A stretch of DNA of 64,000 nucleotides from Bacteroidota bacterium (lineage in GTDB: Bacteria > Bacteroidota > Ignavibacteria > Ignavibacteriales > Ignavibacteriaceae), in the NCBI GenBank assembly GCA_021815365.1, contig JAKAGZ010000010.1, forward strand, positions 1 through 64,000, read 5' to 3'. The translations under genes were made by a program, and so were the position numbers. Below the pieces are notes generated by a model that saw nothing but the letters and a program-made list of their open reading frames with translations, did no database searches and was not told the origin of the DNA. Shown here in pieces: positions 1-64,000 of this stretch (the first letter of the stretch is position 1; each line of letters begins with the position of its first letter).

Positions 1-1746
1 GGTTTATTTGTTGACCAATTAGTGCTTATCAAAGATGTAACGGAAGAAATACAGGATGCTGCTAACAGCGCAGCCACACCTGAAGCCAAAGCGGACAGCA
101 CAAGCAAAGCAATTAAAAAAATTGAAGCAGAACAAAGCAAAGAGACCGGTCTGATCTGCCAGGTTGTTACTCTTTTTAACGGCGGAAAATATTCTCTTTA
201 CGGATATAAAAGATATACTGATGTCCGTTTGGTTTTTGCACCGGAAGAACAGGCAGCTTATTTTGGCGGTGACCCGGACAACTTTACTTATCCAAGATAT
301 GATGTGGACTGTTCGTTCTTCAGAGTATATGATGAAAATGGTAAGCCTCTGAAAACGGATCATTATTTCAAATGGAGCGCAGACGGTGCAAAAGAAAGCG
401 AGCCGGTTTTTATTATAGGTAACCCGGGAAGAACTGCCAGATTAAATACTGTTTCGCAGTTAGAGTACACAAGAGATATTATTTACCCGTACACTCTTGA
501 TCTTCTGCACGGATTAATAGGAGTGTATAAAGCCATACTGAAAGAACATCCTGAGAGAAAGGGTGAACTGCAAAATACTATTTTCGGATTTTCGAATTCT
601 GAAAAAGCTATTACCGGTTATCTCGCCGGCTTAAGAGACCCGATATTAATGCAGAAGAAAATTGATTTCGAAAGAACCTTTAAAAAAGCTGTCCAGTCAA
701 ACCCGGAATTAAATGCAAAGTACGGCGATGTCTGGTCTAAGATCGCTGAGAACCGCAAACAGATGAGATCATTCGTTCACGAATTGTACGGCTTATCAAC
801 CACGCCGTTCTCCTCTCCTGCATATCTGAATATTGCTCAGGAAGTTATTGACCTTGCTAACGAATTAAAACAGCCAGAAGATAAAAGATCTGCACAGTAC
901 CAGGGTACGGAGCTTGACTCAACTATAGCCAATTTATTCCCTGCAGATTTTGATGCTCTCAAAAACAGGATGCTTCTTAATCTGTTTATAGAAAACATGA
1001 CAAGAAATCTTGGGGCGGAAAATGAACTGGTTCAGCATTTCACCGGCGGCAATTCCGGTGAAGCTGCAGTTGAATATGTTCTATCACATTCTTCGCTGAC
1101 AAGCGAAAATAAAATTAAAGAGCTTGCCGCAAAAGGTGCTGATGCAATTCTTAATTCAGACGACCCCTTCATTTATTTTACAATTCACTCAAAAGAAAAA
1201 AAAGATGAGCTACAGAAAAAAGCTAAAGAAATTTCTGCGCAGGAAGCAACATATAATCAGCAGTTAGGAAAAGCTCTTTTTGAAGTTTACGGAACTTCTA
1301 TTCCGCCTGACGCAACTTTTACCTTAAGGATATCGGACGGCGTGGTTAAAGGCTACGATTACAACGGCACCGAAGCTCCACCCTTCACAACTTTTTATGG
1401 ATTGTATGACAGGCATTATTCATTCCCCGGAAGAAGCGAGTGGGCTTTTGCAAGCGACAGATGGAAAAACCCGCCGGCTGATTTTGACCTTGCTACACAC
1501 CTTGATATGGTATCAACAAATGATATCATCGGCGGTAATTCCGGAAGCCCGGTGATAAATAAAAACGCCGAGGTTGTCGGTCTTGTCTTCGATGGAAATA
1601 TCGAGAGCTTACCCGGCAATTTTATTTTCGATACGACAAGGAACAGATCAGTCTCTGTCACATCAAATGCACTGATGGAAGTAATAAAAGTTCTGTTCAA
1701 TGATAAAAGACTTGCTGACGAATTGCAGAATGGGATGATTAAGTAA
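1..1746 (+). CDS. S46 family dipeptidyl-peptidase (DPP7-like), 5' truncated by window edge
   Basis: The reading frame is open from base 1, so the signal peptide and the catalytic His region lie outside the window; 581 residues remain of about 700 usual for S46. S46 enzymes are periplasmic serine exopeptidases that release dipeptides from peptide N-termini. The conserved GDPDNFTYPRYDVDC block carries the catalytic Asp, and GGNSGSP near the C-terminus carries the nucleophile Ser. Eighteen residues after that Ser the sequence reads FDGN. In the family this position is Gly in DPP7 (hydrophobic P1) and Arg in DPP11 (acidic P1), so a DPP7-type specificity is inferred. No sorting domain follows. Two hairpins lie after the stop. 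Confidence 0.93.
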   Translation, partial: GLFVDQLVLIKDVTEEIQDAANSAATPEAKADSTSKAIKKIEAEQSKETGLICQVVTLFNGGKYSLYGYKRYTDVRLVFAPEEQAAYFGGDPDNFTYPRYDVDCSFFRVYDENGKPLKTDHYFKWSADGAKESEPVFIIGNPGRTARLNTVSQLEYTRDIIYPYTLDLLHGLIGVYKAILKEHPERKGELQNTIFGFSNSEKAITGYLAGLRDPILMQKKIDFERTFKKAVQSNPELNAKYGDVWSKIAENRKQMRSFVHELYGLSTTPFSSPAYLNIAQEVIDLANELKQPEDKRSAQYQGTELDSTIANLFPADFDALKNRMLLNLFIENMTRNLGAENELVQHFTGGNSGEAAVEYVLSHSSLTSENKIKELAAKGADAILNSDDPFIYFTIHSKEKKDELQKKAKEISAQEATYNQQLGKALFEVYGTSIPPDATFTLRISDGVVKGYDYNGTEAPPFTTFYGLYDRHYSFPGRSEWAFASDRWKNPPADFDLATHLDMVSTNDIIGGNSGSPVINKNAEVVGLVFDGNIESLPGNFIFDTTRNRSVSVTSNALMEVIKVLFNDKRLADELQNGMIK

Positions 1747-1759
1747 AGAATTAATTAAA

Positions 1760-1794
1760 AGACCTCAAGAGGTTTTTGAAAACTCCTGAGGTCT
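1760..1794 (+). terminator. Hairpin after the S46 peptidase gene
   Basis: AGACCTCA (1760-1767) pairs perfectly with TGAGGTCT (1787-1794). The region between them pairs imperfectly around a T-rich/A-rich centre. It starts 14 bases after the stop codon, a normal place for transcription to end. Confidence 0.6.
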
Positions 1795-1807
1795 AATATT
1801 TTAAAAT

Positions 1808-1837
1808 AAAAAGGAAAGCTGTTTGGCTTTCCTTTTT
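1808..1837. terminator. Bidirectional terminator between S46 peptidase and rplI
   Basis: A perfect 12-bp stem (1808-1819 with 1826-1837) encloses a 6-base loop. The stem ends are runs of A on one side and T on the other, so it can act as an intrinsic terminator in both directions, which suits the two convergent genes. Confidence 0.8.
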
Positions 1838-1863
1838 CATCAATTTCACCGTTCTATCAGAAC

Positions 1864-2307
1864 TTACTCTCTTACAACCCACACTTTAATTTTAGCACTT
1901 ACATTGGGGTGCAATTTGACGCTGACAGTATAAATACCCAGTGCTTTAATCGGCTCTTCAATTTCAATTTTTCTTTTATCGATATCGTGTCCTTTTTCTT
2001 TAAGAGCATCAGAGATCATTTGAGTTGTGACCGAACCAAAGATCTTACCTTCTTCACCAACCTGGACCGGTATAGTAACAGAAACTTTTTCAAGTCCTGC
2101 TGCTAATGTTTCAGCAGCGGTTAATTCCTGTTCTCTTTTCTTCGAAAGAGTTTTCTTTTCTTCCTCAAGGGCCCTGATATTTCCTTCTAAAGCCGGATAA
2201 GCTAACTTCCGCGGGATCAGAAAATTTCTCGCATAGCCGTCCTTCACATCTATCACCTGGCCAATCTGACCCACCCCTTCTGTATTTTGTCTTAATATTA
2301 CCTTCAT
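1864..2307 (-). CDS. rplI: 50S ribosomal protein L9
   Basis: 147 residues, the usual length. The N-terminal signature MKVILRQNTEGVGQIGQVIDV and the following GYARNFLIPR are the L9 rRNA-binding domain. A long charged connecting helix and the C-terminal domain follow. It is the last gene of the rpsF-ssb-rpsR-rplI cluster, 18 bases after rpsR, and ends just before a bidirectional terminator. Binds 23S rRNA at the base of the L1 stalk. Confidence 0.97.
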   Translation of the reverse strand: MKVILRQNTEGVGQIGQVIDVKDGYARNFLIPRKLAYPALEGNIRALEEEKKTLSKKREQELTAAETLAAGLEKVSVTIPVQVGEEGKIFGSVTTQMISDALKEKGHDIDKRKIEIEEPIKALGIYTVSVKLHPNVSAKIKVWVVRE

Positions 2308-2325
2308 TTTATTCCTTCATTTATT

Positions 2326-2556
2326 CTATTTCAAAACATCGGAAACATAGGGCAGCAGTGCCATATGCCTTGCACGTTTGATTGCAATTGATAGCTGCCG
2401 CTGATATTTAGCACTGGTCCCTGTAATTCTTTTAGGAATTACTTTCCCCTGTTCAGTAATATATCGCTGGAGCAGCTTTACATCTTTGTAGTCGATATAC
2501 TTTACATTATTTTGTGTGAACCGGCATACTTTTTTAACTTTAACTTCATTTCTCAT
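2326..2556 (-). CDS. rpsR: 30S ribosomal protein S18
   Basis: 76 residues with the S18 core: [33 protein letters not shown] and the basic [11 protein letters not shown] end. S18 pairs with S6 on the platform of the small subunit. The gene sits 14 bases after ssb and 18 before rplI, so the four genes probably form one transcript. Confidence 0.97.
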
Positions 2557-2570
2557 ATATTAAATCCGTT

Positions 2571-3074
2571 TTATTTTAATAAATCTGATTCTTCACTGGA
2601 TAAAAATTTATCGAACGAATCATCTGTATAATCTATCTCATTATTGTTCTCAATATTGTTGCCATCCTTGATAACGTTTTTATCTTCGGTGTGACCATTT
2701 TGTCCATTCTCCGAGTCAGTTAATTTTCCTTTTTTATTCAGGAACTGAATCCTTCTGGCTTTTATTTCAACAATACTTCTGTTGTGACCGTCTTCTGATT
2801 TCCAGCTTCTGCTTTGTAATTCACCGTCTACCAGAACAGCATAACCTTTCTTTAATCTGTCGCGGCAGCTTTCAGCTAGTTTGTTCCAGGCAACGATACC
2901 GACATAACAAACATCTTCCTGCCATTGGTCGGTACTGTCTTTGTATTTTCTATTTGAAGCAATAGAAAAATTAACAACCGGTGTATTATTTGTTGTTTGC
3001 CGAAAAATAGGGTCTTTGGTAAGATTACCAGCTACAATAACGTAATTTATTTCGGGTATTTTCAAATCAGCCAT
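2571..3074 (-). CDS. ssb: Single-stranded DNA-binding protein
   Basis: 167 residues. The N-terminal OB fold (about residues 8-112) contains the typical NYVIVAGNLTKDPIFR and FSIASNRKYKDS strands. A disordered, Asn/Asp-rich tail follows and ends in an acidic stretch (SSEESDLLK). The classic terminal DDIPF tip is replaced by a related acidic-hydrophobic end. Located between rpsF and rpsR as in many bacteria. Protects ssDNA in replication and repair. Confidence 0.94.
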   Translation of the reverse strand: MADLKIPEINYVIVAGNLTKDPIFRQTTNNTPVVNFSIASNRKYKDSTDQWQEDVCYVGIVAWNKLAESCRDRLKKGYAVLVDGELQSRSWKSEDGHNRSIVEIKARRIQFLNKKGKLTDSENGQNGHTEDKNVIKDGNNIENNNEIDYTDDSFDKFLSSEESDLLK

Positions 3075-3109
3075 GGTTATTCCTCCGTACTTAAAATCTT
3101 TTAAAAAAG

Positions 3110-3529
3110 TTAGTTCCCATTTCCTGCAGAATCTTCATCCAGCTTTCCGGTAGCTAAAGATATTTCCAGATCATCGGTTGAATCTTCTGACTGAATAAGA
3201 GATTTATCTTTATTTTTTTCGAGATATTCAATTGCATCATTATCAAGCTTGATTGTAAGGTATCTCAGAAATTGCTCATCCAGAATGTAGAATCTCTCAA
3301 GCTTTGCAATCATGCTGGGGGGAGCATTAAATCTAAAGATGACATAGTAACCAACTTTACTTTTTTTGACTACGTAAGCCAATCTTTTTCTTCCCCAATT
3401 TTCTACTTCCCGGATTTCTCCACCATGGTTTGTGATTGTTTCTTTAATGCGGGATATCAGGTTTTGGATTTGCTCATCGTCCAGCGATGCGTTAATCAAT
3501 ACCGCACTTTCATAGACATTCGTCTTCAT
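3110..3529 (-). CDS. rpsF: 30S ribosomal protein S6
   Basis: 139 residues. The ferredoxin-like S6 domain is visible (YESAVLINASLDDEQIQNLI, then VENWGRKRLAYVVKKSKVGYYVIFRF). An acidic C-terminal extension of about 40 residues follows. A GGGAGGTGA ribosome-binding site precedes the start. First gene of the ribosomal/ssb cluster; a promoter-like pair and a possible S6:S18-binding leader lie upstream. Confidence 0.96.
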   Translation of the reverse strand: MKTNVYESAVLINASLDDEQIQNLISRIKETITNHGGEIREVENWGRKRLAYVVKKSKVGYYVIFRFNAPPSMIAKLERFYILDEQFLRYLTIKLDNDAIEYLEKNKDKSLIQSEDSTDDLEISLATGKLDEDSAGNGN

Positions 3530-3580
3530 CTAACTTGTCACCTCCCTTCGGTCAATTTGGCCCTCATCTATATATGAGAG
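3530..3580 (-). promoter_or_regulatory. Possible S6:S18 autoregulatory leader of rpsF
   Basis: The minus-strand leader contains a short hairpin (CTCAT...ATGAG, with flanking C/G pairs) followed by an ACCG trinucleotide context just before the ribosome-binding site. In several phyla the S6:S18 complex represses its own operon by binding a stem next to a CCG motif. The match here is by eye only. Confidence 0.3.
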
Positions 3581-3593
3581 CAGGGATAAATAT

Positions 3594-3623
3594 ATTATGT
3601 TAATTAAAAAAATAGGGTTCAAA
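3594..3623 (-). promoter_or_regulatory. Candidate promoter of the rpsF cluster
   Basis: On the minus strand TTGAAC (3623-3618) and CATAAT (3599-3594) are separated by 18 bases and lie about 65 bases upstream of the rpsF start. This fits a housekeeping-sigma promoter. No other pair as good was noticed in the spacer. Confidence 0.4.
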
Positions 3624-3748
3624 TTTATTTAATTTAATCTGCAATAACAAGAGAAACCTGTTTGTTTTCAGGCTTATTTTAGCGCCTGTTCTGCTAAAAA
3701 TTGTAATGCCTGTAAATACCGGCTCCATACAGCTTTAACTTTACAAAT

Positions 3749-4354
3749 TCACTGTTGAAGATCTAATTTGTCTCTATCTTTTTTAGTTTTCATTAATGTG
3801 CTGTTTGAATCAAGCAATCTTTTAATCCCTCCCTTGATAAATTCTTCTGCTAAGTATGCGGCTGTTTTAAAAGACTCTTCAAGCTGTTTCATTTCATCGT
3901 TACTAAAATCAGTCAGAACATACTCTGCCATTTTCCCCTTTTCAAATTCATTATCAATGCCAAATCTTAATCTCGAAAATTCTTCAGAAGAAAGATGATA
4001 TATGACAGAATTCACACCGTTATGCCCACCGTCACCTCCGGAAACTTTAACTCTTAAAGCGGGGAACTTAAGATTAAGATCGTCATGTATTAACAAAAAA
4101 TCTGTAACGGGAATTTTATAATTTTGGACAACCTGAAGAGCTGCTATTCCGCTTTGATTAACATACGTGGTTGGTTTTATAAGCGAGAAACTTTCATTTA
4201 GTATTTTCCCCTCTGCAACGTAGTAATCATTTTTTGAAGCTCTAAAGGAAAGCGAGTGGGCAGCAGCAAAATAATCCAGAAACATGAAGCCCACATTATG
4301 CCTGTTAAAAGAATAACGGCTCCCCGGATTTCCTATACCACACAATACCTTCAC
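3749..4354 (-). CDS. pth: Peptidyl-tRNA hydrolase
   Basis: 201 residues, typical length. GIGNPGSRYSFNRHNVGF contains the catalytic His and Asn region; PTTYVNQSG, LLIHDDLNL and SGGDGGHNG are the other Pth signatures. It releases peptides from stalled peptidyl-tRNA in the cytoplasm. The start is GTG and overlaps the rplY stop by one base (TAGTG), so translation is probably coupled to rplY. Confidence 0.96.
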   Translation of the reverse strand: MKVLCGIGNPGSRYSFNRHNVGFMFLDYFAAAHSLSFRASKNDYYVAEGKILNESFSLIKPTTYVNQSGIAALQVVQNYKIPVTDFLLIHDDLNLKFPALRVKVSGGDGGHNGVNSVIYHLSSEEFSRLRFGIDNEFEKGKMAEYVLTDFSNDEMKQLEESFKTAAYLAEEFIKGGIKRLLDSNSTLMKTKKDRDKLDLQQ

Positions 4355-5025
4355 TACTTTTGCTGCTTTTCTTCTTCTGCCTCTTCTTCCTTATCAGCTT
4401 TTCCTTTGCCAATAACTTCAGGTTCTGCCGGTGCTTCACCCTCGGTGCCAGCCTCGGCTGCAACAGGCTCAGCTTCTACTTTAGGATGTGTAACAGCAAC
4501 CACTGCAGTATCTGCCGGGTTAAGAATTTTAATATTTTCAAAACTAAGATCCTTTACGTGTATTGAGTGACCAAGATTCAAATCCTGAATATTTATTTCA
4601 AGATGCTGCGGAATATCTTTTGGCAGACATTCTACAGTAAGCTTATGCAAGAATTGCTGAAGAACACCTCCTTCTTTAATACCCACAGGGCTGCCTGTAA
4701 ACTGAATAGGAACTTCAAGCTGAAAAGTTTCGCCTGATGTTAATCCAAGCAGATCGAAGTGAAGAATTCTATCTGTTACAGGATCAAACTGAACATCTTT
4801 CAGAATACAGTCGTGTTCCTGCTCTCCTTCAAGCTGAAGTGAAATTAAATGTGTTTCAGAAGTAAAGACGAGAGGGTTAATAATCTTTTCCGGTACGCTC
4901 AGCGAAACGGGCTGATCGTGTTTCGAATAAAAGACTCCGGGAACCTCGCCGCTCTTACGCAACCTGTTTTTATCAGATTTTGTTTTCGTTTTTCTAACAT
5001 TAGCTTTTAAGACTACTTTTTCCAT
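4354..5025 (-). CDS. rplY: 50S ribosomal protein L25 (Ctc/TL5 type)
   Basis: 223 residues, the long form with an N-terminal 5S rRNA-binding L25 domain (about residues 5-90) and a C-terminal beta domain as in Ctc/TL5. The tail from about residue 190 is an acidic, Ala/Glu/Lys-rich low-complexity stretch. Between prs and pth, the order prs-rplY-pth common in bacteria; 22 bases separate it from prs. Confidence 0.95.
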   Translation of the reverse strand: MEKVVLKANVRKTKTKSDKNRLRKSGEVPGVFYSKHDQPVSLSVPEKIINPLVFTSETHLISLQLEGEQEHDCILKDVQFDPVTDRILHFDLLGLTSGETFQLEVPIQFTGSPVGIKEGGVLQQFLHKLTVECLPKDIPQHLEINIQDLNLGHSIHVKDLSFENIKILNPADTAVVAVTHPKVEAEPVAAEAGTEGEAPAEPEVIGKGKADKEEEAEEEKQQK

Positions 5026-5047
5026 TGTTTCTCCACGAACTAAAAAA

Positions 5048-5995
5048 TTATCCTTTATCTATATCAAACAGCGAACTAATTGATTCATTATTATATGTCC
5101 TTTTAATTGCTTCAGCAAATATTCCTGATGCAGAAACAGTTTCAACTTTATCTGTCTTTCCATTAATTTCAGAAGCTATCGTATCTGAAACATAAAGTTT
5201 CGACAATTGTGAATTCTGGATCCTTTCAAGAGCAGGACCTGAGAAAAGCGGATGAGTAATAGCGCCATAAATATTTTTTGCGCCTTTCATTTTCAGCGCT
5301 TCAATTGCACCTATAAAGGTTCCCGCAGTGTCAATAAGATCATCAACCAAAAGAACATCTTTTCCTTCAACATTACCAATAATATGAACAACTTCTGCCA
5401 GGTTTTGTTTCGGCCTTCTTTTATCAATAACAACAAGATCTGCATGAAGCCGTTTTGCATAAGATCTTGCCATTTTAATTCCTCCGACATCCGGAGAGAC
5501 AACAACAAGATTATCTCTGACGTCATTAAACAGCCCGGTAAACATAGTCGAGCCGTATAGATGATCGAAAGGGATGTCAAAGAAACCCTGAATCTGTGCG
5601 GCGTGAAGGTCCATTGTCATAATTCTGTCTGCGCCGGCAACGGTTATCAAATTTGCAACAAGCTTAGCTGTAATCGAAACCCTCGGCTGATCTTTTCTAT
5701 CCTGTCTCGAGTACCCAAAATATGGAATTACCGCCGTTATTCTTGTAGCCGATGCCCTTTTGGCAGCATCAAGCATAATCAATAATTCCATAAGATTATC
5801 AGCAGGAGGATTAGTTGATTGAATTATAAAAACTTCAGACCCGCGGATATTCTCACCATATTTTACCCAGATTTCTCCGTCACTGAATCTCTTCTTTTCG
5901 ACTGTCCCGAGTGATTTACCGAGCTTTTTAGCAATTTTTTCAGCAAGGTTATAATTTGAGCTTCCTGAAAAAATTTTATAATCGCTCGCAAGCAT
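5048..5995 (-). CDS. prs: Ribose-phosphate pyrophosphokinase (PRPP synthetase)
   Basis: 315 residues, full class I length. The PRPP-binding loop is VLLVDDLIDTAGT. The ATP-binding regions (FSDGEIWVKYGENIRG and YFGYSRQDRKD) and the metal-binding MDLHAAQIQGFF segment are intact. Makes PRPP from ribose-5-phosphate and ATP for nucleotide, His and Trp synthesis. First gene of the prs-rplY-pth set, divergent from proS across a 232-base spacer that holds a dispersed repeat. Confidence 0.97.
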   Translation of the reverse strand: MLASDYKIFSGSSNYNLAEKIAKKLGKSLGTVEKKRFSDGEIWVKYGENIRGSEVFIIQSTNPPADNLMELLIMLDAAKRASATRITAVIPYFGYSRQDRKDQPRVSITAKLVANLITVAGADRIMTMDLHAAQIQGFFDIPFDHLYGSTMFTGLFNDVRDNLVVVSPDVGGIKMARSYAKRLHADLVVIDKRRPKQNLAEVVHIIGNVEGKDVLLVDDLIDTAGTFIGAIEALKMKGAKNIYGAITHPLFSGPALERIQNSQLSKLYVSDTIASEINGKTDKVETVSASGIFAEAIKRTYNNESISSLFDIDKG

Positions 5996-6137
5996 AGATA
6001 AGTTGTTTTTTACAAATTTTGGTAAAAATATAAGGAAGAAATATATATAAAAGCATCAGGGAAGTCAACAAAATTGACAGAGGATTACATGAATTGAAGC
6101 ACTTACAGGAATTAATTTTGTTTGCTTATGATATTTT

Positions 6138-6199
6138 TTAAAACAGGAATCCGGTTGAAGTTCATGTTTTGATTAGCCTGCCTATTTCAGTATTTTTAC
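6138..6199 (-). repeat. Dispersed intergenic repeat, copy 1 (inverted relative to copy 2)
   Basis: The minus strand of this stretch matches the plus strand at 26525-26586. The first 35 bases are identical, with a few substitutions and one indel after that. Both copies lie between divergent genes, here prs and proS. It contains a GCCTGCC-like core. Confidence 0.85.
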
Positions 6200-6227
6200 C
6201 CCATATTTTTGTCACAAAAGATTCAGT

Positions 6228-7916
6228 ATGCGGCTAAGTAAATTTTTCGTTCCCACTTTAAAAGAAATTCCTAACGATGCTGTTGTGAAAAGCCATATTC
6301 TAATGCTGCGTTCAGGAATGATAAAAATGATCTCTGCAGGGATTTATGCGTTCCTGCCCCTCGGTTACAGGGTGATAAGAAAAATTTCTGAAATTATCCG
6401 CGAAGAAATGAACGCTATTGGCGGGCAGGAATTTCATTTGCCGGCTTTGAATCCGAAGGAGATATGGGAGGAAACAAACCGTGTTGAAGCTTTCGGCGAT
6501 ACATTATTTCATGTTAAAAACCGGGATTATGTTTTGGCTCCCACACACGAAGAAATTATTACATACCTTGCGCGCAACGTTGTGAAATCATATAAAGATA
6601 TGCCACAGATATGGTACCAGATACAGACAAAATTCAGGAATGAGCCTAGACCAAGAAGCGGCGTTATACGCGGGAGACAATTCCTGATGAAAGATGCTTA
6701 CAGCCTTGATTCATCGTGGGAAGGGCTTGATACCGCTTATGATCTGCACGATAAAGCGTACAGAAAAATATTTGACAGATGCGGTTTGAAATATTTTGTA
6801 GTTGGTGCTTCAAGCGGCGCTATGGGCGGAACAGGTTCTGAAGAGTTTATGGTAAGATCAGAAGCAGGCGAAGATACAGTTGCTTACTGTGAGCACTGTG
6901 GTTATGCTGCAAATGTTGAAGTTGCTGTTTCAAATGTTTCTGAAACCGGACGTGAACAAAAGAGTGAAGATGTAAAAGAAATTTCTACTCCCGGTGTAAA
7001 ATCTATTGATGAGCTTTGCAGCTTTTTAAAGATAAAGGAAGATCAATGTGCCAAGTCGAGGGTTTATATTAGTGAGGGAAAACCTGTGCTGGTTTTAATG
7101 CTGGGAAATGAAGAAGTAAACGAAACCAAACTCGGGAAAGCACTCGGCGGTAATGTTCGTCCAGCTCATCCCGAAGAGCTGAAAGAGTTAACAGGTGCCG
7201 ATGCAGGCTCTATCGGACCAATCGGGTTTAATGGGAAAATTATCGCTGATAACAGGCTTACAGATGCCAACAATCTTTACAGCGGTGCAAATAAAAATGA
7301 TTTTCACCTTGCCGGTATTGATCTAAAACGCGATGTAAAGAACATAACATATTCTGACCTCCGAAATGTACAGCCGGGAGAGAAATGTATAAAGTGCGGA
7401 AACTCTCTGGAAGTTTTCAGTGCAATTGAGCTTGGACATATTTTTAAACTCGGGACAAAATATTCCGATTCAATGAATGCAAAATTCCTTGATGAAAACG
7501 GGAAAGAACAACCGATTATTATGGGCAGCTACGGCATCGGCGTAGAAAGAGTAATGGCTTGTTACATCGAGCAGCACAATGACGAGAGCGGGCTTGTGTG
7601 GGATAAAACTCTTGCACCTTTCCACGTTCATCTTATCGGGTTGAATATGAAGAAAGATGAAATTGTTCAAACCTGCGACAAGCTCTACATAGAAATGAAC
7701 AAAAAAGGAATTGAAGTTTTATACGATGACCGTGTTGATGCACAGGCAGGATTTAAATTTAAAGATGCAGATCTTTTAGGGATACCTCTCCAGGTAATAG
7801 TTGGCGATAAAAAACTGAAAGAAAATAAAGTCGAAGTTAAGATCAGGAAGACAGGCGAAAGATTTGACGTCAGGATTGGTGAACTTATTACCAGGGTTGA
7901 GGACGAGTTAAAGTAA
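6228..7916 (+). CDS. proS: Prolyl-tRNA synthetase (bacterial type)
   Basis: 562 residues, the length of the bacterial type with an editing insertion. Class II motif 2 (TKFRNEPRPRSGVIRGRQFLMKDAYS) and motif 3 (GSYGIGVERVMAC) are clear. The INS editing domain occupies about residues 235-385. The anticodon-binding domain is at the C-terminus. A cysteine pair CEHCG (about 224) and CIKCG (about 387) flank the insert. Charges tRNA-Pro. Start ATG at 6228. Confidence 0.97.
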   Translation: MRLSKFFVPTLKEIPNDAVVKSHILMLRSGMIKMISAGIYAFLPLGYRVIRKISEIIREEMNAIGGQEFHLPALNPKEIWEETNRVEAFGDTLFHVKNRDYVLAPTHEEIITYLARNVVKSYKDMPQIWYQIQTKFRNEPRPRSGVIRGRQFLMKDAYSLDSSWEGLDTAYDLHDKAYRKIFDRCGLKYFVVGASSGAMGGTGSEEFMVRSEAGEDTVAYCEHCGYAANVEVAVSNVSETGREQKSEDVKEISTPGVKSIDELCSFLKIKEDQCAKSRVYISEGKPVLVLMLGNEEVNETKLGKALGGNVRPAHPEELKELTGADAGSIGPIGFNGKIIADNRLTDANNLYSGANKNDFHLAGIDLKRDVKNITYSDLRNVQPGEKCIKCGNSLEVFSAIELGHIFKLGTKYSDSMNAKFLDENGKEQPIIMGSYGIGVERVMACYIEQHNDESGLVWDKTLAPFHVHLIGLNMKKDEIVQTCDKLYIEMNKKGIEVLYDDRVDAQAGFKFKDADLLGIPLQVIVGDKKLKENKVEVKIRKTGERFDVRIGELITRVEDELK

Positions 7917-7968
7917 TATTTTGTATTTTGTTAATAAGAAGTAGCTTTATTTTTATTAAAAGGTAATT

Positions 7969-8020
7969 CGTGAAAGCATGGATGCATGATTGTATGGCTG
8001 CATGAAGAATGGCATTCAAA
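7969..8020. repeat. Left arm of an inverted repeat bracketing the four-helix-bundle gene
   Basis: Bases 7983-7996 (TGCATGATTGTATG) are the exact reverse complement of 8499-8512. Weaker pairing extends to both sides over about 38 bases. The arm is rich in repeated CATG/GATTG units. Confidence 0.8.
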
Positions 8021-8042
8021 ATATTCATATCTAAGGGAGGAT

Positions 8043-8489
8043 ATGGCACCCAAAGGATATTTTACAATAAATAAAAATACTAATCGCGGCTATAGGAACC
8101 TTGATGTATGGAAAGAAGCTGTTGATTTATATTACTCTGTAGATGATATTCAAAGCATTTCATTCAAAGTCAAAGCGCAGGTTGAGGGCTCAGTTTTTGC
8201 AGTATCATCCAATATTGCCGAAGATTATTGCAGGCGGTCTATAAAAGAAAATATTCAATTTGTGAACATTGCATTGGCATCGCTCGGTGAAAATTACTCA
8301 CAGATTTTTATACTTTTTAATGCAAGCAAAGTACTGGAAGAGAAATTCAAAGAATTTGACAACAGGCATTATAGCCTGGAAAATAAATTAATAAAGTTTA
8401 ATAAATCTATGATTGAAAAATTAAAAAATGGGGATTATTGGAAAAATGATTATATTTTGCGCAAAGCTACAGAAAAATACAATACTTGA
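8043..8489 (+). CDS. Four-helix-bundle protein, 23S rRNA intervening-sequence (S23) family
   Basis: 148 residues. The YRNLDVWKEAVDLYYSV opening and the helix AVSSNIAEDYCRRSIKENIQFVNIALASLGE are the signature of the S23/IVS four-helix-bundle family, whose role is unknown. An in-frame upstream ATG at 7986 exists, but its extension lies in the inverted-repeat arm and does not resemble the family. GGGAGG lies just before the ATG at 8043. In rRNA, members sit inside intervening sequences whose ends pair; here the gene is free-standing but is bracketed by a 14-bp perfect inverted repeat. Related Avd proteins of diversity-generating retroelements exist, but no reverse transcriptase is nearby. Confidence 0.85.
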   Translation: MAPKGYFTINKNTNRGYRNLDVWKEAVDLYYSVDDIQSISFKVKAQVEGSVFAVSSNIAEDYCRRSIKENIQFVNIALASLGENYSQIFILFNASKVLEEKFKEFDNRHYSLENKLIKFNKSMIEKLKNGDYWKNDYILRKATEKYNT

Positions 8490-8490
8490 T

Positions 8491-8530
8491 CATGCTATCA
8501 TACAATCATGCAGTCATACAAGCTCACAGT
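8491..8530. repeat. Right arm of the inverted repeat bracketing the four-helix-bundle gene
   Basis: Bases 8499-8512 pair exactly with 7983-7996. The arm begins just after the stop codon of the four-helix-bundle gene and ends before the gmd ribosome-binding site. Confidence 0.8.
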
Positions 8531-8546
8531 TTAACTTGGAGATAAA

Positions 8547-9671
8547 TTGAAAAAGGCGCTCATCACAGGAATTACCGGTCAGGACGGCAGTTATCTTACA
8601 GAAATTCTTTTAGAGAAAGGTTATGAAGTTCACGGGATTATAAGAAGAAGCAGCTCATTTAATACAGGAAGGATTGATCACCTTTACGGTAACAGGGACA
8701 TCCTTAATAAAAATTTGTTCCTTCACTACGGCGATCTTGTTGATACAAGTAATTTAAATCGCCTGCTCGAAAAAATAGAGCCTGATGAGATTTATAACCT
8801 TGCTGCTCAAAGCCACGTAAAAGTTTCTTTTGAACTGCCTGATTATACCGGGCAGGTTGATGCACTTGGCACTCTGAGATTTCTCGACGCAATAAGAGAA
8901 GTTGGATTAAAACAAGTCAAATTTTACCAGGCTTCAACAAGTGAACTTTATGGTAAAGTTCAGGAAGTGCCTCAAACAGAAAAAACTCCTTTTTATCCAA
9001 GGTCGCCTTATGGTGTTGCAAAACTTTACGGCTACTGGATAATCGTTAATTACAGGGAAGCATATAACATTTTTGCAAGCAATGGGATTTTGTTCAACCA
9101 CGAGTCATCGCGAAGAGGGGAAACATTTGTCACCAGAAAAATTACACGGGCAGCAGCGCGTATTGCAGCGGGTCTGCAAAAAACTTTAGCACTTGGTAAC
9201 CTCGACGCCAAAAGGGACTGGGGTTACGCTCCTGAATATTGTGAGGGAATGTGGAAAATTCTTCAACACTCTTCGGCGGAAGATTTTGTGCTTGCTACCG
9301 GCGAAACCCACTCCATTCGTGAGTTTGCTGAATTAACTTTTAAAGAGATTGGAATTGAAATTGAATGGAAAGGCTCAGAGGAAAATGAGAAAGGAATTAT
9401 TAAGAAAGCAGATTTAGAAAAAGCAAAGAGCCTTATCAATTATAAAAAGTCGGACGGCTACCGGTTTGAGTTCTCTTCCGAATTAAAAGCAGGTGACACA
9501 ATTATAATTATAGATCCTAATTATTACCGCCCCACAGAAGTTGATCTGCTGATAGGTAATCCTGCTAAAGCAGAAAAACTCCTGGGCTGGAAAGCTAAGA
9601 CAAAATTCTCCGATCTTGTAAAATTAATGATCAAAGCTGACCTTGAAAAAGTTTTGATGCGCGGTTATTAG
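8547..9671 (+). CDS. gmd: GDP-mannose 4,6-dehydratase
   Basis: 374 residues. The NAD(P)-binding [11 protein letters not shown] motif, the catalytic Tyr/Lys in [10 protein letters not shown] and the [16 protein letters not shown] block identify Gmd, which makes GDP-4-keto-6-deoxymannose for fucose-type sugars. The start is TTG with GGAG five bases upstream. The segment between EKGI and the conserved [13 protein letters not shown] (about residues 280-315) seems about 30 residues longer than I expect for the family, and is rich in Lys and Glu. No other sugar-nucleotide gene is adjacent. Confidence 0.95.
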
Positions 9672-9971
9672 GCTTTTAATATTCTCATAAAATATATTTT
9701 ACATTCCCCGAATAATTTTCGTAGCGTAAGTAATTACTTCATCTCTAAAATCAAACCCAATCTGTTAAGCTATTAAATTCAACTAAAATCAGGACTTGTT
9801 AGCTGGCATTGTAGTTGTCTCTTTTACCTGAAAATTTTAATAAATATCCAGATCAGGAGTAACCATCAAAATACATTACTTGTTATGGATTGATTAAAAA
9901 AACTGTTGTCTTAGCGGGCAAGCTCAAGGACATACTCTTTAAATATTTTTTAAAAAGCAGGAGAAGATTCT
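9672..9971. other. 300-base spacer without a recognisable gene
   Basis: AT-rich, stops in all frames, no strong hairpin. A promoter for the surface-protein genes downstream is expected here but I could not single one out. Confidence 0.5.
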
Positions 9972-10472
9972 ATGTTGAAAAAAAACTTATTGATAGCCGC
10001 ATTCTTTATGATATTATTTTTTCCCGATAAACAGGTCAATGCACAGGATCATGGATTTGGCCTGGGATTTATGATCGGTGAACCGACTGGTTTGAGCGCT
10101 AAACTATGGACCTCGCGCCAAAACGCATTTGATTTTGGTTTGGGCTGGTCTATAGGGGGTGACAGGATCAGCGATCATTATAGGATAAGTTATGGTTCAA
10201 GGATTCATTTTCATATGGATTATCTGTGGCACTCATTTAGTGCTATCCGGTCATCAGAAAGATTTCCTTTATTCTATGGTATAGGCGGACGGCTAAACAG
10301 CGGCGGTGGATACGATAATTCTTTTGGAATAAGAGGAGTTTTCGGAATTGCCTGGCTTCCTCATTCTACTCCGCTCGATGTTTTCCTGGAAGTTGTGCCT
10401 GTACTTCAGTTAATACGTTCGAGTGAATTTGGTCTGGATGCAGCATTAGGGGCAAGATTCTATTTCCAATAA
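9972..10472 (+). CDS. Small outer-membrane beta-barrel protein, function unknown
   Basis: 166 residues. An N-terminal signal peptide (about residues 1-24, ending NAQ) is followed by alternating aromatic/hydrophobic strands and a C-terminal Phe-containing strand (LGARFYFQ), as in small eight-stranded barrels. The opening GLGFMIGEPTGLSAKLW resembles uncharacterised barrel proteins of Bacteroidota-like bacteria. A GGAG lies upstream of the ATG. It precedes the TSP3-OmpA gene by 43 bases, so the two may be co-transcribed. Confidence 0.75.
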   Translation: MLKKNLLIAAFFMILFFPDKQVNAQDHGFGLGFMIGEPTGLSAKLWTSRQNAFDFGLGWSIGGDRISDHYRISYGSRIHFHMDYLWHSFSAIRSSERFPLFYGIGGRLNSGGGYDNSFGIRGVFGIAWLPHSTPLDVFLEVVPVLQLIRSSEFGLDAALGARFYFQ

Positions 10473-10515
10473 TTCTTTCACGAGAAACATTTTTAAATAA
10501 AATCAAGGAGCTGTT

Positions 10516-11913
10516 ATGAAAAAATTATTATCAATTATTTGTGTAATACTATTTTCTGTATCTACGGTAATTTTGTCTCAAACAAAAAGCGCTCCGAAAA
10601 ACCTCATAAACTCTCTTTCAAACTCATTTGCATTAACTGCAGAAGGAGGAATTACTGTAGGTTTTACTGACTACAGGGATTATAAAATTGATTATGCCGG
10701 CAAGGCATCCGTTGACTATTTCTTTCCATCCCCTACAAATGGGATTTTCGGTTTCAGAGTATTTGCAGGCACCGGATTTGTTGATGGAAAAGATTCACGC
10801 AGAACTCCGACTGAATTTTCAACAAAAATAGATTTCATCGGTGGCAGTTTTACGTATGCTTTGTTGATTAACGACAAGTTATACCCTTATTTGAATATCG
10901 GCTTATCCAATCTCTGGTTCTATCCGCGGGACAACAATGGAAATAAATTACCGGGATACGCATTCGGCGCATACAGTACAAACATACTTGCTTACAACGG
11001 GGAACTCGGTTTAAGAGTTATGCTATCAGACAATTTAAGTCTGAACTTCAGCGGCGGAGTGACCGTTAGCGGCAATGATTATTTAGATGATATAAAAGCA
11101 GGTTCATCCAATGATCTTTTTTATACTGCAGCAACAGGGTTGTCTTTTTATTTAGGAAGAAATAAAGATACAGATCAGGACGGCATACCGGACTCAAAAG
11201 ATATGTGCCCGAATACTCCGGCTGGTGTAATAGTTGACGAATTCGGGTGTCCGTTAGATTCGGATAACGATGGCGTTCCTGATTATTTGGATAAATGTTC
11301 AAACACTCCGGCAGGAGTAAAGGTTGACAAAAATGGCTGCCCGCTGGATTCAGATGGCGACGGTGTTCCTGATTATATGGACAAGTGTGATAAAACACCT
11401 GCCGGTGTTCAGGTTGATGAAAAAGGATGCCCGGCTGATGCAGACGGTGACGGCGTTCCTGATTACCTCGATAAATGCCCTAATACTCCTAAAGGAACCG
11501 AGGTAGACGCAGCAGGATGCCCGTTGAAGAAAGAAAAAGAAGTTATTATTAAAACAAAAGTAAAATCTCTTGTTCTGAATGGTGATACAAACTTTGAGTT
11601 TGGTAAAGCATCACTTCTGCCTAATGCTTACCCTGTGCTTGATAGCCTTGCAAACACTATGAAGGCTGAACCGCAATACCGGTGGAAAATAGAAGGTCAC
11701 ACAGACGCTATCGGGTCAGAGGCTTATAATATGGAGCTTTCAAGAAAAAGAGCGCAGTCAGTAGTAGACTATCTTGTTCAACGCGGCGTAGACAGAAATA
11801 ACCTGGAAGTTGTTCCGTATGGAGAATCAAAGCCAATTGCATCTAACAAAACTGCTGAGGGCAGGGCAATGAACAGGAGAGTTGAAATTAAAGCTATCGA
11901 AAAAAATAAATAA
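10516..11913 (+). CDS. OmpA-family outer-membrane protein with TSP3 calcium-binding repeats
   Basis: 465 residues. Signal peptide (about 1-21), a beta-barrel-like domain (about 30-215), four thrombospondin type-3 repeats of the pattern DxDxDGxxDxxDxCPxTPxG (about 220-345), and a C-terminal OmpA peptidoglycan-binding domain (IEGHTDAIGSEAYN, then LSRKRAQSVVDYL and NRRVEI). It links the outer membrane to the cell wall; the Asp-rich repeats should bind calcium. A paralogue with five repeats is at 30526-32013. A LuxR-type regulator gene follows after 14 bases. Confidence 0.95.
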   Translation: MKKLLSIICVILFSVSTVILSQTKSAPKNLINSLSNSFALTAEGGITVGFTDYRDYKIDYAGKASVDYFFPSPTNGIFGFRVFAGTGFVDGKDSRRTPTEFSTKIDFIGGSFTYALLINDKLYPYLNIGLSNLWFYPRDNNGNKLPGYAFGAYSTNILAYNGELGLRVMLSDNLSLNFSGGVTVSGNDYLDDIKAGSSNDLFYTAATGLSFYLGRNKDTDQDGIPDSKDMCPNTPAGVIVDEFGCPLDSDNDGVPDYLDKCSNTPAGVKVDKNGCPLDSDGDGVPDYMDKCDKTPAGVQVDEKGCPADADGDGVPDYLDKCPNTPKGTEVDAAGCPLKKEKEVIIKTKVKSLVLNGDTNFEFGKASLLPNAYPVLDSLANTMKAEPQYRWKIEGHTDAIGSEAYNMELSRKRAQSVVDYLVQRGVDRNNLEVVPYGESKPIASNKTAEGRAMNRRVEIKAIEKNK

Positions 11914-11927
11914 TCAGAAGGTATGAA

Positions 11928-12485
11928 ATGCAAAACGTAAAAAATTTCGCAAGTAAAAATTTATCAATCGAGAGCAGCCTTACAATGGCTGCTCCCTCTG
12001 ATTCCCTGAAAAATGAAAATGTGTTTCTGATAGGACTGAATTTTAATGGGAAGGGAGTAACTGACCTTACTGTAAATAATTCAGGAGAAATAAGAAATAA
12101 GATCCCGATGCTGATGTTAAAGATAGATGCAGATAAAATAATTTCTGCTCAGTCTTCTAATGGAAAGGAGAACTCGGGGGACAACGGGAAAAATAAGGAG
12201 GATTTTGTGGACAACAGGATAGAAAATAAAAATCCGATAAAGGAAATTTATTCCTTTGATTATAATTCTTCTGAGAACAAACTGCCTCACGAAAATTTAT
12301 CCTTCCGGGAAATGCAGGTAATGAAGTTGATTGCGCTTGGCAAAGCACGAAAAGAAATTGCAGAAGAATTGTTTTTAAGTATCAGCACAATAAATACATA
12401 CCGCTCAAGGATACTTGAAAAAATGAACATGAAAAATAATGCTGAAATAATGCGGTATGCTTTTCAGCACAAACTGGTTGAGTGA
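11928..12485 (+). CDS. LuxR-type helix-turn-helix protein without receiver domain
   Basis: 185 residues. The last 65 form a GerE/LuxR DNA-binding domain: LSFREMQVMKLIALGKARKEIAEEL, then the recognition helix region ISTINTYRSRILEKM. The first 115 residues match no receiver or sensor fold that I recognise and contain an Asn/Lys-rich low-complexity stretch. It lies 14 bases after the TSP3-OmpA gene and 69 before an OmpA lipoprotein gene, so a role in controlling these envelope genes is plausible but inferred. Confidence 0.85.
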   Translation: MQNVKNFASKNLSIESSLTMAAPSDSLKNENVFLIGLNFNGKGVTDLTVNNSGEIRNKIPMLMLKIDADKIISAQSSNGKENSGDNGKNKEDFVDNRIENKNPIKEIYSFDYNSSENKLPHENLSFREMQVMKLIALGKARKEIAEELFLSISTINTYRSRILEKMNMKNNAEIMRYAFQHKLVE

Positions 12486-12554
12486 GAAAATTATTTTTAA
12501 GTCTGTGCTGATTTTTTTTAAGGAAAAATTTTCAGATTAAAATGAGTAAAGGTG

Positions 12555-13226
12555 ATGAAAAAAATAAATTTATTTGCTGCAATACTTCTGTCCTGTTCTG
12601 TTATTTATTATGGCTGCAGTGCAAGTAATACTGTGAAAGGCGCAGCTATAGGAACTGCAGCAGGTGGTGTAATAGGTGGAATAATCGGTCATCAAACGGG
12701 TAACACAGCGTTGGGCGCAATAATAGGAGCCGCAGTCGGCGGCACAGCCGGTGTACTGATCGGGCATTATATGGATAAACAGGCTGAAGAAATGCGCAAG
12801 GATTTAAGAGGAGCTAAAATAGAAAGAGTTGGTGAGGGTATTAAAATAACTTTTGATTCAGGTATTCTGTTTGCGACAAACTCCTCTGAACTTCAGCAGC
12901 AGGCTAAAAATAATATTAACAAGCTTGCTGTGATATTAAATAAATATCCCGACACAAATATTTTAGTCACGGGTCATACTGATTCAGTCGGTCCTGAAGA
13001 TTATAATCAAAAGCTTTCTGAAAGACGCGCCAGGTCTGTAGCTGATTACACTGAAACAAGGGGAGTCGCTGCATCGAGGTTTTCTGTGGTTGGTTTGGGA
13101 GAAAACGAACCTGTTGCATCCAACAATACTTCCGAAGGCAGAAGAGAGAACAGAAGAGTTGAGATTGCAATTTTTGCAAACGACAAATTGAAGAATGCAG
13201 CCGAAAGCAGTGATTTAAATAAATGA
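12555..13226 (+). CDS. OmpA-family lipoprotein with glycine-zipper region
   Basis: 223 residues from the ATG at 12555; a GTG immediately before it at 12552 is the alternative. A signal peptide ends in a lipobox-like YYGC. Next comes a glycine-zipper (about 27-72, repeated GGxxGG/GxxxG), typical of membrane-inserting OmpA lipoproteins of the YiaD type. An OmpA domain follows (about 95-210; VTGHTDSVGPEDYN, LSERRARSVADY, NRRVEI). It tethers the outer membrane to peptidoglycan. Confidence 0.93.
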   Translation: MKKINLFAAILLSCSVIYYGCSASNTVKGAAIGTAAGGVIGGIIGHQTGNTALGAIIGAAVGGTAGVLIGHYMDKQAEEMRKDLRGAKIERVGEGIKITFDSGILFATNSSELQQQAKNNINKLAVILNKYPDTNILVTGHTDSVGPEDYNQKLSERRARSVADYTETRGVAASRFSVVGLGENEPVASNNTSEGRRENRRVEIAIFANDKLKNAAESSDLNK

Positions 13227-13890
13227 TTTTACAGCCTCAACTAGTTGACTGCTTAATATTCTAAATTATTCCATTTATTAAGCATGGTAAATCACTCTTT
13301 TCAAAACAAATTATGGAAATTGTCTACGAATTGATAAACTGATTTAGTATCAGATGTTTTCAGAAATAATGTAATAAGGTTTTCTAATGATTTGTTATTT
13401 CTATCTATTAAGTAAGGTTTTGAACAAATCATAAGGTCTTAACCTAATCGTTAAAGAAAACCTGTTATGTTAAAAGTCAATATCGCCGAGCACGCCATTC
13501 TTTCTTTTTTATAATCGGAAGAAAAAGACAGATGGATGCTCTTTGTTTTTATTATTTCATTAACAAAGTCTTATTTTAACTTCCCGGACAATGCTTGTCC
13601 TTTCTACTTTTAAACATAACTTCTTAGTAACAGAAGCAAAGCATAACAGCAAACCTTATTACATTATTGACATATTTGCTTCCAATAACTGCCTGTCATA
13701 GTCCAGTTTGTAACAGAACCACATTAATTTAGCATCCGGCTGATGCTGGATTAACCAGCAGTTACATGAAGTGGGATTTAAATTCGGTTCTGAAAAAGTA
13801 TGTCTTAAACAAATTTGTGATCCACTTTATTGTTTTTCAAAAAATCTTTTAGTAGCTTTTTACAATTAAAAAAGGAGCAGAGGGAAAAAT
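13227..13890. other. 664-base spacer holding a repeat element
   Basis: No gene was found. The centre (13365-13668) is bounded by 18-bp terminal inverted repeats. Similarity to the spacer at 32.2-32.5 kb, in opposite orientation, extends from about 13300 to about 13757. The remainder probably contains the promoter of the ECF sigma gene. Confidence 0.7.
13365..13668. mobile_element. MITE-like element with 18-bp terminal inverted repeats, copy A
   Basis: AATAATGTAATAAGGTTT (13365-13382) is the exact reverse complement of 13651-13668. Length 304 bp, no open reading frame. Ends and parts of the interior match copy B (32280-32416), and the ends match copy C (30182-30335). Copy A carries about 165 extra bases in the middle, bounded by a second inverted repeat (GTTATGTTAAAAGT near 13464 and its near-complement ending at 13620). 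Confidence 0.7.
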
Positions 13891-14487
13891 TTGTTTCCCG
13901 TTTTTTTTCTAACAGTTAAGCTTACCGATAATCCACGGAAAGAGAACGAGCTTATAGAAAGGATTGCCGGCAAAGATGAAAAAGCTCTTTCGGAGTTATA
14001 TGATCGGTATGCTAAACTTTTATACAGCGTTATACTTGCAATTGTAAAAGATCAGAAGGAAGCAGAAGAGCTTTTGCAGGAAGTATTTATTACTGTATGG
14101 AACAAGTCTTCACTGTTTAGTCTTAAGAAAGGAAATGCTTATAGCTGGCTTGTTGCAATTACACGCAATATTGCGATTGACAGGATAAGGTCGAAAAAAT
14201 TTAAAGATCATAGAAGTCTGATGGAGGGGATTGAACTTCCTCTCGAGAATATTGATACCTCACCGTTGGATGCGATGATCATTGTAGAAAGGTCTCTTAT
14301 AGTGAATGAAGCACTTTCAAAAATTCCCCACGAACAAAAAGAGACTATCATGTTAACTTATTTTGAAGGATATTCACAAAAAGAAATAGCTGAATTGTTA
14401 GGTATACCACTTGGCACTGTCAAGACGAGAATACGTATGGGAATGCAGAAACTCCAAACATTAATTTTAAGCGGAATCGAACAATGA
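13891..14487 (+). CDS. ECF-type RNA polymerase sigma factor
   Basis: 198 residues. Region 2 (ALSELYDRYAKLLYSVILAIVKDQKEAEELLQEVF, then NAYSWLVAITRNIAIDRIRSKK) and region 4 (EQKETIMLTYFEGYSQKEIAELLGIPLGTVKTRIRMGMQKL) are complete. No ATG or GTG lies in frame before region 2, so the start is TTG at 13891, behind AGAGGG. The stop overlaps the next gene by four bases (ATGA), which encodes the likely anti-sigma partner with a cupin domain. The pair resembles RpoE-ChrR-type modules that answer oxidative signals. Confidence 0.95.
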   Translation: MFPVFFLTVKLTDNPRKENELIERIAGKDEKALSELYDRYAKLLYSVILAIVKDQKEAEELLQEVFITVWNKSSLFSLKKGNAYSWLVAITRNIAIDRIRSKKFKDHRSLMEGIELPLENIDTSPLDAMIIVERSLIVNEALSKIPHEQKETIMLTYFEGYSQKEIAELLGIPLGTVKTRIRMGMQKLQTLILSGIEQ

Positions 14488-15077
14488 AAATAGATAAAGA
14501 TAAATTTACAGAACTCATATCTCAATCAGTTTTGGGCGCACTGAGTGAAAGCGAAAAGAAGGAACTGGAGGGTATACTTAAGAACGCTGACGAAGAGATG
14601 ATCAAACAGTACAGGAATTTATTTTTAACTTCACTTCACCTTCCTCTCACTGTTGAAATGCATGAACCTTCCCACAGAGTGAAAGAATCTGTTCTTGAAA
14701 AAATCCGTTCGATGCAGAAAGAGAATATTAAGGATGGCAAAAATGCCTCACAATTTACTTTTTTAATGTCACAGGAAGGCAAGTGGGTTAAACATCCTGT
14801 TGAAGGAGTTTATGTGAAACTTCTTTCTGCTGATACGCAGCGCAACTACGGCGTTATGCTTTATGATGTTGAAGCTGGCATCTATTTCCCTCCGCATCAT
14901 CACTCAGGTCCTGAAGAGTGCTATGTGCTTGAAGGTGATCTGCAGGTTGGGGAAAGAATTTTAACAGCAGGTGATTTCCATCATGCCGATGCAGATTCTG
15001 ACCACGGAATGCTTTATACAAAAAACGGATGCAGGCTTCTGATTATTGCCGCACTTTCGGATTATTACCCTGCCTGA
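14484..15077 (+). CDS. Cupin-domain anti-sigma factor (ChrR-like)
   Basis: 197 residues. An N-terminal helical domain (about 1-75) resembles anti-sigma domains and the N-terminus of the protein at 17787. A C-terminal cupin (about 95-190) carries the metal-binding pattern PPHHHSGPEECYVLEGDLQVG and a second motif GDFHHADADSDHG. In ChrR proteins such a cupin senses damage, for example from singlet oxygen, and the N-terminal domain releases the sigma factor. The HxxxCxxC zinc site of classic ChrR is not visible. No membrane segment, so cytoplasmic. Translation is coupled to the sigma gene by ATGA overlap. Confidence 0.88.
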   Translation: MKIDKDKFTELISQSVLGALSESEKKELEGILKNADEEMIKQYRNLFLTSLHLPLTVEMHEPSHRVKESVLEKIRSMQKENIKDGKNASQFTFLMSQEGKWVKHPVEGVYVKLLSADTQRNYGVMLYDVEAGIYFPPHHHSGPEECYVLEGDLQVGERILTAGDFHHADADSDHGMLYTKNGCRLLIIAALSDYYPA

Positions 15078-15253
15078 AAGTAGTTGTGTGCATATTAGCT
15101 TCTGAAAATTTTTTACCTCAATAAATCCAATCGAATAAATTTTACGTATTATAAAATGGTCTGCAATTTTAGCAGGCTGTTTATAACTGTTTTTTACCCA
15201 TCTGTAGCAAGGTAGTTTTTAAACAACATTATTACAAAAACAAAGGAGTTCGT

Positions 15254-15724
15254 ATGAAAAAGCACATTCTCTCTAAACCTTTCGCAGGTTTATTTGTTTC
15301 AATTCTTTTTTTGATGCTGTTCAATGTTACCGTTAAAGCACAGGAGAAAACTTTGTACCAGCGTCTCGGCGGTGTAAAACCAATTTCGCTTGTAGTTGAT
15401 GATTTTATTGACCGCCTGGTTAATAATGACGAACTGAATATGAACCCGATGATAAAAGCGGGCAGGGAACATTCTCCGGCAGCTTATCTGAAGTTTCAGG
15501 TTACAAATCTTGTTTGCCAGGTAACCGGCGGACCTTGCGTCTATACAGGGCTCGGGATGAAAGAAGCTCATAAACACCTTAACATAACAGAAAAAGAATG
15601 GCAGGTTATGCGCGATGAATTTAAAAAGTCTCTGGACAAATTCATGGTACCTGAAAAAGAACAAAACGAACTTTTTAATATTGTTGAAAGTACTAAAAAA
15701 GATATCGTGAAGATGAAAGAGTAA
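15254..15724 (+). CDS. Exported group 1 truncated hemoglobin
   Basis: 156 residues. A signal peptide (about 1-30, ending VKAQ) precedes a truncated globin: TLYQRLGGVKPISLVVDDF, TGGPCVYTGLGMKEAHKHLNIT. The His in MKEAHKHL is the proximal heme ligand. The B10 position, Tyr in mycobacterial trHbN (EDFY), appears to be Ile here (DDFI). Two Cys (VCQVTGGPC) could form a disulfide in the periplasm. GGAG precedes the ATG. The second globin gene follows 97 bases later. Likely periplasmic O2/NO chemistry; the substrate is not known. Confidence 0.92.
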   Translation: MKKHILSKPFAGLFVSILFLMLFNVTVKAQEKTLYQRLGGVKPISLVVDDFIDRLVNNDELNMNPMIKAGREHSPAAYLKFQVTNLVCQVTGGPCVYTGLGMKEAHKHLNITEKEWQVMRDEFKKSLDKFMVPEKEQNELFNIVESTKKDIVKMKE

Positions 15725-15821
15725 ATGCAATAAAAAGTTCCGGTGTAATCAGCCGTTGCTTTATTCGCAATTAACAAGTTATATAAACAGACTTAAATTA
15801 TTTATTCAAAGAGGACATAAA

Positions 15822-16256
15822 ATGTTAAAAAAATTTTTGTTAAGCAGCTTACTTGTTTTACTATTTGTCAGTACAAATTTTAGCCAGGGAAAAACTTTGT
15901 ACCAGCGTCTCGGAGGCTATGATGCAATTGCTGCAGTGGTTGATGATTTTGTACAGCACCTGGCAACTGATCCTTCGATGAGCGTATTTTTTAAGGGTCA
16001 CAGCGAGGATTCTGTTAAAAGGATCCGCATGCACATAATTGATTTTATTTGTCATTCAGCCGGAGGCCCCTGCAATTATACAGGCAGAGATATGAAAACC
16101 GCGCACAAAGGTCTCGGAATTACAGAAGCTCAGTGGGATAAGAGCGTTGAATATTTGAAAAATACTTTGAACAAATTTAAAGTAGGTCAGCAGGAACAGA
16201 ATGACCTGCTTGCTGCGGTCTCTTCAGTCAAGAATGATATTGTTGAGAAAAAATAA
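15822..16256 (+). CDS. Exported group 1 truncated hemoglobin, second copy
   Basis: 144 residues from the ATG at 15822, chosen because GAGG lies seven bases upstream and a signal peptide (about 1-22, ending NFSQ) follows. The longer frame from 15756 only adds non-homologous residues. The globin core KTLYQRLGGYDAIAAVVDDF, AGGPCNYTGRDMKTAHKGLGIT has the proximal His in MKTAHKGL; B10 appears to be Val. Tandem with the previous globin, probably by duplication, and followed 57 bases later by a small protein gene. Confidence 0.93.
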   Translation: MLKKFLLSSLLVLLFVSTNFSQGKTLYQRLGGYDAIAAVVDDFVQHLATDPSMSVFFKGHSEDSVKRIRMHIIDFICHSAGGPCNYTGRDMKTAHKGLGITEAQWDKSVEYLKNTLNKFKVGQQEQNDLLAAVSSVKNDIVEKK

Positions 16257-16313
16257 AAAATTATTTAGCTGAGTTTTATTCTCTTAACAGTTTTAAAAAT
16301 CAGGAGATTTTAT

Positions 16314-16625
16314 ATGAGATTTATAATTGAAGCTACTGTTCCTGTAGATACAGGTAATCAGACGATAATGGACGGATCGCTGATGAAAAAAATTCAGGAT
16401 TACCTTAGCGAGATAAAACCAGAGGCTGCTTATTTTACAATTAAGAATGGTCAGAGAACGATGATAGTAGTTATAAACATAGAGCGTGCAGATAAAATGC
16501 CGGCAGTGTTAGAGCCTCTCTGGTTAGACTTAAATGTTAGCGTGCAAATGTATCCGGCTATGATTGCTGCCGACCTTCAGAATGCAGGGCAAGACATTGA
16601 AAGAGTCGTAAGTAAAAGAAAATAA
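16314..16625 (+). CDS. Small conserved protein, dimeric alpha/beta-barrel-like
   Basis: 103 residues. The sequence MRFIIEATVPVDTGNQ...DYLSEIKPEAAYFTIKNGQRTMIVVINIE resembles small uncharacterised proteins with a ferredoxin-like fold in many soil bacteria, sometimes labelled pantothenate synthetase without support. No catalytic motif is visible. An AGGAG ribosome-binding site precedes the ATG. It lies between the globin genes and another protein of similar size and predicted fold. Confidence 0.75.
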   Translation: MRFIIEATVPVDTGNQTIMDGSLMKKIQDYLSEIKPEAAYFTIKNGQRTMIVVINIERADKMPAVLEPLWLDLNVSVQMYPAMIAADLQNAGQDIERVVSKRK

Positions 16626-16658
16626 ATTTTTATTTGAACAATCTGAGGTTAGCTAATT

Positions 16659-16943
16659 ATGAGAATTGCAATGTTAATGTTTTGGGAAGGGGTTACCCCG
16701 AAGCAATACAACGAGGTACGAAAACTTGTGGATTGGGATAACAATAAACCAACCGGCGGAGTTTTGCACGTAGCATCATTTGATAACAGAGGTTTACGGG
16801 TAACGGATGTCTGGGAGAGCGAAGCAGACCTGAATAATTTTGTTCAGAACAGGCTAATGCCAAAAGTTAAACAGATCGGCATTGAGACGCAGCCCAAAGT
16901 GGAAGTTTATCCATTGCATAATCTTTTTACACCGGGGTTGTAG
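16659..16943 (+). CDS. Small dimeric alpha/beta-barrel-like protein, function unknown
   Basis: 94 residues beginning MRIAMLMFWEGVTPKQYNEVRKLVDW, with DVWESEADLNNFVQNRLMPKV in the second half. This strand-helix-strand pattern resembles antibiotic-biosynthesis-monooxygenase-like (ABM) and related stress proteins. It is 33 bases after the previous gene, so the two are probably co-transcribed with the globins. Function not assignable from sequence. Confidence 0.75.
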   Translation: MRIAMLMFWEGVTPKQYNEVRKLVDWDNNKPTGGVLHVASFDNRGLRVTDVWESEADLNNFVQNRLMPKVKQIGIETQPKVEVYPLHNLFTPGL

Positions 16944-17070
16944 AGAATTGTCTTTACTACTCAGCATAATAGCAGAACAATAATAAATATAAGAATCTTT
17001 TTGGGAGACTAATGTTATAAACTGTAGAAAAAGTAGTTGAGAAAGATAAAAACTACATCTTTATATTCAT

Positions 17071-17385
17071 TTACTTCCATGTTGTTACTTGTTCGAGGTG
17101 GAACATTTTCACACTTGGAAGATGGATTTTTTGGATAAACCCTTGAGCCTTTGGATTTTTTATCATTACCTCAGCTGCTTTTTTTGCTTCTTCCATTGAA
17201 TCCCAATGAAGAATATCTATCCACAGCCCGTTTTTGTCTTTTAGCAGTTCTCTATCAATGTAGCCGCTTTGTTTTTCAAGAAAGTCTCTCTGCACCACTT
17301 CAGCTTCTTTGATAAATTCTTCATCAGTAACTCCAGAAGCAAGTTCAAATTGTGCGATTTCAACAACTGTTGTTTTTTTTGCCAT
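17071..17385 (-). CDS. ABM-like small alpha/beta-barrel protein
   Basis: 104 residues. VVEIAQFELASGVTDEEFIKEAEVVQRDFLEKQSGYIDRELLKDKNGLWIDILHW fits ABM/dimeric alpha-beta barrel proteins, where the aromatic GYIDREL and ILHWDS strands are typical. Convergent with the gene at 16659 and 9 bases downstream of the TfoX-domain gene on the same strand. Substrate unknown; some family members degrade heme or oxidise quinones, which would suit the globin neighbourhood, but this is only inference. Confidence 0.8.
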   Translation of the reverse strand: MAKKTTVVEIAQFELASGVTDEEFIKEAEVVQRDFLEKQSGYIDRELLKDKNGLWIDILHWDSMEEAKKAAEVMIKNPKAQGFIQKIHLPSVKMFHLEQVTTWK

Positions 17386-17394
17386 ATTATTACC

Positions 17395-17736
17395 TCATAG
17401 TGATAATAGAAAACTGATGCTTGAATTTAAAAGTTTTTTGAAGCGATCCGTATCGTCCAGTATTCGTTTTGGAATCACCGCATACTCTTTTTTTATGTGT
17501 CCCTTCGGGAAATATTTTAAATGTTTTACGCCTTTCTCGTTAAACAGTTTATCAAGTGTTTCAGGAGGGAGTCTCAGTGCGACACCAAATCTCCCGCACG
17601 ATATAAATATTCGGTCATTCACATAACCACCAACAGCACCAAAAACATTCTTGAATTCTAACCGATACTTGCACGCAAGGTCAGGATATGCCTGCTTTAA
17701 TATTTTTTCAACTTTCCTTAAATATAAATCTTTCAT
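17395..17736 (-). CDS. TfoX N-terminal-domain protein
   Basis: 113 residues. The segment KNVFGAVGGYVNDRIFISCGRFGVALRLPPETLDKL matches the TfoX/Sxy N-terminal domain, found alone in many bacteria and not by itself evidence of competence. The YFPKGHIKKEYAVIPKRIL end is also typical. It lies 50 bases downstream of the RskA-like anti-sigma gene and 9 before the ABM-like gene on the same strand, so it may be part of that sigma factor's operon. Confidence 0.82.
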   Translation of the reverse strand: MKDLYLRKVEKILKQAYPDLACKYRLEFKNVFGAVGGYVNDRIFISCGRFGVALRLPPETLDKLFNEKGVKHLKYFPKGHIKKEYAVIPKRILDDTDRFKKLLNSSISFLLSL

Positions 17737-17786
17737 GTTACCGGGTAAGATTCTTTAACTTATTCTGTTTCTATTTAGCTTTATTT

Positions 17787-18581
17787 TCATAAGCTGGCAT
17801 TTCCCGCCAGGTACATTTTTCCTGTAGGCTGAGGGACCCCGCCTTTTGGTTCGAGGGTAATTGCGAATGCTTTTATATTATTAATATCCTGCACTGCAAT
17901 ATTCGTTATCATGAAAAAATTGTTCTCTTTGTTTTTGCTTATTGTAAAGACACCGTTACTTATCGGCTTGTTATCTTTTATTACCCAAAGCTGGTAATCT
18001 TTATCGCTCGTTGTTTCAGGCAAATTTGAAACCTGGAGAATGGCTTGTTTCTTCACGGGATCTATCACCATCTTGCCGTATCCGGCAGGATTAACTTCCA
18101 GCCCGTTCATTATAACGACATCAATTTTTTTAGCACTTAAAATTTTTAAAAGTTCTGCATCCTTTTGAACTTTGTCTTTTAACTGCACGATGATATTTTG
18201 CTGACTGTTTATGGTACTATCTTTCTGAATTACAAAAAATGTCAGCACTGTTAAACCTACCAGCATTATTATTGAAAGAGCAAATGCAAAAGTTGGGTTC
18301 TTTAAGCCGAGTAAAGTGATCAGCTTATCTATTGCATTGTATTTTTCTGTTTGCTGTGCAGCTTTTATAGCATTGAAGATATTCTGCTTTACTCTTAATG
18401 GCGGTTCAACCTGTTCAGCAGCAAGCGGCAGATGAAATGTTGTCTGCCGGAAATCGGAATATATTTTTAGTAATTCTTTGTCGCCGCTTTCGAGAGCTTT
18501 TTTGAATTCATCCAGCTCTTTCTCTTCGAGTGCATCAAGAAAATAAAGCGGGCAAAGTTTTATAAATTTTTCTTTATTCAT
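17787..18581 (-). CDS. RskA-like membrane anti-sigma factor
   Basis: 264 residues. The N-terminal helical domain (about 1-75: FIKLCPLYFLDALEEKELDEFKKAL...TFHLPLAAEQVEPPLRVKQNIFNAI) resembles the N-terminus of the cupin anti-sigma factor at 14484. A single membrane helix (about 95-117) and a periplasmic beta domain follow (QLWVIKDNKPISNGVFTI, AITLEPKGGVPQPTGKMYLAG), typical of RskA C-terminal domains. It should hold the adjacent sigma factor at the membrane. 15 bases after the sigma gene. Confidence 0.93.
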   Translation of the reverse strand: MNKEKFIKLCPLYFLDALEEKELDEFKKALESGDKELLKIYSDFRQTTFHLPLAAEQVEPPLRVKQNIFNAIKAAQQTEKYNAIDKLITLLGLKNPTFAFALSIIMLVGLTVLTFFVIQKDSTINSQQNIIVQLKDKVQKDAELLKILSAKKIDVVIMNGLEVNPAGYGKMVIDPVKKQAILQVSNLPETTSDKDYQLWVIKDNKPISNGVFTISKNKENNFFMITNIAVQDINNIKAFAITLEPKGGVPQPTGKMYLAGNASL

Positions 18582-18596
18582 AGAGATTCTGTCTTT

Positions 18597-19196
18597 CTAC
18601 AAATAGTCATTCAGTAAGTTTTGTAGTTTCATCATTCCCTGCCGGCACCTGGTTTTAACTGTGCCGAGCGGCAGCTTTAATTTTTCAGAAATTTCGTTTT
18701 GCGTATACCCTTCGAAAAATATCATTTCAATAGCCTCTCTCTGTTTGCCGGGTATTTGTTCCAGAGCCTTTTTAACATATTCACTGCGTTCCTGTGCTAT
18801 TGCTGCATCTATCTCAATTCCCGAATATATATCCTCGGGAATTTTCAGCTCGTTATCGAAGGCAGAAAGATTAAACTTATTTCTGAAATCGCTCGATCTT
18901 ATTTTATCAATAGCTTTGTTCCTTGCAAGTGTAATTAACCAGGCGTAAACACTTCCTTTATTGCTGTTAAAATTACCTGCTTTGTCCCAAACCTGCATAA
19001 AGATATTCTGCAGAATTTCTTCGGCATCTTCCCGGTTTTTTACTATACGTAAAACCATACTGAAGATAATTTTCGAATACAGATCGTATAGTTTTTCCAA
19101 TGCTCTCTGATCCTTCAGAACTATCCTCTCAAGAAGTTTGATCTCTTCTTCTGTATTTGCTTTTTTCAACAAAGCCGCAAGAAATATTAAAAACAA
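18597..19196 (-). CDS. ECF sigma factor (SigK-like)
   Basis: 199 residues. Region 2 (ALEKLYDLYSKIIFSMVLRIVKNREDAEEILQNIFMQVWD) and region 4 (GKQREAIEMIFFEGYTQNEISEKLKLPLGTVKTRCRQGMMKLQ) are complete. The only usable starts before region 2 are TTG codons; TTG at 19196 has GGAGA four bases upstream. It heads an operon with the RskA-like anti-sigma gene and follows the cytochrome gene by about 60 bases. Confidence 0.95.
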   Translation of the reverse strand: MFLIFLAALLKKANTEEEIKLLERIVLKDQRALEKLYDLYSKIIFSMVLRIVKNREDAEEILQNIFMQVWDKAGNFNSNKGSVYAWLITLARNKAIDKIRSSDFRNKFNLSAFDNELKIPEDIYSGIEIDAAIAQERSEYVKKALEQIPGKQREAIEMIFFEGYTQNEISEKLKLPLGTVKTRCRQGMMKLQNLLNDYL

Positions 19197-19259
19197 ATAA
19201 TCTCCATATTATTAATACGTAACAGTTGTTAAAAAAGTTTTATATAAGCTCTTAACAGC

Positions 19260-20249
19260 TTAGTACTTAACTCCCGGAGTAAATTTTTCAACTTTATGAT
19301 ATACCGGCTTCAGCGTTCTTAAATAGCTGTAAATAGCGCCAAGGTCTTCTTCCGTCATTCCTGCATACATTGTCCATGGCATTGGAGTATTAAAATCATA
19401 TTTGTCTACAGGTATGTTTTTTGCACTATCAGTGCTCATAATTTTAAACCTGTTGATAAAATCCTGCTTCGACCATTTACCTATCCCGGTTTCATTATCA
19501 GGTGTTAAGTTAAGCGATCTTATGGTGCCGCCGGGTAAATAAAATTCCATACCTCCTGCAAACTCCATTCCTTTAACAGGCTCACCTTTAACACTTGGAG
19601 TATGACATTCGCTGCACAAAGCCGTGTTTACAAGATACTTTCCGTAAGCAGCGGGATCATTTTTATCAGGTACAGGCTGAGGATTGTAAGCTGCGACAGG
19701 CATAGTTTTAACGATCATATTTAAAGGGAAATTAAGTTCGGAAGCGGGTACTTTATTCTCTATAGGTTTTAATGTTCTTATATATGCTATTATTGAATAC
19801 GCATCTTCTTCAGAAATGGTGTTGAAATGAGTATAGGGCATAATAGGGAAAAGAGCTTTGTTATCTTTCGTTACTCCCTGAGTAAAAGCGCGTAATAATT
19901 CACCATCGGTCCACTTACCAATTCCCGCCGGAGTAATATTCATTGCATACAGGTTTCCGGGCAGCCCCATATTTTTTTCGCCGAACAGTTCACCGCCTTT
20001 TCCGTAAGTGCTTACAATAACAGGCGCAGTAAATTTAGAATAATCTCTTTCAGAATGACAATCAATACACATTGCAACGTGTTTTGCAAGGTAAGCTCCC
20101 CTTGCTATTCTTTCGGGACTTGGGACGACAGTAATATCTGACGGCGGACTTACTTTCGGAAAAGATGAATTGAAGTAAATGATGCCAAGGCTGAGTATTA
20201 TAACCAGCGTTAACACAATAATGCCCAAAACTTTCAGCAGCTTTCTCAT
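19260..20249 (-). CDS. Membrane-anchored di-heme cytochrome c
   Basis: 329 residues from the ATG at 20249, preferred over GTG at 20255 because GAGGTG lies at the right distance. An N-terminal membrane helix (about 7-27) anchors two cytochrome c domains, with heme-binding CIDCH (about 60) and CSECH (about 213). Met-containing loops typical of sixth ligands follow each (IMPYTHF, TPMPWTMYAG). It faces the periplasm and should carry electrons; dehydrogenase partners of such proteins are not present here. Divergent from the LiaF-like gene. Confidence 0.93.
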   Translation of the reverse strand: MRKLLKVLGIIVLTLVIILSLGIIYFNSSFPKVSPPSDITVVPSPERIARGAYLAKHVAMCIDCHSERDYSKFTAPVIVSTYGKGGELFGEKNMGLPGNLYAMNITPAGIGKWTDGELLRAFTQGVTKDNKALFPIMPYTHFNTISEEDAYSIIAYIRTLKPIENKVPASELNFPLNMIVKTMPVAAYNPQPVPDKNDPAAYGKYLVNTALCSECHTPSVKGEPVKGMEFAGGMEFYLPGGTIRSLNLTPDNETGIGKWSKQDFINRFKIMSTDSAKNIPVDKYDFNTPMPWTMYAGMTEEDLGAIYSYLRTLKPVYHKVEKFTPGVKY

Positions 20250-20536
20250 TTGCACACCTCAAAATATTTTTGAAAATAGTTTGTTGGAACCTGTATAGTT
20301 ACAGGTCAGGCTAAATTTCAGGTAATGAATAATAGAAATTCTTATCCGAATAAACAACAAAAAAATTAAAAGGATAAAAAATTTTTTACAATTTCTGATT
20401 TATATTTCTGCAAATCACAGTTTTTCCTTATTTTACCGGTGATTTTCGGTAGTTCACCGATTTTTTCTTTAGCTTGTTTATAAAGATTTATATGTTTATC
20501 CCGGCTAAAAAATAGCCTATTCAAAGGAGTGTTTTT

Positions 20537-21298
20537 ATGGAAGAGATCAAACAGGAAAGCCATCGCAGAAATATTGATTCAAGGAATGTCGTGGGATTGA
20601 TCCTGGTTGTATTAGGAGGTCTCCTCCTTCTTGACAGCCTGGATATTATTAACTTTAACCTGGCAAGAGTTATTTTTTCCTTTCCGGCTTTTTTAATTAT
20701 CGTTGGGATAATTTTAATTTTTAACACCTGCAGAAAGCTGCTTGGCTCTATTTTACTTATACTCGGAATATTTTTTATGATCCCCAGGATATTTCCGTGG
20801 GTTTATTATGATAGTCATTTGGTTTTCCCTGTACTATTAATTGCTTTTGGCGTTTATATAATTTTTAGAAAAAGGACCTACAGAACACGCCACGGAGGAT
20901 ACAGGCACAGAACGGATGAAGAAACTGCACACTTTAAAGATTACCGCGAAATTAATACTGACAGGGTGGATGATGTTGCGATTTTCGGAGGGGGGCATAA
21001 AGTGATCGTGACGGATAATTTTAAAGGCGGAAATATTACTAACATATTCGGCGGATCGGAGATTGATCTCAAAGGAAGTAAACTTGCACCCGGCACAAAT
21101 GTCATTGATATTGTTGCTGTCTTTGGCGGGTCGACAATCATCGTTCCCTCTGACTGGAAAATATTAATAGACGTACTTCCCGTATTCGGCGGCTTCTCTA
21201 ATAAAGTAAGAAGAGATCCCAATACAGTTATTGATACAGAAAAAACTCTGCTTATAAAAGGATTTGTGTTGTTCGGCGGCGGGGAAATCAGGTCATAA
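20537..21298 (+). CDS. LiaF-like membrane protein
   Basis: 253 residues. Four hydrophobic segments in the first 115 residues include GLILVVLGGLLLLDSL and FPAFLIIVGIILIF, the LiaF/DUF5668-type transmembrane repeat. A C-terminal cytoplasmic beta domain (about 145-253) has repeated FGGG/FGGS turns, as in the LiaF C-terminal (cell-wall-active antibiotic response) domain. GGAG precedes the ATG. Followed after 25 bases by a LytS kinase and then a LytTR regulator; the order recalls LiaFSR, so control of that kinase is inferred. Confidence 0.9.
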   Translation: MEEIKQESHRRNIDSRNVVGLILVVLGGLLLLDSLDIINFNLARVIFSFPAFLIIVGIILIFNTCRKLLGSILLILGIFFMIPRIFPWVYYDSHLVFPVLLIAFGVYIIFRKRTYRTRHGGYRHRTDEETAHFKDYREINTDRVDDVAIFGGGHKVIVTDNFKGGNITNIFGGSEIDLKGSKLAPGTNVIDIVAVFGGSTIIVPSDWKILIDVLPVFGGFSNKVRRDPNTVIDTEKTLLIKGFVLFGGGEIRS

Positions 21299-21323
21299 AC
21301 TATTTATGATTTAAGGCGAAACG

Positions 21324-22370
21324 ATGACTGAAAACCCGATCCTCAATTCACCGAAAAGTCTGAATCTGTATTTATTGTTCTGGCTGCTTGTCTCGGTTAT
21401 TTATTTTTGTCTCCTCTATTTTGGACTAAGCGGAAATATAGCTTTATCTGTCACCGACAGCCTTGTCTTTAATGTTCTCTTATGCGGGCTTGGTCTTGCT
21501 TTCTGGTACCCGGTTCGTTTTATGTCTCTCGAATCAAAACTTTCAAAAATTGTTTTTAATCATATTGCTGCAGCAATTCTTGCAACTACAGCCTGGCTCG
21601 CAATTGGTTATGCTTTTATTGTATATATTGTAAATCCGGGTCCTGCATTTACAACATTTTTTGCAGGCACATTAGTGTGGAGAATTCTTTTAGGCATACT
21701 CTTCAATCTTTTGATTACAGCTTTTTACTACATAATTATTTACTATTCAAATTTTAAGGAGAGAGCAGTAAGAGAAACCGAGTTAAAAAATCTTGTAACT
21801 GAAGCCGAGCTTAAGACATTGAAGTTCCAGATAAACCCGCATTTTATTTTTAACAGCCTCAACTCGATGAGCGCACTAACTACAATTGATCCCGCTAAAG
21901 CGAAAAGCATGATATTAAAATTAGCTGACTTTCTCCGCTACACCCTGGCTAATAATGAAAAACAAAAAAATAAACTCAGCGAAGAGCTGAAGAATATCAA
22001 GCTGTACCTTGAAATAGAAAAAATAAGATTCGAAGACAAGTTTGAATTTTTTGAAGAAGTAGATCCTCTGGCTCTTTCAACAGAAGTTCCGAATATGATT
22101 CTTCAGCCTTTGTTTGAGAATGCAATAAAACACGCTGTTTATGAAACGCTGGACACAGTAACATTAAAGCTGAAATGCAGCATCGAAAAAGATTTTTTAA
22201 TTATTACTTTGTCAAACAATTTTGAAGTTGAATCAAACGGGAAAAAGGGGACAGGCATTGGTATGAAAAACATCAGCAACAGGCTGGAGCTTGTTTATGG
22301 TCAGAAAGACCTGATGAAAGTTGAGAAAGACGGAAATATTTTCAAGGTAACTTTGTTTATTCCTCTTTAA
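21324..22370 (+). CDS. LytS/YehU-type sensor histidine kinase
   Basis: 348 residues. Four membrane helices (about 15-145), then a His_kinase domain with the phospho-acceptor His in LKFQINPHFIFNSLNSMSAL. The ATPase part contains NMILQPLFENAIKHAV and GTGIGMKNISNRLELVYG. It should phosphorylate the LytTR regulator encoded 29 bases downstream. No sensor domain beyond the membrane part. A paralogue of the same length is at 39298. Confidence 0.95.
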   Translation: MTENPILNSPKSLNLYLLFWLLVSVIYFCLLYFGLSGNIALSVTDSLVFNVLLCGLGLAFWYPVRFMSLESKLSKIVFNHIAAAILATTAWLAIGYAFIVYIVNPGPAFTTFFAGTLVWRILLGILFNLLITAFYYIIIYYSNFKERAVRETELKNLVTEAELKTLKFQINPHFIFNSLNSMSALTTIDPAKAKSMILKLADFLRYTLANNEKQKNKLSEELKNIKLYLEIEKIRFEDKFEFFEEVDPLALSTEVPNMILQPLFENAIKHAVYETLDTVTLKLKCSIEKDFLIITLSNNFEVESNGKKGTGIGMKNISNRLELVYGQKDLMKVEKDGNIFKVTLFIPL

Positions 22371-22399
22371 GTTTAGGTAAACGATATTATTTTTTCCAG

Positions 22400-23149
22400 A
22401 TGAAAGATAAGATCAGAGTAATTATAATAGATGACGAAAGTCTTGCCAGATCAATCACAAGGAAGTATTTATCAGTCCGCCCCGAATTTGAAATTGCAGC
22501 TGAGTGTTCAAACGGCTTCGATGCCATTAAAAAGATCAATGAAGAAAAACCCGACATTATTTTTCTTGACATTCAGATGCCGAAAATCACAGGATTTGAA
22601 ATGCTCGAGCTGATTGAAAACCCACCGGTCATAATTTTTACTACTGCTTACGATCATTATGCTATCAAAGCATTTGAAGTGAACGCAGTAGATTATCTTT
22701 TAAAACCTTTCAGCGAAGAAAGATTCAATGAAGCACTTGACAAAACTCTTGTGCACCTGAAAGAAAAATCTGGGCAGAGTGAAATGATCAGGAGTCTTAT
22801 AGAGAAGAATGACGAAAAGCCTGAGTTTATTGAGAGGGTCATTATTAAGGACGGGCAAAAAATAAATATTGTTCCCGCTGAAAATATTAAGTGGCTCGAA
22901 GCACAGGATGATTATGTGTGCATCCATTCGGATAAAGGAAAATTCTTAAAGCAAAAGACAATGAAATATTTTGAAGATCATCTCGACCCGAATTATTTTG
23001 TACGGATACACCGCTCATATATTATTAGTATAGATTTTATCAAACACCTCGAACAGCTCGATAAAGAATCCTACCGGATAATCTTAAAGAATGAACAGCA
23101 GCTTCCCGTGAGTAAAACAGGATTGTCTAAATTAAAGAATATTTTATAA
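22400..23149 (+). CDS. LytTR-family response regulator
   Basis: 249 residues. Receiver domain (about 5-120) with acidic DDES, phospho-acceptor Asp in IIFLDIQMP, and FTTAYDHYAIKAFEVNAVDYLLKPF. LytTR DNA-binding domain (about 145-249) with IKWLEAQDDYVCIHSDKGKF and FVRIHRSYIISIDFIK. Partner of the kinase just upstream; third gene of the LiaF-like/kinase/regulator operon. Confidence 0.96.
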   Translation: MKDKIRVIIIDDESLARSITRKYLSVRPEFEIAAECSNGFDAIKKINEEKPDIIFLDIQMPKITGFEMLELIENPPVIIFTTAYDHYAIKAFEVNAVDYLLKPFSEERFNEALDKTLVHLKEKSGQSEMIRSLIEKNDEKPEFIERVIIKDGQKINIVPAENIKWLEAQDDYVCIHSDKGKFLKQKTMKYFEDHLDPNYFVRIHRSYIISIDFIKHLEQLDKESYRIILKNEQQLPVSKTGLSKLKNIL

Positions 23150-23153
23150 GGTA

Positions 23154-23210
23154 TTTGTAGGGGAGGGTCCCACACAGTGGTCACTTTGTGATCAGACCCT
23201 CCCCTACAAA
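23154..23210. repeat. 57-bp near-complete palindrome between convergent genes
   Basis: TTTGTAGGGGAGGGTC (23154-23169) pairs exactly with 23195-23210. Most of the 25-base interior also pairs (CACACAGTG with CACTTTGTG, one mismatch). It lies just after the LytTR gene and just before the end of the BNR-repeat gene. There is no T-run, so it may be a REP-like repeat as well as a transcription stop. Confidence 0.75.
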
Positions 23211-23218
23211 GCTACTAA

Positions 23219-26200
23219 TTATTTTAATTCAGCTTTTTTATAACTGCTAAAGATAGTGAACCCTGAACTCTCGACAGCCTTCTGAAAATCCTGAACATCT
23301 TTTGAATATATATCATTATATTCCTTTATAAGTTCTTCAGCCAGCTTTTTAGTCTTTTCATATTTTACCTCAGCATTCTGCATCGGTCTTTGTGTAGGAT
23401 TAAATGTGAGAAAGCTCAGTTCGCCTAATTCAGAAGTCAATATCCCACTGTTATCCCTGATACCGGTGAGTGAAGAATCGGGTGTTATTTTGTTCATCAG
23501 GCTCACAAGTTTTTTCTTCAGATCATTCCCTTTCTTTTTAAGAGCTTTAGCCTTTGATGAATCAATATTTGCAGCAAACTCATCGAAGGTTTTTATTTCT
23601 TTAAGAGTGGTCTCTATCTGGTTGAACATTTTTGCAGCGGCTTCTCTCAACTGACCGGCTTTCATATCAAAATCATATTTTGCTTTTATGTCAGCATCGG
23701 CAATATTGAAACGTGGATCTTTTTTCACTTCAAAAGCCTGAGACATTACCTGGTCGCCTGCTTTAATTCTAACTATGTATTTCCCCGGCAGCACTCTTTC
23801 GCCCGGGCGGTCTTCGCCGGGTTTGGGTCGCACTCTCGGAGAATCAAATGCTTTCCTCCTGAGGTCCCAGTAAGCTCTGTTTATTCCTTTCTTCATCATT
23901 CCTTCGAAGGTTCGAATTACGGTTGAGTCCTGATCCAAAATTTCAATAGAGACTTTCTTTTCTTTTGGTGTACCTTCAAGCGCTGTGATGCTGTCAGGTA
24001 AATTAAGATAGTATGTGAACATTGCGCCATAAGGTTTGTTCTCACCCCTGAATTCTGTATTGCCGGAAAGGTATGGGGAACCAGCAAATGCAAAATTATA
24101 CTCAGTAGCATCGCTTACATGGAATAAATGTGATTTTTCTTTCAGCAATTTCTGGCTGAGTTCGCGTAATGGAGAAACATCGTCGAGAATGTAGACTGCT
24201 CTTCCGTGTGTGCCGATAACAAGATCATTCTCTCTCTCCTGGAAAGCAAGCGCCATCACCAGGCAGGTTGGAAGCCCGTTCGTCCATTTTGTCCACTGCT
24301 TTCCGCCGTCTATCGTAAAGTAAAGTCCTGATTCTGTTCCTAGGTAAAGCAAATTTTTATCCACGGGGTCTTCAAGAATTGTTAAAGCAAACCCGTCAAT
24401 ATTTTTTGCTGCTAAATTTTCCCACGATTTTCCGAAATCGTGAGTTACGAAAACATAAACCTTCCAGTTATATCTTCTGTAGTCGTTCATAACAACATAG
24501 GCAGTGCCGGCATCGTGATACGAAGCTCTTACTTTCGGAACCCACGCACCTGCCGGGACCAAACCTTCTTTAACAAGAACTTTTGAAGCGTTAGTCCAGT
24601 TTTTTCCTCCGTCAGTTGTAACCTGGACATTACCATCGTCTGTGCCGGCCCAAATAACTCCGCGCTGAACTTTACTTGGCGAAATAGAAATTATTGTTGT
24701 GTAATTCTCAGCGCCGGAGGCATCAATAGTAAGCCCGCCGCTTTCAGCCTGTTTTTGTTTTGTGGTGTCGTTGGTCGTTAAATCCGGGCTGATGATCGTC
24801 CACGTTTTTCCTTTATCAGTGCTTTTATGAATGAACTGGCTGCCGTAATAAATAGTTGATGGATCGAACGGATCAATAGCGAGGGCAGAATTCCAGTTGT
24901 ACCTGTCTTTTATATTTGATTCAGTAGGACGAATTAAACTCATCATTCCTGTTTTCAAATTGTAATGCATCAGGTAACCTTCCTGTGACATTGAGTAACC
25001 TTCATCCGGATTTTCAGGATCAGGCTGAACATCAAACCCGTCTCCTCCTCCGATTCTTCGCCACTCATAATTGTAAATTGCCCTGTTTGAAAAAGAAGTG
25101 CTGGGACCTCGCCAGGAACCATTATCCTGCAGCCCGCCGTAAACATGGTATGGAATGGCATTGTCTACTGAGATATGATAAAATTGTGCCAGGGGAAGAT
25201 TTGAAACAAACCTCCAGCTTTTTCCCCTGTCGTAGCTGATAGCAACACCGCCGTCATTTCCTGCGATCATAAATTCTCCATCCGGAGCGATCCACAAAGC
25301 GTGGTTGTCAACGTGAATATCACCCTGAATACTCTGAAAAGATTTTCCTCCGTCTTCTGATGCTCTTAAATTAAATTCAATTTTATATACTATATTTTCA
25401 TTAACCGGATTAACCATCACCCTTCCGAAATAAAAGGGGCGCGGGTTTAGATCGGGCGAGCTGTTAACAGATTTCCACGTGTAGCCGCCGTCTTCGGATC
25501 TCAGCAGTTCGCTCTTTTTTGCTTCAACCATTGCATAAACTATGTTTGGTTTGTTTTTCGCAAATGCCAGACCTATTCTTCCAAGTTCGCCTTCAGGCAG
25601 ACCATCTTTGCTGGTAATTTTTTTCCAGTGTTCTCCACCGTCTACAGTAACATAGAGACCGCTGCCGGGTCCGCCTGATTTAAAAAACCAGGGCCATCTT
25701 CTGTGCTGCCACATTGCAGCAATTAACTTATTGGGATTTGAAGGGTCCATTACCAGGTCGCCGCAGCCTGTTTTTTCATCAACATATAAAATTCTGTTCC
25801 AGGTTTTTCCGCCGTCTGTTGTTTTGTAAACTCCTCTCTCAGGATTTTCTCCCCAGTTGGTTCCCATAGCGGCAACGTAAGCAACATCAGGGTTTGTCTG
25901 ATCGAGCTGTATTCTTGAGATCGTTTCAGTTTTTTCGAGACCGATAAAATTCCAGGTTTTTCCGCCGTCAAGAGATTTATAAACTCCTCTGCCGACACCT
26001 GCGCTGTTCCTGATATTTGATTCACCTGTACCGACCCAGACAATGTTCGGGTTTGCCTGGTAAATTGCAACAGCACCGATTGAAGAGACAGGTTCTTTGT
26101 CAAAAACCGGCATCCAATCAGTTCCGCCGTTTGTAGACTTCCAAACTCCGCCGGTTGCAGTTCCGATAAAGATTATGTTATGATCCGGTGCAACCGCATC

Positions 26201-26350
26201 AATCGAAGCGATCCTTCCGCTCATCCCTGCCGGGCCGATGCTTCTTACTTTCATTCCCTTAAAAAGTGAAGTATCAATCTGTGCATTTGCTGCTGTGATC
26301 AGCAATGAAAAAAAGGAAACGATTAACAGGAAAGGTAATTTTGTTTTCAT
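23219..26350 (-). CDS. Secreted BNR/Asp-box repeat (sortilin-like beta-propeller) protein
   Basis: 1043 residues from the ATG at 26350, which has GGAG six bases upstream and starts a clear signal peptide (to about residue 24, ANAQ). Many Asp-box turns (SxDxGxTW: STNGGTDW, SLDGGKTW, TTDGGKTW, SEDGGYTW, SYDRGKSW, STDKGKTW) define two beta-propellers over about residues 30-720. An Ig-like/helical C-terminal part follows (about 760-1040). Such proteins are often labelled glycosyl hydrolase or VPS10-domain; no sialidase catalytic residues are visible, so the activity is unknown. No T9SS sorting domain. Confidence 0.9.
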   Translation of the reverse strand: MKTKLPFLLIVSFFSLLITAANAQIDTSLFKGMKVRSIGPAGMSGRIASIDAVAPDHNIIFIGTATGGVWKSTNGGTDWMPVFDKEPVSSIGAVAIYQANPNIVWVGTGESNIRNSAGVGRGVYKSLDGGKTWNFIGLEKTETISRIQLDQTNPDVAYVAAMGTNWGENPERGVYKTTDGGKTWNRILYVDEKTGCGDLVMDPSNPNKLIAAMWQHRRWPWFFKSGGPGSGLYVTVDGGEHWKKITSKDGLPEGELGRIGLAFAKNKPNIVYAMVEAKKSELLRSEDGGYTWKSVNSSPDLNPRPFYFGRVMVNPVNENIVYKIEFNLRASEDGGKSFQSIQGDIHVDNHALWIAPDGEFMIAGNDGGVAISYDRGKSWRFVSNLPLAQFYHISVDNAIPYHVYGGLQDNGSWRGPSTSFSNRAIYNYEWRRIGGGDGFDVQPDPENPDEGYSMSQEGYLMHYNLKTGMMSLIRPTESNIKDRYNWNSALAIDPFDPSTIYYGSQFIHKSTDKGKTWTIISPDLTTNDTTKQKQAESGGLTIDASGAENYTTIISISPSKVQRGVIWAGTDDGNVQVTTDGGKNWTNASKVLVKEGLVPAGAWVPKVRASYHDAGTAYVVMNDYRRYNWKVYVFVTHDFGKSWENLAAKNIDGFALTILEDPVDKNLLYLGTESGLYFTIDGGKQWTKWTNGLPTCLVMALAFQERENDLVIGTHGRAVYILDDVSPLRELSQKLLKEKSHLFHVSDATEYNFAFAGSPYLSGNTEFRGENKPYGAMFTYYLNLPDSITALEGTPKEKKVSIEILDQDSTVIRTFEGMMKKGINRAYWDLRRKAFDSPRVRPKPGEDRPGERVLPGKYIVRIKAGDQVMSQAFEVKKDPRFNIADADIKAKYDFDMKAGQLREAAAKMFNQIETTLKEIKTFDEFAANIDSSKAKALKKKGNDLKKKLVSLMNKITPDSSLTGIRDNSGILTSELGELSFLTFNPTQRPMQNAEVKYEKTKKLAEELIKEYNDIYSKDVQDFQKAVESSGFTIFSSYKKAELK

Positions 26351-26716
26351 CTCTGCTCCTTTCACAAAATATAAATGGAAATTTAATTGCTATTGGCTGA
26401 TTAATTTAAGGAATAAATCATATCACTTGCCAGAATTTTGTGATAAGCGAAATGAAAAAAATCCGGTGTGAAAAGTGCCCGTTTATTATATTTTAAGTAT
26501 GCAGGGGCGAAATAAAAAATATTTGTAAAAATACTGAAATAGGCAGGCTAATCAAAACACGAACTTCGATTGGATTTCAGTTTAAAGAATACTGTAGACA
26601 AAAAAATTACTGCTTGCTTTGGTAGTTTTTAATTAAAAACATTGTTATTTAACTGAATCAGTCTTATCTTGACTTTTAAATTATCAAAAGAAATTAATAT
26701 TTGTGGAAGACATTTA
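26351..26716. other. 366-base divergent promoter spacer
   Basis: Lies between the BNR-repeat gene (minus) and the desaturase gene (plus). No gene was found. It contains copy 2 of a dispersed repeat at 26525-26586. Confidence 0.6.
26525..26586 (+). repeat. Dispersed intergenic repeat, copy 2
   Basis: The first 35 bases (26525-26559) are identical to the reverse complement of 6165-6199. The remaining part is similar with substitutions and one indel. As with copy 1, it sits between two divergently transcribed genes. Confidence 0.85.
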
Positions 26717-27718
26717 ATGACTAATTTAGAAAAATCTATACGATCCAGGTTCGAAGTAATTAAAGGCATGGAAAGTTTTGTTGCTGATAATATTGATTTA
26801 CTATTAAAACCAGTGAGCGAAAGCTGGCAGCCGAGTGATTTCTTGCCGGACATGGCTGCGGAAAACCGGGACGAACAATTAAAAGATTTCAGATTAAAAT
26901 CAGAAAATCTTCCAGATGAATTACTTGTAGTACTGATAGGAGATATGATTACCGAAGAAGCATTACCAACTTATCAAACATGGCTCAACAGGTTAGAGGG
27001 AATAACAGATAAAACCGGAACCAGCAGTTCAGCCTGGGCAAAGTGGAGCCGCGGCTGGACTTCGGAAGAAAACAGGCACGGCGATCTTCTCAACAAATAT
27101 CTTTACCTGACCGGAAGAGTTGACATGCGGGCTGTTGAAGTTACAATTCATCATTTAATCAGAAATGGCTTTGATCCTAAAACAGAAAACGACCCGTACC
27201 TTGGTTTTATTTATACATCTTTCCAGGAAAGAGCCACAAAAATTTCTCACTCGAACGTTGCAAGGCTTGCAATTAAAGCCGGAGATGAAAGATTACAAAA
27301 GATCTGCGGTATGATCGCCGGAGATGAAGCGAGGCACGAAAAAGCTTACAGGCTTTTTATGCAAAAGATTTTTGAAGCCGATCCCATGCAGGCAATTTTA
27401 TCTTTTGCAAAGATGATGAAAATAAAAATAACAATGCCTGCTCACCTGATGTATGATGGTTGTGATAAAAATATATTTACAAAATTTTCAAACATTGCAC
27501 AGAGAATTGAAGTTTATACTGTAAAGGATTACGCAGAAATTATCTCCAACCTCGTTAAAGGCTGGGATATAGAGAACATAAAGGGACTTTCAGACTTAGC
27601 AGCTAAAGCTCAGGATTATCTCTGCTCTCTCTCAGAAAGATACTTAAACGCGGCGAACAGGTTTTCTTTCGCTGGTTCTGCAGAAAAATTCAGCTGGATT
27701 TTCGACAGGGAAGCTTAA
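26717..27718 (+). CDS. Acyl-[acyl-carrier-protein] desaturase
   Basis: 333 residues from the ATG at 26717, which has GGAAG seven bases upstream; the longer frame from 26669 adds unrelated residues. The four-helix di-iron ligands are present: EEALPTYQTWL, EENRHGDLL, QERATKISH and GDEARHEKAY. This is the soluble stearoyl-ACP-desaturase type, which adds a cis double bond to an acyl-ACP using O2 and reduced ferredoxin. A partner reductase is not nearby. Implies exposure to oxygen. Confidence 0.95.
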   Translation: MTNLEKSIRSRFEVIKGMESFVADNIDLLLKPVSESWQPSDFLPDMAAENRDEQLKDFRLKSENLPDELLVVLIGDMITEEALPTYQTWLNRLEGITDKTGTSSSAWAKWSRGWTSEENRHGDLLNKYLYLTGRVDMRAVEVTIHHLIRNGFDPKTENDPYLGFIYTSFQERATKISHSNVARLAIKAGDERLQKICGMIAGDEARHEKAYRLFMQKIFEADPMQAILSFAKMMKIKITMPAHLMYDGCDKNIFTKFSNIAQRIEVYTVKDYAEIISNLVKGWDIENIKGLSDLAAKAQDYLCSLSERYLNAANRFSFAGSAEKFSWIFDREA

Positions 27719-27754
27719 AAAAATCATTTTGTTTCTTCTCCCAAAGGAATTTGC

Positions 27755-27979
27755 TTAACTATATAAACAGAATCCCGCGGTAAGATATGTTTTGACATTA
27801 TTACTTCTGCAGTATTCAACAATTTCGGGAAGTTTTTCGATCTGAAAATTTTTTGCTTTAGCGCGCATGTTAAGCTGATCAGTTCCAAAGTAAACTGCAT
27901 CGGCTCCGTTTTTAACTACTGTTAGCAGCATTATCCAATCGCCTGCAGGAGCCATCAATTCTGGTTTCTTCATTAACAT
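27755..27979 (-). pseudogene. N-terminal remnant of a U32 family peptidase
   Basis: 74 residues, KPELMAPAGDWIMLLTVVKNGADAVYFGTDQLNMRAKAKNF, match the start of U32 peptidases (YegQ/TrhP group), which are normally 400 or more residues. The frame stops after YLTAGFCLYS, and the other frames downstream are also closed before the desaturase gene ends at 27718. So the C-terminal 80 percent is missing, including the catalytic region. Probably a degraded or recombined copy. Confidence 0.8.
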
Positions 27980-28134
27980 TCCGATTTGTTATATATAAAT
28001 CTAAAAAAAGAATTTAAGAATTATTGCAATAAAATTATTTTCTTTTTTGTAATTATTTTTTCTTTCGTTATGTTAGCAGCCAATCATCAACCAGATTCAC
28101 TTAAACAATTTAACAAACTTTTCCCGGGAGTAAG

Positions 28135-28824
28135 ATGGAACAAACTATCGTAAAAAAATACAAGTACTACGATTTTATAATGGCTGCCTTTGTCACAATA
28201 CTGCTTTGCTCGAATATAATCGGCGCAGAAAAAGTTGTGTCTGTCTGGGGATTCTCCTTCGGTGCCGGAATTTTATTCTTCCCTATCAGCTATTTCTTTA
28301 ATGATATACTTACGGAGGTTTATGGATATGCACGCTCGCGGAAGGTTGTCTGGGCAGGATTTACTGCTTTGGCTTTTGCTTCGTTTATGTCGTGGGTTGT
28401 TGTTACCCTTCCACCTGCCAAGGGCTGGGTGCACCAGGATGCGTACGAGGTTGTGTTCGGGCAAACGCCGAGAATTGTTATTGCTTCGCTGCTCGCTTTT
28501 TTTTCTGGTGAGTTTGTCAACTCCTTTGTCCTTGCTAAAATGAAAATTTTTACCTCCGGAAAATTTTTGTGGACGAGGACGATAGGCTCTACAATTGCAG
28601 GTGAAGTGGCTGATTCAATTATCTTTTATCCGCTTGCGTTTTATGGCTTCTGGCCTGTTAATCTGGTAATAACTGTTATGATAACAAATTATGTTTTAAA
28701 AGTAACGTGGGAAGTTGTCGCGACTCCATTGACTTACAAAGTTGTAAATTTTCTAAAAAGAAAAGAGCACGAAGATTATTACGACAGGGATACGAACTTT
28801 ACACCTTTCTCAATCCAGGTTTAG
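28135..28824 (+). CDS. yhhQ: Queuosine precursor transporter (YhhQ/VUT family)
   Basis: 229 residues with about six membrane segments. KYYDFIMAAFVTILLCSNIIGAEKVV, FPISYFFNDILTEVYGYARSRKVVW and TIGSTIAGEVADSIIFYPLAF are the conserved blocks of the VUT family, whose E. coli member imports queuosine precursors. GGGAG precedes the ATG. No preQ1 riboswitch was recognised in the leader. Convergent with pepT across an 11-bp-stem hairpin. Confidence 0.92.
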   Translation: MEQTIVKKYKYYDFIMAAFVTILLCSNIIGAEKVVSVWGFSFGAGILFFPISYFFNDILTEVYGYARSRKVVWAGFTALAFASFMSWVVVTLPPAKGWVHQDAYEVVFGQTPRIVIASLLAFFSGEFVNSFVLAKMKIFTSGKFLWTRTIGSTIAGEVADSIIFYPLAFYGFWPVNLVITVMITNYVLKVTWEVVATPLTYKVVNFLKRKEHEDYYDRDTNFTPFSIQV

Positions 28825-28832
28825 CTGCTCAG

Positions 28833-28861
28833 CTCCGAAGGTCGCTAATAGACCTTCGGAG
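28833..28861. terminator. Hairpin between yhhQ and pepT
   Basis: CTCCGAAGGTC (28833-28843) pairs exactly with 28851-28861 across a 7-base loop. It lies between convergent stop codons. The following T-run is short. Confidence 0.7.
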
Positions 28862-28878
28862 TTTACCAGGTTTATAAT

Positions 28879-30126
28879 TTACGCTTTTTCTTCCCACACT
28901 TTTGTAATCTCAACTATAAACTTTACTGCGTCCTGCATATCCTGAACAGCAACCCATTCAAGCTGCGAATGGAAGCTGTGCTCACCGGCAAAAATATTCG
29001 GCGTCGGCAGCCCCATAAAAGACAATCTTGATCCATCAGTGCCGCCGCGGATCGGATGCATAATTGGTTCGATGTTCAATCTCTTTAAGGCTTCAATTGC
29101 ATTTGCTTCCACTTGTGGAAATTTATCAAGTACCTCTTTCATATTTCTGTACTGCTCGACTACTTCAAACTCTACTTTGGAACCGGGATATTTTGCTGAA
29201 GCCTTATCGGCAAGCTCTTTCAGAAGGTCTTCGTATTCTTTTAACTTCGGAGTTTCAAAACTTCTGATAATAAATTTCAATGTTGTTAGTTCTTCGTTAC
29301 CGTTGACGGATGTACAATGGACATAACCTTCTCTTTTTTCTGTTGTTTCAGGAGAGAGTTTATCTTTTGGAAGGCTTTCGATAAAAGCACCGGCAATTTT
29401 TATCGAATTGATCATCTGCCCTTTTGCATAGCCAGGATGAATATTTTTCCCCCTGAACTTAATTACAACCATATCAGCACTGAAAGTTTCCGTTTCAATT
29501 TCGCCTCTGCTTGAGCCGTCAACTGTATATGCGAACCTGGCTCCTAATTTTTTCAGGTCTATCTTTTCAGTTCCTCTGCCAACCTCTTCGTCCGGTGTAA
29601 AACAAATTTTAATTGTACCGTGCTTTACCTCAGGGTGAGTGAGCAGGTAATTTACCGCATCAATTATCTCAGCAACACCGGCTTTATTATCAGCACCGAG
29701 AAGAGTTGTGCCGTCTGTAGTTATGATATCATAACCTTTCATTTTTTTCAGGTCAGGGTTTTCGATTTCCTTAATTACCCACCCGCCATTTTTTAGATGT
29801 ATATCTCCGCCCTGGTAATTTTTATTAATAATGGGATTTACATTTTTCCCGCTAACAGCAGGCGAAGTATCAACGTGAGCGATAAAAGCTATGGGATCAA
29901 CTTTTTTGTTTGTATTTGCCGGCAGTGTCGCCATTACATAACCCCACTCGTCCATAGCGGCGTCTGCAAGCCCCAGACTTTTTAATTCTTCCGCAAGATC
30001 TTTTAACAGCACCTTTTGTTTTTCTGTGCTTGGGAAGGATGTTGATTCTTCATCCGACTGTGTGTCGTATTTCACATATTTTAAAAACCTGTCAACACAG
30101 GTAAATTTATATTTTTGATCAAACAT
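28879..30126 (-). CDS. pepT: Peptidase T (tripeptide aminopeptidase)
   Basis: 415 residues from the ATG at 30126, which has GGAG seven bases upstream; the longer frame to 30165 is unlikely. M20-family zinc ligands are visible: HVDTSPAVSG, GADNKAGVAEI, the catalytic Glu pair in TPDEEVGRG, the Asp in YTVDGSSRGE and the final His in AGEHSFHSQLE. Removes N-terminal residues from tripeptides in the cytoplasm. The MHPIRGGTDGSRLSFMGLPTPNIF block is characteristic of PepT. Confidence 0.96.
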   Translation of the reverse strand: MFDQKYKFTCVDRFLKYVKYDTQSDEESTSFPSTEKQKVLLKDLAEELKSLGLADAAMDEWGYVMATLPANTNKKVDPIAFIAHVDTSPAVSGKNVNPIINKNYQGGDIHLKNGGWVIKEIENPDLKKMKGYDIITTDGTTLLGADNKAGVAEIIDAVNYLLTHPEVKHGTIKICFTPDEEVGRGTEKIDLKKLGARFAYTVDGSSRGEIETETFSADMVVIKFRGKNIHPGYAKGQMINSIKIAGAFIESLPKDKLSPETTEKREGYVHCTSVNGNEELTTLKFIIRSFETPKLKEYEDLLKELADKASAKYPGSKVEFEVVEQYRNMKEVLDKFPQVEANAIEALKRLNIEPIMHPIRGGTDGSRLSFMGLPTPNIFAGEHSFHSQLEWVAVQDMQDAVKFIVEITKVWEEKA

Positions 30127-30181
30127 AACATTCTCCTTTTTATAGATTTTTGTATACCTTCTCAAAACTATTTGAGATTCT

Positions 30182-30335
30182 AAATAAGGTAATAAAGTTA
30201 AGGACTTTGGAGGTTAGATTTGTTACTAAGGTTTTTATTTTATAATTAGGTTTTCATTCAAAACCTTATTTATCTCTTTCTTCTGACCTTAGTAACACGC
30301 ACTCAAAACACAAATCCAACCTTATTACCTTATTT
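30182..30335. mobile_element. MITE-like element with 18-bp terminal inverted repeats, copy C
   Basis: AAATAAGGTAATAAAGTT (30182-30199) matches the reverse complement of 30318-30335 at 17 of 18 positions. The right end differs from the copy A/B end by one base over 17. The interior has a second inverted repeat (GTTACTAAGG near 30222 and CCTTAGTAAC near 30288), so the whole can fold into a long hairpin. No open frame. Confidence 0.65.
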
Positions 30336-30368
30336 TCTAACACTCTGTAATGCCAAAGATCAAATTTG

Positions 30369-30474
30369 CCTGCCTATGCCGAGGCGACTGCCCGCCGTAC
30401 AAAGTACTTTGGGAGGCGGGGCTTTGCGCAGGCAGGCTTGCCTATGCCGAAGTGGCTTCGCGCAGGCAGGCTTC
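30369..30474. repeat. GC-rich palindromic repeat block (GCCTGCC family)
   Basis: GCCTGCCTATGC near 30369 and GCGCAGGCAGGC near 30429 form an inverted repeat around a GC-rich centre with the 12-bp palindrome CAAAGTACTTTG. A second unit (CTTGCCTATGCCGAAGTGG to GCGCAGGCAGGC) follows directly. Much richer in GC than its surroundings. Confidence 0.75.
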
Positions 30475-30525
30475 ATCAAATCTTTCCAACAGAATTTCAA
30501 TCCGTCTTCTTAGTTTTGTGAAGCC

Positions 30526-32013
30526 CTATTTAACTCTGAATATAACTACTCTCCTGTTTTTTGCTCTTCCGCTTTCTGTATTATTATCTGCAACGGGATC
30601 CTTTTCCCCCTTGCCAATAATTGTAAACCTGGTTTTGGAAATTCCTTTCGAGATAAAATAATTTAAGACAGATTTTGCCCGTTCAAGTGAGATGAATTCA
30701 TTCATTGCTTCAGAGCCAATATTGTCGGTGTGCCCTTCAATTAGCCATTCTGAATTGGGAAATTCTTTCATCTCTTCCACAAGCTGGTTGAGCCGGGAAA
30801 AAGCAGATGGGAGTAAATTTGTTTTTCCAAATTCAAAACTTGTCGCAGCGGTCAGAACTATTTCTCTTTTAGGTTTTTCTTTTTTTAATTCATCATTTTC
30901 AGACTCAACTTTTTTTACAACAGGGCAGCCATCGGGGTCAACTATTGTTCCGTGCTTTGTATCCGGGCATTTATCAAGATAATCAGGAACACCATCCATA
31001 TCCGAATCTAAAGGACATCCCTTTTCATCAACACTTACACCTGCTGGTGTATTGGGACATTTATCAAGGTAATCCGGAACTCCGTCAGCATCGTGATCAA
31101 AAGGACAGCCGTATTCATCAACAGCAACTCCTGCTGGAGTATTCGGGCAAAGGTCTGTGTAATCGGGAATCCCGTCTTTATCAGAATCAACCGGGCATCC
31201 ATCTTTATCAACCCTGACCCCTTTTGGTGTACCAGAACATCTGTCAAGATAATCGGGTACTCCATCTTTGTCTGCATCTGCCGGGCAGCCAAATTCATCA
31301 ACCAAAATACCTGCCGGTGTGCCGGGACACATATCTTTCGAATCTTCGATCCCGTCGCCGTCAGCATCCTGAAATCCAAACATAGAGTATGTCAACCCGA
31401 TTGATGAAGTTAAAAACATATCATTTGATTTACCTGACTGAAGGTCATCAAGATTATCTTTCTGGCTCAGCAAAACACCGCCGTTGAAATTAATGCTTAA
31501 ATTATTTGTTGCTTTAATCCTGAAACCTGATTCAATATTATAACCCCATTCGGACCTGCTGTATTTATTCGCAAGATTATTGGGCAGCTTTTGTCCGTTT
31601 CTCCCCTTCGGATTAAAATATAATCTCGACATACCGGTTAACAAATACATACAAAACTTGCTGCTGAATGCAATATTGTAAACCAATCCCGAACCAAGGT
31701 AGTACATTTCTGTACGGAAATAGTCAGGGCTTTTGTTATTATCGCTTCCTGAAATATAGCCTCCTCCGCCAAATAAACTAAGCCCAAGAGTGCTGATAGT
31801 ATTTGAAGCGAGATAATATTCCAGCGCACTCTTTGCGAAGTAATCTAATCCGATTTTCGAATAGTCTGTCAGCGAATAAGTAGCTCCGCCTTCAACAGTA
31901 ACGTTCAGTGTACCGGAAAATGGATTTCGTTTTTGTATGTTTTGTATTGTTTGAGAAATAGAAGAATTACAAAAAAATAAAACTGCGGTAAAAGCAACAA
32001 TGATTATTCTCAT
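30526..32013 (-). CDS. OmpA-family outer-membrane protein with five TSP3 repeats
   Basis: 495 residues, paralogue of the protein at 10516. Signal peptide (about 1-20), beta-barrel-like domain (about 25-215), five thrombospondin type-3 repeats (about 218-370) with the pattern DxDxDGxxDxxDxCPxTPxG, then an OmpA domain with IEGHTDNIGSEAMN and NRRVVIF. Calcium-binding spacer between membrane and peptidoglycan is the likely role. Bracketed by MITE-like copies C and B. Confidence 0.94.
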   Translation of the reverse strand: MRIIIVAFTAVLFFCNSSISQTIQNIQKRNPFSGTLNVTVEGGATYSLTDYSKIGLDYFAKSALEYYLASNTISTLGLSLFGGGGYISGSDNNKSPDYFRTEMYYLGSGLVYNIAFSSKFCMYLLTGMSRLYFNPKGRNGQKLPNNLANKYSRSEWGYNIESGFRIKATNNLSINFNGGVLLSQKDNLDDLQSGKSNDMFLTSSIGLTYSMFGFQDADGDGIEDSKDMCPGTPAGILVDEFGCPADADKDGVPDYLDRCSGTPKGVRVDKDGCPVDSDKDGIPDYTDLCPNTPAGVAVDEYGCPFDHDADGVPDYLDKCPNTPAGVSVDEKGCPLDSDMDGVPDYLDKCPDTKHGTIVDPDGCPVVKKVESENDELKKEKPKREIVLTAATSFEFGKTNLLPSAFSRLNQLVEEMKEFPNSEWLIEGHTDNIGSEAMNEFISLERAKSVLNYFISKGISKTRFTIIGKGEKDPVADNNTESGRAKNRRVVIFRVK

Positions 32014-32279
32014 ACTTCCCTTATTTAAATTATCGTGGTAGTTAATTTAACTGAATTTAACCCCATTCTCAAAAAGCAAAGGGAATTTCTGATGTAAAAT
32101 TTTTTGAAGTGTGTGACTATCCAAATTAAATTTAGGAACGCAAAAAAATTGTGGCATTGTTTGTCCAGGACTGATTTTTTCAGAAGCTGATTTAGTTCAG
32201 CAGCTACCAGATGATAAATTAAAGTAGTTCAGTTACAGCATGGACTATGGCAGGCAATTATTGGCGATATATATGTAAC

Positions 32280-32416
32280 AATAATGTAATAAGATTTGTT
32301 GTTATGCTTTGCTTCTGCTACTAAGGTTTCGTTTAGAAATAAAGTTAAACCTTATGATTTGTTCAAACCTTAGCAGCTAAAAAAAACGAACCTTAGAAAA
32401 ACCTTATTACATTATT
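32280..32416. mobile_element. MITE-like element with 18-bp terminal inverted repeats, copy B
   Basis: 32280-32297 matches the reverse complement of 32399-32416 at 17 of 18 positions. The right end is identical to that of copy A. Length 137 bp; interior similar to copy A without its central 165-base insert. In inverted orientation relative to copy A, with about 80-90 bases of flanking similarity on each side. Confidence 0.7.
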
Positions 32417-32452
32417 TCTGAAAACATCTGACTAATAAATCAGGTGATCAAT

Positions 32453-32473
32453 CCTGCCTGTCGGCAGACAGGT
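32453..32473. repeat. GCCTGTC-type palindrome
   Basis: CCTGCCTGTC and GGCAGACAGG form a near-palindrome. The equivalent place in the related spacer at 13.3 kb lacks this palindrome, so it looks like an insertion here or a loss there. Confidence 0.6.
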
Positions 32474-32588
32474 TCCAGAGAATTTTTATAATTTGTTTTG
32501 TACAGATGTATTTTATAGAACAAACTATTTTAAAAAGGAAGATAATAATTGGAAGCTTAATAAATAAGTTAATCTGGAAGAATTGCAG

Positions 32589-32613
32589 TATAGCCCGTAA
32601 TATACGGGCTATA
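32589..32613 (-). terminator. Hairpin after the HU gene
   Basis: TATAGCCCGTA (32589-32599) pairs exactly with 32603-32613 over a 3-base loop, 12 bases past the stop codon of the HU gene. No T-run follows, so termination strength is uncertain. Confidence 0.55.
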
Positions 32614-32624
32614 CAGAGAAGAAA

Positions 32625-32912
32625 TTATTTTTTAGGAAGAATAGCGTCTTTGGCAGCTTTTGCTATTCTGAATTTTAAAACTCTTTTTGCAGGGATCAAA
32701 ATCGTTTCGCCCGTTGCCGGATTACGACCCATCCTTTCTTTTCTATCTACAACCACTAATTTACCCAAGCCAGGGATAGAAAATGAATTCCGGGCTTCCC
32801 TATGTGCAAGACTGACCAATTCATTCAAGAATTGTTCGGAGAATTTTTTTGTTGTTTTGGTTTTCCTGGAAAGATGATCAACAATTTGACTCTTGGTCAT
32901 TGCTTTTGCCAT
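32625..32912 (-). CDS. HU-family DNA-binding protein
   Basis: 95 residues. MTKSQIVDHLSRKTKTTKKFSEQFLNELVSLAHRE is the helical dimer part. SIPGLGKLVVVDRKERMGRNPATGETILIPAKRVLKF is the HU/IHF beta-arm with the RxGRNPxTGE signature. A histone-like nucleoid protein; HU is more likely than IHF because it is a lone gene, but this is not certain. Monocistronic. Confidence 0.95.
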   Translation of the reverse strand: MAKAMTKSQIVDHLSRKTKTTKKFSEQFLNELVSLAHREARNSFSIPGLGKLVVVDRKERMGRNPATGETILIPAKRVLKFRIAKAAKDAILPKK

Positions 32913-33171
32913 ATGATTTTACCCTTTATGTTATTAGAAATTAGTTACAGTGTAAAATAGAAATTATTTTAATTAAAAGAAATAATTTTTAAAAAATTTT
33001 ACCCTTCCCGACCCTTATTTACAGGCTTGAAACAGGGTCGTGTTTTACGGATAATAAAACTGCAATGAAAAAACTAACATTAAATTTCATATTTTACTGC
33101 TAATGTTTAATTACTTATTTTTTATTATCGAATATATACCAGGAATTATATCTCAAGCCAGTGATAAACAG

Positions 33172-35127
33172 ATGAAATATTTTTTACCGGTTCTTATTTT
33201 ACTTTGTCATATTTCATACGGACAAGTTCGTGATACAACTTACTCGCTGCAATCTTTAATTAATGATTCAACCACTACAAAAATAAATAATTCATCGCTT
33301 CTTGATTCCACGAAGAAAAACATAAGTGTTGATACATTAAAACCACTCCATCAGCAGGCGCTGTCTGAGAAAAGTTTCTTCTTAACGAACAAAGAAATCA
33401 TCAAGCTTGATTACAGGTATGCTGGTGATCTCTTCAAGCCATTCGGTCCTTATTTTACAAAAGATTTTGGTTTCATCGGACAGCCAAACGAAATTATGCT
33501 TTACGGCACGGGCTTCAACGGAATAAGTTATCTTGAAGACGGAATTCTATTCAACAACCGACTGACGAACTCTCTTGATCTCAATCAAATACAGAGTGAA
33601 AATATTGATTCAATAGAAATCGTTCCGCTCCCGAGAGGATTTCTATACAGCCCATACAATAATTCTGTCAGTGTAAATTTTATTTCAAAAGATTTCCTTT
33701 CCAGCCGTCCTTATTCGAGAATAAAATATTACCAGGGACCAAACGGTGAGGCTATGGTTGACGGACTATTCAACATGTGGCTCTATAAAAAACTAAATGC
33801 GTATTTTGATATTACTAACAGGAAAACAGACAGCAGTTACGCCAATACTTCTCTCAGTCTGTGGCAGTCCAGACTTAAATTGAAATACCTGCTGAACAAT
33901 AAAATAAATATAACAGGTAGTTTCTATTATGCTACTTCCAAAACTGGCTTAAACGGCGGCGCAGATATTATCAAGATTGATTCGACCGCCAGTAATCCGA
34001 ACAATATTCTTTATGATGAACGCCTTGCGCCGGTAGTATACCCTGACAGAAGCAGACAAACGAAACAGCAGTACTTCAGTCTGAAGCTGCTTGGAAAACT
34101 CTTCAGAAATTCCAGGACTGATTTAACTTTTTATTACGGATCAGATTATGACGGAGTATCGGGCAGTAGAGATTCAGTTTACTTTGCCTATACTGACAGA
34201 AATAAAACCTACGGCTTTTCATTGAGGCACGATCTTTCGGAAAAGCTATTCAATTTTTCATTGATCGTCAATTACGAAAAATATAATTTGAACTATGATG
34301 CTTTGTTACAGAATTTTCATCCCGTGGTAAATTACAATTCATCCGTATACTCTGCCTCAGCTATTATAACTTTGAATTTAGGAAACAAACTTTTCGTTCC
34401 CTCCTTTTTCTATAAGACTGCCCATAATTCTTATTACTCAACAGATCAAAACTCTAAAGGCTTGGGTGCAGATATAAGTGTACATCTACCCGATAGTATC
34501 TCTCTTTATGCAGGATATTCATTTTATACGAACCGCAGTGACAAGTACATAAATAATTTTGAAGCTTCAGCACAGTACAATAATGATTATCTGTCTGCAA
34601 ACCTGCAATACTTTTCCAGGCAGGATTACTATACAAACAATTATGTTATTCCTGTTCCGGTGCCTGCCCTCCAGCCTCAAATTTATTACCCTGCTGCCTC
34701 CGAACCAAACATTAAAGGGCTTAGCACACAATTAAATTTTAAGTTCTGGAAAATCGTAATGGAAAACAGCGCAACTCATTATTTTGGTGCCGGCTCCATG
34801 GAAAACATTTTTTTCTCTGTACCTCAAAATACATACACAGGCGGCATATATTATAAGGATATTCTCTTTAATAACAACCTCAATCTTAAAGCAGGATTTG
34901 CTTATTATTACACCGGGAAAAGAAGATCAAAAGAAAATGCTATGACAGCGCCGTTTGTCAGTCCAACCGGCAGACTTGATTTTACTCTTGCGGGGGTAAT
35001 TCATGATGCGGCAATTGTTTATTTTGCCTGGCAGAATTTATTTAATAACAAATATTTTATTGTTCCCTACTATCCGATGCTTCAAAGAAGCATCAGGTTT
35101 GGAATAGCATGGGAATTATTTAATTGA
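33172..35127 (+). CDS. TonB-dependent-receptor-like outer-membrane protein
   Basis: 651 residues from the ATG at 33172, which starts a clear signal peptide (MKYFLPVLILLCHISYGQ); the longer frame from 33103 has no such start. A plug-like region (about 70-190: GFNGISYLEDGILFNNRLTNSLDLNQIQSENIDSIEIVPLPRG) precedes a long run of beta strands typical of a 22-strand barrel, ending in Phe-rich LQRSIRFGIAWELFN. The plug is short and no TonB box was recognised. The stop overlaps the next start by one base (TGATG), so it is co-translated with a GT-C glycosyltransferase. Confidence 0.8.
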   Translation: MKYFLPVLILLCHISYGQVRDTTYSLQSLINDSTTTKINNSSLLDSTKKNISVDTLKPLHQQALSEKSFFLTNKEIIKLDYRYAGDLFKPFGPYFTKDFGFIGQPNEIMLYGTGFNGISYLEDGILFNNRLTNSLDLNQIQSENIDSIEIVPLPRGFLYSPYNNSVSVNFISKDFLSSRPYSRIKYYQGPNGEAMVDGLFNMWLYKKLNAYFDITNRKTDSSYANTSLSLWQSRLKLKYLLNNKINITGSFYYATSKTGLNGGADIIKIDSTASNPNNILYDERLAPVVYPDRSRQTKQQYFSLKLLGKLFRNSRTDLTFYYGSDYDGVSGSRDSVYFAYTDRNKTYGFSLRHDLSEKLFNFSLIVNYEKYNLNYDALLQNFHPVVNYNSSVYSASAIITLNLGNKLFVPSFFYKTAHNSYYSTDQNSKGLGADISVHLPDSISLYAGYSFYTNRSDKYINNFEASAQYNNDYLSANLQYFSRQDYYTNNYVIPVPVPALQPQIYYPAASEPNIKGLSTQLNFKFWKIVMENSATHYFGAGSMENIFFSVPQNTYTGGIYYKDILFNNNLNLKAGFAYYYTGKRRSKENAMTAPFVSPTGRLDFTLAGVIHDAAIVYFAWQNLFNNKYFIVPYYPMLQRSIRFGIAWELFN

Positions 35128-36506
35128 TGAAAAACCAAAAATCAATTTCGATTTTTGTACTTATCTCGGGTCTGTTTATTGAAATTTTCCTTATCGTATT
35201 TACACACTTTAACAGACAGAACGGAAATATTCCTCTCTTTATGTTCCTCTACTTAGAAACATTCCTGATTATGCTTGTAACATTTTTCTTCATCAGGAAA
35301 CTAAGCAAAAATAAAACCGGTAAACCAAAAAAAATCCCCTGGCTCATCAGGACCCTCGCAAAAATTCTATCCTTTAATGAAGAAGATGCTGACAAATTAC
35401 GCACACCACTGCTGATAATATCCTGGGGTATTATTTTCAGGCTGACTTTGTTCCCCGCAGCCTACGCCACTTCACCGGATGTTAACAGGTATCTTTGGGA
35501 AGGGAAAATTTTATATCACGGTTATAACCCTTTTACAATATCCCCTGCTGATACACAGCTTGCCCGGTTTCGCAACAAGGTATATGAGAATATAAATTTC
35601 AAGAATATGCAGACAATTTATCCGCCGCTTGCTCAATTAACTTTTTTATCGGCTTACCTGATAAAAGAGGAGTCAACGCAGGGATTAAAAATACTTTACC
35701 TGGCTTTCGACCTTATGATATTATTTCTTCTGCTGAAGTTATTATATCTGAAGAAGTCAGATCTGAACAACATCATACTTTATGCATGGATGCCGCTCAT
35801 CTTGCTGGAATTTTATGTAAATGCTCATATTGATATCGCCGGCATTTTCTTCATGCTTTTATTTATCTTCCTGATGGAAAAGGACAGACCAATATGGGCT
35901 TCGTTACCATTTGCCTTAGCCATCCTCGTAAAAATGTATCCCGTAATATTATTCCCCTTGGTATTGAAAAGAATGGACAGGAAAACTTTCTATCGTTTCT
36001 TTTTTAATTTTATACTTATCGTGATGGTTTTCTACACACCGTTTATTTATAAAGATTATTCCGTCTTTACTTCGTTGATTACATATTTAAAGAAATGGGA
36101 GTTCAACAGTTCGGTCTATTACCTGCTCAAACATAATTTTTTTAGCCCTGAAAATTCAAGATTAATTTGTGCAGGACTATTTATCATTACTGTGGGGCTG
36201 ATCTCATATTTTTATAAAGACTTCACAAAAGCGGCATACGGAATTTTTATTGCTCTTATAATTTTCAGCACAACGTTATACCCGTGGTATCTTGGCTGGA
36301 TAGCTGCGCTCAACCCTTTGTATAATTTCTATTCAGTAACAAGCTTACTCTTCACGATTAATTTTTCAAACTTTACTCCTCTCGGTACAGTATGGAAAGA
36401 ATATCTGTTCGTACTGCTTCTGCAGTATATTCCTTTCTTCACTTTATTATTAATCGATCTGCTGATAATGTGGAAGAAAAAGAAAATTGTAGAAAAGACA
36501 CAATAA
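35127..36506 (+). CDS. GT-C type membrane glycosyltransferase (GT87/DUF2029-like)
   Basis: 459 residues, about ten membrane segments. The first large loop has SPDVNRYLWEGKILYHGYNPFTISP, and IYPPLAQLTFLSAYL follows, the pattern of polyprenol-phosphate-sugar mannosyltransferases of the GT-C fold. The donor is therefore probably a lipid-linked mannose or similar sugar, with transfer on the periplasmic side. Start ATG at 35127 overlaps the previous stop. The stop at 36506 abuts the end of the convergent S9 peptidase gene. Confidence 0.8.
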   Translation: MKNQKSISIFVLISGLFIEIFLIVFTHFNRQNGNIPLFMFLYLETFLIMLVTFFFIRKLSKNKTGKPKKIPWLIRTLAKILSFNEEDADKLRTPLLIISWGIIFRLTLFPAAYATSPDVNRYLWEGKILYHGYNPFTISPADTQLARFRNKVYENINFKNMQTIYPPLAQLTFLSAYLIKEESTQGLKILYLAFDLMILFLLLKLLYLKKSDLNNIILYAWMPLILLEFYVNAHIDIAGIFFMLLFIFLMEKDRPIWASLPFALAILVKMYPVILFPLVLKRMDRKTFYRFFFNFILIVMVFYTPFIYKDYSVFTSLITYLKKWEFNSSVYYLLKHNFFSPENSRLICAGLFIITVGLISYFYKDFTKAAYGIFIALIIFSTTLYPWYLGWIAALNPLYNFYSVTSLLFTINFSNFTPLGTVWKEYLFVLLLQYIPFFTLLLIDLLIMWKKKKIVEKTQ

Positions 36507-38330
36507 TTATTTAACGTTCTCAACCTTTCCGCCCAGATGCCTGCCTAAAAACTCTTCCATAGCTCTGTAAAATTCAAATTTATTTTCTTCGTTGTGGAAA
36601 CCATGCCCTTCATTATCTTTTACAATATACGGTACATCAATTCCTCTTTTAGTGAGTGCATCAACTATTTGGTCAGACTCTGTTCTTGCAACACGAGGAT
36701 CGTTAGCCCCCTGTGCAATAAGCAGCGGCACCTTTATTTTATCTGCATGAAAAACAGGAGATGTTTCTTTAAATATATCTCTGTCGGTTTCAGGGTCACC
36801 GACCATCTCATGGAACATATCAAGATAAGGTTTCCAATAAGGCGGGATAGAATCCATAAAAGTAAAAAGATTTGACACACCTACATAGTCAACACCGCAG
36901 GCATATAATTCAGGAGTAAAAGCAAGGCCCGCAAGAACAGCATACCCTCCGTATGAACCCCCGTAAATTCCAATTTTATTCTTATCTGCTATTCCCTCAG
37001 AAACCAGCCAGTTAACTCCATCGGTAATATCGTTCTGCATTTTTCTGCCCCACTCCCTGAAGCCAGCTTCCCAGAATTTTCTGCCGTAGCCCAATGAACC
37101 TCTGTAATTTATTTGCAGCACAGCGTATCCTCTGCTTGTAAGAAATTGAACCTCGGGATTGAATCCCCAGCAGTCTCGTGCCCACGGACCTCCGTGAACA
37201 ATTATAACTGAAGGAAGATCCTTGGGTTCACTGGTGGGAGGAAGAGTCAAATATCCATTGATCACCAATCCATCTCTTGATCTATATTTTATCGGTTTCA
37301 TTTCAGCCAATAAATTTTCTTCGAGCCATGGACTAACATCCGCAATCTTTAAAAATTCATTTGCTGCCAGGTCGTAAAAATAATACGCCCCGCGTGACCT
37401 GTCGCTGTAGGTTCTCACTAAAATTTTATCTTCATCTTTATTCTGATCGGCTATAACAACTTCATAGCCAGGCAGGTTTTTTTCAAGGCGTTCCTGAAGT
37501 TCTTTTCTTTGTTCGTCGAAGAAATAATAATTTCTTTTCCCTGTAATAAAGGAAACACCTGTAATAGTTTTTCTTTTTTTAGAACTTAAAAGTTCATCAA
37601 CATCTACTTCGGAGTGTTCGTATACCAGCTCAAGTTCCCTGTTATTTTCTACATCATATTTTACAATCGAGGCTTTGTCTCTCCCTATATTTGAACGAGC
37701 GTAAATAAACTTATTATCAAAAGTAAACATTAAAGGCTGAAGGGCTTCTTTAAAATTACAGGTTGTAATTAATTTAAACTCTTCACTTTCAGCTTTACGG
37801 TAAAGTAGGCTTGAGTTAACACCATCAGTCGTCATTGCTATTCTCAGTCTTCCTTCGTGATCTGTAAGCCAGGAGGTTATGTTGCCGGGATTTTCAGCTA
37901 CCAGTTCCATTTTCCCGGAGATAACATTTATCCTGTAAACATCAAAAAGTGTTGCATCGCGTTTGTTCATCGCTATGATCATTTCTTCATCATTCTCATC
38001 AAGATCATCAATAATTTCTACAGTAACTTTTTCAAAGGGGGTTAGGTCTGTATTATTTGAGCCATCAATATTTACTGCAAACAGTCTGAAGTTTTCATCC
38101 CCTGCATTATCTTTCAGGTAAACGATCCTTTCATTATTTGCCCAGTAATATTCGGCAACATCGCGCAGCGTTTCATTGGTAACGCGGATTATTTCATCGT
38201 CCCCGATTTTTTCTACAAAAACATTCAGCCTGTTTTCCCAGGGCATCATAAAAGCAAAGTATTCCCCATTCGGTGACAGAGAATAACCTGTGCTCTCAGG
38301 GTTCCTGAAAAAATCTTTCAATGAGATCAA
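36507..38330 (-). CDS. S9 family (prolyl oligopeptidase-like) peptidase
   Basis: 607 residues. An N-terminal seven-bladed propeller (about 1-345) and a C-terminal alpha/beta-hydrolase (about 350-600) with catalytic Ser459 in GGSYGG, Asp544 in GANDPRV and His576 in EGHGF. The HGGPWAR oxyanion segment is present. No signal peptide, so probably cytoplasmic. The start is TTG with AAGGGA upstream, the first start codon after an in-frame stop. It processes short peptides, in acylaminoacyl-peptidase style. Confidence 0.94.
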   Translation of the reverse strand: MISLKDFFRNPESTGYSLSPNGEYFAFMMPWENRLNVFVEKIGDDEIIRVTNETLRDVAEYYWANNERIVYLKDNAGDENFRLFAVNIDGSNNTDLTPFEKVTVEIIDDLDENDEEMIIAMNKRDATLFDVYRINVISGKMELVAENPGNITSWLTDHEGRLRIAMTTDGVNSSLLYRKAESEEFKLITTCNFKEALQPLMFTFDNKFIYARSNIGRDKASIVKYDVENNRELELVYEHSEVDVDELLSSKKRKTITGVSFITGKRNYYFFDEQRKELQERLEKNLPGYEVVIADQNKDEDKILVRTYSDRSRGAYYFYDLAANEFLKIADVSPWLEENLLAEMKPIKYRSRDGLVINGYLTLPPTSEPKDLPSVIIVHGGPWARDCWGFNPEVQFLTSRGYAVLQINYRGSLGYGRKFWEAGFREWGRKMQNDITDGVNWLVSEGIADKNKIGIYGGSYGGYAVLAGLAFTPELYACGVDYVGVSNLFTFMDSIPPYWKPYLDMFHEMVGDPETDRDIFKETSPVFHADKIKVPLLIAQGANDPRVARTESDQIVDALTKRGIDVPYIVKDNEGHGFHNEENKFEFYRAMEEFLGRHLGGKVENVK

Positions 38331-38581
38331 ATGAAATCCCTTTATTCAATTAGAAATGAAACTGAAAATAGTTTATAGAAGATAAGTATAAATATGGAAA
38401 AATTGTAGCGGGTTTGTCTGGAAAAATGTGAGAGGCTGACCAAGAAGTAATATTCTTTTGAAAAATAGAACACCGATGACGCGGATTTAATGCTCCGCTC
38501 GCCCGAGCTGGAATTTACACAGATTTTTTATTTGAATAATTACTTTCTGGTAATTCTCTTTACTTCATAGGAAGAAAAAAA
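38331..38581. other. 251-base spacer with a possible repeat
   Basis: No gene. The stretch 38470-38540 (ACACCGATGACGCGGATT, a GC-rich insert, then TTTACACAGATTTTTTATTT) looks like a degenerate direct repeat of GATGACGCGGATT/TACACAGATTTT units, but only one copy exists in this window. Confidence 0.4.
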
Positions 38582-39301
38582 TCAGAGGCTCAGCATTTCT
38601 TTAAATTTTATGGATTGCCTTCTTGAAACTTCAACTTTGTTTCCGCCTTTTAATTTGACAAGCAGACCTCCGTTAAGCCAGGGTTCAATGCTCTCAATCC
38701 ATTTTAAGTTTATAATGTGTTTTCTGCTTGCGCGGAAAAAAGTCTTGCCATCTAATCTTTCATCCAGGTAATTCAATGTTCGGAGAATAAGGGGTTTATT
38801 ATCATCAAAATATAATCTGACATAATTGCCCTCTGATTCCATCAGCCTTATTGAAGAAAGTTTTACGAACCAGCATTTCTCGCCGTCTTTCACAAAGATC
38901 TGGTCTTCATCTTTGAGCACAGGCTGCTCGGTAGCGGCGGCAGTATCTTTCTTGTTTCTCTCAATTACTTTTTTAATAGTCTCTTCAAGACGTTTTGGCT
39001 CGATAGGCTTTAAAAGATAATCGAGTGCATTGTATTCGAATGCCTTCAGTGCATATTCATCGTACGCAGTTGTAAATATAACGATTGGAACACTGTCGAG
39101 TTCTTCGAGCAGCTCAAATCCATTCTTGCCCGGCATTTGAATATCAAGAAACAGCAGGTCAGGGTTTAGTTCAGTAATCTTGTTAAGTGCATCGTCTACA
39201 TTTACCGCTTCACCAACAATGGTTATCTCTTTGTGTGGTGATAAAAGCCTCTTAAGTTCCACACGTGCTAATCTTTCATCATCAATTATTAAAGCTTTCA
39301 T
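38582..39301 (-). CDS. LytTR-family response regulator, second pair
   Basis: 239 residues. Receiver (about 1-120) with IIDDERLAR, phospho-acceptor Asp in LLFLDIQMPG and FTTAYDEYALKAFEYNALDYLLKPI. LytTR domain (about 135-239) with LMESEGNYVRLYFDDNKPLIL and FFRASRKHIINLKWI. The start overlaps the stop of its kinase by four bases (ATGA), so the pair is co-translated. Paralogue of the regulator at 22400. Confidence 0.96.
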   Translation of the reverse strand: MKALIIDDERLARVELKRLLSPHKEITIVGEAVNVDDALNKITELNPDLLFLDIQMPGKNGFELLEELDSVPIVIFTTAYDEYALKAFEYNALDYLLKPIEPKRLEETIKKVIERNKKDTAAATEQPVLKDEDQIFVKDGEKCWFVKLSSIRLMESEGNYVRLYFDDNKPLILRTLNYLDERLDGKTFFRASRKHIINLKWIESIEPWLNGGLLVKLKGGNKVEVSRRQSIKFKEMLSL

Positions 39302-40344
39302 AAATTTGAACCTCCGGTTGGAATTATTAATTCTGCTACTACCTCATTTGCAGAATAATTTTTAATTGAAAAAAAAGCTTTCTCTCCGTAAAGCAGGCTC
39401 AGGCGATGCTTTGTATTGCTTATCCCAAAACCTTTTGCATTTTGTAACAAGCCTGAGTCCATTTGTCCGCTGTTCCTGATTTCTATTTTTAATTTTGAAT
39501 CATTAACACTTGTTGTAATCGAAATCTCCCCGCCCTCCCTTCTTTTTGAAATTCCGTGTTTGATACCGTTTTCAACAAGAGTTTGAACCATCATTGGCGG
39601 AATTTCAAATTTCAGCGAAGCCGGGTCGAGAATAATTTTATATTTAAGTCTTTCCTCAAACCTTATTGCTTCAAGCGCAAGATAATCTGCAACTGTTTGC
39701 ATTTCATCTTCGAGAGAAACTGTTTCCAGTCGTTCGATCCTGAGTGAATATCTCAGGATATTCGAGAGATTAGTTACTGCTGTTTGTGCGCTTTTCGGAT
39801 CTTCCTGTATCAGTGCGCGAATGCTGTTCAATGCGTTAAACATAAAATGAGGATTTAACTGTGACTTTAAGGTTTTCAATTCAAAATCTTTAACTGCAGC
39901 TTCCCATATCAAAGCTTCAATCTCAGCCTTTTTATAATTTTCAAAATAATGAACGGAAAAATAAATCAAGCCCCAAACGAGAATAATGCTGCTGAAATTA
40001 AAGTCATTAAAAATAAATGCGCCGATCCTGAATTTTTGCCAGTGAAAAATTCCAGTCGAAAAATTGACAGCATAAATCAGTGTCAGCATCAAAGTACCAA
40101 TAATAACACTGGCTAAAAGTACACGCGGTATAATTTGTTTAAGCGGAAGCGAAAGCCAGTTTTTTTTCTCGATTATGCTTCTGTAAATATGAGTAAAGCA
40201 AACACCGGTGAAGCTTAAATAAATCGCAACCCAAAGCCTGCTGAAGGTAAGCTCGTTAAACGAAGCATAAATAATCAGGTTAACCACAGCAATAAGAGTC
40301 CAGCCGCTTATCTGGCTCAGCCAATATACTTTTTTTCTTTTCAT
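39298..40344 (-). CDS. LytS-type sensor histidine kinase, second pair
   Basis: 348 residues from the ATG at 40344, chosen because MKRKKVYWLSQISGWTLIAV matches how this family begins and the length then equals the paralogue at 21324. An upstream ATG at 40431 gives 377 residues and cannot be excluded. Four membrane helices, then LKSQLNPHFMFNALNSIRAL with the phospho-acceptor His, and PPMMVQTLVENGIKHGISKR and AKGFGISNTKHRLSLLYG in the ATPase part. Partner of the regulator at 38582. Confidence 0.93.
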   Translation of the reverse strand: MKRKKVYWLSQISGWTLIAVVNLIIYASFNELTFSRLWVAIYLSFTGVCFTHIYRSIIEKKNWLSLPLKQIIPRVLLASVIIGTLMLTLIYAVNFSTGIFHWQKFRIGAFIFNDFNFSSIILVWGLIYFSVHYFENYKKAEIEALIWEAAVKDFELKTLKSQLNPHFMFNALNSIRALIQEDPKSAQTAVTNLSNILRYSLRIERLETVSLEDEMQTVADYLALEAIRFEERLKYKIILDPASLKFEIPPMMVQTLVENGIKHGISKRREGGEISITTSVNDSKLKIEIRNSGQMDSGLLQNAKGFGISNTKHRLSLLYGEKAFFSIKNYSANEVVAELIIPTGGSNL

Positions 40345-40699
40345 CTCGCTTTGATTATCTTCCTTCAACACCAGGTTTGTGCGCTCAAAAGAAGGTTCGT
40401 AATTATAAAAAGGAGCCTTGTTCTTTAACATTAATATAATCGTATCTCTGCTTAAAAAAAATTTGCTAACCCTGAATAATCGTTATCTCAATCCTGTTAC
40501 ATTCATCTTCGATCTTATGACAACCAGCAAATCAAATACGATGGCAAAATTAGAGCAGTAGCTTAACAGTGGCGGAAATTTTATTATCAAAGGTTTAATA
40601 AAATGATGAGCGGGTGTATAGCGTGTGGTTTTTTATCCCAAAAGGTATAGGGTATAAGGTTTAAGGTATAAGGTTTAAACTACTATCTCCCTTATACCT
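40345..40699. other. 355-base spacer between kinase and rseP
   Basis: No gene (the first part may code if the kinase starts at 40431). Bases 40640-40690 carry GGTATAAGGTTTAA in tandem followed by CTTATACC, so the transcript can fold past the end of rseP. A terminator role is possible. Confidence 0.4.
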
Positions 40700-42055
40700 C
40701 TACAGAGTCATAATATCATTATAAACGATAAAAGCCATAAGCAGCAAAAGAATAACAAATCCCACATTCTGAACTGCAATTTTTACCTTCACAGGAATTT
40801 CTCTTTTAAATAACGCTTCAATTATTATTATTAAAAGATGCCCGCCGTCAAGAACAGGAAAAGGCAGAATATTAATTATTGCAAGACTGAGGCTCAGCAG
40901 GGCAAGAAAATAAAGAAAGCTTGTAAGTCCGTTGTCAGCAGATTTAGCAGCATATTGTGCTATCTTCACAGGTCCGCCGAAAGCTTTTGAGAAAGCGATC
41001 TTTCCATGGATCACCTTACCCATCATCGAAAACGTAAGCCCGGTTATATTAACAACATCTTTCCAGCCGTAATAAAATGATTCGAAGAACCCGTATTTTT
41101 TATATTCCACAGGACCAGTAAATGCTTGTCCAATAGCAACACCAATCTTTCCATTCTCAGCAGGTGTTACAGCAAGCTTCAGAGTGTCTTTATCCCGCAG
41201 CACAACGAGAGGGATCGTTTTGTTTTTATTGCTTTCAATTATGTCTATGGTTTCTTTTCTGCTGTAAAGAGGAGTATTATCCAGATCTAATAAAATGTCG
41301 CCTGGTTTTATTCCTGATTTCATGGCAGGAGAATCTTTAAAAACATCGCCAACTGCAGGTCTGATACCGGAAGGGATAAGGAACATACTTTGATCTTCGT
41401 TATCCGGAATTTTTGACCGCGGGATTTTGATCGTTTCGGTTTTACCGTTTCTTTCAAGAGATATATTTAAATTCTCGCCGATATTATTAACAAAAATTGC
41501 CGTCCTCAGGTCTTCCCAGTCGTTAACGGTTTTTCCATTCACGGATAAAATCTTATCGTTGGTGCGGAAACCAAGCAAGTCAGCAGAGGAATGAGGCTCA
41601 ACATAGCCTATTGTTGTGGTTTTCGTTACGAGTTTTCCCTGGAAAAAATTTGATCCCCAGAAAACCATGAATGCTAAAAGCAGGTTCATCAGCACGCCTG
41701 CGGTTATCACAATTATTTTCTGATGAACCGGTCTTGCCCTGAATTCATAGGGCTGCGGTTCCTTATCAGCAAAATCAGTATCAAAGCTTTCATCAACCAT
41801 TCCGGCAATTTTCACATAACCGCCCAATGGAAGAAGGCTCAGCCTGTAATCTGTATGCCCGCCTCCGTCAAAATTTTCGGGAAGATCTCCAAAGGTAAAT
41901 CCATTGATCCTGTTCCAGCCAAACAATCTTTTGCCGAAGCCGATAGCAAAAACATCGGCGCGCATACCGCAGGATTTTGCAGCTATAAAATGACCAAACT
42001 CGTGAATGAACACCAGTATTCCAATCGTTACCGCAAAATAAATTACATAATCCAT
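40700..42055 (-). CDS. rseP: Site-2 metalloprotease RseP
   Basis: 451 residues. The zinc site HEFGH (residues 18-22) lies in the first membrane helix, and the second metal motif in ILPFPVLDGGHLL near the C-terminus. Two PDZ-like domains between (about 130-310). It cuts anti-sigma factors or signal peptides inside the membrane. Seventeen bases after dxr, in the common dxr-rseP order. Several membrane anti-sigma factors in this window (17787, 45691) are possible substrates, which is inference. Confidence 0.95.
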   Translation of the reverse strand: MDYVIYFAVTIGILVFIHEFGHFIAAKSCGMRADVFAIGFGKRLFGWNRINGFTFGDLPENFDGGGHTDYRLSLLPLGGYVKIAGMVDESFDTDFADKEPQPYEFRARPVHQKIIVITAGVLMNLLLAFMVFWGSNFFQGKLVTKTTTIGYVEPHSSADLLGFRTNDKILSVNGKTVNDWEDLRTAIFVNNIGENLNISLERNGKTETIKIPRSKIPDNEDQSMFLIPSGIRPAVGDVFKDSPAMKSGIKPGDILLDLDNTPLYSRKETIDIIESNKNKTIPLVVLRDKDTLKLAVTPAENGKIGVAIGQAFTGPVEYKKYGFFESFYYGWKDVVNITGLTFSMMGKVIHGKIAFSKAFGGPVKIAQYAAKSADNGLTSFLYFLALLSLSLAIINILPFPVLDGGHLLIIIIEALFKREIPVKVKIAVQNVGFVILLLLMAFIVYNDIMTL

Positions 42056-42072
42056 TAAGTGAAATTCTCCTG

Positions 42073-43215
42073 TTATTTCAAATTAGTTACAAATTCCCTG
42101 GTTTCTTTATCACATTCAAAAATTGCATCAAGATCCGGTGCCTTGTGATTTTCCATTTTGTTTAATGCAGTTTCAATCAGCTCCGGTATATGTGAAAACT
42201 TTATTTTTCTTTTTAAAAATTTATCAACGGCAACTTCGTTAGCAGCATTCATAATACAGGGTGAAGTTCCGCCAACTTCAAGTGCGTTGAAAGCGAGTTT
42301 TAAACATTCATATTTATCAAAATCGGGTTCAAAAAAAGTAAGGCTGCTAATTTTCGGAAGGTCTGCTCTTTCGAAGTTATTTTTAAATCTTTCAGGGTAA
42401 GTCAATGCATATTGAATAGGAAGTTTCATATCAGGTATTCCCATCTGTGCCTTTATTGAGCCATCAACAAATTGAACCATTGAATGAACTATTGATTGAG
42501 GGTGAATTAAAACTTTGATCCGTTCTTTCGGCAGGCCGAACAACCAATGTGCCTCAATTACCTCCAGTCCTTTGTTCATCATCGAAGCCGAGTCTATGGT
42601 AATTTTATTTCCCATTTTCCAGTTAGGGTGATTCAGCGCTTCGTCTACCGTAACATTACTAAGCTCTGATTTTGTTTTATTCAGAAATGGTCCGCCTGAT
42701 GCAGTGAGAATTATTTTTTCAACTTCATTAATATTTTCTCCGACGAGACACTGATAGATTGCGCTGTGTTCCGAATCAACGGGGATAAGCTCAGTGTCGT
42801 GTTTCCTGCACAAACTTGTTACAAGTTCGCCGGCAACGACAAGTGTTTCCTTATTTGCAAGGGCGATTCGTTTCCCTCTTTTTATCGCCTCAACAGTCGG
42901 TGCTAATCCTGCAAACCCAACCATCGCACCGATAAGAATATCATAATCGCATTCTGCCGCAGCTTCGCACAGTCCTTCAATACCCTTTAGAACCTCACAT
43001 TTACCTTTTACTTTTTTCTTCAGCTCAAGGGCAAGTTTATCATCCTTTACCACTACAAGACGCGGTTTGAATTCATCAATCTGTGGTTCAAGAAGATCTA
43101 TCCTTGTATTAACAGTAAGAGCTTCTATTTGGAATTTCCCGGGAAATTGTTTTATCACATTAAGTGCATTTATCCCTATGGAACCAGTTGAGCCTAATAT
43201 TAAAATTCTTTTCAT
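42073..43215 (-). CDS. dxr: 1-deoxy-D-xylulose-5-phosphate reductoisomerase
   Basis: 380 residues from the ATG at 43215, because MKRILILGSTGSIGINALNVI is the standard NADPH-binding start; the extra 37 residues of the longer frame have no homologous look. Metal and substrate sites appear in IPVDSEHSAIYQ, SGGPF, HPNWKMGNKITIDSASMMNKGLEVIEA and ANEVAVDKFL. Second step of the non-mevalonate isoprenoid pathway. Operon with rseP. Confidence 0.96.
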   Translation of the reverse strand: MKRILILGSTGSIGINALNVIKQFPGKFQIEALTVNTRIDLLEPQIDEFKPRLVVVKDDKLALELKKKVKGKCEVLKGIEGLCEAAAECDYDILIGAMVGFAGLAPTVEAIKRGKRIALANKETLVVAGELVTSLCRKHDTELIPVDSEHSAIYQCLVGENINEVEKIILTASGGPFLNKTKSELSNVTVDEALNHPNWKMGNKITIDSASMMNKGLEVIEAHWLFGLPKERIKVLIHPQSIVHSMVQFVDGSIKAQMGIPDMKLPIQYALTYPERFKNNFERADLPKISSLTFFEPDFDKYECLKLAFNALEVGGTSPCIMNAANEVAVDKFLKRKIKFSHIPELIETALNKMENHKAPDLDAIFECDKETREFVTNLK

Positions 43216-43445
43216 ATTTATGACTAATTGAAGTGTAAAAGTACGGAGGAAAGGTCTCTTAATCAATGAACAAAATCCGATAAAAAGCTTATCAGTTCTA
43301 ACAATTTCAGCAAAAACGATAGACATTCTCTTCCTGCCAAAGCAATCACGACAATATTTATGTGAGTAAATTATAGCAGGACGGTACCATTTTTTTGCCT
43401 GTCACTTTTCTACAACACTTATTACTAACTAAAAAAGTAAAAACT

Positions 43446-43868
43446 ATGAAAAAACTTTGCAGCTTTTCTTTATATCTACTCCTTTTAGCATATTGGGGCT
43501 GCTCTAAAGACACTGCCACAGGACCGGGTCCCATAACAGATAATTCAGTCCCCAATAGTCAATTCAGCGATATTCAGAAAAAAGTTTTTACCACAACCTG
43601 CGCCTTATCCAACTGTCATGGAGATTCAGGAACACAAGCTAATCTGCTGTTAGTGGAAGGGAAAGCATACAGCAATCTTGTTAACGTCCAAAGTTTTTTA
43701 TTCCCGGACTTCAAGAGAGTGCTGCCTGACAGCAGCTCAAAAAGTCTGCTTATAAAAATTCTAAAAGGGGAAATCTCACCAAGAATGCCCCTGAACGGCA
43801 ATAAACTCAGCGATGCAACCATAGATTCGATATCAAAATGGATTGATAATGGAGCCTTGAATAATTAA
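43446..43868 (+). CDS. Lipoprotein with cytochrome-c-like CxxxxCH domain
   Basis: 140 residues from the ATG at 43446, which starts a signal peptide ending in a lipobox-like YWGC. One domain follows: KKVFTTTCALSNCHGDSGTQANLLL, then YSNLVNV and SLLIKILKGEISPRMPL...LSDATIDSISKWIDNGA. The fold pattern is that of single-heme cytochrome c-like domains, but the spacing is C-X4-CH rather than CXXCH, so heme binding is uncertain. The T9SS protein gene follows 25 bases later. Confidence 0.8.
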   Translation: MKKLCSFSLYLLLLAYWGCSKDTATGPGPITDNSVPNSQFSDIQKKVFTTTCALSNCHGDSGTQANLLLVEGKAYSNLVNVQSFLFPDFKRVLPDSSSKSLLIKILKGEISPRMPLNGNKLSDATIDSISKWIDNGALNN

Positions 43869-43893
43869 ACATATCATAAACTAGAGGTGCATC

Positions 43894-44949
43894 ATGAAAC
43901 ATAATAGATTACCTTTGTTCAACAGGCTGCTTATTTTACTTAACAGCCTGTTCATATTTGCTTTGACCGATCTCTACGCTGAAAATCTTACTGTACATTT
44001 TACGGGCATGACACCGCACGTGGGTAAGGATTTATACCTCAGGGTCATTGATAAAGGTACGCTCAGGGAAACTGCCAGGACGAAAGTCACGATAGCAAAT
44101 GCAGATTTTGATGTTGTGGTCAATGCTGTTACTGCTGCTCACAGCTACTTTGTTGATTTTTTTGCAGACCAGAATGCAAATGGCTTGTATGACAAACCCC
44201 CCGCAGATCATGCCTGGAGATTAAGCCTCGACAATGCAGCAGGCAACGGCACAGATGAACTCAGCTTTACTCACAATACAAGTTTCACCGACATTAACTG
44301 GCAATACGCACTGACAATAAATTTTACAGGTATGACGCCTCACCTGAATCAGCTCTTTGAACTACGCGTTGTAAATGTCGCCACAACAAAAGAAATTGAT
44401 CGGGTAAAAGTTGATTCAATTAAGTCTGCAAATTTTAATATTTCAACCCCGGGAATTGAATTAAATACAGAATACAATGTAGATTTTTATGCTGACTTCA
44501 ATGGTAATAAATCATACAATGCTCCTCCTACAGACCATACGTGGAGACTAAATTTTAAAACCTTCTCCGGTGATACTTCACTAAATTTTACGCACAACAC
44601 AAACTTTACAGATATTCAGTGGCCAAATGTTACGGCGATTGAAAATGAAAATCTGACTTCTCCAAAACAATTCAAACTTTACCAGAACTATCCGAACCCT
44701 TTTAATCCTTCAACAAAGATAGGTTACGCGATTAAAGAGCGAAGCAAAGTAATACTAACTATTTACAACCTGTTGGGCAGTGAGGTTATGAAGCTCATAA
44801 ACAAAGAACAGAACCCCGGTGTTTATGAAGTTAACTTCGATGCTTCGGGTTTAAGCAACGGTGTGTACTTCTATCGTATAATGATCCATTCAGATAAACT
44901 ACAGGCAGGTGATTTTTCAGAGACAAAAAAAATGGTACTGTTAAGGTAG
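43894..44949 (+). CDS. T9SS-exported protein with two copies of an unknown beta domain
   Basis: 351 residues. Signal peptide (about 1-29). Two homologous domains (about 30-135 and 136-245), each starting LTVHFTGMTPH / LTINFTGMTPH and ending FTHNTxFTDIxW. A C-terminal type A sorting domain (about 262-351) with KLYQNYPNPFNPSTKIGYAI, LTIYNLLGSEV and GVYFYRI. Such proteins cross the outer membrane by the type IX system and are anchored or released. The duplicated domain has Asp/Asn-rich turns (DQNANGLYD) and could bind calcium. Confidence 0.88.
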   Translation: MKHNRLPLFNRLLILLNSLFIFALTDLYAENLTVHFTGMTPHVGKDLYLRVIDKGTLRETARTKVTIANADFDVVVNAVTAAHSYFVDFFADQNANGLYDKPPADHAWRLSLDNAAGNGTDELSFTHNTSFTDINWQYALTINFTGMTPHLNQLFELRVVNVATTKEIDRVKVDSIKSANFNISTPGIELNTEYNVDFYADFNGNKSYNAPPTDHTWRLNFKTFSGDTSLNFTHNTNFTDIQWPNVTAIENENLTSPKQFKLYQNYPNPFNPSTKIGYAIKERSKVILTIYNLLGSEVMKLINKEQNPGVYEVNFDASGLSNGVYFYRIMIHSDKLQAGDFSETKKMVLLR

Positions 44950-44986
44950 AACTAAATAATATCAAAGTAAGTGCAAAATAAAGTTT

Positions 44987-45018
44987 GCAGCCGGTAATAA
45001 AATCATTTTACCGGCTGC
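44987..45018 (+). terminator. Hairpin after the T9SS protein gene
   Basis: GCAGCCGGTAA (44987-44997) pairs exactly with 45008-45018, 38 bases past the stop codon. A long T-run is lacking. Confidence 0.6.
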
Positions 45019-45152
45019 GTTCGTAAAGCAAAAGACTTCCCATTACTACAAAGACTAAATTCCTTCAAAATACTTCTTTATAATAATTTTCCACTTTCAG
45101 CAACTTTTTATATACTGGTGTGTCTTTATTAATAGAAACAAATTAAAATATT

Positions 45153-45677
45153 TTGAAGAACAATTCTTCTCAAATAATCGAGTTTACTGTCCTGTTCAAC
45201 CGCTTCAAAAAACGGGTATATAATTATTTGTTAAAAATGACCTCAGACAGGCTGACCACTGAAGATATTACTCAGAATGTTTTTTTAAAGCTATTTGAAA
45301 ATATCGGGCAAATTGAAAGCAAGGACAGCATCGAATGCTGGCTTTTCAAAACTGCAAGGAATGAAGCGTTTAATTTTTACAGGAAGAAAAATACTCACCC
45401 TGATGAATTTGATGTTGAAGATGCGGACGAAATTGAGATCGAATCGGATTATGATATTATTGAAATACTTGAAATGGCTGACCTGAAAGAAAAAGTCCAG
45501 GCAGAGCTGAATAATATCCCTGCTGATCAGAAAGAAATTTTTATTCTTAAAGAATTCGGAAATTTAAGCTACAAGGAAATAGCGGGGATTCTGGAAATAG
45601 ATGAGAACTTAGTCAGAAGCAGATTGTTCAAGGCACGGAAGAAACTAATAATAAAATTATCAAAAATAATTGAATGA
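45153..45677 (+). CDS. ECF sigma factor
   Basis: 174 residues. Region 2 (FKKRVYNYLLKMTSDRLTTEDITQNVFLKLF, CWLFKTARNEAFNFYRKK) and region 4 (IPADQKEIFILKEFGNLSYKEIAGILEIDENLVRSRLFKARKKL) are complete, with an acidic linker between (DVEDADEIEIESD). The start is TTG at 45153; the next Met lies inside region 2. Followed after 13 bases by a membrane anti-sigma-like gene and then a TonB-domain lipoprotein gene. Confidence 0.93.
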   Translation: MKNNSSQIIEFTVLFNRFKKRVYNYLLKMTSDRLTTEDITQNVFLKLFENIGQIESKDSIECWLFKTARNEAFNFYRKKNTHPDEFDVEDADEIEIESDYDIIEILEMADLKEKVQAELNNIPADQKEIFILKEFGNLSYKEIAGILEIDENLVRSRLFKARKKLIIKLSKIIE

Positions 45678-45690
45678 ACACGAGGCAAAA

Positions 45691-46152
45691 ATGGAAAACA
45701 AAGATTTACAGAATATGATTGACCTGTATTTCGATGATGAATTAACCAGTGAGCAGGAATCATTGATGTTCATTTCTCTTTCAGGTGATGAGAAGGGAAG
45801 GAATTATTTCAAAAGACTTCATCTGCTGAAATCCGTCACAGAAAATATGAATGAAGATTTCCCGCCGCAGCTTGAAGAGAAAATATTCCACAAGATATTT
45901 CATCAAGAAAGACAAAACATATTCAGGAAAAAAGTCAATCCGCTATTTGTTTATCCTTTAATACTACTCCTTCTATTTATAAGCATCTTCTACTACACTG
46001 AAGTAAATAATTACCGCAAGGATGTAAATAAAATATATAAAGACCTGCAGCAGCAGAAAGAAATAATTCAGTCAATATTAAATCCCTTGCCTGCGGCTGA
46101 GATCAAAGGAATTTACAATAACCAAATAATAATAACAGCAAAAAAATTATGA
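45691..46152 (+). CDS. Probable membrane anti-sigma factor
   Basis: 153 residues from the ATG at 45691, with GAGG six bases upstream. The N-terminal part (DLQNMIDLYFDDELTSEQESLMFISLSGDEKGRNYFKRLHLLKSV) resembles anti-sigma domains without zinc ligands. One membrane helix (about 89-107) and a short coiled-coil periplasmic part (NNYRKDVNKIYKDLQQQKEIIQSI) follow. Position right after the sigma gene supports the assignment. Confidence 0.82.
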   Translation: MENKDLQNMIDLYFDDELTSEQESLMFISLSGDEKGRNYFKRLHLLKSVTENMNEDFPPQLEEKIFHKIFHQERQNIFRKKVNPLFVYPLILLLLFISIFYYTEVNNYRKDVNKIYKDLQQQKEIIQSILNPLPAAEIKGIYNNQIIITAKKL

Positions 46153-46159
46153 GGCTGAT

Positions 46160-46870
46160 ATGAAAAAGTTAATGTTATTTAGTCTTCTTTTTCTTTTTAT
46201 AACTGGCTGCGAAAAGAAAGAAAGCAAAGTTGAAATAATTAATCTGAGTAATGAAAATTATCTCACCACTGACCAGGCAGATAATCCGTCAGACTTACCT
46301 GCGTCCAATTTTGAAAGTGAAGTTTACTCTAAGCTCGATAACAAGCTGAATGAAGATAAACTTATAGTAAGCGACAATGCGAAGTGTGATTTTCAAATGT
46401 TCATTAATGAATCCGGCAAGCCGGATAAAATTATAATAATCAGCGCTACTGATGAAAAAATTGCAAAGATCATTGCAGATATTCTTTCTAAAGAAAAATA
46501 TAATATCGCAAAAAAAGATAACCAGCCTGCTAAATATTACTTCAAGTGGAGTTATAGCGCTTACAGAGACTTTGCCGAAAAAATGCCGCAAATAATCGGA
46601 GGCATTGAAGCAATTACGAAAAATTTACATTATCCCGAAATTGCAAAAAAAGCCGGCATAGAGGGCAGGGTAATGGTTTCGCTTAAAGTTAATGAAAAAG
46701 GAAACGTTGTGGAGGCAAAAGTATTAAAAGGTATTGGCAGCGGCTGTGATGAGGCTGCTGTTGATGTGCTAAAAAAATTAAAGTTTACCCCTGCAATGAA
46801 TAATAACATACCAGTAAAAGTTAGAATTGTAATACCTATAGTTTTTAAGCTTGCAAAGGGTTCTAAATAA
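46160..46870 (+). CDS. Lipoprotein with TonB C-terminal domain
   Basis: 236 residues. Lipoprotein signal ending in FITGC (Cys17). A middle region of unknown fold, then a TonB C-terminal domain (about 150-232): IGGIEAITKNLHYPEIAKKAGIEGRVMVSLKVNEKGNVVEAKVLKGIGSGCDEAAVDVLKKLKFTPA. Ordinary TonB is anchored by a membrane helix in the inner membrane, so a lipid-anchored form is unusual. Eight bases after the anti-sigma gene, the last gene of the operon. Confidence 0.88.
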   Translation: MKKLMLFSLLFLFITGCEKKESKVEIINLSNENYLTTDQADNPSDLPASNFESEVYSKLDNKLNEDKLIVSDNAKCDFQMFINESGKPDKIIIISATDEKIAKIIADILSKEKYNIAKKDNQPAKYYFKWSYSAYRDFAEKMPQIIGGIEAITKNLHYPEIAKKAGIEGRVMVSLKVNEKGNVVEAKVLKGIGSGCDEAAVDVLKKLKFTPAMNNNIPVKVRIVIPIVFKLAKGSK

Positions 46871-46915
46871 ATATTCTTACGGACTGTTTTTGATGCTCGG
46901 TTTATAAACCACGCG

Positions 46916-46938
46916 CCCGCTGTTTTCGCAGCAGCGGG
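46916..46938 (+). terminator. Terminator of the sigma/anti-sigma/TonB-lipoprotein operon
   Basis: CCCGCTG (46916-46922) pairs with CAGCGGG (46932-46938), followed by TTTAATTCTTTT. 46 bases past the stop codon. Confidence 0.65.
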
Positions 46939-47048
46939 TTTAATTCTTTTAATTTCAAGGAATTATTTTACCTCAAATCGATATTTTCATTACCCTTCTC
47001 TATTATTACCTTGTGAGCGCTTCTGTTTCTTTCGTATTTTTGTGCACA

Positions 47049-48887
47049 ATGCTTAGAACAATATTAATATTATTTTTCACAAGCCTGCTTGTTTTCGCCC
47101 AGCAGCAAAATGATTTTAACAACAAGTACGTGCTTGCACAGTCTTTTCTGCAGGGCGGTCAATACGATAAGGCAAGACAAATTTTTGAAGAGCTTCATAA
47201 AACGCAGCCGGATAATTACCAGGTGTTCGACGGTCTTAATAATTCTTATATCCAGCTTAAACAATACGGATCTTCAATTGCTCTTATAGAAGACAGGATA
47301 AAAATTTACCCGCAGGATATAAATCTTTACGGGCTGCTTGGCTCTACTTACTACTTAAGGGGTAATGATAAAAAAGCTTTTGAGATATGGGACAGCTCAG
47401 TTAACAAAATTCCAAATAAAGATATCAGCTATAGAATACTTGCCAATTATGCCATCGAACGAAGAGCTTTTGATAAAGCTATTGAATATCTGCAGAAGGG
47501 CAAAGCGGCTTCGCAAAATAAAATTTATTTTTCATACGACCTTGCTAATCTTTACTCGCTCACTATGCAATTCAGGAAAGCTGCTGAAGAATACTGCACA
47601 ATCATAGCTGAAGAGCCGTCACAGCTTACTGCAATACAGGGCAGAATTTTTGCATTCATAAACAAGCCCGGCGCTCTTGAGCAAACTATCAACGTAGTGA
47701 AGGAATGGAAAAATAAAAAAATAGAATTTAAATACCTTTTAGCTGCTCTTTATAAAGAAGCAAAGGATTACGATAAAGCTTACGATCTTTATAATAACAT
47801 CGAGCGGGAACAAGACCGCCAGGGATATCAGCTTATTAATTTCGCAAACTACCTGATGGGCGAAAAACAATATTCAAAAGCCGCTGAAGTTTATAATGAT
47901 GTAATCTCACATTTCCCGAATTCACCTTTTATCTCAAGTGCAAAATTAGGGTACGCAAAAACTCTTGAAGCATCTCTGAATGACGACAGCACACTGAATT
48001 CAAACGACTGGAAACCTTATTCACAGCCGAGAGTAATTGCTGCTTATAAAATTGACAAAGTAATCAAAGCTTTTTCTGATATTACACTCCTTTATTCAAA
48101 TTCAGAAATAACTAATGAGGCTTATTACAGAATTGGAAACTTAGCCTTTAAAAGAAAAAATGATCCTGCCGAAGCTGAAAAATATTTTAACAAAATTATT
48201 TCCGTTTCGCCATCTTCGCCTCTTGCTCTTGATGCTTATATCGGGTTAGGAAATATTTTTATTCAAACCGGAAATCTGGATCAGGCTGTGCTTGAATTTT
48301 CAAAGGTTGTAGAGAATAAGAAAAGTCCGCTTGATAAAAAAAATCAGGCTAAATTCGGACTGGCAAAGATCAGTTTTTACAAAAACGATTTTGAGAAATC
48401 AAAAAATATTCTCGCGGAAATAATCAACGATCCGGGGGACAATTCGGCAAATGATGCGCTCCAGCTTTCTCTCTTATTGAACGCTGCAAAAAATGATTCA
48501 GCAGACCTTGCAAATTTTGCTGAAGCAGAATTACTTGCCGAACAAATGAAATTTGATAAGGCAGCAGAGCTTTATAAAAAAATATCTGAAAATCCGCAGG
48601 CTTTTATTTTAAGCAGCTTCGCACAGGTACGTGATGCTGAAATGGATCTGGCAATGGACAGCTTGCAAACTGCTGTGATGAAGTTTTCTAAAATAGCTGA
48701 TGAAAATGGGAAAAACATTTATGCAGATAAAGCTTTATATTTAGAAGCAAAAACCTATCAATTTGGATTGAAAGACATAGCTAAAGCAATTGAAATATAT
48801 GAAAATTTACTTGCTAAATTTCCAAACTCAATCTATCTTGATGAGGTAAGAAAGACTATTGTTTCACTAAAAAATAAACTGAGCTAG
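47049..48887 (+). CDS. Secreted tetratricopeptide-repeat protein
   Basis: 612 residues from the ATG at 47049, which begins a signal peptide ([18 protein letters not shown]). TPR-type helices run over the whole length (for example [50 protein letters not shown], and [38 protein letters not shown] near the end). A periplasmic scaffold for protein-protein contacts is likely; partner unknown. The stop is 7 bases before clpX, so clpX may be in the same transcript. Confidence 0.9.
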
Positions 48888-48894
48888 GTATCTG

Positions 48895-50157
48895 ATGAGT
48901 AAAAAACAATCTACTTCTGGCGGGAACAGAATTGTGAAATGTTCGTTCTGCGGGCGGGATGGAAGCGAGGTCGGCAGCATGATCGCCGGACCGGACGTAT
49001 ACATTTGCGATATTTGTATAGGCAGCAGCGTTGATATACTTAAAAATAACCTCGCTGCTTATTCCAATGCGAAATCAAAATTCTCCATGCAGCACACTCC
49101 CGAAACAATTAAAAGAACTCTTGATGAATATGTGATCGGGCAGGAAAAAGCGAAGAAGACTCTTGCCGTTGCTGTTTACAATCATTATAAAAGAATCAAC
49201 ACCCGCTCATCTTTTTTTGAATTAGAAGATGTTGAAATCGAGAAAAGCAATATTCTTTTAATCGGACCAACCGGAGTAGGAAAGACTTTGCTCGCTCAGA
49301 CACTTGCAAAAATTCTTGATGTACCTTTTGCAATTGCTGATGCTACTACTTTAACTGAAGCAGGCTACGTAGGCGATGATGTTGAAACAGTCCTCGTTCA
49401 TTTACTGCAGGCTGCGGACTATAATCTTGAAAGAGCACAGAAAGGAATTGTATATATTGATGAGATAGATAAAATTGCGCGCAAAGGCGAAAGCGCATCA
49501 ATAACAAGAGATGTTTCCGGTGAAGGCGTTCAGCAGGCTTTGTTAAAAATCCTGGAAGGAACAATCGCCGGCGTTCCGCCAAAAGGAGGAAGGAAGCATC
49601 CCGAACAAAGCCTGATAAATATTAATACAAAAAATATTTTATTTATTGTCGGCGGAGCTTTCGATGGAATTGATAAAATAATTGCCGCAAGAATTAATAA
49701 AAACAGGATGGGGTTTTCTTCTAATATAAAATCTAAAAAGGATGACGATGACGTACTTAGATTTATTCAACCCGAAGATCTTTTACGCTATGGGCTCATA
49801 CCGGAATTGATTGGAAGAATTCCTGTAGTCGCCCCTTTGCAGTCCCTTTCGGAGGATGCACTAAAAAGCATTCTGACTGAACCAAAGAATGCCATTCTTA
49901 AACAGTACAAAAAATTATTTATGATTGAAGGCGTTGAGCTTGAGTTTGACCCGTTTGCAATCCAGGCTATTGTTGAAAAAGCTATTGCAAGAAAAACTGG
50001 TGCACGGGCACTGAGATCAATTGTAGAAGAATTTATGCTTGATATTATGTATAATCTGCCTGATAAAGAAAAAGTTGACAAGTGCATTATAACAAAAGAT
50101 GTTGTTGAATTCGGTGACGAACCGATTTACCTTGAAGCTGACAGGAAATCAGCATAG
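48895..50157 (+). CDS. clpX: ATP-dependent Clp protease ATP-binding subunit ClpX
   Basis: 420 residues. N-terminal zinc-binding domain with Cys16, Cys19, Cys38 and Cys41. AAA+ domain with Walker A GPTGVGKT (124-131) and Walker B IVYIDE (185-190). Sensor and C-terminal regions are intact ([29 protein letters not shown]). The pore loop GYVG is at 157-160. Unfolds substrates for ClpP; no clpP gene is adjacent here. Confidence 0.97.
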
Positions 50158-50192
50158 CTTTACTTTCAAACAGATAAAGATTTTTTGATTTG

Positions 50193-50222
50193 GGCGATCT
50201 AAAAGACCGCCTGAAATTTTTT
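50193..50222 (+). terminator. Terminator after clpX
   Basis: GGCGATC (50193-50199) pairs with GACCGCC (50205-50211) with one G-T pair, followed five bases later by six T. Confidence 0.75.
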
Positions 50223-50235
50223 ACCGGACTTCCGA

Positions 50236-51492
50236 ATGCTCAGGAAAATTTTTTTACTCTTCATTCTTTCTGCTGATTTTCTTCTCTCACAATCCAAAAT
50301 TCTGATCTACATGGATTTGAAACAGACAGACCACCTGAGGGCTTACGGTATTACTTACAACGCTCTTTTAGATGGTGCAAAAGCTGATTGGCTCTTAAAT
50401 TACAGGGGCGGTTCGTTTATGATAGATTACACGGATAAAATAGCCAACAGATGCAGGGTAGAGGGCGTAGCGTTTGATGTTTTATCTGCTTCAGAAGCGG
50501 CAAAAATTTATTCTTTTGTGCAAAGCGATGATCAGAATATGGATGTTGTCCGGCTTGAAAAGGCTCCGAAGATCGCAGTTTTTGTTCCGCCGGGTTTTCA
50601 GCCCTGGGACGATGCTGTAACTATGGCTCTTGAGTATGCAAAAATTCCTTATACAAAAATATGGAATGATGAAATCCTCAGGGGCGATCTCTCAAAATAT
50701 GACTGGCTTCATTTGCATCACGAAGATTTTACCGGGCAATACGGAAAATTTTATGCGAGCTTCAGCAATGCGCAATGGTACATAGACCAGCAGATGCTCT
50801 ATGAACAGGATGCAAAAAAGAACGGCTTCAAAAAAGTTTCAGATATGATGAAAGCTGTAGCAGAAGATATTAAAAATTATGTCGGCAATGGCGGCTTTCT
50901 TTTTGCGATGTGCTCGGCTACAGATTCTTTCGACATCGCTCTCGCTGCACACAACGATGACATTTGCGATAAAATGTACGATGGTGATCCGCCTGACCCT
51001 GATGCACAGGCAAAGCTCGATTTTTCAAACACACTTGCGTTCACAAATTTCAAACTCGAAATGAACCCTTATGTTTATGAATACAGCAATATAGATGTAC
51101 AGCCTGCTGAAATCGGAAATTATAATAATGATTATTTCACTCTTTTTGATTTTTCAGCAAAATACGATCCGGTCCCAACAATGCTCACGCAGGACCACGT
51201 TAATGTTATCCGTGGGTTTATGGGTCAAACAACTATGTTCCATGAAGAAGTTATTAAAAAGAATGTGACCATACTTGCAAAACGTAACGGAACCGATCAG
51301 GTAAAATACATTCACGGAAATTTTGGGAGAGGCACTTTTACTTTTTACGGCGGGCACGATCCTGAAGATTATCAGCATGAAGTCGGCGATCCGCCAACTG
51401 ATCTTTCGCTTCATAAAAATTCACCCGGGTACAGATTAATTTTAAACAATGTTCTTTTCCCCGCTGCGAAAAAGAAAAAACAAAAAACCTGA
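50236..51492 (+). CDS. Secreted protein of unknown function (often labelled asparagine synthetase B)
   Basis: 418 residues. Signal peptide (about 1-18) then KILIYMDLKQTDHLRAYGITYNALL, a block I recognise from Bacteroidota-type proteins that carry the name asparagine synthetase B without the catalytic Cys and ATP-pyrophosphatase motifs. The region VGNGGFLFAMCSATDSFDIAL recalls a nucleophile elbow of class I glutamine-amidotransferase-like folds, with Cys as candidate nucleophile. GRGTFTFYGGHDPEDYQHEVGD near the end is another conserved-looking block. Function should be treated as unknown. Confidence 0.75.
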   Translation: MLRKIFLLFILSADFLLSQSKILIYMDLKQTDHLRAYGITYNALLDGAKADWLLNYRGGSFMIDYTDKIANRCRVEGVAFDVLSASEAAKIYSFVQSDDQNMDVVRLEKAPKIAVFVPPGFQPWDDAVTMALEYAKIPYTKIWNDEILRGDLSKYDWLHLHHEDFTGQYGKFYASFSNAQWYIDQQMLYEQDAKKNGFKKVSDMMKAVAEDIKNYVGNGGFLFAMCSATDSFDIALAAHNDDICDKMYDGDPPDPDAQAKLDFSNTLAFTNFKLEMNPYVYEYSNIDVQPAEIGNYNNDYFTLFDFSAKYDPVPTMLTQDHVNVIRGFMGQTTMFHEEVIKKNVTILAKRNGTDQVKYIHGNFGRGTFTFYGGHDPEDYQHEVGDPPTDLSLHKNSPGYRLILNNVLFPAAKKKKQKT

Positions 51493-51616
51493 AAAATTTA
51501 TTTTATCTCCCCTGTTTTCAGCATATTCTTTTCTATGTGCATTCAAAAATATTCCTTAAGTTTAACTATAAAAATTTTTAAAACTGAAAACTGATGCTGA
51601 AATTGAGAGCAAAAAA

Positions 51617-52273
51617 ATGAAATCTATCACCATAAAAAATTCGCTAAAGAAAATTCCTGTGGGAAAAATAGTCTGCGTTGGAAGAAATTATGCAGAGCAC
51701 GCACGCGAGCTTGGAAACGAAATTCCTGAAAAACCTGTTATCTTCCTGAAACCTAGTTCTGCAATTATTTATTCGGGAGACAAAATCATCCACCCCCCTT
51801 ATTCCAACGATATGCACCACGAAGTTGAATTGGTACTGCTGATCGGAAAGACGATCAAAAACGCTGATACAGATCGGGCTGAAGAAGCAATCGAAGGTTA
51901 CGGCGTTGGGCTGGATATGACTTTGCGTGACGTGCAAAGCGAATTAAAAAAGAAAGGACATCCCTGGACAATAGCTAAAGGGTTTGACACTTCTGCTGTG
52001 ATTTCAGATTTCATTTTAAAAAAGGATTATAAACTAACTCTAAATGAAGAAATATCACTGTCAGTTAATGGGATTACAAAACAGAAGGATCTGCTTAATA
52101 AAATGATTTTTAAACCTCCTCATATTGTAGCATATATTTCTTCTTTAATGACTCTGGAAAAAGGTGATTTAATTTTTACAGGTACTCCAAAAGGCGTAAG
52201 CAAAGTAGTCCCCGGGGATTTAATAGCTGCAAAACTAACAGGAGTTGCAAAGTTAAATTGCAGAGTAGTTTAG
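51617..52273 (+). CDS. Fumarylacetoacetate hydrolase family protein
   Basis: 218 residues. The FAH fold is clear: VCVGRNYAEHARELGNEIP, metal-binding MHHEVELVLLIGK, GYGVGLDMTLRDVQ and GDLIFTGTPKGVSKVVPGD. Single-domain members hydrolyse acylpyruvates or decarboxylate oxaloacetate; the exact substrate cannot be told from sequence. No catabolic partner genes are next to it. A fragment of another gene starts right after the stop. Confidence 0.92.
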   Translation: MKSITIKNSLKKIPVGKIVCVGRNYAEHARELGNEIPEKPVIFLKPSSAIIYSGDKIIHPPYSNDMHHEVELVLLIGKTIKNADTDRAEEAIEGYGVGLDMTLRDVQSELKKKGHPWTIAKGFDTSAVISDFILKKDYKLTLNEEISLSVNGITKQKDLLNKMIFKPPHIVAYISSLMTLEKGDLIFTGTPKGVSKVVPGDLIAAKLTGVAKLNCRVV

Positions 52274-52299
52274 TAATTAAATTATATATATTTTGTGCC

Positions 52300-52395
52300 A
52301 ACTATTTTACAGAAGGAGCATTCTCCTTTGTTTTCTTTAGTGCTGATAAAGGTGAACCTCCACATATTCATGTGAAAAACGAAATAAATGCATAT
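52300..52395 (+). pseudogene. DUF4160 remnant in frame with mntA
   Basis: The frame reads FSFVFFSADKGEPPHIHVKN, which resembles the start of DUF4160 proteins (FFSNxxxPPHxHV). It lacks the rest of that domain and is directly in frame with the nucleotidyltransferase that follows. It could be translated as an N-terminal extension from an upstream start at 52258, but no ribosome-binding site supports that. Confidence 0.65.
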
Positions 52396-52689
52396 ATGAG
52401 ATTGAAAAAAGAACATATTGATGCAATAAAGAAATGCTCTGCCGGGTTATTCGGCGATAATGCACGTGTTTACTTATTTGGTTCAAGAGTAAGCGATAAC
52501 AAAAAAGGCGGCGACATTGACTTATATATTGAGACTAATGAAACAAACGAAATCTTTAACAAAAAAATTAAACTGATAGTTGAACTGAAAAAGATTATAG
52601 GCGATCGTAAGATTGACGTTGTTATTAATAATTTCAAATATGATAAGGATATTTATAAAGTTGCCAGGAGCGAAGGCGTGCGGTTATGA
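52396..52689 (+). CDS. mntA: MntA-type minimal nucleotidyltransferase (antitoxin)
   Basis: 97 residues from the ATG at 52396, which matches the family start (MRLKKEHIDAIKKCS). The active-site motif is GSRVSDNKKGGDIDLYIE, that is GSX9DXD. In MntA-HepT modules this enzyme inactivates the HEPN toxin by adding AMP groups to its Tyr. The stop overlaps the HepT start by four bases (ATGA). A frame extension upstream encodes a DUF4160 remnant. Confidence 0.9.
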   Translation: MRLKKEHIDAIKKCSAGLFGDNARVYLFGSRVSDNKKGGDIDLYIETNETNEIFNKKIKLIVELKKIIGDRKIDVVINNFKYDKDIYKVARSEGVRL

Positions 52690-53178
52690 ATAAAACCAAA
52701 TCATTGTTAGAGTCTGCTATCACAGAATGTGAAAAGCATCTGACAAGGCTTAATTACGCCTATGAAAAAAATAAAACCCTCAATACCTCTGAATGGGGCA
52801 AAGTACAGTAATCTTAGCGATGTCGAAATTGAACATATCGATCAATATCTTTATCGGTTCTCAAAATCACAGGATGCTATTGGTCAGAGGCTGATAAGAG
52901 CGGCTCTGCTTTTCTTGGGTGAATCCGTTGAGGGGAAATCATTTATTGATATGTTTGATAGGCTCGAACAAATAGGAGTAATTGAAGATTTTGATAAATG
53001 GCTTGAACTTAGAGAGAAGAGAAATGCTTTAGCTCACGAGTACGAAGATGAACCTGATGAAAATGCTGAAAGAATCAATCAAATCTATTTATTAAAACCT
53101 ACACTCGAAGATTATTTTGTCAATATAAAAGCTTATATTGAGAAACATACTGCAAGACTGAAAAGAGTCGATAGTTGA
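52686..53178 (+). pseudogene. hepT: HepT-type HEPN ribonuclease toxin, frameshifted
   Basis: The first 28 codons (MNKTKSLLESAITECEKHLT...) and a second frame from 52762 (IKPSIPLNGAKYSNLSDVEIEHIDQYLYRFSKSQ...) join into one 163-residue HEPN protein if one A is removed from the A7 run at 52765-52771. The catalytic RX4HXY motif (RNALAHEY) is intact in the second frame. So either the base run has a sequencing error, ribosomes slip here, or the toxin is inactive. As read, the first frame ends at 52811 after 41 residues. Cognate toxin of MntA upstream. Confidence 0.85.
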
Positions 53179-53185
53179 ATACAGC

Positions 53186-54307
53186 CTATCCAAGGAAATT
53201 TTTTATCATCCTTTCCATTTGTTCAAACTCGATAAGAAAGGCATCGTGACCGTGCTGCGAAATTACTTCCTCATATTTTGATCGTGAAATTAATTTTGAA
53301 ATTTCCTTTTGTTCCCTTGCAGGATAAAGTATGTCCGTTGATATCCCAATATTCAGAACATCAGCCTTAATCGCACCCAAAGCTTCTTCAACGCCGCCGC
53401 GGTTAAAACCGACATCGTGGAGGTCCATTGCATAAGTCAGGTAAAGATAGCTTGCAGCATCGAAACGATCTACAAGCTTTTTCCCCTGGTGATCAAGATA
53501 GTTTTCAATTTCAAATTTGTTGCGAAGGTCGAAAGTGTTTTCATTGCTTCTTTTTCTTGCAAACTTTTGTTCAAAAGATATATCGCTCCTGTAGCTGATC
53601 ATTGCAATCTCCCTTGCAAGTGATAGCCCGTCCTCATTTAATTCAAAGCTGCTGCTGCCATTTTTCTTGTAACCATTTAAGAGCGCAGCTCGCTGAACTT
53701 TATTTAAAGCAACATTCCACGCAGAATGTTTTGCAGACGCAGCTATTGGTATTAAAGTTTCTACAAAATCCGGGTACATAATTCCCCATTCAAGAACCTG
53801 CATACCTCCCAGAGAACCACCCGCAACTGTAACAAGTTTATTCACTCCAAGTGAGTTTAACAATTTATGCTGAACTTTTACCATATCACGTACCGTAACA
53901 AGTGGAAACTCAAGATTATATTTTTCATTTGTCAAAGGATTTATGTCAGAGGGACCAGTTGTGCCGTAGCAGCTTCCCAGTATATTTGAACAGACAATAA
54001 AATATTTTTCAGTATCAAAGGCTTTGCCCGGTCCGATCAACCCATCCCACCAGCCGGTCTTACCGAGAAACATATTATTATACTTAAATAAAAACTCGTT
54101 CTCCTTCGAGCTTTCCGTTTCATCTTCAGAAACAATACCTGCTGCGTGAGCATTACCCGTTAAAGCATGGCATATAAGGATAGAATTTGTTCCTTCATCA
54201 TTCAATCTGCCGTAGGTTTGATATGCGACCCTGACAGGGAATAATAATTCTCCCGACTGCAGCTTTAACGGGTTTTGTTCGTTATAAAGTTCTTTAAAAT
54301 TTGTCAT
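53186..54307 (-). CDS. metX: Homoserine O-acetyltransferase
   Basis: 373 residues. Alpha/beta-hydrolase fold with [16 protein letters not shown], the nucleophile elbow [13 protein letters not shown] (Ser), an Asp in STDILYP and His in GHDAFLIEF. Acetylates (or in some members succinylates) homoserine with acyl-CoA. Third gene of metY-osmC-metX, 21 bases after osmC, all downstream of a SAM-I riboswitch. Convergent with hepT, 7 bases apart. Confidence 0.95.
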
Positions 54308-54328
54308 GTCTTTCTGTACTGAAAAAGT

Positions 54329-54883
54329 CTAAGCTAAAACTTCTTTCCTTTTATTTTTATTAACAGAATTAACAGTACCAGTTATTTTCACCTTTCCTTC
54401 AACAGGTATTGGTCTCGATAAAATATCAAGCACGGGGCAATTCTTCTCTACTGTGTCAATCAACTTTTTGATCTCCGATTCTTCTGCCGGACTTTTAATG
54501 TAAGTTTCATAAGAAACCTTGCCGAAACCCGGCTTGACATCAGGATCCAGACCGAACAGCCCCTTTAAATCGAGTGTGCCTTTCACATTAACTTTAACGG
54601 ATTCGAGGGGAATTCCGAGAACAGAGGAATAAGCCCCGTAAAGAATTTCCTGGCAGGAACCCAGCGCTGCAAGAATGTATTCTACCGGGTTCGGAGCCGT
54701 ATTATCTCCTCCAAGAGCCTCCGGCTCATCAATATCAAAATTGAAATCCCTCACCTTTGCACGGCACTTTACATTTCCAACAAGTTCTGTCTCAGATGTA
54801 AAAAATGTTTTGGATATTTCCGGCTTCTTCCGGATTTCTTCGATCTTTTGCAGAAGAATCTGCCTTAAATTATTTGATGACAT
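54329..54883 (-). CDS. OsmC/Ohr family protein
   Basis: 184 residues. The OsmC core has NPVEYILAALGSCQEILYGAYSSVLGIPLESVKVNVKG with the resolving-type Cys in GSCQE and a second Cys in NCPVLDIL. These two Cys define peroxide reductases of the OsmC/Ohr type. Between metY and metX, so its expression probably follows methionine demand; some family members in sulfur operons act on sulfur compounds, which is inference here. Confidence 0.93.
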   Translation of the reverse strand: MSSNNLRQILLQKIEEIRKKPEISKTFFTSETELVGNVKCRAKVRDFNFDIDEPEALGGDNTAPNPVEYILAALGSCQEILYGAYSSVLGIPLESVKVNVKGTLDLKGLFGLDPDVKPGFGKVSYETYIKSPAEESEIKKLIDTVEKNCPVLDILSRPIPVEGKVKITGTVNSVNKNKRKEVLA

Positions 54884-54919
54884 AAATTATTCTCCTATAT
54901 TTTTTAAATTAACAAGAAC

Positions 54920-54956
54920 GATCCTTTGAGGTCACTGTACCGGACCTCAAAGGATC
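54920..54956 (-). terminator. Hairpin between metY and osmC
   Basis: A perfect 14-bp stem (54920-54933 with 54943-54956) encloses a 9-base loop. On the minus strand a T-rich stretch follows. It could stop part of the metY transcripts before osmC and metX. Confidence 0.75.
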
Positions 54957-54962
54957 ACCTGA

Positions 54963-56312
<1,350 letters not shown>

Positions 56313-56393
56313 TTATTTTGTTTGTGATAGTTATTTAAATGGAATTTTTTCTTCTGAAATTCTTATCGCATAGCGATCAATTCTGATAAACAA

Positions 56394-56565
56394 AAAACCT
56401 CCCCGGAAAGATCACCGAAGAGGTTTTGTTAAACTTCTTCTCTCATCTTTCCCGGATAAAAATGAATCTGCACCGGGCAGGAGTTAGCACCTAAGACCCC
56501 CGATCGTACCGGGGCGGTTGCTAAGGTTTCACAGGGCCTGTTCCCTCAACCTTTCTCGATAAGAG
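56394..56565 (-). promoter_or_regulatory. SAM-I riboswitch (S-box leader) of metY-osmC-metX
   Basis: On the minus strand the aptamer runs from CTCTTATC (56565-56558) to its P1 partner GATGAGAG (56447-56440). It contains the conserved core GAGAAAGGTTGAGGGA, AGGCCCTGTGAAACC and TTAGCAACC. The platform is a terminator with AAAACCTC (56427-56420) pairing GAGGTTTT (56401-56394). The P1 3' strand and GAAGAAG can pair with CCTCTTC to form an antiterminator. SAM binding should shut off metY, osmC and metX. Confidence 0.95.
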
Positions 56566-56609
56566 CTAAATATTTATTTATGATTTTATGTCATTGCTTG
56601 CAATATTTT

Positions 56610-56634
56610 GCCCTTCTCAAAGGTTGGGAAGGGC
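56610..56634 (-). terminator. Hairpin after the homoserine dehydrogenase gene
   Basis: GCCCTTC (56610-56616) pairs with GAAGGGC (56628-56634). It lies about 100 bases beyond the stop codon on the minus strand and upstream of the SAM riboswitch. Confidence 0.5.
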
Positions 56635-56733
56635 TCCTTTAAATTATAGTGTCCTTCCGTATACCTTATGACACATCATACAGAAACAACACATGCATTT
56701 ATTATTTTTTAAATTCATCATTCTTTAAGGCTG

Positions 56734-57846
56734 CTAGTTTAGATAATTCGAAACTTTAATTAAATCCGATAGAACTCCTGAAGCTGTTACTTCAGTTCCG
56801 GCACCCGGTCCTTTAATTACAAGAGGCTGAGGGTTGTAATATTTTGTCATTATAGAAAAAATATTATCGCTGCCCGACAGATTATAAAAAGGGTGTGCGA
56901 CATCAATTTCTTCCAGACCGGCTTTAATTTTTTCGCTGCTCAGAGTCGCGACATATTTAAGCGTCTTTCCTTTTTTTACAGCTTCATTTCTTCTGGCTTC
57001 AAAGTGTTTATCAAGTTTTTTTAATTCTTCAAAAAGATTTTTCTCTGCATTTTCAGAGTTGTTCATTGGAGGGACCAGACTTTCCACTTCAATATCATTC
57101 AGTTCAATTTTAAAACCTATTTCTCTTGAAAGTACCAATAGCTTTCTTGCAACGTCAAGCCCATTGAGGTCTTCCCTTGGATCCGGCTCAGTATATCCTC
57201 TTTCTTTTGCCTCCCTGACAATTTCGCTGAAAGGTTTTCCATTTGTATACGAATTAAAAATATAACTCAGTGAGCCGGAAAGAATTCCTTCAATTTTTAT
57301 TATCTCATCACCGCTGTATATAAGGTCTTTTATCGTACCTATCACAGGAAGAGCAGCACCAACATTTGTTTCATACAAAAATCTGACCTTCCTTTTCTTT
57401 GCGGTTTTTCTCAATTCATTATAAAATTCGTAATCCTGAGTATTTGCTCTTTTATTCGGGGTCACAATTGAGATTCCGTTTTCCAGTATCGATCTGTATT
57501 TTTTTACAACTTCATCACTTGCCGTACAATCTATAAAAACTTTATTAGGAAGAGGTAGTGAAGACATTCTGTTTATAAACGCATCAAGATTTGTCTTATC
57601 GGGTGAGCTTAACAGATTTTCTTTCCATTTTGCCAATTGGATACCACTGGAATCAAACAGCATTTTTTTAGTATTCGCCAGAGCAATTATCTTAATTTCA
57701 GTTGAATCCTTTTCTTTCAGCATTGCGAGCTGCCTGTTGATCTGGTTCAGCAGGGTGCTGCCCACGTGCCCGGGACCAACTAAAAACACATTCAACTGTT
57801 TGTATAGATCAGGAAATATTTTATCTGATTCGTCCGCTGCTTTCAT
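56734..57846 (-). CDS. hom: Homoserine dehydrogenase
   Basis: 370 residues. Rossmann NAD(P)-binding start VFLVGPGHVGSTLL, IDCTASDEVVKKY, and the catalytic domain LYETNVGAALPVI, EGILSGSLSYIFN and REAKERGYTEPDPREDLNGLDVARKL with the conserved Asp and Lys. It corresponds to the dehydrogenase half of fused aspartokinase-homoserine dehydrogenases and lacks the kinase and an ACT domain. It reduces aspartate semialdehyde to homoserine, the branch point of Thr and Met. A leader peptide and terminator hairpin lie upstream. Confidence 0.95.
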   Translation of the reverse strand: MKAADESDKIFPDLYKQLNVFLVGPGHVGSTLLNQINRQLAMLKEKDSTEIKIIALANTKKMLFDSSGIQLAKWKENLLSSPDKTNLDAFINRMSSLPLPNKVFIDCTASDEVVKKYRSILENGISIVTPNKRANTQDYEFYNELRKTAKKRKVRFLYETNVGAALPVIGTIKDLIYSGDEIIKIEGILSGSLSYIFNSYTNGKPFSEIVREAKERGYTEPDPREDLNGLDVARKLLVLSREIGFKIELNDIEVESLVPPMNNSENAEKNLFEELKKLDKHFEARRNEAVKKGKTLKYVATLSSEKIKAGLEEIDVAHPFYNLSGSDNIFSIMTKYYNPQPLVIKGPGAGTEVTASGVLSDLIKVSNYLN

Positions 57847-57890
57847 ATTCTGCTCACTTTCAATTTATTTGATTTTCATTTAGTGCAAAA

Positions 57891-57921
57891 AAAAACCGGC
57901 TTCGAGGTGAAGCCGGTTTTT
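57891..57921 (-). terminator. Attenuator-type terminator upstream of homoserine dehydrogenase
   Basis: A perfect 13-bp stem (57891-57903 with 57909-57921) with a 5-base loop, followed on the minus strand by a run of T. It lies 45 bases upstream of the hom start and 27 bases after the leader peptide stop codon, so it can only act as an attenuator for hom (or as a stop for the leader RNA). Confidence 0.85.
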
Positions 57922-57947
57922 ATATTAAATTAAATTTTATTTATTAC

Positions 57948-58046
57948 CTATAACCCAGCGTTCACCTCCATAGCGGGAGTTGTCATTAGCATACACATTG
58001 TAGTGGTAGTGCACATTGGGTTATATGTAAATACTTGATTGTTCAT
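57948..58046 (-). CDS. Candidate leader peptide rich in Thr and Met codons
   Basis: A 32-residue frame starting ATG at 58046 (or a 22-residue one from ATG at 58016). The part CTTTTMCMLMTTPAM packs six Thr, four Met and two Cys codons into 15 positions. A 9-bp inverted repeat (57949-57957 with 58017-58025) encloses this stretch, and a strong terminator follows, ahead of the homoserine dehydrogenase gene. This is the layout of a transcription attenuator. No Shine-Dalgarno sequence is seen; the base before each start is A-rich, as often in this phylum. Confidence 0.75.
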   Translation of the reverse strand: MNNQVFTYNPMCTTTTMCMLMTTPAMEVNAGL

Positions 58047-58121
58047 TTTTAACTGAGGATAAACATAAGATATATTGACCTGTTTGTCAATAGCTAAATC
58101 AGGATTAATAAAAAAAATTTT

Positions 58122-58700
58122 TTAGCTCAATTTTCCAAGGGCTTTCTTAATTAGCTCTTCAAGAGAACTGGCTGGTTCCGCGTTAAATACTTCCCTGACG
58201 GCTTTTTCCGCAAATTTATAATTGTAACCCAGAGTAGTTAAAGCAGACACGGCTTCTTTTTTTATTCCTGAAGAAATGTCCATTTCACCTTCAACTGAAA
58301 CATCTGCAACCTTTGTCCTTAACTCGAGCACCAGCCTTTCTGCTGTTTTTCTGCCTATGCCCGGAACTGAAATAATCCTCGAAATATCTCCTGAAGTAAT
58401 CGCACTCGTTAAATCAACCACCTGTATGCCGGATAAAATGCTCAACGCTAATTTCGGACCTATCCCGTTTACTGAAATTAACAGCTCGAACATTTCTTTT
58501 TCAGACTCGGTGTAAAATCCATACAACGAAATTGAATCTTCCTTTACATGCGTATAGATAAAAAGAGAAGCCGAAGATTTGTCGCTTATTTTTTCAAATG
58601 TATTTATTGAAATATTGACTACATAGCCGACCCCGTTTACATCCAAAATTATTTTGGTCGGTTTTGAAGAAATTATTTTCCCGGACAGGTAGCCAATCAT
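58122..58700 (-). CDS. ruvA: Holliday junction branch migration protein RuvA
   Basis: 192 residues. OB-fold domain (MIGYLSGKIISSKPTKIILDVNGVGYVVNI), helix-hairpin-helix domain (ELLISVNGIGPKLALSIL and ISVPGIGRKTAERLVLEL), and a C-terminal domain III (LTTLGYNYKFAEKAVREV) that contacts RuvB. Third gene of yebC-ruvC-ruvA, separated from ruvC by a 204-base spacer with palindromes. Confidence 0.96.
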   Translation of the reverse strand: MIGYLSGKIISSKPTKIILDVNGVGYVVNISINTFEKISDKSSASLFIYTHVKEDSISLYGFYTESEKEMFELLISVNGIGPKLALSILSGIQVVDLTSAITSGDISRIISVPGIGRKTAERLVLELRTKVADVSVEGEMDISSGIKKEAVSALTTLGYNYKFAEKAVREVFNAEPASSLEELIKKALGKLS

Positions 58701-58766
58701 TTTGAAATTCCTAAATATTAATTATCAAACTCCTTAGTATACCTATTCTTAATTACGATGACGTAT

Positions 58767-58809
58767 CTTAATCATAATCTTGCTCTTACTCTGTGGGATT
58801 ATGATTAAG
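58767..58809. repeat. Inverted repeat CTTAATCATAATC between ruvC and ruvA
   Basis: CTTAATCATAATC (58767-58779) pairs exactly with 58797-58809. The 17-base loop reads TTGCTCTTACTCTGTGG. Confidence 0.7.
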
Positions 58810-58815
58810 AATAAG

Positions 58816-58889
58816 CCTGCCTGCCGGCAGGCAGGAGCGAGATCAGGAACAGAATAAGTCACCGTATTCCTGCCTGTCCAGCAGGCAGG
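58816..58889. repeat. GCCTGCC-type palindromes between ruvC and ruvA
   Basis: CCTGCCTGCCGGCAGGCAGG (58816-58835) is a perfect 20-bp palindrome. CCTGCCT (58869-58875) and AGGCAGG (58883-58889) form a second one. Related units are at 30369-30474 and 32453-32473. Confidence 0.75.
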
Positions 58890-58904
58890 TATGAATCAGA
58901 GCAC

Positions 58905-59441
58905 TTAGCCCACAACTCTTTCAGGGTGCGCTTCAATAAATGATTTCCAGTCTTTTTTTTTAGCTGTAAGCCGGTGAACTCTGAAGGCATGACATAGTGC
59001 AATCGCTAAAGCATCGCTCTCATCGAATTTCATTTTTGTGTTTTTTAAATTCAGCAGTGACCTGATCATAAAACTCACCTGCTGTTTGGATGCTGCACCG
59101 TTCCCTACTACTGATTTCTTTACTTCCCTCGGAGAATATTCGCTTGCAGGAATTTTATTATGAACTGCTGCAAGCAGAGAAACACCGCGTGCATAACCTA
59201 TTTTCATCGCTGACTGAACATTCTTCCCGTAGAAAGCTGTTTCGATTGCAAACTCATCGGGCTGATATGCCTTGATCAGTTTATCTAACTCTCCGTAAAT
59301 AATTTCTAATTTTTCTGTAATGGTTTTATTTGACGGAAGCTTTATCAATCCATTTACAATTTTTGTAAATGAATTCTTTTGTGCTTTGATTATTCCGAAA
59401 CCGGTATAATTAGTCCCGGGATCTACTCCGAGTATTATCAT
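58905..59441 (-). CDS. ruvC: Crossover junction endodeoxyribonuclease RuvC
   Basis: 178 residues. Catalytic acidic residues lie in ILGVDPGTNYTGFG (Asp), FAIETAFYGKNVQSAMKIGYARG (Glu) and KFDESDALAIALCHA (two Asp). Cuts Holliday junctions with RuvAB. Second gene of the yebC-ruvC-ruvA cluster. Confidence 0.96.
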   Translation of the reverse strand: MIILGVDPGTNYTGFGIIKAQKNSFTKIVNGLIKLPSNKTITEKLEIIYGELDKLIKAYQPDEFAIETAFYGKNVQSAMKIGYARGVSLLAAVHNKIPASEYSPREVKKSVVGNGAASKQQVSFMIRSLLNLKNTKMKFDESDALAIALCHAFRVHRLTAKKKDWKSFIEAHPERVVG

Positions 59442-59491
59442 TTAGTTAATATAAAAATAACAAAATCAATTAAGTAAGGGGTAAGAAAAAA

Positions 59492-60229
59492 TTATTTTAA
59501 AGATCCTTCATCAAAATCAGCATTAGTATAGACATTTTGTACATCATCATTGTCTTCGAGGCTCTCAATCAATCTGATAACGGCTTCAGCGGTTTCACCG
59601 CTGACATTTATGGTGTTTTTTGCAATCCATTGAAGACCAGCATTTTCAACGGAAAAATTTTTATCAATCAATGCTTTTCTAACTTGCTCAAAATTTTCAA
59701 CGGATGTTTGCACTTCAAAAAATTCTTCTTCAGTCTGAATATCTTCAGCACCCTTGTCGAGGACGACTTCAAGTATCTCGTCTTCTGTTTTGCCCTGCTT
59801 TGGCAAAGTGATAATCCCTTTTCGTTCAAACATCCATGCGACTGAACCGGTTTCGCCCAGGTTACCGCCGCATTTCGAAAATATGTGGCGAACCTCTGCA
59901 ACGGTTCTGTTCTTATTATCAGTTGCAACCTCTGCAAGAACTGCTATACCCCCTGGTCCGTAACCTTCATAAGTCAGTTCGGAATAACTTTGTCCCTCGA
60001 GTTCACCAGTAGCTTTTTTAACTGCCCGCTCAATATTATCGGAAGGCATATTTGCAGCTTTGGCATTATCAATTGCCAGCCTTAAACGTGGATTGCCTGC
60101 AGGGTCGCCTCCTCCTTGTCTTGCAGCAATTGTAATTTCTTTGATCAGCTTGGTAAATATTTTACCTCTTTTAGCATCGATTACTGCTTTCTTTCTTTTT
60201 GTTGTAGCCCATTTGGAATGACCAGACAT
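59492..60229 (-). CDS. yebC: YebC/PmpR family protein
   Basis: 245 residues. MSGHSKWATTKRKKAVIDAKRGKIFTKLIKEI and GGNLGETGSVAWMFERKG are YebC signatures. Described as a DNA-binding regulator in some bacteria and more recently linked to translation of proline-rich stretches in others. The usual neighbour of ruvC. 18 bases downstream of recJ. Confidence 0.95.
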   Translation of the reverse strand: MSGHSKWATTKRKKAVIDAKRGKIFTKLIKEITIAARQGGGDPAGNPRLRLAIDNAKAANMPSDNIERAVKKATGELEGQSYSELTYEGYGPGGIAVLAEVATDNKNRTVAEVRHIFSKCGGNLGETGSVAWMFERKGIITLPKQGKTEDEILEVVLDKGAEDIQTEEEFFEVQTSVENFEQVRKALIDKNFSVENAGLQWIAKNTINVSGETAEAVIRLIESLEDNDDVQNVYTNADFDEGSLK

Positions 60230-60247
60230 TTTGTTAAGCTCCCGGAA

Positions 60248-61963
60248 TTAATTTTCTTTTACTTTTAAATCTTTCATTTTAAACTGCGGAAATGATCTTC
60301 CGTCTCTTACTGTTTTATCTATGGTATAAACAATATTAAGGTGATGATGATTATTTTTTACCAGGTCAAAATATTCTCCCAGGTTAAAACCAATCGCATC
60401 AAAAATTCTTTCTGAACCATTCTGCTTTAAGGTTGTCAGGAGGTGATTGCTGCCTACAATTCTTGGTGTACCGGCAATTTCAACATCTTCTGAAAGAAAA
60501 ACAGGGCGCATATTGCCAGGTCCGAAAGGTGCAAACTGATCAATAAGCCTTAAAAATTTAGGAGTTATTTCGGAAAATTTAAGCTGAGAATCAATATTTA
60601 TTTCGGGAAGCAGGTCTTCAGAAGAGATTGATTGTTTGACGACCAGATTAAATTTCTTTTTAAACTCGTCAAGTTTTTCAATTTCCAGGGCTAAACCCGC
60701 TGCAGCTTTGTGCCCGCCGAAATGTATCAGAAGGTCCTGGCATTTCTCAAGTGCTTCGTAAATATTAAAATTAGCAATGCTTCTGGCAGAGCCTTTTGCA
60801 ACCCCATCAATAGTTGTCAGCATAATTGTAGGGCGGTAATATTTCTCAACCAGGCGTGAAGCAACAATACCGATCACTCCTGCGTGCCAGTTCTCCTGAT
60901 GCAAAATAATAGGAATATCAACGTCTAAATCTAAAGAATTTTCTATGATGTTTAATGCTTCGCCAAGTGTGTCTTCATCAATTTTGCGGCGCTCATAATT
61001 TTCTGATTCCAATATGTTTGCCAGTTCAACAGCCTGCTTTTTTTCTTTTGTGATAAATAACTCAACAGCACGTTCTGCATCACCAAGTCTGCCGGCAGCA
61101 TTTATCCTTGGTGCGATAGTAAACACTATTTGTCCTGAGTTTAAACTTCCTGCATCAAGGCTGCTGGATTCAATCAGAGCCTCGACCCCGGGCCGCGGAT
61201 TATTATTGATCAATTCCAGACCTTCTCTTACGAGCACCCTGTTTTCATCTATGAGCGGGACAATATCCGCAGCCCCTGCAAGAGCTACAAGGTCGAGATA
61301 TTGAAAAGGCAGTTCTCTTTTACCTATTCTTTCTGAAACTCCCTGAGCAAGTTTAAAAGCTACACCAGCTCCTGAAAGATATTTAAAAGGATAGCTGCAA
61401 TTCGGCTTTAAGGGATCAAGGACAGCCAGTGCTTCGGGTATTTGTTCTTTAGGCTGGTGGTGATCACAAATTATGAGATTCAGCCCGAGTTCGTTTGCAT
61501 ATTTGGTTTCTTCTATGGCAGTGATGCCGCAGTCAACAGAAATAAGCAATGAAATATTTTTGGATTTCACATATTCTATTCCTGATCGTGATATACCATA
61601 GCCTTCAGTTAATCTTTTGGGAATATAATATTCTACATTTGCACCAAGTTCTTTGAGGAACATGTAAAGCAGTGCAGTTGAACAAGTGCCGTCAACATCA
61701 TAATCGCCATAAATGCAGATAGCCTCATTTTCAGTCAGTGCCTGGATAAGACGTGTGGTTGCATTTTCCATTCCATCCATTAAAAACGGATCGTAAAGAG
61801 TATCTATCGTAGGGCGGAAAAAATTTTTAGATTGTGAAAAATTTTTTATATCTCTGAGGATCAGTAATCTCGCAAGGACTTCAGGAATGTTAAGTGAATC
61901 AGCTAAAAATTTTACTGAATAATCGTCAGTAATTTTTTTTATCTTCCAAAGCTTTTGCAGCAT
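60248..61963 (-). CDS. recJ: Single-stranded-DNA-specific exonuclease RecJ
   Basis: 571 residues from the ATG at 61963 (GGTGG upstream); a GTG at 61975 is an alternative. DHH phosphoesterase motifs: ICIYGDYDVDGTCSTALLY, SVDCGITAIEE, IICDHHQPKEQIPEALAVL and the LSGAGVAFKLAQ block. The DHHA1 part has HFGGHKAAAGLALE, and an OB domain is at the C-terminus. Degrades ssDNA 5'-3' in repair. About 35 bases downstream of rnpB. Confidence 0.96.
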   Translation of the reverse strand: MLQKLWKIKKITDDYSVKFLADSLNIPEVLARLLILRDIKNFSQSKNFFRPTIDTLYDPFLMDGMENATTRLIQALTENEAICIYGDYDVDGTCSTALLYMFLKELGANVEYYIPKRLTEGYGISRSGIEYVKSKNISLLISVDCGITAIEETKYANELGLNLIICDHHQPKEQIPEALAVLDPLKPNCSYPFKYLSGAGVAFKLAQGVSERIGKRELPFQYLDLVALAGAADIVPLIDENRVLVREGLELINNNPRPGVEALIESSSLDAGSLNSGQIVFTIAPRINAAGRLGDAERAVELFITKEKKQAVELANILESENYERRKIDEDTLGEALNIIENSLDLDVDIPIILHQENWHAGVIGIVASRLVEKYYRPTIMLTTIDGVAKGSARSIANFNIYEALEKCQDLLIHFGGHKAAAGLALEIEKLDEFKKKFNLVVKQSISSEDLLPEINIDSQLKFSEITPKFLRLIDQFAPFGPGNMRPVFLSEDVEIAGTPRIVGSNHLLTTLKQNGSERIFDAIGFNLGEYFDLVKNNHHHLNIVYTIDKTVRDGRSFPQFKMKDLKVKEN

Positions 61964-61997
61964 AAAATTATCCACCGATAATTATAAGAACAAAACA

Positions 61998-62443
61998 AAC
62001 AGCCCGAGCCTGTAAGCCGAATTTTGTAACCCGACAAATCGGGCAGCAATTATTTGTCTTGTCCCGATGTTACCATCGGGATCCAGCGGTCTACCCGAAG
62101 ACCCTGTTAAACCTTTCGGCAAACACAAAGCGAACAACTTTGATCCGGTGGCTGCCGGAAAGATCTTCTTATTTGACCTTGCTTCGAGTGGGGTTTGCCT
62201 TGTCCCGATTTTAACATCGGGATCCCTTTCGGGACCGGTGATGTTACCATCACCGCGGTAGGCTCTTACCCTGCCATTTCACCTTTATCCGGCGTCTGCC
62301 GGAAAGTTTATTTTCTGTGGCACTTTCCCGTGCTATAAGATTTCTCCTATTGCAGCCGGGCGTTACCCGGCACTCTGTTCTATGAAGTTCGGACTTTCCT
62401 CCCACCGACTGAGTCGGAGAGCAATTGCCCGGATCGGGCTGTC
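61998..62443 (-). ncRNA. rnpB: RNase P RNA, bacterial type A
   Basis: On the minus strand the 5' end contains GGTGGGAGGAAAGTCCG, the conserved CR-I region, and the 3' half contains the CR-V partner ending ACAAAATTCGGCTTACAG. ACAGCCCGA at the start pairs with TCGGGCTGT at the end to form P1. Length about 446. Several hairpins have GUAA tetraloops. A hairpin unit of about 25 bases occurs twice (near 62061-62086 and 62200-62225). Confidence 0.93.
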
Positions 62444-62608
62444 TATTTATTCTTTAAAATATAAATTTAATAGTCAAATATAATAATTTACTATGCGTAA
62501 AGCACTACGAGAAACATCTTTCCACGCAGTCTTTTGAGTAGCTGGTTCGCTTATATTATGCTTAGTATCTCAAGGACTTTATGCTAAAAGAAGTGATTCC
62601 AGACTATT

Positions 62609-63343
62609 TTAGTCTGCTGTTACCGATTCAGAAATCTCTGTTGAAACTAATATCCTTCCACAATATTCACAAAAGAAAAGTTTATTATTTCTTCTTATCT
62701 CCAGTTGCCTCTGCGGAGGAACAATATTATGGCAGCCTGAACAAGCTGATCTTTTAATGGTAGCCACAGCCATACCCTTTTTAGCTTTTCTGATCCTCAT
62801 ATAAACCGAATGATCAGCTTTTTTTGTCTGAGACTCTATTTCTTTCCTTTTCTCTCTTAATTTAGCTTCCTCTTTTTCATTTGCTTTAATTATAACTTTC
62901 AGATCAGCATGTTTTACTTTCAGTTCCTCATTTAATTCTTCAAGCTGCGGTTTAACCGACTCAATTTCATCAGCCAGCTTTTTACTAAGGTCTGCAAAGG
63001 CATCATTTTCTACCTCAAGTTTGCTAATCAACTCTTCTGTATGATCAATTTCTTTTGTAAGCGCATCATACTCTTTGTTGTTTCTTACCTGGTAAAGCTG
63101 AGCTTTAAATTTTTTCTGATTCTCTTTCAGCTTCTCAATTTCATCCTCGTTTTCTTTTCGCCTTTTCAAAGAATCTTTACGTTCTTCTTCTTTCTTTGTA
63201 ATGTCATTTTTTATTGAGCTGATTTTTTCTTCAAGAGCCTCAACAGCATTCGGAAGATCTCCTCTTAGTTCTTCAAGCTCATCAAGCTGATCATCAATGC
63301 TCTGCAGCTCGTACAGAGTTTTTAACCTCTCAAGCAATTTCAC
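62609..63343 (-). CDS. Coiled-coil protein with C4 zinc ribbon (DUF164 family)
   Basis: 244 residues. A long coiled coil (about 10-180) is followed by a zinc ribbon: CSGCHNIVPPQRQLEIRRNNKLFFCEYCGRIL. This is the zf-RING_7/DUF164 family, known from a Nif3-associated position in many genomes; some relatives bind nucleic acid or flagellar components. The start is GTG and overlaps the Nif3-like stop by four bases (GTGA), with AAGGAGAT upstream. Confidence 0.9.
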   Translation of the reverse strand: MKLLERLKTLYELQSIDDQLDELEELRGDLPNAVEALEEKISSIKNDITKKEEERKDSLKRRKENEDEIEKLKENQKKFKAQLYQVRNNKEYDALTKEIDHTEELISKLEVENDAFADLSKKLADEIESVKPQLEELNEELKVKHADLKVIIKANEKEEAKLREKRKEIESQTKKADHSVYMRIRKAKKGMAVATIKRSACSGCHNIVPPQRQLEIRRNNKLFFCEYCGRILVSTEISESVTAD

Positions 63344-64000
63344 ATCTCCTTATTTTTTTTATTATAAAATAATATCGGGTTAGTTGACCCATTGTATTTA
63401 AAAACTTTTATATTCGTTTTTTTACCGATGAAATCCTTTAGCCTTTTCTCAACTTCATTTAAAGAATGAATTTCAGTTTCATAGTGCCCGGCATCGATCA
63501 GTAAAATCTTTCCCGACGCATCCTGAAAAGTGTGGTATTTTACATCGGCAGTAATAAAAGCATCTGCATTTTCTTTAATGGCTGAATTCAACATATCGGA
63601 GCCGCTGCCGCCGCACACGGCTACTTTTTTAATTTTTACATTTCTCCCCTTGGTAAATCTGAAATTTTCCGCATTCAACCTGTCAGCTACATAAGCCAGA
63701 AAATTCCTTACATTCATAGAGGTTTCCAATTCACCTATTGCACCGGCACCTGTATTTACATCGGAATTGACAAGAGGATAAATGTCATAAGCTGGTTCTT
63801 CATAAGGATGGGCTTTCAACATAGCAGAGATAACATTTTTCAAATTCCAGGAACTGACTAAAACTTCAAGCTTAATTTCTTCTACTTTTTCATCTCTCTG
63901 TTTTTTGCCTAAAGCGGGTTTTGATTTTACTGACCCAAAGAATGTTCCCTCTCCCTTCGTTCTGAAGCTGCAATGAGAATACTCACCTATTTCTCCGCCT
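63340..64000 (-). CDS. Nif3-like dinuclear metal-centre protein, 5' truncated by window edge
   Basis: The frame is open to the window end and reads GEYSHCSFRTKGEGTFFGS, then LKAHPYEEPAYDIYPL and GGSGSDMLNSAIKENADAFITADVKYHTFQDA...LLIDAGHYETE. These are the middle and C-terminal parts of Nif3/YqfO/YbgI family proteins, including metal-binding His in HTFQDA and GHYETE. The N-terminal part lies outside the window. Often described as GTP cyclohydrolase I type 2 homologue; the function is not settled. Confidence 0.93.
   Translation of the reverse strand, partial: GGEIGEYSHCSFRTKGEGTFFGSVKSKPALGKKQRDEKVEEIKLEVLVSSWNLKNVISAMLKAHPYEEPAYDIYPLVNSDVNTGAGAIGELETSMNVRNFLAYVADRLNAENFRFTKGRNVKIKKVAVCGGSGSDMLNSAIKENADAFITADVKYHTFQDASGKILLIDAGHYETEIHSLNEVEKRLKDFIGKKTNIKVFKYNGSTNPILFYNKKNKEM

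Follow-up and report, generated by a model that had tools for sequence, protein, structure and literature searches.

The whole 64,000-nucleotide stretch of DNA analyzed here, which we call the window, carries on its minus strand a homoserine dehydrogenase gene (hom) preceded by a short open reading frame (ORF) and followed by methionine genes. From upstream to downstream, the region contains the following features.

ends at 58122, minus strand: ruvA, upstream of the hom leader
57948..58046, minus strand: leader ORF MNNQVFTYNPMCTTTTMCMLMTTPAMEVNAGL, then stop; 32 codons, upstream of hom
56734..57846, minus strand: hom, monofunctional homoserine dehydrogenase, 370 aa
56440..56565, minus strand: SAM-I riboswitch (S box) between hom and metY (78.3 bits, cut-off 44.4), with its own terminator at 56427..56394
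54963..56300, minus strand: metY, O-acetylhomoserine sulfhydrylase (TIGR01326, 693 bits)
54329..54883, minus strand: OsmC-like gene, between metY and metX
53186..54307, minus strand: metX, homoserine O-acetyltransferase

Homoserine, which hom makes, is the last common precursor of threonine and methionine and the branch point between them. This hom is the only copy found in the window's genome, which is 99.95% complete. The thrB-thrC genes are placed apart from it, behind a Thr leader, and the two aspartate kinases lie in a separate cluster with genes that, from our own reading of their sequences, we take to be dapA/dapB-like. By family profiles, the window hom most resembles the C-terminal half of bifunctional aspartate kinase/homoserine dehydrogenase I; therefore, it was probably derived from such a gene. 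Because this single hom serves both threonine and methionine, a sensor that responds to shortage of either amino acid (an OR sensor) would fit the pathway.

Two other elements were seen on the same strand. A second candidate leader, MNLKNNKCMCCFCMMCHKVYGRTL, with five Cys and three Met codons, lies at 56718..56644 between hom and the SAM riboswitch and is followed by a GCCCTTC/GAAGGGC hairpin without a T-tract. The matching hairpin is a good terminator in several relatives, so the window copy may have decayed. An ordinary bacterial RNase P RNA of class A occupies 61997..62440.

The most distinctive part of the leader ORF is a block of control codons.

57978..58016, minus strand: control-codon block MCTTTTMCMLMTT, codons 11-23, reading Met Cys Thr Thr Thr Thr Met Cys Met Leu Met Thr Thr

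Twelve of these 13 consecutive codons specify threonine (six), methionine (four), or cysteine (two). A reading made earlier from the sequence alone (the sequence-only reading) had counted these codons within 15 positions; that count is exact, and the core is in fact 13 codons long. When ORFs were scored by their Thr, Met, and Cys codons per 15 codons, the hom leader scored 12, compared with 8 for the runner-up among 864 short ORFs in the window and a maximum of 8 among 77,845 ORFs from 60 simulated first-order Markov windows. As background, Thr makes up 5.0% of codons in the longer ORFs of the window, Met 1.9%, and Cys 0.7%. A short ORF rich in end-product codons is thus found between a promoter-like element and the structural gene, as in an attenuator, and around it lie the following elements.

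58062..58090, minus strand: promoter-like element TTGACA-17-TATGTT(TATCC), 10/12 match to consensus, ending ~16 nt before the leader ATG
58017..58025, minus strand: segment 1, 5' arm TATAACCCA of the anti-antiterminator stem, at codons 8-10
57954..57971, minus strand: segment 2, 5' arm AUGGAGGUGAACGCUGGG of the antiterminator, in the last leader codons
57949..57957, minus strand: 3' arm TGGGTTATA of the 1:2 stem, which overlaps the leader stop codon
57904..57916, minus strand: segment 3, 3' arm CCGGCUUCACCUC of the antiterminator, doubling as terminator 5' arm and loop
57891..57921, minus strand: intrinsic terminator (segments 3:4), AAAAACCGGCTTC-ACCTC-GAAGCCGGTTTTT, a perfect 13-bp stem with a 5-nt loop
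57887-57895, minus strand: terminator T-tract

The sequence-only reading had described a 9-bp inverted repeat enclosing the short frame, followed by a perfect 13-bp terminator with a T-run. Both are present on the minus strand: the repeat pairs TATAACCCA (58025..58017) with TGGGTTATA (57957..57949) and flanks the control codons, and the terminator with its T-tract spans 57921..57887. That reading missed the promoter-like element, the antiterminator, and the downstream SAM-I riboswitch with metY-osmC-metX. The antiterminator can form between the partner stretches GAGGTGAA and TTCACCTC; once formed, it precludes the terminator, and the same ORF-end segment is held in an alternative stem by the 9-bp repeat. 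The 1:2, 2:3, and 3:4 pairings are thus all present. An intrinsic terminator accordingly stands between the leader ORF and hom, with an antiterminator overlapping the end of the ORF.

These pairings are stronger than expected by chance. The fold of the 173-nt leader RNA has a z-score of -4.4, and 0/200 shuffled sequences were equally stable. The duplex between segments 1 and 2 was computed at -25.7 kcal/mol (p = 0.01 versus shuffles), and that between segment 2 and the terminator 5' arm plus loop at -23.1 kcal/mol, which 0/300 shuffles matched. The window antiterminator pairing is also specific, as none of 25 foreign arms paired as well. Initiation of hom transcription past the terminator would have spoken against attenuation; the promoter-like element lies upstream of the leader, and no promoter match was found in the ~40 nt from the T-tract to hom. 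We considered whether the terminator simply closes transcription of ruvA, which lies upstream on the same strand and ends at 58122, with the ORF there by chance. Composition and pairing beyond chance already contradict such a reading, as do similar promoters, leaders, and terminators before thrA, thrB, metY, and cysK (described below), and we give it almost no credence.

Based on these observations, we consider it highly likely that hom is controlled by ribosome-mediated transcription attenuation through a leader with mixed control codons, such that shortage of Thr, Met, or Cys would de-repress hom; the Cys codons are counted among the control codons too, with an uncertain role. We infer that the leader is translated, that ribosomes stall in it, that transcription terminates, and that each amino acid elicits a response. 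Transcription would begin just upstream of the leader ORF, with a ribosome trailing the polymerase. With Thr-, Met-, and Cys-tRNAs charged, this ribosome would reach the stop codon and cover segment 2, allowing the 3:4 terminator to form and ending transcription before hom. Under shortage of threonine, methionine, or (less surely) cysteine, the ribosome would stall within codons 11-22 and mask segment 1, and segment 2 would then pair with segment 3 as the antiterminator, permitting transcription of hom. Without translation, the 1:2 and 3:4 stems would both form, making termination the default.

We modeled stalling by moving a ribosome along the leader with an assumed footprint of 11 nt past the A-site codon, a value on which the outcome depends. 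In the full-length equilibrium fold of the window leader, stalls at codons 9-22 gave a terminator probability of at most 0.10, whereas stalls from codon 23 to the stop codon gave 0.89-0.96, similar to the ribosome-free RNA (0.96). The boundary coincides with the end of the control-codon block. By calculation, then, stalls at the control codons of the window leader shift the fold to the antiterminator. For the examples of G080 (a relative whose hom is described next), thrB, and thrA, the full-length equilibrium fold keeps the terminator at every stall; there, the switch appears only in a co-transcriptional calculation, before the 3' arm is made.

The sequence-only reading had proposed relatives as a check, and its claim that a leader reading Thr and Met attenuates hom is the best explanation of what we found, with conservation in one relative in its favor. 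The only close orthologue of hom, in genome G080, is 72% identical, monofunctional, and likewise downstream of ruvC and ruvA. Its leader, MNYKVLTYSPMCTMMCMAMTTLIPKVISGL, contains four Thr, five Met, and two Cys codons, and promoter and terminator are kept. Relative to the window leader, two codons are deleted and synonymous changes (TGC/TGT and ACT/ACA) have occurred, so the short frame and its Thr/Met/Cys codons persist despite the deletion. The number of Thr codons is four, versus seven in the window. Genome G080 also has a thrA-thrB-thrC set, and the lower number is in keeping with relief from threonine duty, in what is a single case. Three further hom-like genes with short frames (G123, G122, and G159) have no such leader in the flanking DNA examined. 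A search of genome contigs for hom found one locus only, which carries a fused thrA.

We next describe the wider RNA family, represented by a covariance model (R1) of leader tail and terminator built from 26 sequences, the window included. In the window's genome, R1 gives just two strong matches: hom at 62.8 bits and thrB-thrC at 77.4 bits. The hom score is well above those of ordinary terminators (~45 bits or less), although it is not independent, as the window is part of the model. Matches above 50 bits occur upstream of amino acid genes only, as far as neighborhoods could be read, and the weak matches (~45 bits or less) inspected at 24 loci are ordinary terminators without control-codon leaders. 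At E <= 1e-6, matches are confined to two of the three families of the order, and among 391 sampled genomes of the class, none outside the order yielded one. In two families of the order, a fused aspartate kinase/homoserine dehydrogenase gene (thrA) lies behind a Thr-rich leader with the same type of promoter and the same terminator core.

Several features of the scaffold are shared across this family. A TTGAC-N17-21-TAnnTT[TA] promoter precedes 24/28 family leaders, compared with 0.4% in shuffles, and the relatives' elements have in common the terminator core CCG[AG]C (scaffold core, CCG[AG]CTTC). All 26 elements examined have a pairing of the leader tail to the 5' arm of the terminator, with shuffle p <= 0.023 in 24 of them; the 1:2 stem is weaker or non-significant in many relatives. 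Compensatory changes are seen in the antiterminator, from C-G to T-A at arm position 5 and from T-A to G-C at arm position 10. We counted this covariation on duplex predictions because the MAFFT alignment (A2) is out of register for the antiterminator arms. The case for an attenuator is one of sequence, composition, conservation, alternative base pairing, and codons that track the downstream gene across the RNA family.

The last of these is apparent when leaders before different genes are compared. In the window's own genome, the thrB-thrC leader MNKNKSSYRALPTPSVTTPTTPTFMSGG (L118, G000:C93, 2291-2445, minus strand), which is followed by a terminator, has six Thr codons, no Cys codon, and one Met codon outside the Thr block. 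The scaffold also occurs with Met codons upstream of metY in genomes G040 and G042; a scan of the G040 metY locus at the gathering cut-off gave no SAM riboswitch. In genome G076, a cysK leader with five Cys codons, MKTKISTYNSCCQIICMVCLTCILEVNEGL (L155:1666-1810), has the same scaffold and is almost the same as the window hom leader in its tail and terminator (GGAGGTGAACG..GGGTTATAG, CCGGCTTCACCTCGAAGCCGG). On average, thrA leaders hold 7.1 Thr and 2.0 Met codons; hom leaders hold 5.5 Thr, 5.0 Met, and 2.0 Cys; metY leaders hold 5.5 Met and 0.5 Thr; and the cysK leader holds 5 Cys. These counts are not phylogenetically independent, because one event each probably accounts for the hom pair and for the metY pair. 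Since codon content matches the downstream gene (thrA, thrB, hom, metY, or cysK), the control codons track the product of that gene. We think it probable that one attenuator scaffold was copied within the order with mainly its codons exchanged, giving leaders keyed to Thr at thrA/thrB, to Met at metY, to Cys at cysK, and to Thr, Met, and Cys together at hom, where the leader would act as an OR sensor of both products, with methionine as a control codon. As the RNA family is mostly the Thr leader of fused thrA, the distinctive part is the re-keying to Thr, Met, and Cys, not the Thr leader itself.

Further leaders were seen upstream of metY in relatives. At L061, L062, L064, and L069 (and partly at L066, L070, and L072), metY has a Met/Cys-codon leader (e.g., NMAMCICCMMM) with its own terminator, AAGCCCTTC..GAAGGGCTT, after which comes a SAM-I riboswitch. 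This tandem control would read Met/Cys-tRNA charging and SAM in series. At L078, L082, and L087, two tandem Met-rich leader ORFs precede metY. In L078 and L082, a terminator follows the first of them, and a scan of L078 at the gathering cut-off gave no SAM riboswitch.

The codon counts bear on whether all three amino acids are read at hom. The scaffold serves mostly as the Thr leader of thrA, thrA leaders themselves hold one to four Met codons, and the window core has six Thr codons, all of which would be expected of an ordinary threonine attenuator that responds to Thr starvation alone and merely tolerates its Met and Cys codons. Such an attenuator would leave unexplained that Met makes up ~17% of codons in the two hom leaders versus 1.9% in the window's longer ORFs, that Met outnumbers Thr in the orthologue, that the thrB leader of the same genome lacks Cys and keeps its one Met outside the Thr block, and that Thr codons are few in the versions before metY and cysK, where Met or Cys codons prevail. 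Each hom leader, with five Met codons, exceeds all 22 thrA leaders; pooled, the enrichment over thrA leaders is borderline (Fisher p = 0.054), with only two hom leaders available. Taken together, we regard control by threonine alone as quite unlikely.

The converse possibility is a sensor of the sulfur amino acids Met and Cys, inherited from a cysK or met-type leader, in which the Thr codons are remnants. Near identity of the tail and terminator to the G076 cysK leader, the position of hom in a met cluster, and the excess of Met over Thr in the orthologue are consistent with this origin. Yet six Thr codons, four of them consecutive, are left in the window core, and the sole hom of the genome must supply threonine as well, so we judge a purely sulfur-directed sensor unlikely. 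Mixed control by Thr and Met thus remains our preferred reading. Its weakest steps are the separate effects of the Met and Cys codons and the small number of hom leaders (two), and the reading is computational throughout.

We also considered whether the leader acts other than by codon starvation, as a nascent-chain arrest peptide or as an upstream ORF that allows reinitiation. It has been proposed that leader genes raise downstream expression through ribosome reinitiation (PMC4833913). In this family, however, peptides differ widely in sequence from leader to leader, whereas codon type and RNA pairing are conserved, and a terminator lies between leader and hom, which makes arrest or reinitiation very improbable.

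Known RNA families do not account for the element. Rfam Thr_leader (RF00506) reaches 24.3 bits at the hom leader against a cut-off of 55, and the match covers the terminator only. No Rfam cis-regulatory RNA, including the SAM riboswitch RF00162, matches 57850..58100 at the gathering cut-off, and a permissive E-value scan of the leader gave none that fits; the sole SAM match is the one at 56440..56565 before metY. Ribosome-mediated attenuation by more than one amino acid is of a classical kind, exemplified by the enteric thr and ilv operons, and enteric thrL uses Thr and Ile codons. The textbook regulators of methionine genes are MetJ, S-box/SAM riboswitches, and T-boxes. Like thrL/RF00506, the hom leader has an ORF of regulatory codons and mutually exclusive antiterminator and terminator, lies upstream of homoserine dehydrogenase, and would read more than one amino acid; unlike thrL, it uses Thr, Met, and Cys codons, precedes a monofunctional hom in a met cluster instead of thrABC, and has no detectable homology to it. 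The SAM-I riboswitch (RF00162), one of which lies downstream before metY, likewise exerts cis RNA control over methionine genes; however, it senses S-adenosylmethionine directly, without a leader peptide, and the hom leader has no S-box match.

Actinobacterial cys/cbs operons have leader ORFs with runs of Cys codons before sulfur amino acid genes, and in mycobacterial cys upstream regions no conserved hairpin fit as a terminator was found (PMC1262725). In contrast, the elements described here have a terminator and an antiterminator, and combine Cys with Met and Thr. Our literature search for Met-codon leader peptides, Bacteroidetes attenuators, and thrA leaders returned nothing closer. Met control codons, the Thr-Met combination, and the re-keyed scaffold did not turn up in Rfam or the papers searched; a 2010 survey by Lopatovskaya et al. 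(cited in PMC4833913) lay beyond this search and might predict a Thr leader in the phylum. As far as the searched literature shows, methionine as a control codon, the Thr-Met(-Cys) combination at hom, and gene-by-gene re-keying seem to be new.

Within one genome, the branch point would thus be governed by a mixed Thr/Met/Cys leader at hom, a Thr leader on the threonine branch, and a Cys/Met-rich ORF with a SAM riboswitch at metY. Across genomes, the family amounts to a natural codon-swap series on a similar RNA scaffold, suited to tests of control-codon nature and attenuator evolution. A close likeness to the hom leader is found in the order's own thrA/thrB leaders (R1), which share its promoter, ORF, antiterminator between tail and terminator arm, and CCG[AG]CTTC core; those leaders are dominated by Thr (for thrA, 7.1 Thr and 2.0 Met), whereas five Met and two Cys codons stand in the leader of hom.
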